DNA of 20,225 bases, from IMG/VR virus record IMGVR_UViG_3300009152_000271, positions 1 through 20,225 of that record. One strand, given 5' to 3'. Both the position numbers and the translations under genes were made by a program. A model generated the notes under the pieces. That model saw nothing but the letters and a program-made list of their open reading frames with translations. It did no database searches and was not told the origin of the DNA. Below, piece after piece: positions 1-20,225 of this stretch. Origin of the DNA: a virus. Numbering within the stretch: the first letter of the stretch is position 1; every line of letters begins with the position of its first letter.

Positions 1-35
1 TTAATTAAGACCCATCCGTGGTTGCGCTCTATTTT

Positions 36-509
36 CTAAGGGCGCACCATCTTCCCCCTCGACCACACCCCCGCGCTATGCGACTCACCCAGATCCTCCC
101 TCAGTCGCTTCACCGCTTGGTTCACCTTCCACCCTCGCCATGTAGCCGCGCCCCTGACTGGCACGTTTCTCTTGTTGAACATGTCGGCGATGGCTTTGAA
201 GTGTAGCCCCATATCGTGTAGGGCTTTGGCGACGTATTGCCAGTATTGCTCCTCTGGGTTGTCGATGATGCGTTTGTCTGGGGTAGCCATTTTGCCGTAG
301 GGAAGGTGGCCTCCGACTCGGTAGCCTTGGGCCTTGCGTTCTTTGAGCTTAGCTTTAATGAGTTTGCCAGTAGGCCAGTAGCCGTTTTCGCCGTGAGCTT
401 TAGGGTGGCAGTAATCGCAAAGGGGAACGGTCTTTGTGCCGCCGAGGGATTCGGGGACTACGTGGTGGTGATGGGTCGCTGGTTTCTTGCACTCAAAGCA
501 TTTCGCCAT
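36..509 (-). CDS. HNH endonuclease with recombinase-like DNA-binding C-terminus
   Basis: This 157-residue protein has an HNH-type metal site in its first 40 residues: C4 and C7, a run of histidines at 13-16 followed by VVP, then C31, C34, H35 and H39. This is the usual layout of a zinc-stabilised HNH nuclease that cuts DNA. Residues 60-136 look like the Recombinase domain of large serine recombinases: an R..GY..GG.LPYG stretch, a helix ending GLHFKAIADMFNKRNVPV, and a W..W.V...VKRL end. There is no serine-recombinase catalytic domain, so this part probably only binds DNA. The ATG at 509 is preceded by GGGGACA. The gene diverges from the packaging operon, as stand-alone phage homing endonuclease genes often do. 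Some phages need an HNH protein for packaging, so a terminase partner is an alternative. HNH call is secure; biological role is inferred. Confidence 0.82.
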   Translation of the reverse strand: MAKCFECKKPATHHHHVVPESLGGTKTVPLCDYCHPKAHGENGYWPTGKLIKAKLKERKAQGYRVGGHLPYGKMATPDKRIIDNPEEQYWQYVAKALHDMGLHFKAIADMFNKRNVPVRGAATWRGWKVNQAVKRLREDLGESHSAGVWSRGKMVRP

Positions 510-525
510 TGTCCCCAGTGTGGGG
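510..525 (-). promoter_or_regulatory. Hairpin covering the HNH gene ribosome binding site
   Basis: On the - strand CCCCA (525-521) pairs with TGGGG (517-513) around a 3-nt loop. The right arm holds the only Shine-Dalgarno-like sequence (GGGGA, 516-512) before the ATG at 509. If formed in the mRNA it would hide the ribosome binding site. Function is inferred from the sequence only. Confidence 0.35.
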
Positions 526-597
526 TAGTGGGTGCATTTGATGTAATGGTCGCTAATCGGAGATGGTGTTTGAGTTGATCAGATTACAGATTCAGAG

Positions 598-659
598 TTT
601 CTATACCCTTCTACCTACTCTCTTCTCCCTTCTAGCTACTTCTCTTCTCTACTCTACCT
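598..659 (-). other. Polypurine tract (- strand) in gene-free leader
   Basis: Positions 601-659 are about 85% pyrimidine on the + strand (9 purines in 59), so the - strand is a purine tract. CTAC on the + strand (GTAG on the -) recurs at 611, 615, 636, 649 and 654. It lies in the possible 5' leader of the HNH transcript. The rest of the gap from 510 to 714 shows no credible gene and no clear promoter; TATAGA on the - strand at 669-664 and 605-600 lacks a convincing -35 partner. Confidence 0.4.
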
Positions 660-714
660 GGATCTATACCAGACGCATCATCTCTTGGGCTCTAGGGTGT
701 ACCATCTAGGAAAG

Positions 715-768
715 TGCATAGTTTGGGATCACCGTTCTCAGCGTGGAGAACAGTGAGCAAACTATGCA
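715..768 (-). other. Strong 54-nt hairpin between structured RNA and HNH leader
   Basis: TGCATAGTTTG (768-758, - strand) is perfectly complementary to CAAACTATGCA (725-715). Inside lies a second 10-bp stem, CACTGTTCTC (755-746) with GAGAACGGTG (739-730), separated by a 2 x 4 internal loop and capped by a 6-nt loop. One inner pair is G-U on the - strand but a C-A mismatch on the + strand, which favours the - strand as the transcribed one. Only CTTTCC follows on the - strand, so it is not a textbook terminator. An RNase III-type processing site, a cruciform or a protein-binding site are possible. Confidence 0.5.
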
Positions 769-769
769 G

Positions 770-805
770 AAAAAACGCTCCATCTGAGGTTTCTACGATG
801 TCGAG
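770..805 (-). terminator. Intrinsic-terminator-like hairpin closing the structured RNA
   Basis: On the - strand CTC (805-803) and CATC (800-797) pair with GATG (784-781) and GAG (780-778), with a GA bulge and a 12-nt loop. GC and then six T (775-770) follow directly. The T run downstream of the stem on the - strand, and not on the +, points to a - strand transcript ending near 770. The stem is short and bulged, so strength is uncertain. Confidence 0.45.
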
Positions 806-1204
806 CCTTCTTGCGAAGGTAGGTCGGTTAGAGTCCTTACCCGTTTAGTCTCTGTCTGGTCGCCCTAGTCCTAGCCTCTGGGAGAACTAATGTTTCAAGT
901 CTCTGGCCGCTTCTAAGCCTTTCGCCTTAGGAGCTGTCTACCCGTTACCGGATAGACTCAGGGGGGTTCACTAACTCAAGTATCCTGCGCTACATCGCCA
1001 ACACAGGTACTTCGTGGGTCGCCAAAAAAGTTAAAGCGTTGCCATGAGTGGTTCGTCACCAGTCACCCTGGACCTTACGGTATCCAGGCACTCGCTGTAG
1101 TAGTTAGGAGCTAACCTCATTGACTACCCGCCATGAGGATCAAAGCTACGGTGATTCTACTTCAGGTCTAAAATTCCCGTCCACTAAAAACATCACTTTC
1201 TTTG
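777..1204 (-). ncRNA. Putative large structured RNA, GNRA-rich
   Basis: No gene is visible here, yet the - strand folds almost continuously. Stems in order are: CAAAG+GTGAT (1204-1192) with ATCAC+CTTTG (1155-1141); CCTCAT/ATGAGG (1138-1115); GTTAG/CTAAC (1115-1103); AGCG+AGTG+CCTGG (1096-1084) with its partners down to 1035, capped by GTAA; AAGTA-CCTG/CAGG-TACTT (1012-978); GTCTATCCG/CGGGTAGAC (957-936) capped by GTAA; GCTCCTAAG/CTTAGAAGC (934-909) with an inner C-GAAA-G; TTAGT-CTC/GAG-ACTAA (890-845); CCTTC/GAAGG (819-806) capped by GCAA. Four caps are GNRA tetraloops only when read on the - strand, and one C-A mismatch of the + strand becomes G-U. It ends at a T-tailed hairpin. I cannot assign it to a known family. 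No strong promoter was found near 1205-1290. Confidence 0.5.
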
Positions 1205-1224
1205 CCGGTAGTTTTGCCGCTGCT

Positions 1225-1233
1225 TGATACTAT
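1225..1233 (+). promoter_or_regulatory. Extended -10 promoter candidate for the packaging operon
   Basis: TGATACTAT matches the extended -10 pattern TGnTAnnnT. A start site about 7 nt after the hexamer would fall at about 1240, on the GTG start codon of the next gene. There is no good -35 box at normal spacing (TTGCCG at 1202 is 20 nt away). Weak, single-site evidence. Confidence 0.3.
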
Positions 1234-1239
1234 TCGGTC

Positions 1240-1569
1240 GTGAAATACACCGAGGGTCAAGTTTCGATAGAGCAGATGTTCCCAATTTTCTGTGGGGAGT
1301 GGGAGCGCAAGCAGCCTGAGTTGAAGTTGTGGGCGGTGTGCTTAGCTCAGGCGATAGCTGGGGCGGTTGGGTTGATACGGTGCAACGACCTCAGTCGGTG
1401 GTACCGAGAGGATAGGTACTGGCTCTTTAGGGATAGGCGTACGGTCGTGGGTAGCTGTCATTGGATTTGCGAGGTCCTTGAGATTGACAGGAAGGAGCTA
1501 CTTACCTTCGTATGGAAGAATAGGCATGTGTTGAGGCGTTCCCCTTACCGCCTTAGGAGCGTTAATTGA
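1240..1569 (+). CDS. Probable small terminase subunit / DNA-binding protein
   Basis: The 109-residue protein is rich in W, R and K. It shows the pattern W.VCLAQAI (31-39), then SRWYRED (52-58), then CHWICEVLEIDRKELLTF (73-90), which looks like a helix-turn-helix core of a type often found just before phage large terminase genes. Position directly upstream of the large terminase, with a 4-nt overlap, makes the small terminase (recognition of packaging DNA) the best guess; homology alone does not prove it. The GTG at 1240 is the only start after the in-frame TGA at 1225 that gives full length, and it has no Shine-Dalgarno sequence. ATG at 1276 is an alternative start and also has a poor binding site. 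Confidence 0.6.
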   Translation: MKYTEGQVSIEQMFPIFCGEWERKQPELKLWAVCLAQAIAGAVGLIRCNDLSRWYREDRYWLFRDRRTVVGSCHWICEVLEIDRKELLTFVWKNRHVLRRSPYRLRSVN

Positions 1570-3191
1570 CCGACGACCAGCGGCCAGACTTAGAGATAGA
1601 CGGTATCAAGTGGACTCGGATTCCTGGCGTGAAGTACGGCCATGACTTCTGCCGCTACCTGGCTGACGCTCAAAAGGCCGGTATGACCAATGAGGCGGCG
1701 TTAGCTGAGATGTTCAAGGCTAACCTCTGGTTCCTGGTCTACTTCGGTATGCGCGTTTCTATCGCCAATAACCCGTGGTGGGTCGAGCGGTGCAAGGAGA
1801 TTCAGAACGGACCTCGCTCCCATACCCTAGACCTCTGGGCTCGCGAACACGCCAAGTCTACCCTGATTACTACGGCCAAGACGATTCAGGACATCCTAAT
1901 TAACCCTGAGGAGCGGGTGGGCATCTTCTCGTTCTCGCGCCCTGCGGCCTTGGCGTTCCTTCGCTCGATTAAGTCTATCTTTGAGAACTCTAGTCTCTTA
2001 AAGGCTTGCTTCCCCAGCATTCTCTACGCTGACCCGAGGAGCGAGGCTGAGAAGTGGTCTGAGACGGACGGTCTTATTGTAAAGCGTAAGGGCTTCTACA
2101 AGGAGGCGACGGTTGAGGCTTGGGGCTTGGTTGAGGGTAGCCCGGTCGGTAAGCATTACAGTCTTCGCGTGTACGATGACATCGAGGTACCTGACCTGGT
2201 GAACAGCCCTGAGATGATGGGCAAGTTGAAAGATGCCTTCGACATGAGCCAGAACCTCGGAACTATCGACGGCTCTCACCGGGTTATTGGGACGACCTAT
2301 CACCATGAGGGCTTGCTCAACACGCTCAGGCACAAGGCGACCCAGGACGGGAAGCTCATTTACACATCTCGGATTCGCCCTGCCACCGTGGACGGTACGC
2401 CTAATGGCGCTAGTGCCTACTTGCCCGAGGAGCGGTTAGCGGAGCTAAGGGTGAACCGGCAGATGTTCTTCTCTCAGCAGCTCTTGGACCCTACTCCTCA
2501 GGGAACCGAGAAGCTCGATGCGTCTTTGCTGGTTGAGGTCTCCCCGGCTCAGTTACCCAAGAACCTGTTCAAGTTCATGACGGTAGACCCTGCGGGTGAG
2601 CGTCGGAGCGACAATCGGCAGGGGGATAGCTGGGCCTTAATAGTCTGCGGGATTGAGCCTTACCGCGATGACGTTGGAGCTAGCCGGGTATTCATCCTCG
2701 ACATGATGGTTGAACCGATGACTGAGGCCGAAGCCTTGGACAACGTGGTCAGGATGTACCTCCGTAACGGGATGATTCGGCAGCTTGGCATCGAGAAGGT
2801 CGGCATTAGTACCGCTGAAATCCATATTGCGAAGCACTTACATGCCCGTGGGAAAGCCATTAGTGTCGATAATGGAGGGTTGGTAGTTCTTAGACCCGCC
2901 GGAAGAAACAAGAAGCAGCGCATTGAGGCCGCATTACAGTGGCCTTTGTTACACGGGAAGCTGCATTTGTGTACGTCTGTACCATCGGCTTATCGAGAAA
3001 GATTGAAGTTGGAGATGCAAAAATTCCCTTACTGGCATGATGACGCACTCGATTCGTTGGCATACCAGTACGATCTTTTCCGTGACTTCCGGTTTGGCAA
3101 GTTTTTGACGCAAGAGCAGGAGAGTGAGTGGGACAAGGCGTTCCGCGAGGGCTCTAGCAGTAAGAAGGCTAACTCCTGGCTATACGTATGA
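1566..3191 (+). CDS. terL: Terminase large subunit (packaging ATPase/nuclease)
   Basis: This 541-residue protein powers DNA packaging into the prohead and cuts the concatemer. The ATPase part shows a Walker-A-like AREHAKST (92-99), followed by a strand-helix region (VGIFSFSRP), and a Walker-B-like LRVYDDIE (200-207). The C-terminal RNase-H-like nuclease starts at FMTVDPAG with D341, continues with a second acidic segment at GIEKVG (408-413) and ends with HDDALDSLAY (491-500). Length and motif order are those of a complete large terminase. The start is TTG at 1566, overlapping the upstream stop by 4 nt (TTGA) and preceded by AGGAG at good spacing, which suggests translational coupling with the small subunit. 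No truncation or frameshift is seen. Confidence 0.95.
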   Translation: MTDDQRPDLEIDGIKWTRIPGVKYGHDFCRYLADAQKAGMTNEAALAEMFKANLWFLVYFGMRVSIANNPWWVERCKEIQNGPRSHTLDLWAREHAKSTLITTAKTIQDILINPEERVGIFSFSRPAALAFLRSIKSIFENSSLLKACFPSILYADPRSEAEKWSETDGLIVKRKGFYKEATVEAWGLVEGSPVGKHYSLRVYDDIEVPDLVNSPEMMGKLKDAFDMSQNLGTIDGSHRVIGTTYHHEGLLNTLRHKATQDGKLIYTSRIRPATVDGTPNGASAYLPEERLAELRVNRQMFFSQQLLDPTPQGTEKLDASLLVEVSPAQLPKNLFKFMTVDPAGERRSDNRQGDSWALIVCGIEPYRDDVGASRVFILDMMVEPMTEAEALDNVVRMYLRNGMIRQLGIEKVGISTAEIHIAKHLHARGKAISVDNGGLVVLRPAGRNKKQRIEAALQWPLLHGKLHLCTSVPSAYRERLKLEMQKFPYWHDDALDSLAYQYDLFRDFRFGKFLTQEQESEWDKAFREGSSSKKANSWLYV

Positions 3192-5350
3192 AGTCGCTTA
3201 AAAAGCTCTCTAGGTTCGGAATGGGGCGAGCAGCCCACCACCACATCGTTTATATCAACGAAGAGACCGGCCTTGGCCTTTGTTCTACTGATGCTGGGCA
3301 TACCCATGAGATTATCTTCCAACCGCCGACAGAGCCGCAGATGGACGAGATGGGCAACGAGATTGCTCCTGGCGCTCCTGGCGGGTGGATTGTTGCTCCT
3401 GCCCTAGACGGCCATACCCATGCGATTGAGGAGTACGTCGTTCGGGTAAGCAAAAAAAAAGAAGATGATGCTCAGGTTCTTGCAGAAGTACAGGAACTCT
3501 TTAAGACAGGGAGGGAGCTTGAACGGGAAAGTCTCAAGTCCGCGCAAGAAGCGGAAGACATGTATGCTGGGAAGCATTGGGACGAGACTGAGAAGAATCG
3601 TCTTGAAAGCCTTTCGAGGGCTGCGGTCACGATTAACAAGATAGAGAAGAACGTCGATCAAATAACTGGTATGCAACGCGCCGAGCGAACGGACATTCGC
3701 TATGTGCCGCAGGAAGGGGGTGATCAAAAAGTCGCGGACCTGTTGAACGTCGCTACTAAGCATATTCTGAATCGGTGCTTCTTTACTCGCGAAGAGAGCC
3801 TAGCGTTTGAGGATGCGGTCATTACTGGCCGAGGGTTACTCAACGTGTACGTGAAGTTCGACAACGACCTCCGAGGGGAGATTGTAGTCGAGAAGTTCCC
3901 GTACCTCGATGTGGTGTTTGGACCGCACGAGAAGATAGACCTCTCGGATTGCGAGTACCTCATTAAGCATCGGTGGCTCAGTCGCGCTAAGATTGAGCAG
4001 CTCTGGCCGGATAAGGTTGAGGACATCCAGAAGGATTTCCAAGATTACGTTATAGACCCTAAGTCGAGCGTTCAATACGCCTACGACAACTACTCACACG
4101 GTAGCCCGATACAGACAGTAGGGGATGACCCCCTCGTAAACATCGCTCGCAAAGAGTATCGAGTCCTTGAGTGCTGGCGCAAGATGTACGAGAAGGCATC
4201 GGTTGCAGCAAACGCAGCAGAGGATTTCTACTTCAATGCGTATGGGTGGGATGCCAAAGACCTGAAGTCCGTTCGCACCATACCAGGCTTCTACGTCGTA
4301 GAGCAGAACATCACCAAGATACGGGTCACTAAGGTGGCTGGTGGCGTTGTATTGTCCGATGAGAGCCCTGCCGACCTTCCGGCTGATGACTTCTTCGTTC
4401 TCCCGATTTACGCCAAGAAGCGCGGCTATAAGTTCTGGGGCAAGGTTGAGTCGAGCAAAGACGCTCAGATGTATATCAACAAGAACTACTCAGCGGCTCT
4501 CGACGTTATCAACAAGGTAGCGGCGTACGGCTGGTTCATTGATAGCTCTACGTTCCCTGACAACGAGAAAGAGAAGTTCAAGAAGATTAGTACAAGCCCT
4601 GGATGGGTCATTGAGCTTAATGACGTTACGCGACCTCCTCAGAGAGTCGATGGCGTTAAGTTCCCAGGTGAGCTGATTCAGATGATGCAGGTTGGAGAGC
4701 AGCAAGTTCTCGACCAGATGAACGTCATCATCAATCCTAACGGCGCTAACGAGTCGGGCAATATGTTCGCTCAACGCCGCAACCAGAAACTACAGGGCAG
4801 CGAGTACCTGTTCGATAACCTTGCCTTCGCTAAGCAGAAGCTCGGTCGTCTCTTGGTTAAGCTCATTCAGCGGTACTACACCCCTGACAGAATCCTCCGC
4901 ATCGTTCGTAACGCTAACTCCAAGGCTCCCGTAGACGTAGCAGGACAGCCGCTCGATGAGTTCTCGGATGAGGACATTCTCACTTTGCTTAACACGGCAG
5001 AGCTTGAGTATTACGACGTTGAGGTAACTGAGAGCAACTGGTCGCCGTCAATGAGACTCAGCACCTTCATGCTCCTCAGCGAGATGGCGCAAGCTGGTCA
5101 ACCAATCCCACCGGAAGCTCTCCTTGAGTTCGCCGACATGCCTGACAGCACGAAGCAGAAGCTCATGGAAATGCTGAGCCAGCAGGGACAGGCGCAAGCT
5201 AGCGCAGACCAAGCGAAGGCTGATGCAGAGATTCAAAAGACTCTCATCGCGCAGGGGCAGATTCCCCCTGAAGTCGCGCAAAGATTTCTCCAAGCACCAC
5301 AAGAAGATTTACCCCCGAACGAGGCCAATCAAGGTCCGGGGATAATGTAG
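3188..5350 (+). CDS. Portal protein, P22 type, with His-rich N-terminal extension
   Basis: The 720-residue protein is close to the P22 portal in size. From about residue 95 it has the family pattern: an acidic helix with DMYAGKHWDE, AAVTINKIEKNVDQITGMQR, EDAVITGRGLLNVYV, then FGPHEKIDLSDCEYLIKHRW, and a long helical C-terminal part ending in a Q-rich tail. It forms the dodecameric ring through which DNA passes and to which terminase and tail bind. The first 95 residues are unusual: HHH at 17-19, GHTHEI at 37-42 and GHTHAI at 75-80, followed by KKK (89-91) encoded by nine consecutive A. This extension is not part of the usual core and may bind metal. The ATG at 3188 overlaps the terminase stop (ATGA). 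Confidence 0.92.
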   Translation: MKSLKKLSRFGMGRAAHHHIVYINEETGLGLCSTDAGHTHEIIFQPPTEPQMDEMGNEIAPGAPGGWIVAPALDGHTHAIEEYVVRVSKKKEDDAQVLAEVQELFKTGRELERESLKSAQEAEDMYAGKHWDETEKNRLESLSRAAVTINKIEKNVDQITGMQRAERTDIRYVPQEGGDQKVADLLNVATKHILNRCFFTREESLAFEDAVITGRGLLNVYVKFDNDLRGEIVVEKFPYLDVVFGPHEKIDLSDCEYLIKHRWLSRAKIEQLWPDKVEDIQKDFQDYVIDPKSSVQYAYDNYSHGSPIQTVGDDPLVNIARKEYRVLECWRKMYEKASVAANAAEDFYFNAYGWDAKDLKSVRTIPGFYVVEQNITKIRVTKVAGGVVLSDESPADLPADDFFVLPIYAKKRGYKFWGKVESSKDAQMYINKNYSAALDVINKVAAYGWFIDSSTFPDNEKEKFKKISTSPGWVIELNDVTRPPQRVDGVKFPGELIQMMQVGEQQVLDQMNVIINPNGANESGNMFAQRRNQKLQGSEYLFDNLAFAKQKLGRLLVKLIQRYYTPDRILRIVRNANSKAPVDVAGQPLDEFSDEDILTLLNTAELEYYDVEVTESNWSPSMRLSTFMLLSEMAQAGQPIPPEALLEFADMPDSTKQKLMEMLSQQGQAQASADQAKADAEIQKTLIAQGQIPPEVAQRFLQAPQEDLPPNEANQGPGIM
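3452..3460 (+). other. A9 homopolymer inside the portal gene
   Basis: Nine A encode Lys89-Lys91 at the junction between the His-rich extension and the portal core. Polymerase slippage is common on such runs. One added A leads to a stop codon within a few codons (K-K-K-R-R-stop), releasing a roughly 95-residue N-terminal product. This is a possible slippage site; nothing shows it is used. Confidence 0.35.
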
Positions 5351-5358
5351 GGTGATGG

Positions 5359-6243
5359 ATGGAAAATAGTGATGTAACCACAGCAGAAGCTACTCAAGAG
5401 GGAACGAGTTCTGAGTACGTGGATCTGCCGGATGCTTCCGATGAAGACATCTCCGTGTTCCTTGAGAACGCAGAGCGGTCGGAGTCAGAAGCCCCAGTAG
5501 AAACGCCGCAAGAGAACCCCGCACAACAACAAACTAAAGCTGAGCCTCCGAAGGAAGAGCCAGAGGTCGAGCAGGAGGCAATCTCCAAGCAAGACTTTGA
5601 AGCTTTGAAGCGGAAGCTCGAAGGACAGGAACTCCTAATCAAGCGTCGTACAAGCGAGATAGGGGAGATTAAGAGACAGCTCCAACAGTTCATACAGAAC
5701 ACAGCCCAGAACCTCGATGAGAAGTTCTACGAGTCACCGACTCAAGCCTTGCAACAAGCAAGACAACTTGAGATGGCTCAACAGAAACTCCAAGAGGCAG
5801 AGGCAGAGGAGCAGTCCCTTACGAACGCGCATCAGGCGCAAGTTCTATTAGCACATCATGTTGGCGGGGATATTGACCTTGAGGCTATCGGAGAGTCTTT
5901 ACTCTCAGACGGTATGCCCCAAGAGTTCGTACAGCAGTTCGTACGCAACCCTTATCAAGCCGCGCTACCAGAGACACTAATCCAACTTGCTAAGCGAGCA
6001 ACCGCTGAAAGACAGGTCCGGCAGATGCAGGACGCACTACAGCAGCTTGTTCCTTACACACAGAAGCTCTTGGAGGAGCGCAAGCAACTCCCTCAGCATG
6101 TGTTGAAGAATGTCAGTTCAGCTCTCCGTCAGTCCCCACAGGTAACTGGTTCTGCGGGTGGTACTGGACAGCTAGGTGGAAACCGAGCTGTTGATCCGTC
6201 TTTGATGAGCGATGCCGAGTTAGCGGAGTTCCTGAAAAGTTAA
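5359..6243 (+). CDS. Scaffolding-like head assembly protein
   Basis: The 294-residue protein has an acidic, low-complexity N-terminus (E, S, P and Q rich, to about residue 70). A long Q/E/K-rich coiled-coil region (about 75-160) follows, then a mixed helical part with repeated Q runs, and a Gly-rich linker before a short acidic end ELAEFLKS. Composition and position between portal and major capsid gene are those of phage scaffolding proteins, which guide coat assembly and then leave the head. No protease motif is seen. The ATG at 5359 follows the portal stop by 8 nt; an out-of-frame ATG at 5355 sits beside it. The binding site is weak (GGGTGA). Scaffold function is inferred from composition and gene order. 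Confidence 0.75.
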   Translation: MENSDVTTAEATQEGTSSEYVDLPDASDEDISVFLENAERSESEAPVETPQENPAQQQTKAEPPKEEPEVEQEAISKQDFEALKRKLEGQELLIKRRTSEIGEIKRQLQQFIQNTAQNLDEKFYESPTQALQQARQLEMAQQKLQEAEAEEQSLTNAHQAQVLLAHHVGGDIDLEAIGESLLSDGMPQEFVQQFVRNPYQAALPETLIQLAKRATAERQVRQMQDALQQLVPYTQKLLEERKQLPQHVLKNVSSALRQSPQVTGSAGGTGQLGGNRAVDPSLMSDAELAEFLKS

Positions 6244-6262
6244 TACTTTTTAGGGATTGAAC

Positions 6263-7306
6263 ATGGCAAAGACCTCGTTCAGTACTTCTGATGCCTCAAC
6301 CAAAAAGGCGTGGGAAGAGAAATTGTTTCGTGACTCTGTAAAGGAGTCTTATTTTAGCAAGTTCGTTAGCTCAGGCGCGGACTCAATCGTAACCGAGAAA
6401 ACCCAGCTCTCCAAAGATAAGGGTGACGAGGTAACGATTGGTCTTCGCATGAAGCTCAGTGGCGCTGGTGTTACTGAAGGACAGGTTCTTGAGGGGAATG
6501 AGGAAAAGCTCAGCACCTACTCAATGAAGCTGACCTTGAAGCAGTATCGACATGCAGTTCGTGATGACGGAGCTATGAGCCGTAAGCGAGTTATGTTCGA
6601 TATTTCTTCCGAGTCTGAGGCTAGCCTCAAGGATTGGATGTCAGAGAAGGTTGACCAACTTCATTTCGATGAACTCGGAATCGGCGCTGGCTCAACTGCA
6701 AACCCATCGAAGATCTTCTACAAGACCTCCTCTGGAACACTTGCAACTGGCACCGCTGCAACCGCTAAGTCCGCTCTCACGGCGGCTGATTCTAAGCTTA
6801 CGCTTAACATGATCAGCTTCCTCAAGACCTGGGCTTTGACTGGTGGCGCTCGTTCGTACATCCCGATTCGTCCAGTTAAGGTTGAAGGTAAGCCATACTA
6901 CGTGCTTCTCACTCACCCTGACGCTGTTTACGATCTTCGGGTTACCTCGGAGTTCCAACAGGCTATGCGTGAGGCTGAAGTCCGTGGAAAGGAGAACCCT
7001 CTCTTCACTGGCGCAGTGGCAATCTGGGACGGTGTAGTAGTTCATACGCATGAAAATGCGGCTGTAGCTGCCGATGCTGGATCAGGATCGAACGTACCGT
7101 GGGTTAAGTCTGTACTCCTTGGCGCACAAGCTCTTTGCTGGGCTTGGGGTAAGCGTCCTGAGGTTGTTCAGAAGACCTTCGATTACGACAATGAGGAAGG
7201 CTATGCAATCGGGATGATTGCTGGCGTTAAGAAGTCTGTATTCAACTCGCTTGATTACGGCTCTCTTGGCGTTTACCTCTCTCGTACTAACGTGTCTGGA
7301 AGCTAA
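6263..7306 (+). CDS. Major capsid protein, N4-gp56 family
   Basis: The 347-residue product has the pattern of the N4 gp56 type capsid protein. It begins with KKAWEEKLFRDSVKESYFSK, then KGDEVTIGLRMKLSG, a central LTLKQYRHAVRDDGAMS, DWMSEKVDQLHFDEL, the mid-domain GKPYYVLLTHPDAVYDLR, FTGAVAIWDGVVVHTHE, and a C-terminal VLLGAQALCWAWGKRPE. Length is normal for the family. It builds the icosahedral shell. I chose ATG at 6263 because AGGGA sits 6 nt upstream; TTG at 6257 would add two residues and overlaps the binding site. The gene follows the scaffold by 19 nt and its codon use resembles a highly expressed gene. Confidence 0.92.
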   Translation: MAKTSFSTSDASTKKAWEEKLFRDSVKESYFSKFVSSGADSIVTEKTQLSKDKGDEVTIGLRMKLSGAGVTEGQVLEGNEEKLSTYSMKLTLKQYRHAVRDDGAMSRKRVMFDISSESEASLKDWMSEKVDQLHFDELGIGAGSTANPSKIFYKTSSGTLATGTAATAKSALTAADSKLTLNMISFLKTWALTGGARSYIPIRPVKVEGKPYYVLLTHPDAVYDLRVTSEFQQAMREAEVRGKENPLFTGAVAIWDGVVVHTHENAAVAADAGSGSNVPWVKSVLLGAQALCWAWGKRPEVVQKTFDYDNEEGYAIGMIAGVKKSVFNSLDYGSLGVYLSRTNVSGS

Positions 7307-7320
7307 TAGGAGAAACTGAA

Positions 7321-7734
7321 ATGGCTACTTATCAATCTGACAAGACAGTTTCTACCGTACAGGCTCGTGGCGGTATCGACATTACGTCGGTTACTGGCAC
7401 GTTTACTGTAGCGGCTAACCTTGCGGCTAACGATGTGCTTGAGATGGTGAAGATTCCTGCGCGGGCAACCGTTCAGGAGGTTATCGTTTCGTCATCGGCT
7501 TCTATCGCAGCTACGTCTACTGGCGAAGTTGGTGATGGTGCTGATACGGACCGTTACGTTGCCTCAGGCTCAATCGGCAGTGGAGCGGCCTCCTTGGGTC
7601 GCCTCAATGCTGCTACTGGGCATGGGTACACCTACACCTCGGACGACACGATTGACATTAAGTTTACTGTTCAGACGACCCCGACAACGGGCGCTGTCAT
7701 TAAGCTGACTGCAATCTATACGCTTCAAGCGTAG
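7321..7734 (+). CDS. Probable capsid decoration/stabilisation protein
   Basis: The 137-residue protein is rich in A, T, S and V with alternating strand-like segments. It contains the stretch TGEVGDGADTDRYVASGS (about 63-80), seen in small proteins that follow major capsid genes of this kind. There are no charged clusters, signal peptide or membrane segments. Position 14 nt after the capsid gene, with a strong AGGAG binding site, argues for a protein needed in many copies, such as a head decoration protein. It is followed by a terminator-like hairpin, so capsid and this gene may be made in excess over the tail genes. Function is inferred from context; the family is not certain. Confidence 0.6.
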   Translation: MATYQSDKTVSTVQARGGIDITSVTGTFTVAANLAANDVLEMVKIPARATVQEVIVSSSASIAATSTGEVGDGADTDRYVASGSIGSGAASLGRLNAATGHGYTYTSDDTIDIKFTVQTTPTTGAVIKLTAIYTLQA

Positions 7735-7740
7735 GTTTTC

Positions 7741-7780
7741 GGGGAGGGTCGCCTGTATGGGGCTCTCCCCCCTTTCTATT
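7741..7780 (+). terminator. Terminator-like hairpin after the capsid genes
   Basis: GGGGAGGG (7741-7748) pairs with CTCTCCCC (7763-7770), with one G-T wobble, around a 14-nt loop. CCTTTCTATT follows. The T tract is imperfect, so it would attenuate rather than stop transcription. It lies in the 54-nt gap between the decoration and connector genes. Confidence 0.4.
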
Positions 7781-7788
7781 GAGGGCGC

Positions 7789-8466
7789 ATGGCTGCATCT
7801 GACTACGACTTCAACGTAACCCGTAACGAGATTATCGAACGGGCTTATCGCATTATCGGGAAGTTTTCTCTTGGGGACGTTCTCTCCGCTGAGATGTACC
7901 AACAGGGCATTATCGCCCTGAACTCCATGATTAAGAGCTGGCAGGGTAAGCATGTGTTCCTTTGGACCATTAAGGAGTTCACCCAGACCCTTACCGTGGG
8001 ACAGGCTAGCTACTCCCTGGCTAGTACGGACCCAGCCGTCTACGCGATTGACCGGGCCTACCTCCGCTACGACAACATAGACCACCCTTGCGATGTGGCA
8101 TCCTACCGGCAGTACGTTGACATCCCCGACAAGACTAGCAAGGGCGACCCGACTCTCGTGGCGTTAAATGGGCAGATGAGCCCTACGCTGTATGTGTGGC
8201 CGGTTCCTCAGCAGACTAGAACGCTCTATTACACGGGCATAGTTAAGCTCAAAGACTTTGACACGGCGGCTGGTAACTCTGACTTCCCGGTACGGTACAT
8301 CGAGGCCATTACATTCGGACTAGCCCACAAGCTATCGTACGAGTACGGCCTTCCAATCCAACAGTCGAGAGAGCTTGAGCGACAGTTCCAAGCAGAATTT
8401 GGCGAAGCTAAGAGCGGAGAGCGCGAGAGGGCTGAATACGAGTTTTGCGAAGGAGCGTGTAAGTAA
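7789..8466 (+). CDS. Head-to-tail connector, P22 gp4-like
   Basis: The 225-residue protein shows the pattern of the P22 gp4 tail accessory family. An N-terminal helix TRNEIIERAYRIIGK is followed by ALNSMIKSWQGKHVFLWTIK and a strand region QTLTVGQASYSLA. A central SPTLYVWPVP follows, then a C-terminal helix with RYIEAITFGLAHKLSYEYGLP. In P22 this protein binds under the portal and starts neck assembly. It is longer than the P22 protein (166 residues), mainly in the middle, as is common in relatives. Its C-terminus is charged (E/R/K) with a pair of cysteines near the end. The ATG at 7789 is preceded by GAGG, and the stop overlaps the next start by 1 nt. Confidence 0.85.
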   Translation: MAASDYDFNVTRNEIIERAYRIIGKFSLGDVLSAEMYQQGIIALNSMIKSWQGKHVFLWTIKEFTQTLTVGQASYSLASTDPAVYAIDRAYLRYDNIDHPCDVASYRQYVDIPDKTSKGDPTLVALNGQMSPTLYVWPVPQQTRTLYYTGIVKLKDFDTAAGNSDFPVRYIEAITFGLAHKLSYEYGLPIQQSRELERQFQAEFGEAKSGERERAEYEFCEGACK

Positions 8467-10808
8467 TGGCAACGGCGGTACAGGTAGAATCCATCTGGAA
8501 CGGGCTCACTGACAACAGTGGGCAGCCATTAGCCGCAGGAAAGGTGTACACCTACGCCGCTGGAACCACTACGCCAATATCTCTTTTTACCTCTAGCGAT
8601 AAGAGTACCTCGGCAACCAACCCTCTCATCCTCGATGGCAACGGCAAGGCTCAGGTATGGGCAGATGGGCGGTATAAGTTCGTGGTTAAGACTGCGGCTG
8701 ATGTAACGCTCTATACTCTGGACAACCTTCTCTACGGATTCGACGATACGTCGGTCCTCCTTGGCGGTATCTCTACTGGCTCGGCCAATGCTCAGACGGT
8801 TAGTGTTCCGGCTACTGTAGAGAGCTACGTCAACGGTCAGCGAATTACTTTCATCGCTGGGTTTACAAATACTGGTGCTACAACCTTGCGGTTTAATGCA
8901 CTTTCAAGCGTCAACATCGTAAAGGGGCCTACCCCTAGCAGCCTTCAGGCAGGGGACTTGCTTGCCGGTCAGCTTTACAGCTGCACTTACTACGGCGGCT
9001 CTTTCTACCTTGAGAGTACTCCTACTCCGGCTGATGTGCAGCGGTCACGGTCGCAGGTTCTTAGTAGCGTCGGTGGTATCAATACCATTATTGGAGCCCT
9101 CACTCCTGCGCTCACCTCCTATGAGGCTGGGCAGGTCTTCCGTTTCAAAGCAGCTAACGCCAGCACAGCGGCAGTCACTCTCAACATCAACGGTCTTGGA
9201 GCCCAAGCCGTTCAGCGATACGGAGTCGCACTCGTCGGTGGCGAGATCCAGGCTAACGACATGGTTGAGGTCGTATATGACGGCACTCAGTTCCAGTTGG
9301 TTAATGCGGTTCCTAATCCGCTTTTTATTGATCGAACAAACAATGAGATTGGCATAGGGACCACCGCTCCCCTTACTCGACTTACCGTAGCTGGTACAGG
9401 GCAAAATGGAGCGCCATCAGATTCAGGGGACAAACTTGCAACTATCCGTGTTTCATCAACTGCTGGTGGTGGAAATGATGGCGGTCAAGTTGAGTTTGGT
9501 GCTGGATATGGCACATATACGCAAAGCTATTTCAGCGCCATTAAAGGACTGCTTAGCAACATAACCGGCAACACATTAGGTCATCTTGCCTTTTATACTC
9601 GAAATGGCACCTCAGACACTTCGCTAACAGAGCGGATGAGAATTAACGGTACTGGTGGTGCTGTCGGCATTGGCAATTCCGATCCTCAGTATGCTGCTGT
9701 AATTGGAAACGGCGTTGGACAAAAAATTGTAAGTATCTTTGGAGGGCTCTCAGGGGCAAATGAGGGCGCTGCGCTTTTCATCACTGGCACTACCGCCACT
9801 AATCATGCCGCTGGGTTTGGGCACTACTCAGCTATACTTGGCGGCGCTGCCGATGCTACTCCGACATTATACACAGGCGGAAATTTGCGATTTAATTCCA
9901 GCACTACGGTAGTCGGCGTATTAAACGGCACTGGGCTTTCGATTGGAACTGGAACTGTTGCGGCTTACCCGCTTGAGGTTCAGGCTAATGCAGGAAACGC
10001 CGTTGGGCTAAGCACTAAAGGTAGGGCCTCAGATAATATCGGCGTGGCCTTGTTTACAAATAACGCTGGAACCGAAACAGCAAGAATCCAGGCTGCCCCC
10101 ACATCGCTCTCTATTGCTAAAGATGGCAATAACCCGATTGCTCTCAGCACCAACGGCTCTGAGCGTGTGCGAGTCACTGGCACTGGGCTAGTTGGAATCG
10201 GAACCACTGGGCCATCGGAGGCGCTACACGTATATCGAGCCTCTGGAAATGTCGAAGTGCTTTCAGAGTCGAATTCTCTCGCTAATGGGGAAATGGCTTC
10301 GGTTCACGCGCTTGGTGGACCTAGAACCGCACGTATCATGGCCTATAAGCACTCGGGAATCGCAAACCCATGCGGGGCGCTCAATCTTGACCAGCAGGAC
10401 AACACGCCTACTTACGTTTGGGCTGACGACTCTACAGTTATGAGAGTATCCAGCACAATTACTCACATTGGAACTACAAGCGGAACGGTTATCGGTACGC
10501 AGACCTCCGATGCTAGGTTGAAGGATATTAGCGCAGACCCGTTCCCGTACGGATTGAGTGACGTTCTTGCCATTGAGCCAGTTGCCTTTACATTTACAAA
10601 CGATCCCGACCAGGTTGAGCGCATAGGATTTAGCGCCCAGCAGGTGCAGCCGATTGTCGCAGAGGCGGTATACGACACAAATGAGCAGATAGCCGGGGAG
10701 CCACAGGGCGCACCAACTAAGCTAGCGATGGACTACACGGCACTTGTTCCTGTTCTGGTTAAGGCAATTCAACAGCTTGAAGCGCGAGTAGCGGCATTGG
10801 AGGCGTAG
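8466..10808 (+). CDS. Tail fibre/spike with C-terminal Peptidase S74 chaperone domain
   Basis: The 780-residue protein begins with a head/tail-binding module seen in many podovirus fibres (GQPLAAGKVYTYAAGTTTP at 19-37, NPLILDGNGKAQVW at 52-65). Two copies of an 80-residue beta domain follow (about 119-187 and 218-286; shared GQ...F.A...T..TL..N and Y.G..F.L pattern). Next come repeated IGIGTT, VGIGTTGP-type beta turns typical of fibre shafts. The end (681-780) is a Peptidase S74 intramolecular chaperone: SDARLKDIS with the Ser-Asp cleavage site at 681-682, IGFSAQQVQPIVAEAV, then a coiled coil. This domain helps trimerisation and then cuts itself off. AGGAG precedes the ATG. Its place between the two neck genes is unusual. 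Confidence 0.88.
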   Translation: MATAVQVESIWNGLTDNSGQPLAAGKVYTYAAGTTTPISLFTSSDKSTSATNPLILDGNGKAQVWADGRYKFVVKTAADVTLYTLDNLLYGFDDTSVLLGGISTGSANAQTVSVPATVESYVNGQRITFIAGFTNTGATTLRFNALSSVNIVKGPTPSSLQAGDLLAGQLYSCTYYGGSFYLESTPTPADVQRSRSQVLSSVGGINTIIGALTPALTSYEAGQVFRFKAANASTAAVTLNINGLGAQAVQRYGVALVGGEIQANDMVEVVYDGTQFQLVNAVPNPLFIDRTNNEIGIGTTAPLTRLTVAGTGQNGAPSDSGDKLATIRVSSTAGGGNDGGQVEFGAGYGTYTQSYFSAIKGLLSNITGNTLGHLAFYTRNGTSDTSLTERMRINGTGGAVGIGNSDPQYAAVIGNGVGQKIVSIFGGLSGANEGAALFITGTTATNHAAGFGHYSAILGGAADATPTLYTGGNLRFNSSTTVVGVLNGTGLSIGTGTVAAYPLEVQANAGNAVGLSTKGRASDNIGVALFTNNAGTETARIQAAPTSLSIAKDGNNPIALSTNGSERVRVTGTGLVGIGTTGPSEALHVYRASGNVEVLSESNSLANGEMASVHALGGPRTARIMAYKHSGIANPCGALNLDQQDNTPTYVWADDSTVMRVSSTITHIGTTSGTVIGTQTSDARLKDISADPFPYGLSDVLAIEPVAFTFTNDPDQVERIGFSAQQVQPIVAEAVYDTNEQIAGEPQGAPTKLAMDYTALVPVLVKAIQQLEARVAALEA

Positions 10809-10811
10809 TCC

Positions 10812-12236
10812 ATGCCAACGGTAAAGCTCCCCATCTTTGAAGCGACAATGAAGGGCGTTGATGGTATTGAGCTTACCGATGAGAACTTCTCGCTTATTGA
10901 CGGATACCGCACACTGAATGGTGGCACCGTTAATCGTCCGGGCTCTAAGGCTAAGTTTGTCGCAAGCTCCGCTAGCGGCTTTGGCTTCGATGGAATGTTC
11001 TACTGGGCTGAGAAGGATTGCGTGATTGCAGTCGGCGGCGGTGAGGTCTATCAACTTACCTACGTTTCCGATACGCCTGTCATAACATCGCGCACAGGGG
11101 GAACTCCTCTGTTGGGGCAGAATACTCCTACCTCTATTGCGGTGGACGGCACTAACTATTATGCGGCTAATGGTGGCAGTATCGTCTATGGAACTCCGAC
11201 CGGCGCTGCGGCTTATCTTACTGACCCTGATGCCCCAACCGGAGTCACTCACCTTGACTACATAGATGGCTACATCCTGGCTATCAACCCCTCAACGAAT
11301 AGATTCTATTGGTCTGACGTGAATGCCGGGACTAGCTGGAACTCGCTATCCTTCGCCAGTGCAGCCGGGAGCCCCGACCTAGTTTGCTCGTTGAAGGTTC
11401 TTAATCGCGAAGTTTACTTATTCGGACAGAGGTCGATTGAAATCTGGGAGAACGACGGCTCTACTCCCTTTGCTCGTATCCCTGGTGGGTTCATTCAGTC
11501 GGGATGCTCAGCGCCTTATGCGGTGTTGCAAGATGAGAACTCTCTTTACTGGATTGACGAGAATCGTCGCCTTGTTCGCTTCGCTGGTAAGTCCGTAGAG
11601 CGACTAAGCACTAAGTTCGACAAAGAGCTTCAGGGCCTTTCAAGTGTCGCTGACGGCGTGGCGATGAAAGTACAGATAGACGGATATGTCTTCTTTATAT
11701 TCACGTTCAAGAAAGCTAATCGCACCCTGGTATTCAATCAGACGACCGAAGATTGGTGTGAGTTTGGTCAGTGGATTTATGCCAACGCTGCGTATGAGCG
11801 ATGGGTAGGGAACTGCTACTGCTACGCTGAAAAGTGGGGGCTACATCTCATTGGCCGCAAAGACACTCTCACCATCTCTGAGCTGAGCCGCGATTATCCG
11901 ACGGACGATTCCAGCACTATCCGACTAGCACGAGTCACAGGACACATCGACCACGGCACTAGCAAGATTAAACAATGCAACGAGGTGCGTTTCAGGGCTA
12001 AGCGAGGGCAGGGGCTATCGACTAGAACTCCTACGCTCATGATTCGCTACAAGATTGATAATACCAACTGGTCCAATATCAAGGAGTTCAGTCTTGGCAA
12101 TATCGGCGAGTACAACCTGGTCTTGCGCGACCTTAGGCGCAATCAGTATCGAACCAAGCAGTACGAGTTTGCGGCTACGGATGCAGTAGACGTAGTATTC
12201 TCCCAGGCTGAGGAGGACATTGAGGTTCTTCGATGA
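10812..12236 (+). CDS. Tail hub / DNA stabilisation protein, P22 gp10-like
   Basis: The 474-residue protein has almost the same length as P22 gp10 (472) and the same general pattern. The N-terminus is MPTVKLPIFEAT, followed by NGGTVNRPGS. The beta-propeller-like middle includes TSIAVDGTNYYAANGG, LDYIDGYILAINP, LVCSLKVLNREVYLFGQRS and YWIDENRRLVRFAG. The C-terminal part is rich in charged strands. In P22, gp10 plugs below gp4 and keeps packaged DNA inside the head. A GGAGG binding site with 8-nt spacing overlaps the end of the fibre gene, 3 nt upstream. The last codons overlap the next gene (ATGA). No damage is seen. Confidence 0.87.
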   Translation: MPTVKLPIFEATMKGVDGIELTDENFSLIDGYRTLNGGTVNRPGSKAKFVASSASGFGFDGMFYWAEKDCVIAVGGGEVYQLTYVSDTPVITSRTGGTPLLGQNTPTSIAVDGTNYYAANGGSIVYGTPTGAAAYLTDPDAPTGVTHLDYIDGYILAINPSTNRFYWSDVNAGTSWNSLSFASAAGSPDLVCSLKVLNREVYLFGQRSIEIWENDGSTPFARIPGGFIQSGCSAPYAVLQDENSLYWIDENRRLVRFAGKSVERLSTKFDKELQGLSSVADGVAMKVQIDGYVFFIFTFKKANRTLVFNQTTEDWCEFGQWIYANAAYERWVGNCYCYAEKWGLHLIGRKDTLTISELSRDYPTDDSSTIRLARVTGHIDHGTSKIKQCNEVRFRAKRGQGLSTRTPTLMIRYKIDNTNWSNIKEFSLGNIGEYNLVLRDLRRNQYRTKQYEFAATDAVDVVFSQAEEDIEVLR

Positions 12237-12514
12237 GTATCCGTAGGCCACCACGACAGTCCACCGATGGATTACAGGACAGAAAGTGGAAGGAGCAAGC
12301 GTTCTATGATGCTAATCGTCCCGTTGGTGCTACCGGCGCTATGGGTCCTCCTGGTCCTCAGGGTCCTGCTGGCCCTACTGGTGCTATTGGTCCTCAAGGC
12401 CCTTCGGGGGCTGGGTTTCCAAGTGGAGGACTTGTCGGTCAATTCTTAGTAAAAAACAGCAACTCTGATTTTGATACTACTTGGAGTGACAATATGGATG
12501 GAGGAAACTTCTAG
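12233..12514 (+). CDS. Mini collagen-like fibre protein
   Basis: This 93-residue protein has three parts: a charged head of about 31 residues (RRPPRQ, RKWKEQ), ten Gly-X-Y triplets (32-61, many GP), and a short tail GGLVGQFLVKNSNSDFDTTW. The tail resembles the link found after collagen-like stretches in phage fibres. Collagen-like repeats form trimeric rods. By size and position it may be a short adaptor or shaft between the gp10-like hub and the following fibre proteins. The ATG overlaps the gp10-like stop by 4 nt, and its own stop overlaps the next start by 1 nt, so the genes are probably translated in a coupled way. Function is inferred. Confidence 0.75.
   Translation: MSIRRPPRQSTDGLQDRKWKEQAFYDANRPVGATGAMGPPGPQGPAGPTGAIGPQGPSGAGFPSGGLVGQFLVKNSNSDFDTTWSDNMDGGNF
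12326..12415 (+). repeat. Ten collagen-type Gly-X-Y codon triplets
   Basis: Ninety bases encode ten consecutive Gly-X-Y units, mostly Gly-Pro-X, with 9-nt periodicity (GGT/GGC then CCT). Such in-frame repeats expand and shrink by slippage, so length may vary between relatives. Confidence 0.85.
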
Positions 12515-13392
12515 TGGCAAATACGATAAGAATTAAGCGTCGTGCTAGTGGAGGCTCTGGAGCGCCCTCAAGTCTTGTAAACGCAGAATTGGCCTATAAC
12601 GAGGTAAATGATGTTCTGTACTACGGCAAGGGAAATTCAGGCGGAAATGCGGTAACTATAGAGGCTATTGGTGGAGCCGGAGCTTACGTCAATTTAACAG
12701 GTACTCAGACAATTTCCGGCACTAAGACCATCACAGGAACCCTTAACCTTGCTTCAGCAACGCTAAGCGGAAATACCACGTTTTCCAACAACGTCACCGT
12801 TACGGGCGACCTCACAGTCAACGGAACGACTACCACCATTAACAGTACAACGATTGCGGTTGACGATAAGAATATCGTTCTTGGAGATATCGCCAGTCCT
12901 TCTGATGCCACTGCCGACGGCGGTGGAATTACGTTGAAAGGAACAACCGATAAGACGCTTAACTGGGCTGACAGTACAGACTCATGGACAAGCAGTGAGC
13001 ATATCGAACTGGCGTCGGGAAAGACGTTCCGCATAAATGGAGCGCAAGTTCTATCGTCATCAACGCTTGGGAGCGGAGTTACTGGGTCTTCGTTGACATC
13101 GGTCGGGACTATTGGGACTGGAACTTGGCAGGGAAGTACAGTGGGTGTCGGCTATGGCGGCACAGGTCAAACGTCTTACACCGACGGGCAGTTGCTTATT
13201 GGTAACACTGCAACAGGAAGTTTGTCGAAAACGACTTTGACAGCGGGAGCGAATATCGCCATTACAAATGGGAATGGCACTATAACGGTGGCTACTAGCG
13301 GCCTTGGAACAATAGCAACGCAAAACGCTAACAACGTCAACATAACTGGAGGGTCGATAGACAACATCACGCTAGATTGCGGAACGTTTTAA
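12514..13392 (+). CDS. Tail fibre protein with MANT-type N-terminal anchor
   Basis: The 292-residue protein is rich in T, S, G and N and lacks Cys until the last four residues. The N-terminus MANTIRIKRRASGG, SSLVNAELAYNEVNDVLYYG matches a common anchor of podovirus fibres. It is followed by a shaft with VTVTGDLTVNGTTTTINSTT, DDKNIVLGD and GGGITLKGTTDK, a beta-rich module widespread in fibre proteins. The C-terminal part (about 215-285) has GVGYGGTGQTSYTDGQLLIG, another frequent fibre motif. GTG at 12514 is preceded by GGAGG at 9-nt spacing. The next gene encodes a longer protein with a related N-terminus. Direct cell binding is not shown; it may be a base-proximal fibre part. Confidence 0.82.
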   Translation: MANTIRIKRRASGGSGAPSSLVNAELAYNEVNDVLYYGKGNSGGNAVTIEAIGGAGAYVNLTGTQTISGTKTITGTLNLASATLSGNTTFSNNVTVTGDLTVNGTTTTINSTTIAVDDKNIVLGDIASPSDATADGGGITLKGTTDKTLNWADSTDSWTSSEHIELASGKTFRINGAQVLSSSTLGSGVTGSSLTSVGTIGTGTWQGSTVGVGYGGTGQTSYTDGQLLIGNTATGSLSKTTLTAGANIAITNGNGTITVATSGLGTIATQNANNVNITGGSIDNITLDCGTF

Positions 13393-13413
13393 CAACTTTT
13401 AAAGCCCATATAT

Positions 13414-15168
13414 ATGGCAAACACCTTACAACTAAAGAGAAGTGCCGTCGCTGCTAAGGTACCGGCTACGGGAGACCTTGCGCTTGGCGAAGTAGCAATC
13501 AATACAAACGACGGCAAGGTTTACATAAAACAAGATAACGGCTCTCCTTCGGTTGTGCTGGTTGGCGGAGCAATATCCCAAACGGATAGAATTCTTGGCC
13601 GACAATCGGCGGGCGGAGGATCGGCAGAAGAGATTACCTGTACCGCAGCAGGAAGAGCATTAATTGATGATGCTGATGCCGCAGCGCAACGAACTACTCT
13701 CGGTCTTGGAACATTAGCGACGCAAAGTGGAACTTTTTCTGGTACCTCTAGCGGAACGAACACAGGCGATCAGAACCTGTTTTCAACGATTGCCGTTGCA
13801 GGTCAAAGCGACGTAGTTGCTGATACAACATCGGACACTCTGACTCTAGTAGCAGGAACAAACGTTACAATTACAACTAACGCTACTACAGACACTGTAA
13901 CGATTAATTCAACCGCCGCAGGAGTATCCGACGGAGATAAAGGCGACATTGTTGTTTCAGGATCAGGAACAGTTTGGGATTTAGACGCAATCCGGCTCAG
14001 CACTACGACTACACCGTTTCCTGGCTCCGTCACAGTAGACACGAAAGGTCGAGTGACCAGCATTTCATCCGCAGGATACACTCCGACAACTAATCGAATC
14101 CCCTTTGCTAGTAGCTCCACTACACTGACTGACAACGCTGGATTAACATTCACAGCCGCAAATGGATTAGTTGTAAATGGAACACAAGGTTCGGCTGTTG
14201 ATACGACACTATATACAGATAACTATGCGATGCTGTTTTTAGACGCATCCACCGATTGCCTTCATTTAGGCAGACCCGACAACACCCCAAGCTGGTCTAC
14301 GGCAGGTTCAATTGTATTTTGGAATACAATATATTGGGCCGATCCAGTAGGCGGTCCAACGGGTTCGGCTCTTTATTCAAATTCTTTTAATCCAGTTAGT
14401 GACACCAGTAGTTCAGCCTTTTCCGCTGGCTACTGGAGTATTTCAGATTCTAGTTTAGGTAGGTCCGCCTCATTGGACTTATCTTCGCAGCTTTTAAATT
14501 TGAGTTTCGACCAACCACTAAAATTGGGAAATAACTACATTAACTGGAGCGCAACTGAAGGAGCTTCTGGGTACGGATTTCGAAACAATAGCGGCGTGAT
14601 AGAAGCAAAAAGCTCAGGTGGTTCGTGGATACAAGTACCTCCGGACAATACAGCATACGCTAGTAGTTGGGACGGTGATGTGCGAGCACCCAGCAAAAAT
14701 GCAGTATATGACGAAATGCAGTTACGCAAAAAAGGTGGTTGCGAGGCACTTGCGTCTAATTTTACAACCACTTCCACAACCGGAGCATCGACCAATTTAA
14801 CTTTCGATATTGCTTCGAACGAAATATATCGGGTCCGAATTGCTGGAACGGCATCTAAAGCGACTTCTAACACAGGATTGCGATTGGCCATCTCTGCTCC
14901 AACGGGGTGTACAATCAAAGGCGTTCAATACGGTGGAGGAGCAACGCTAGCAGCTCCTTTAGTGCCGTCACTAATAACCGCCATAAACACGCTAGGAACT
15001 ACGTTTGCTACAGGAATTGGAGTTGAAGTTGGATTTGTTTTGGAGTTTGTCGTGCGAAATTCTTCGACCGCTGGAAGTATCACGTTGCAATGCGCCACGG
15101 TAACGTCTAATACCGCAACAATTTTCGCGAATACAATGATGAGTTGGGAGGTTTGTTCAAGCGTATGA
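13414..15168 (+). CDS. Large tail fibre / receptor-binding candidate
   Basis: The 584-residue protein starts MANTLQLKRSAVAAKVPATG, LALGEVAINTNDGKVYIKQD, the same kind of anchor as the preceding protein. A repetitive shaft follows (RILGRQSAGGGSAEEI, AAAQRTTLGLGTLATQSG, SGTSSGTNTGDQ). A middle part with W, Y and D residues, a linker ASSWDGDVRAPSKNAVYDEM (about 423-442) and a globular C-terminal domain complete it. The C-terminal domain has strands such as YRVRIAGTAS and AGSITLQCATVTS, like fibre tips. It is probably the receptor-binding tip carrier. Base composition is poorer in GC than the rest of the window. The ATG at 13414 has no Shine-Dalgarno sequence, only an A/T-rich leader, unlike its neighbours, which supports separate ancestry. 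Confidence 0.82.
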   Translation: MANTLQLKRSAVAAKVPATGDLALGEVAINTNDGKVYIKQDNGSPSVVLVGGAISQTDRILGRQSAGGGSAEEITCTAAGRALIDDADAAAQRTTLGLGTLATQSGTFSGTSSGTNTGDQNLFSTIAVAGQSDVVADTTSDTLTLVAGTNVTITTNATTDTVTINSTAAGVSDGDKGDIVVSGSGTVWDLDAIRLSTTTTPFPGSVTVDTKGRVTSISSAGYTPTTNRIPFASSSTTLTDNAGLTFTAANGLVVNGTQGSAVDTTLYTDNYAMLFLDASTDCLHLGRPDNTPSWSTAGSIVFWNTIYWADPVGGPTGSALYSNSFNPVSDTSSSAFSAGYWSISDSSLGRSASLDLSSQLLNLSFDQPLKLGNNYINWSATEGASGYGFRNNSGVIEAKSSGGSWIQVPPDNTAYASSWDGDVRAPSKNAVYDEMQLRKKGGCEALASNFTTTSTTGASTNLTFDIASNEIYRVRIAGTASKATSNTGLRLAISAPTGCTIKGVQYGGGATLAAPLVPSLITAINTLGTTFATGIGVEVGFVLEFVVRNSSTAGSITLQCATVTSNTATIFANTMMSWEVCSSV

Positions 15169-15461
15169 TGAAATTGACCGTCACTTTTGAATTACCGTTG
15201 ACTATAGAACGATTGCCGTATCTGGATACTCTGGCTAGGCATTACGGTTGGAGTGAAGAGAGGTATCCGGAATTGAGTGCTGGTGCGTATATCTGCTCAA
15301 AGGTAGCTGCGCCACAAACAAAAGAGTTGTTTCGAGGTTTAATAATTGACGGACTTCACGCCTATCTCGGACGGTCTCACGCAGCACAAATTGGAGAAAT
15401 AGCCACGCAGTTTCAGACAGACGCCGTTACTACTGCGGAGATAGTGGATGAGTCAGTTTAA
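15165..15461 (+). CDS. Small protein of unknown function downstream of fibre gene
   Basis: I do not recognise this 98-residue protein. It begins MMKLTVTFELPLTIERLPYLD, has a probable helix LDTLARHYGW, and an Ala/Gln-rich helical C-terminal half. It has no signal peptide or membrane segment. Its ATG overlaps the stop of the fibre gene (ATGA) and a GGAGG lies at 15147-15151, a little far (13 nt). TTG at 15144 would add seven residues and is less likely. Genes directly after fibre genes often encode fibre assembly chaperones, so that is one option; linkage to the following nuclease-like gene, which it overlaps by 14 nt, is another. Confidence 0.65.
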   Translation: MMKLTVTFELPLTIERLPYLDTLARHYGWSEERYPELSAGAYICSKVAAPQTKELFRGLIIDGLHAYLGRSHAAQIGEIATQFQTDAVTTAEIVDESV

Positions 15462-15963
15462 TCAGCCACGAGCACGATTACCCACTTTACCTGATCGTCC
15501 TATTACGTTTGCCAGTTATGCGGAGTATGCGGCGGGAATGTTGCTGGAGCGGTACATTGGCGATTATGAATTAAAAATGGGGCACACGTTTCAAGTGCCA
15601 ATAGGCCACAACAAGCAGTGCGACTTTTTAGTAAATGGCGTTTTTGTGGAGTTCCATCCCATTAACCTTCGCCACGAGTTTTCGGACCGCCAAGCGGCGA
15701 GGCAGTTTGGCGAAGCTATGCGGCACGTTGCTCATCCGTTTCGACAGCAAATAGTAAATGCCATAAAGAACGAATTTGCTGAAAAATACTATCAACGGCG
15801 TAAATTTTTAGTGTCGATGCACGGAGGCAAAGATTCAGAACTAATCGTTTGTCAGGATCCTATCGATCTATACCACTTGGTTATTAAACGGTTCGGAGTT
15901 GGGTATCCAAAACAAGCAAATTTCATAAATGAGTTTAATGCCTTAGCTCGGCAAAGGTTCTAG
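15448..15963 (+). CDS. PD-(D/E)XK nuclease-like protein of unknown role
   Basis: The 171-residue protein shows a layout like the PD-(D/E)XK nuclease fold: a first helix with E34 (AAGMLLERYI), D59 in a strand (QCDFLVNG), then E68 in VFVEFHPI, where the usual lysine is H70, and a later strand RRKFLVSMHG (117-126) followed by IDLYHLVIKRFG. In this fold these acidic residues bind metal and cut DNA. The match is by eye and the E-x-H variant is not canonical, so activity is uncertain. It overlaps the preceding 98-residue gene by 14 nt and has GGAG before the ATG. A nuclease in a fibre cassette is unexpected; a resolvase, an anti-host factor or a homing-type element are possibilities. Confidence 0.55.
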   Translation: MSQFNQPRARLPTLPDRPITFASYAEYAAGMLLERYIGDYELKMGHTFQVPIGHNKQCDFLVNGVFVEFHPINLRHEFSDRQAARQFGEAMRHVAHPFRQQIVNAIKNEFAEKYYQRRKFLVSMHGGKDSELIVCQDPIDLYHLVIKRFGVGYPKQANFINEFNALARQRF

Positions 15964-16030
15964 GATCGTACAGTTATTAACGCAGCCGCAGCCGTTATTA
16001 TCCTGATCTTATTAGATAGTCTTACATCCC

Positions 16031-16052
16031 CAATCGGCTCCCCGTAGGATTG
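16031..16052 (+). promoter_or_regulatory. Small hairpin overlapping the binding site of the next gene
   Basis: CAATC (16031-16035) pairs with GATTG (16048-16052). The right arm includes part of AGGA, the binding site of the ATG at 16057. The stem is only 5 bp with a large loop. The remaining 93-bp gap (15964-16056) holds one more weak inverted repeat (15978-15997) and nothing else I can support. Confidence 0.2.
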
Positions 16053-16056
16053 ACTT

Positions 16057-16278
16057 ATGGTGAAGTCCGATAACTACAAGCAGCTCATGGAGTCCCTGAA
16101 CCGGCTATTTGACGTTCTGCCAGACATGGAGGACGACGAAGCCGAGTCAGAGGGTAAGGCTCGTTCAATCACCATTGTGACCATAGGCAAGGGCCAAGGG
16201 ACCAAGATCCCTAAGGCTAACGCGCTCAAGAATCCAATCAAGAAAACCAAACAAGACGAGGAAGAAGACGATGGCTAA
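16057..16278 (+). CDS. Small charged protein, unknown
   Basis: This 73-residue protein is not recognised. It has an N-terminal helix with NYKQLMESLNRLFDVLPDM, a short acidic patch (EDDEAESE), a strand-like SITIVTIGKGQG, a lysine-rich stretch and an acidic end (DEEEDDG). A good AGGA binding site lies 7 nt before the ATG. The next gene overlaps its last 8 nt. It opens the run of probable internal virion genes and codon use is again like the main part of the window. It may be a small virion or chaperone protein; this is position only. Confidence 0.6.
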   Translation: MVKSDNYKQLMESLNRLFDVLPDMEDDEAESEGKARSITIVTIGKGQGTKIPKANALKNPIKKTKQDEEEDDG

Positions 16279-16831
16279 GGGACAACAAGATGGCATGGTA
16301 AGAACGGCTATTCCTCGGGCTAAGCCTAGCAACAGTATGCAGCGTGTAAGCCCAGGCGTGTATCGAGACGGCTCTGGAAAGCTAGTTCGCTCGCGAGATG
16401 GTCAAGCTCCGACAGGTGGAGGCATGACAGACATGGTAGACCGTACCCAGAGGGCAGCTCCAGGGGGAAGCAAGCCTGGTCAATGGAGTGGCTCTACCAA
16501 CGCTACCCCTAGCGAGCGTTATCTCGGGCCAACGCCAGGCACAGAATCAAGCCGACAAGCTAATGACGCAGCAGACATGGCGGGGCGACTTGCCCGTGAC
16601 TTTATGGGGAACGCAGGGGCTCAGCCGTCAAACATCGACGATCTAATGAGCTGGATAGGGCAACTAACCCAGCAGCAGCCTTCCCGTGGTCGTGGCATGG
16701 GCTCTGGCTTCGCAGACCTCTTGCAGTCTGGTATAAAGATTCCCCCAGCGCCAAGGCCGATTACTGACATCCCAGGGCTCGAAGGAGTGCAGATGGGCAA
16801 CTCTATCGCTGACATGCTTAGGAGGCGCTAA
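16271..16831 (+). CDS. Low-complexity probable virion protein with SPG-YR motif
   Basis: The 186-residue protein is rich in G, S, P, Q and R and largely without hydrophobic core, so it is probably disordered. It contains RVSPGVYRDGSGKLVRSRDG (25-44), a motif that recurs in the protein encoded at 18677. A helix about 98-112 (DAADMAGRLARDFMG) and a short C-terminal helix ending ADMLRRR are the only structured-looking parts. The binding site is GAGGAAG. It overlaps both neighbours by a few bases, so it belongs to the same transcription unit. By context it may be an internal head protein that is ejected with DNA. I do not recognise a family. Confidence 0.6.
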   Translation: MAKGQQDGMVRTAIPRAKPSNSMQRVSPGVYRDGSGKLVRSRDGQAPTGGGMTDMVDRTQRAAPGGSKPGQWSGSTNATPSERYLGPTPGTESSRQANDAADMAGRLARDFMGNAGAQPSNIDDLMSWIGQLTQQQPSRGRGMGSGFADLLQSGIKIPPAPRPITDIPGLEGVQMGNSIADMLRRR

Positions 16832-17505
16832 TGAGCTGGCTAAGCGATGGCCTAGATTGGCTGGGCGGTCAGTTTGACTCTGGCTCTACCTGGGGCAGTG
16901 ATGCAGGAGGCTGGTTCGATAAGAACTTTAGTGGTTACTATCAGACCCCTGGAATATCTGGCGAGAAGGGTAGCGGAGGTTCAGGTTTGGACCTTGGGAA
17001 CATCCTTAATGCTGGCCGCAAGATATACAACCTATGGGACATAAACGATGCCCGTAGCAGTTCTCGTGGTCAGTTCAATGACATCCTCGGCAAGATGGAG
17101 GCAGATAAAGCCGCCTACGATGCTCAGATGCGGGAGTACAACGAGAGGGCAGCGGCAAGTTCTAGGGCAGCGCGACGGAAGACTGATGAGGCTAGGCGTA
17201 AGGCTGAGGCTCAGGCGCTAAAACAGCAGCAAGCGGCGTACAAGCAGATGATCGCTATGTACCAGCCCTATGCTAATGCGGTTAAGACCATCACTCCTAA
17301 GGCGACTAAGAACTATACTCAGTACCTTGATACGACGGCTCTCCTTAACCAGTACCTTACGCCAACCGTGATGAAGGGTATGCAGCAGCCGTTCCAGTCA
17401 GCGTACACCGAGAATGTTCCACAGGCCCCAAGTTCAATCCCAGTTCCTCAGGGGGAGGCTATCTCATTCCCTTCACTTGAAGAGGTTCTAAAGAGGGGCG
17501 GTTAA
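16831..17505 (+). CDS. Probable internal virion (ejection) protein, coiled coil
   Basis: The 224-residue protein has a W- and G-rich N-terminus (MSWLSDGLDWLGGQFDSG), a short hinge, then a long charged helix from about 65 to 150 with DARSSSRGQFNDILGKMEAD, AAASSRAARRKTDEARRK and a Q/K-rich part, typical of a coiled coil. A P-rich C-terminus with conserved-looking SFPSLEEVLKRGG ends the protein. Phages of this kind carry three or so such proteins that leave the head and build a channel for DNA entry. The ATG overlaps the previous stop by 1 nt and has a very strong AGGAGG. Function is inferred from composition and gene order. Confidence 0.65.
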   Translation: MSWLSDGLDWLGGQFDSGSTWGSDAGGWFDKNFSGYYQTPGISGEKGSGGSGLDLGNILNAGRKIYNLWDINDARSSSRGQFNDILGKMEADKAAYDAQMREYNERAAASSRAARRKTDEARRKAEAQALKQQQAAYKQMIAMYQPYANAVKTITPKATKNYTQYLDTTALLNQYLTPTVMKGMQQPFQSAYTENVPQAPSSIPVPQGEAISFPSLEEVLKRGG

Positions 17506-18690
17506 GTGCAGAACTTCTCTAACCTAGATCCTCAGCAGCGTCAGCTACTACAGATGCTCTTTCTTCAGATGTTGAGGGAGAGGGGTATTCAGGTTCCTCA
17601 GGGGCCTCAGGGAGCGTCACAAGCGCCGCAATCATCATCGCTGAATCAGTTCTTTGATTACGCCAAGAAGGGCAAGCAGCTCTACGACGATGGGCAGAAG
17701 CTCTATAACGCCGGAACGAGCCTCGTCAACTATTTCTCTAAGCCAGTCTACACCGAGGCTACGCAAGCCGCGTGGAATCAAGCAGCAGGGCAAGCTAGTC
17801 AAGCAGCATGGAACGCAGGAGCGGACGCAGCTACGCAAAAGGCTGGAGGCCAGCTTGTAGCTGATAATGCCTCGTCTAGCTTAGGCAACGTCGCTGGTGG
17901 CCTTGCTGGTGCTTACATGGCTTACAAGGGCGGCGACCAAGTTCTTAACGCAAATAGAATCGGAGGCGTGAGAGGACGGCAAGCTGGTGGTTTTGGCGGT
18001 TTGCAAGCAGGGCTTGGGGCAGGACTGGCGATTAACGCTCTTGGATTTGCTCTCGGTCCTGTTGGATGGGCGGCCCTCATTGGTGGTAGCGCCCTTGCTG
18101 GCGGTCTAGCTGGTAGTCGGCTCGGCGATAAGGACAAGTGGAAGACTGAGGGCAAGCGCCTCGGCAAACTGATCGACAAGGGCATTGTCATTCCTGAGCA
18201 GCTTCAAGGCGCTCGATGGATAGGACAGGGGAGAAAGACCAAGGATCTTATCAACCCGTACCTCCCTCAAGACTTCGTAGGCGAGACTCCCCAGTACGGA
18301 TGGACCAACAACAAGTTCGCCAACTCTCGCAACAAGGCTGACCTTACGGCTAAAGACATCTGGGGCTACTCAGCCTTCTTCGATAAGTTCGGCAACGACT
18401 GGCTCGGCAAGATGAACGAGAAACAGAGGGAGGCTATAGCCAATAAAGCTCTCCAGCGCGGCGCTGTGAACGAGCATCACGGCACCATAGACATCAACTG
18501 GAGCCCAGAGTTAGAGGCTGACATAGCGTCTATCAGAGGGCCTAACATGATACCGAAGGCGCAGCCAGGAAGAACCCAACCGGGAACGCCGCAAGCAGCT
18601 CCGGCTCCGCAACCACAGACTACTCCAACCGTTCAGGGTAATCAGGTAAACCGCAAAGGGATCTTGGGACGACTATATGGCAACAGGTAA
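17506..18690 (+). CDS. Probable ejection protein with Gly/Ala-rich membrane-active segment
   Basis: The 394-residue protein begins with a Q/L-rich helix. Two Gly/Ala-rich hydrophobic stretches follow (about 125-141 and 163-206, including ALGPVGWAALIGGSALAGG), similar to glycine-zipper regions that insert in membranes. The part after residue 210 is charged and globular-looking, with DIWGYSAFFDKFGNDWLGKM, then KALQRGAVNEHHGTIDINW, a pattern I associate with phage virion proteins. The C-terminus is P/Q-rich linker. This suits an ejected protein crossing the cell envelope. The GTG start directly follows the previous stop, with GAGGGG upstream. The next gene overlaps its end by 14 nt. No signal peptide. 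Confidence 0.65.
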   Translation: MQNFSNLDPQQRQLLQMLFLQMLRERGIQVPQGPQGASQAPQSSSLNQFFDYAKKGKQLYDDGQKLYNAGTSLVNYFSKPVYTEATQAAWNQAAGQASQAAWNAGADAATQKAGGQLVADNASSSLGNVAGGLAGAYMAYKGGDQVLNANRIGGVRGRQAGGFGGLQAGLGAGLAINALGFALGPVGWAALIGGSALAGGLAGSRLGDKDKWKTEGKRLGKLIDKGIVIPEQLQGARWIGQGRKTKDLINPYLPQDFVGETPQYGWTNNKFANSRNKADLTAKDIWGYSAFFDKFGNDWLGKMNEKQREAIANKALQRGAVNEHHGTIDINWSPELEADIASIRGPNMIPKAQPGRTQPGTPQAAPAPQPQTTPTVQGNQVNRKGILGRLYGNR

Positions 18691-19876
18691 CAGCTACAAC
18701 TACGTCTCCCCTGGATTGTATCGCTCTCCCACTGGACAGGTGGTTCGTCGTAGCCAGATGAACAAGGCTCTTGGCACCACGCCTCAGACAACACCCCAGG
18801 GTAACTCTCCCTATGCAACCAGCTTCAGAAACGCTGGTAAGGGGTTCTATCGTGGCGCAGACGGAAATCTTATTAGTGGCAACCAGATGACCACTTCTAC
18901 CAATGCCTTCAACAATCTTGCGAATCGCTTCGCTGGCATGAAGCAGACAGATGCTCAGTATAATCAGATAGGGCAACGCTTGAGGGACTTGGGCACTCGG
19001 TTCGGCCTTGACTACAACAAGGTGCTTGGAAACAACTGGCAGCCCAACTACGCCGATGTAAAGCCGAAACCAGCTCCAAAGCTCCCAAAGCAAATCGGCG
19101 CAGCTAAAATTATGCCAACGACAAACGCCCCTCAAGCTCCGCAAGCTGCGGCATCGACCGGCCAAGGCTTCAACTACGAGCAGTCCCCAATGACCAAGGC
19201 GTTGGTCGATGCCATGAAGGGTGGATTGAACACTATGCAAGCGTACGAGCCTAAGTTCTACGAGGGCTCTCCGTTGTACCAGTTCCAGAAGCAGCAAGGA
19301 CAGAAGGACCTTGAGAAGCTAATGGCTGCGCGAGGACTCACGGGCTCTGGCGCTGAGGTTCAGGCTAACAGCGATTTCCTTAGCAAGCTCGGTGCAGAAG
19401 AGTCGGAGAAGGCTCGGCAGTATGCAGTCGATGCGGCTAACCGACAGACTCAGGGTATGCAGTTCCTTGCTAATTTCGATCAGCAAGAGCGACAGGCTCA
19501 GCTTGATCAGTGGAACAGGAATACAGACCGCCGTGTCAACATGCAGGAGTTTGATGCTACCAGACGGGATGCGAGAGCTGCGTCGATGCAGAACTTCCTC
19601 ACAAGTATCTTAGGTATGCAAGCTCAGAATCCTATTGCGGGACAAGCTCAATCTGGTCTTAACAACATGACCGATCTCACTCGGGCCATCAGCGACATGG
19701 CAGCTCGTTCAAGGGCTAACGATTACACGCGCTCCTACGGCGGTGGCGGCGGGACTCCTCCAACTCCTCCTCCGTCAAGAGCGGGAGAGATTGCAAACAT
19801 CAATTCCAATTATGGAGATCGCGCCGGTAACAATGATCTGTGGAACGGCATCTTTAGTATCTTTGGGGGAATGTAA
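18677..19876 (+). CDS. Probable internal virion protein with repeated SPG-YR motifs
   Basis: The 399-residue protein has YVSPGLYRSPTGQVVRR near its start and GKGFYRGADGNLISG at about 53-67, both like the motif of the 186-residue protein upstream. A P-rich linker follows. The part with FYEGSPLYQFQKQQGQKDLE, then MAARGLTGSGAEVQ, is a pattern I have seen in phage internal proteins just before the end of the structural operon. A long charged coiled coil comes next, then a flexible GGGGGTPPTPPPS linker and a short end IFSIFGGM. The 14-nt overlap with the previous gene is typical for this operon. Role in DNA ejection is inferred. Confidence 0.65.
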   Translation: MATGNSYNYVSPGLYRSPTGQVVRRSQMNKALGTTPQTTPQGNSPYATSFRNAGKGFYRGADGNLISGNQMTTSTNAFNNLANRFAGMKQTDAQYNQIGQRLRDLGTRFGLDYNKVLGNNWQPNYADVKPKPAPKLPKQIGAAKIMPTTNAPQAPQAAASTGQGFNYEQSPMTKALVDAMKGGLNTMQAYEPKFYEGSPLYQFQKQQGQKDLEKLMAARGLTGSGAEVQANSDFLSKLGAEESEKARQYAVDAANRQTQGMQFLANFDQQERQAQLDQWNRNTDRRVNMQEFDATRRDARAASMQNFLTSILGMQAQNPIAGQAQSGLNNMTDLTRAISDMAARSRANDYTRSYGGGGGTPPTPPPSRAGEIANINSNYGDRAGNNDLWNGIFSIFGGM

Positions 19877-20225
19877 TGGCACCGCGCTCAAGTCTATATT
19901 CATCCGCACTACAGATTCCTGAGTGGGTGTACGGTGGGGAGTTTGGCGATCTGTCCAAGGTGATGAACGCTCGCGATATTGACTATGAGCGGGTGGCGCA
20001 GAGTGAGCAGCAGACAGAGGAGAATGAGATTAACCTTGAAGCTAAGCGTCGCAAAGAGAGGATGAGGGACATCCTTAATGAGAGAGCTGGTCAGTCTCGC
20101 CCCGCTACAATTCGCGAGGCTTATGAGCAAATGATCAATGCTGCGTATGAATCGGGAGACCCGGTTGCTGCGATGGAGCTTGAGGGTAAGAAGCAAGACT
20201 ACGAACAGGCTCAGCTAACTAAGAA
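19876..20225 (+). CDS. Partial gene, probable large virion protein (N-terminus only)
   Basis: An open frame starts at ATG 19876, overlapping the previous stop by 1 nt (TAATG) with GGGGGA upstream, and stays open for 116 codons to the window edge. The product begins MAPRSSLYSSALQIPEWVYG, then has long charged helices rich in E, R, Q and K (about 35-116). Such an N-terminus, in this place, suits a further internal or ejection protein, often the largest of the set. The rest is outside the window, so the family cannot be decided. Confidence 0.7.
   Translation, partial: MAPRSSLYSSALQIPEWVYGGEFGDLSKVMNARDIDYERVAQSEQQTEENEINLEAKRRKERMRDILNERAGQSRPATIREAYEQMINAAYESGDPVAAMELEGKKQDYEQAQLTK

Follow-up and report, generated by a model that had tools for sequence, protein, structure and literature searches.

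A conserved six-histidine extension, probably metal-binding, at the N-terminus of portal proteins in a clade of uncultured viruses of bacteria

Portal proteins work as rings and are among the best-studied viral machines, yet our literature searches on portals combined with HxH motifs or metal binding found no metal-binding portal domain. The P22-like portals (PF16510; P22, Sf6, GP4, Pan3, PaP3, and SU10) share with the portal described here the same core from residue about 90 in both sequence and fold (Z 16–22 for many), and most solved portals start near where this core starts. In the SU10 portal, residues 8–44 are described as a helix that lines the capsid from within, with Lys3 and Lys5 touching DNA (PMC9509320). 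Histidine pairs of the HxH type are described in other phage proteins. In R-pyocin fibres, T4 gp37, and P2 gpV, the HxH from each of three chains builds an octahedral six-His iron site, which is thought to aid folding (PMC6116203), and an HxH iron-binding region has been reported in the tail needle of Sf14 (PMC11821841).

We analyzed the 20,225-base virus record IMGVR_UViG_3300009152_000271 (positions 1 to 20,225; hereafter, the window), whose portal protein carries an extension in front of a P22-like core (Table 1). P22_portal (PF16510) matched the core at residues 103–685 with 303.9 bits against a curated cut-off of 26.1, which assigns the protein to this family, and residues 1–88 precede the portion recognized by both Pfam and PHROGs. 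The stop codon of the terminase large subunit gene overlaps the portal ATG, and comparison of the open reading frame (ORF) following the portal gene with Pfam and PHROGs yielded no significant family. A sequence-only reading of this DNA had described a portal extension of about 90 residues containing HHH, GHTHEI, and GHTHAI, and these strings indeed occupy residues 17–19, 37–42, and 75–80. Both of the GHTH repeats that it had counted are present; however, because HHH also counts as an HxH, the extension has three HxH motifs rather than two. The same reading saw two related halves and suggested a duplication. The column-shuffle score for motifs 2 versus 3 (z = 3.0) lends this slight support, with the resemblance residing mostly in the preceding Gly and the following Ile or Val, and the scores were 2.8 for motifs 1 versus 2 and 0.0 for motifs 1 versus 3. 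A simple duplication of two halves was not well supported.

Table 1. Coordinates of the portal gene, its neighbors, and features of the N-terminal extension in the window
Feature	Position	Strand	Evidence
Terminase large subunit	1566..3191	+	phrog_38, E 1.9e-40
Portal protein, 720 aa, with N-terminal extension	3188..5350	+	PF16510, E 3e-90; phrog_156 portal match from residue 90
N-terminal extension, residues 1–88, predicted small all-β domain with three HxH motifs	3188..3451	+	AF2; alignments of 21 and 59 representatives
HxH motif 1, HHH, residues 17–19 (H17 and H19 conserved; H18 variable)	3236..3244	+	H17 58/60, H19 60/60
Cys32	3281..3283	+	Invariant in near relatives (alignment A4, 13 rows) and L069 only
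HxH motif 2, HTH, residues 38–40	3299..3307	+	H38 59/60, H40 59/60
HxH motif 3, HTH, residues 76–78	3413..3421	+	H76 60/60, H78 60/60
Opening helix of the portal core, residues 94–126, corresponding to the wing helix at the N-terminus of solved portals	3467..3565	+	AF2 full model and VIA alignment
Putative scaffolding protein	5359..6243	+	Position between portal and capsid genes
Major capsid protein	6257..7306	+	PF13252, E 4.4e-51; phrog_334, E 1.5e-74

Relatives were collected by a final scan of viral contigs with three patterns, all located in the portal core and none in the extension. The count rests on the best 80 of 140 relatives, and their ranking on the whole query may favor extension-bearing portals. 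Of these 80 loci, 72 had a readable N-terminus and gave 59 representatives that were non-redundant at 90% identity, with a median pairwise identity of 36% and a minimum of 27%. Loci truncated at the 5' end (L017, L025, L083, L099, L101, L123, and L140) and L141, in which nothing upstream of query residue 148 was homologous, were left out; L044 and L137 are incomplete portals, yet were included among the 59. Exactly three HxH motifs were found in the extension of 56 of the 59 representatives from the best 80 of 140 relatives, and the portal cores of the representatives contained 5 HxH in 33,728 residues. L080, which lies outside the best 80 and hence outside this count, also carries three HxH. 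The other three representatives retained two HxH (L085 and L105, one ligand missing in each) or one (L119, two ligands missing); they may be degraded, or five or four ligands may suffice. These losses look late, because they lie within the clade and because L085 and L119 are sisters (support 90). In both sisters the leading His of motif 1 is gone, and L119 also lost the second His of motif 2, making the pair a natural test of the ligand number needed.

The alignment of the 59 representatives with the window (60 rows; the window portal is 97% identical to L015) showed that the six His columns rank within the first 13 of 720 columns, alongside the invariant core residues N150, G161, P174, E176, and D179. 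The next-best columns of the extension were S33 (55/60), G30 (50/60), and G65 (50/60). Homologous portals with a conserved extension and variable histidines, the pattern that the sequence-only reading had set against its own proposal, were not what we observed: each of the six His is present in 58–60 of 60 rows, and it is the middle residue of HxH that varies. This middle residue has 17 identities; therefore, the His pairs, not the GHTH string, are under selection. The residue before HxH was mostly Gly (91/168), and the second residue after it was mostly Val, Ile, or Leu (137/168). The linkers vary in length while the ligand His are constant, with spacings of 19–38 between motifs 1 and 2 and 15–112 between motifs 2 and 3. 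In the L129 extension (L129:3590-4072), 112 Pro/Gly/Met-rich residues separate motifs 2 and 3, and all six His are retained.

Six viral contigs showed 67–95% identity to the window portal over the first 119 residues. In close relatives, HHH is replaced by HSH or HGH and GHTH by GHAH with the outer His unchanged; in further relatives, GHTH becomes GHIH or GHVH. Overall, motif 1 is often HSH, HGH, HYH, or HTH. Searching with a DNA pattern that covers motifs 1 and 2 gave 22 stretches, comprising 14 portals of the extension-bearing family (three previously found) and eight unrelated frames. One portal retrieved in this way, L069, is 49% identical over 655 residues and retains all ligands. L080, found by profile search, is about 36% identical and has the His pairs HYH/HTH/HTH and no Cys; its terminase looks different by eye. 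L081–L088 were found by scanning with a pattern for the extension and another for the core, the latter matching all of them. Across 10 relatives, pN of the extension was 0.03–0.21 versus a pS of 0.52–0.77, and both CAT and CAC are used at every one of the six His positions. The low pN, the high pS, and the use of both His codons support translation of the extension, and the comparison of these sequences indicates that the six-His extension is under purifying selection. Cys32 was considered as a seventh ligand and dropped; it is absent in L080–L088, and a Cys at any position occurs in the extension of 14/56 only.

AF2 prediction on 99 residues, based on an alignment of 21 extensions, reached a mean pLDDT of 88, with residues 1–80 at 91–97. 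Strands were placed at residues 2–7, 20–24, 29–32, 42–45, 58–60, 66–69, and 80–82, and every HxH directly precedes one of them (20–24, 42–45, and 80–82). The full-length AF2 model reproduced the first six strands at a mean pLDDT of only 67. The extension is thus confidently predicted to fold as a small all-β domain. Comparison of the extension model with structure libraries gave best values of E 2.3 for Foldseek against the PDB, Z 2.3 for VIA (rmsd 4.9 over 69), and E 0.21 for the viral predictions of BFVD; the missing match would not in itself make the predicted fold new.

VIA aligned the full model, whose mean pLDDT is only 67, with the GP4 portal at Z 22.5 (rmsd 11.0 over 438) and with the P22 portal 9jg6 at Z 19.8 (rmsd 9.7 over 428). 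Model residues 86–101 onward paired with near-N-terminal chain residues of the solved portals. Because the extension precedes the usual N-terminus of solved portals, and given the location of the SU10 N-terminal helix, it is expected by homology at the rim of the wing, on the in-head side, and not facing the terminase. The sequence-only reading thought that it could face terminase or scaffold; the expected placement at the in-head rim speaks against the terminase, whereas the scaffold remains, together with the capsid and packaged DNA, among the likelier neighbors.

The iron site of trimeric fibres and spikes (T4 gp37, P2 gpV, phi92, and R-pyocin fibres) has in common with the extension the HxH pairs and a total of six His (PMC6116203). 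In the fibres, one HxH per chain is contributed by three chains, whereas the window portal has three HxH in a single chain and so departs from the fibre arrangement. By analogy, the extension would most likely reproduce within a single chain the Fe-HxH site known from trimeric tail fibres. GHxH-like repeats are also shared with the Pfam family PTR (PF12789, phage tail repeat like), which was matched in 1/21 members (E up to 0.1) and 4/43 members (E up to 1). Its curated cut-off of 27 bits was not reached, the best score being 26.8 in the L142 extension and that of the window 9.8. YmaF (PF12788) gave weak matches in 1/21 and 3/43 members, with a best E of 0.021 among the 64 scanned; L143, at 14.6 bits, was far below the cut-off of 27, and the window record had no match up to E 10. 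Among the matches listed for the 21 members against Pfam, NCBIfam, and PHROG and for 43 more against Pfam, none was above a curated cut-off. PTR, which one member missed by so little, is the nearest family, and the extension may be a distant cousin of the phage HxH repeats.

Two other candidates were rejected. phrog_33235 (E 0.15 in the window) was not found again when 21 members were scanned. The GHTH loops of SAKe proteins (PDB 8pjs and 7pvp), which we take to be designed kelch-like propellers, were scored by the extension profile, but only through a repeated DGHTH loop; each stretch alone had an i-Evalue of 44–77 with the A9 profile, and the resemblance was regarded as a motif coincidence.

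Judging from their pattern of conservation, the six paired His are probably best explained as metal ligands. We assign a probability of about 0.6 to the reading that the portal wing bears, fused to its outer rim within the head, a compact domain in which six His hold one metal. Metal binding by the extension, as proposed by the sequence-only reading, is therefore probable given the six conserved His, but not in the form of two GHTH repeats. The three HxH pairs would converge so that the six His of one chain hold one divalent metal, presumably with octahedral geometry, Fe(II) or Zn(II) being the likeliest candidates. Such an ion would replace a hydrophobic core and lock the small domain on each subunit; a dodecameric ring would have 12 of these domains. 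The putative role of the locked domain would be structural, through contacts with the scaffold, with the inside of the capsid, or with the DNA that is packaged first. A more specific version, in which every portal subunit across the clade bears a single-chain, pseudo-threefold six-His iron site and 12 ions per ring make portal-vertex assembly, maturation, or genome release metal-dependent, is tentative, and we consider it possible but doubtful.

The metal could also occupy at least two distinct sites, or lie between neighboring subunits, stapling the ring and making oligomerization metal-dependent. The six His do form three pairs with linkers of very unequal length, and portals function as rings; however, the monomer AF2 prediction is already confident, and one shared site is favored because the three pairs are kept jointly in 56 of the 59 representatives, which makes an arrangement in several sites unlikely. 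Rather less probable again is that the His are not ligands and owe their conservation to phosphorylation, to switching by protonation, or to hydrogen bonds inside the fold. A strict HxH pair whose middle residue is free, repeated three times, is a classic ligand pattern, and we know of no non-metal use of three paired His, although the portal model of HFTV1, an archaeal tailed virus, includes putative phosphohistidines (PMC12494034), which favors this possibility.

For the HxH iron of marine phage tail fibres, a Trojan-horse role has been proposed (PMC11705849). A corresponding virion iron store that is brought into the host and is not structural would be very improbable here, because the in-head position would conceal the metal from host iron receptors. 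The notion of a functionless, chance His-rich tail draws on the window extension alone, with only seven His in 90 residues, and is scarcely credible. When these 90 residues were shuffled with their own seven His, at least three HxH arose in 0.6% of 20,000 shuffles, and shuffling of the whole portal protein gave at least three in 0/5,000; shuffles of all extensions reached three HxH in 0.3%. A chance origin is refuted by the purifying selection and by the retention of three HxH across the representatives.

As far as could be searched, the six-His extension is a new feature for portal proteins. It must matter to the phages carrying it, because it is kept at pairwise identities down to 27% and its ligands are as conserved as the portal core. 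A metal-binding extension predicts that portal assembly is sensitive to metal or chelator, and the extension is an 85-residue unit that can be expressed and tested alone. Moreover, its presence on a portal suggests that use of the HxH device extends beyond tail tips.

The extension is shared across a large group of uncultured bacterial viruses. In a FastTree phylogeny of core sequences with the extension removed, a branch of support 100 separated 61 extension-bearing portals from 17 others; the outgroup was chosen by us, long branches were flagged, and L137 (broken frame) was left out. The 17 outgroup portals, comprising L028, L030, L033–L036, L089, and L090 (21–28% identity) and the deposited phage portals L045–L053, had no HxH in their first 150 residues, and among the P22-like portals examined the extension occurred only in the clade of the window. 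All bearers are in one clade, and on this tree gain or loss of the extension is one change. A tblastn search of phage records with the portal reached about 28% identity at most, and the listed matches begin at or after query residue 72; therefore, no cultured member of the clade is among them. Searches against cultured phages with window residues 1–119 (six records at E 3–8) and with the compact extension of L133, which is among the shortest (four records at E 8–10), gave matches taken as chance.

In bacterial genomes, the close-relative profile A4 found nothing and the wider profile A6 gave two matches. The domain was present in 1/395 and 1/392 genomes, each being the seed itself; therefore, it is rare outside viruses. 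The bacterial MAG contigs L091 and L092 both carry the six His. The sequence-only reading had suggested looking for stand-alone proteins with the GHTH repeat next to other terminases. In the 155 loci around these portals (1.2 Mb, six frames), no stand-alone protein with the domain turned up; the only non-portal matches were three weak ones at E 0.58 to 6.5. A GHVH protein of L087 and L137, presumably a metallophosphoesterase judging from its sequence, was regarded as a motif coincidence.

Elsewhere in the window, an ORF resembling HNH endonucleases (PF14279 HNH_5, 19 bits, below the cut-off of 27.5) and containing an HHHH string occupies positions 36-509 on the minus strand, opposite to the structural genes. 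None of four successive ORFs at 16271-19876 (+; 186, 224, 394, and 399 aa) has a PHROG match at E 0.001; judged by position, they are possibly internal virion or ejection proteins. A short ORF at 12233-12514 (+) contains a collagen-like GxY run (PF01391, E 0.0016, below cut-off) and is followed by fibre-like ORFs. A 780-aa tail fibre-like protein with a Peptidase_S74 chaperone domain at its C-terminus is encoded at 8466-10808 (+), flanked by a phrog_12985 ORF (unknown function) and the gene for a head closure protein (phrog_578).

Follow-up and report, generated by a model that had tools for sequence, protein, structure and literature searches.

The PD-(D/E)XK nucleases are defined by a fold in which the elements follow one another in the order αβββαβ, and the superfamily accepts a lysine that is replaced or has migrated (PMC1913061). 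Nuclease genes at the borders of exchanged segments are likewise a described pattern in phages (PMC10448857). Other systems that invite comparison with the present locus are T7 endonuclease I, a phage Holliday-junction resolvase, the EDxHD enzymes I-Bth0305I and Vsr, and the PDDEXK_15/Hjc-like and VRR_NUC nucleases.

The locus lies in an uncultivated virus record of 20,225 bases (IMGVR_UViG_3300009152_000271), the whole of which is referred to below as the window. Its structural genes include a P22-like portal, a phage_capsid_3 coat protein and an SU10-type adaptor. Behind the fibre gene lie two ORFs, A and B, which a first-pass annotation had read as a two-gene unit containing a PD-(D/E)XK-like nuclease and connected with the fibre. 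The analysis described here supports the predicted nuclease but not the unit.

RESULTS

ORF B is a conserved gene behind the fibre gene

Both ORFs were confirmed in the sequence at the coordinates given in Table 1. They overlap by 14 nt, and the ATG of A in turn shares nucleotides with the fibre gene's stop codon. The G+C content of the fibre gene, A and B is 44.6-47%, against 51-54% for most of the backbone, and other carriers of B fall at 44-46%. Judged from its sequence, B is a real gene, because dN/dS between relatives is 0.02-0.15, indicating strong purifying selection, because a Shine-Dalgarno-like GGAGATAG stands just 5' of it, and because D59, E68 and H70 show no variation among 40 non-identical homologues. 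These three residues and E34 occupy the positions assigned to them in the first-pass annotation.

Table 1. Features of the A-B locus and its surroundings in the window
Feature	Position	Strand	Description
Fibre/receptor-binding gene	13414..15168	+	directly 5' of A; context, outside the B cassette
ORF A	15165..15461	+	98 aa, c65 type, behind the fibre gene
5' arm of B cassette (CAGACGCCGTTACTACTGCGGAGATAGTGG...)	15417..15447	+	GGAGATAG ribosome-binding site of B and last codons of A (AVTTAEIV...)
ORF B	15448..15963	+	171 aa, predicted PD-(D/E)XK-fold nuclease; E26/E34, Q49, D59, E68-x-H70-P, E109, R118; by comparison, an optional mobile single-gene cassette
3' border of B cassette	15964..16056	+	match to other B cassettes lost 0-7 nt past the stop codon of B
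73-aa phage-backbone gene	16057..16278	+	context; 3' of the B cassette

Two further observations concern the window. A 157-aa ORF at 36-509 on the minus strand has an N-terminal Cys/His pattern like that of HNH domains, and a match of ORF A to FeoC was discarded (E 0.15).

Homologues of B were found in uncultivated phages only

Iterated searches recovered homologues of B in ~57 uncultivated viral contigs, the last viral scan adding no further contig. Relatives were found neither in 84,980 prokaryote genomes nor among 50,697 cultured-phage records. On this sampling the family appears to be phage-only and undescribed, with members so far from uncultivated phages alone. No match of weight was obtained for the family in Pfam, PHROGs, NCBIfam, PADLOC or PDB sequences, and no known nuclease family could be linked to B at the sequence level. 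Matches to phrog_1442 and PDC-S01 (E ~0.001-0.03, in few relatives only) were treated as chance-level leads; that to phrog_1442, a tail assembly chaperone family, was seen weakly in 4 of 23 relatives (best E 0.0015) and was absent from B of the window. Assignment to a fibre-assembly family, which would have spoken against the nuclease reading, was not obtained, the window protein having no PHROG or Pfam match.

Alignment of 40 non-identical homologues, down to ~30% identity, revealed residues invariant throughout: S23, E26, A28, T47, Q49, D59, F60, E68, H70, P71, E109, Y114 and R118. E34 is kept in all homologues except the distant member L052, which has Gln (39/40), and D80 in 16 of the 40. 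In the corresponding tree, the B genes of the window and of contigs L002-L006 group together as a single clade with good support (95/99). The myophage-type B gene of L016 falls, with moderate support, among podophage genes from the early-gene slot described below, a grouping that suggests transfer of B between phage types.

In L016, a phage with a T4-type baseplate, a 496-aa HD-domain protein is encoded just behind B (L016:8683-10173). Cluster c1 (44 loci; for example L041:1868-2686, minus strand) is represented in almost every phage type with B. Its product is a secreted-looking protein of ~270 aa without Pfam or PHROG match, encoded in what is presumed to be the lysis region.

The predicted fold and conserved residues of B point to a PD-(D/E)XK variant

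An earlier AlphaFold model built with 14 close homologues had a pLDDT of 58. Adding distant homologues raised the quality, and the AlphaFold2 model obtained with 23 homologues reached a pLDDT of 88.6 and a pTM of 0.79. The model comprises a helix (24-36), strands at 48-51, 57-62 and 65-69, helices within 81-126 and a strand at 132-135, and thus has the predicted order αβββαβ found in the PD-(D/E)XK fold. Helix 1 carries E26 and E34, strand 2 has D59 and strand 3 the E68-x-H70 motif, so that the carboxylates of the superfamily are all present: the helix Glu of motif I, the Asp of motif II and the Glu of motif III. The lysine of motif III is absent, its position being occupied by His in 40 of 40 homologues.

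Foldseek searches with the model gave nothing at E 0.001; the best PDB match, below that level of significance, was the catalytic domain of I-Bth0305I. Structural re-ranking with VIA-align gave a best Z of 5.9, with I-Bth0305I at 5.6 and Vsr at 5.0. The weak neighbours were Can2, R2 endonuclease, I-Bth0305I, Vsr, bunyavirus-type cap-snatching endonucleases and BglII, mostly PD-(D/E)XK nucleases, and every row with Z >4 is what we take to be a PD-(D/E)XK nuclease domain or a protein containing one. Z values of this size are no proof alone, and the fold is assigned because topology, motif and the enrichment of a single superfamily among the weak matches agree. In hhalign comparison with T7 endonuclease I, only the D...E-x-K hairpin aligned, in register with D59, E68 and H70 (P = 0.004). 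The Pfam model of that enzyme (Phage_endo_I) was matched by none of 23 members of the B family, and comparison of B by hhalign with 21 neighbour clusters, positives and controls included, revealed no similarity.

The proposal of a PD-(D/E)XK-like nuclease is therefore supported by the invariant acidic motif, the predicted topology and the structural neighbours, and the predicted fold retains the nuclease core, the loss of which would have counted against it. Because His takes the place of the motif III lysine, a substitution that the superfamily tolerates, B is probably best filed as a PD-(D/E)XK variant and not as a canonical member. The missing lysine also means that activity of the protein cannot be assumed.

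B is tied neither to A nor to the fibre

The occurrence of the two ORFs in relatives was compared, with relatives of the L002 phage type located by a coat-protein search (266 candidates, 80 retrieved). A lies behind a fibre gene without B in eight contigs (L059, L078, L079, L085, L089, L093, L094 and L099), and relatives of the c65 type of A lack B behind them in L058, L079, L093 and L094. B is situated exactly between A and gene c27 in L002-L004 and L006, whereas in seven phages closely related to the L002 type A is joined straight to c27, the stop codon of A overlapping the start of c27 (e.g. GCGTAATG). Similarly, A is followed by the lysis gene c44 in L059, and by B and then c44 in L005. 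Between the A types c59 and c65 there is little or no relationship. Different A proteins share the C-terminal tail TTAEIVD(E/G)S. The common tail is explained by the 5' arm of B, the leader holding its ribosome-binding site, which encodes the last codons of A.

Proximity to the fibre is also exceptional. B stands beside a fibre module only in the window, in L002-L006, in L016-L018 (phages with T4-type baseplates) and in L057, to which L020-L023 may be added by their downstream gene; most B loci are not fibre-adjacent. Taken together, these comparisons indicate that B is a constant partner of neither A nor the fibre. The two-gene unit fails since A and B occur apart in relatives. A fibre function for B is not supported, in view of A genes that follow fibres without B and of the location of most B genes in an early-gene slot beside resolvase-like nucleases. 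The suggestion of a virion-borne nuclease finds no support in the position or sequence of B and was rejected. A toxin-antitoxin pair was likewise considered, as was a fibre pair, and both were rejected given that A exists without B and B without A.

That A-B adjacency marks a functional pair for fibre assembly or host-range switching is very improbable and largely refuted, for the overlapping, adjacent genes of the window and L002-L005 and the weak tail-assembly-chaperone matches noted above are outweighed by the eight relatives with A alone, the majority of loci, in which B lacks A, and a shared tail on dissimilar A proteins that is B's own leader.

B behaves as a mobile single-gene cassette

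At the DNA level, the window and L002-L006 become homologous at 15417-15432, or further 5' in the case of L005, in which A is common too, and the homology ends 0-7 nt past the stop codon of B. At the left boundary, the 5' arm ACTGCGGAGATAGT(A/G)G holds the ribosome-binding site of B; it is common to the window and L002-L005, and in part to L006, while the remaining A sequence can differ. Positions 14990-15970 of the window are 92% identical to L005. On the right, homology to the B-free backbone relative L062 resumes at ~16028, ahead of the 73-aa gene, which in L062 is directly preceded by an unrelated 126-aa gene. A further 23 records from the coat-protein search, B-free at the fetched loci, had no B elsewhere in the record (23/23), some of these records exceeding 30 kb.

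Occupancy is not limited to one gene per contig. L005 carries two members of the family, at 459-974 and 5650-6180, with ~30% identity and in different slots, one being window-type and the other a distant resident. In L006, B is flanked by a 44-bp direct repeat of 84% identity (7941-7984 and 8520-8563). The left copy is a remnant of the 5' end of the gene that follows B. It meets the B cassette at a microhomology, ACTGC, and on this evidence is a recombination scar.

Because B-free and B-holding alleles occur both at the joint between A and the next gene and at the early-gene joint, B is, on comparative grounds, an optional single-gene cassette that is mobile between phages on its own. The element seen to move by these comparisons is B itself; that B also moves the fibre cassette, as proposed in the first-pass annotation, is conceivable.

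Within the fibre gene of the window, a separate stretch of 323 nt (13627-13949) is 96-97% identical to the fibres of podophages L003 and L004. Since the other structural genes of these phages are unrelated to those of the window, the match represents, by this comparison, a recent exchange of fibre sequence between phage types.

Most B genes occupy an early-gene slot beside resolvase-type nucleases

At 34 of 57 loci the gene immediately following B is of the PDDEXK_15/Hjc-like or VRR_NUC type, sometimes with a 4-nt overlap. In the lineage of the window, B is commoner between two early genes than beside A. The corresponding c9-c10 joint is found without B in L164 and L167, where the two genes touch directly, and in L156 and L165, where unrelated genes of ~125-135 aa are inserted. 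Such unrelated genes occupy the slot in other phages, and B may therefore lie near resolvase genes because the slot takes cargo in general. Directly 3' of B, c10 and c21, which are PDDEXK_15/Hjc-like and VRR_NUC genes, respectively, and unrelated, replace each other.

DISCUSSION

The most satisfactory explanation, and one that we consider probable, is that B is an accessory, stand-alone, metal-dependent nuclease of PD-(D/E)XK fold with an E-x-H site, carried as mobile cargo and most likely acting inside the cell. The carboxylates of E26/E34, D59 and E68 would serve as ligands of the metal ion or ions, and H70 would fill the role of the lysine, possibly together with R118, an invariant candidate helper on the following helix. 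The cassette, with its own ribosome-binding site, would travel between unrelated tailed phages and settle at gene joints, usually where the early operon ends, beside a resolvase-type nuclease gene, and, in the clade of the window, between A and the next gene. The comparisons show the gene, its conservation, its optional, mobile character and its predicted fold. We infer that B would cut DNA, branched or belonging to a competitor, most likely within the infected cell and not in the virion, and that the phage would gain by carrying it.

The main rival, which is unlikely, is a free-standing selfish homing endonuclease. In a mixed infection, B would cut B-free genomes near its own joint and be copied in by repair, dragging along flanking DNA such as the end of the fibre gene. 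The gene is phage-only and optional, its insertions at gene joints are precise, empty sites exist at two different joints (A-c27 and c9-c10), and it is spread over podophages and phages with T4-type baseplates. The scar in L006 resembles one-sided break repair, the best-scoring fold neighbours include I-Bth0305I and a phage homing endonuclease, and location at exchange borders has the precedent cited above. Against this, comparison by eye of the two kinds of empty site revealed no common recognition sequence. B is only 171 aa long and lacks the appended DNA-binding modules of I-Bth0305I (PMC3943268), the early slot also takes unrelated cargo, and B has long been retained in one slot under strong purifying selection.

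A dedicated resolvase of Holliday junctions or branched phage DNA, partnering the neighbouring PDDEXK_15 or VRR_NUC enzyme and RecT, is rather doubtful. The position of B immediately 5' of a resolvase-type gene at the majority of loci, the presence of RecT on contigs, and a size and motif spacing like those of T7 endonuclease I are consistent with such a role. However, L164 and L167 keep the resolvase gene without B, so that B is not essential, and the clade of the window has B far from any resolvase-type gene.

The canonical lysine is missing from every member, which could instead mark a catalytically dead fold, with the protein serving in DNA binding, regulation or inhibition. This is decidedly improbable, given that the invariance of D59, E68 and H70 in homologues of as little as ~30% identity is the pattern of a metal site in use, and that other families of the superfamily tolerate the change (PMC1913061).

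The preferred reading, that of an accessory intracellular nuclease, can be extended to a new class of compact phage nucleases, founded by B, with E-x-H on the PD-(D/E)XK fold. By cutting at gene joints, B would promote its own dissemination and also cause unrelated phages to exchange the modules beside it, among them fibre genes. We regard this extension as speculative and its truth as doubtful.

The family adds a well-delimited set of predicted phage nucleases in which the catalytic Lys of the superfamily is invariably replaced by His. Its empty, occupied, doubly occupied and scarred sites provide a natural series for the movement of a single accessory gene between modules, also beside receptor-binding genes. 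The locus further illustrates that overlap with a fibre-side gene need not mean membership of the fibre module.

Comparison with known systems

B shares with the PD-(D/E)XK superfamily the order αβββαβ (predicted), the helix Glu, the Asp of strand 2 and the E-x-(+) of strand 3. It differs in the invariant His for Lys, in the additional invariant T47/Q49 and H70-P71, and in having no sequence link to named families. T7 endonuclease I is similar in length (149 aa, against 171 aa for B) and has a catalytic hairpin in register, D/E/(K or H), but the alignment is confined to the motif (P = 0.004), and B is an optional mobile gene. I-Bth0305I and Vsr rank among the best of the weak fold neighbours (Z 5.6 and 5.0), and B, a phage gene, resembles a homing gene in being optional and mobile. 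Of the EDxHD set B has E, D and H, with D80 in only 16 of 40 homologues; its E-x-H lies on strand 3, and its 171 aa leave it without an appended DNA-binding region. With the PDDEXK_15/Hjc-like and VRR_NUC nucleases, B has in common the proposed superfamily, neighbouring genes and a possible role in DNA processing, whereas those nucleases have no profile similarity to B and are kept where B is absent. The nuclease genes described at exchange borders are of the T5orf172 and IPA-HNH types (PMC10448857), in contrast to the other fold predicted for B. Like them and like phage morons, B is an optional element of one gene that brings its own translation signal, lies at module borders and, by the comparisons made here, is mobile between unrelated phages.
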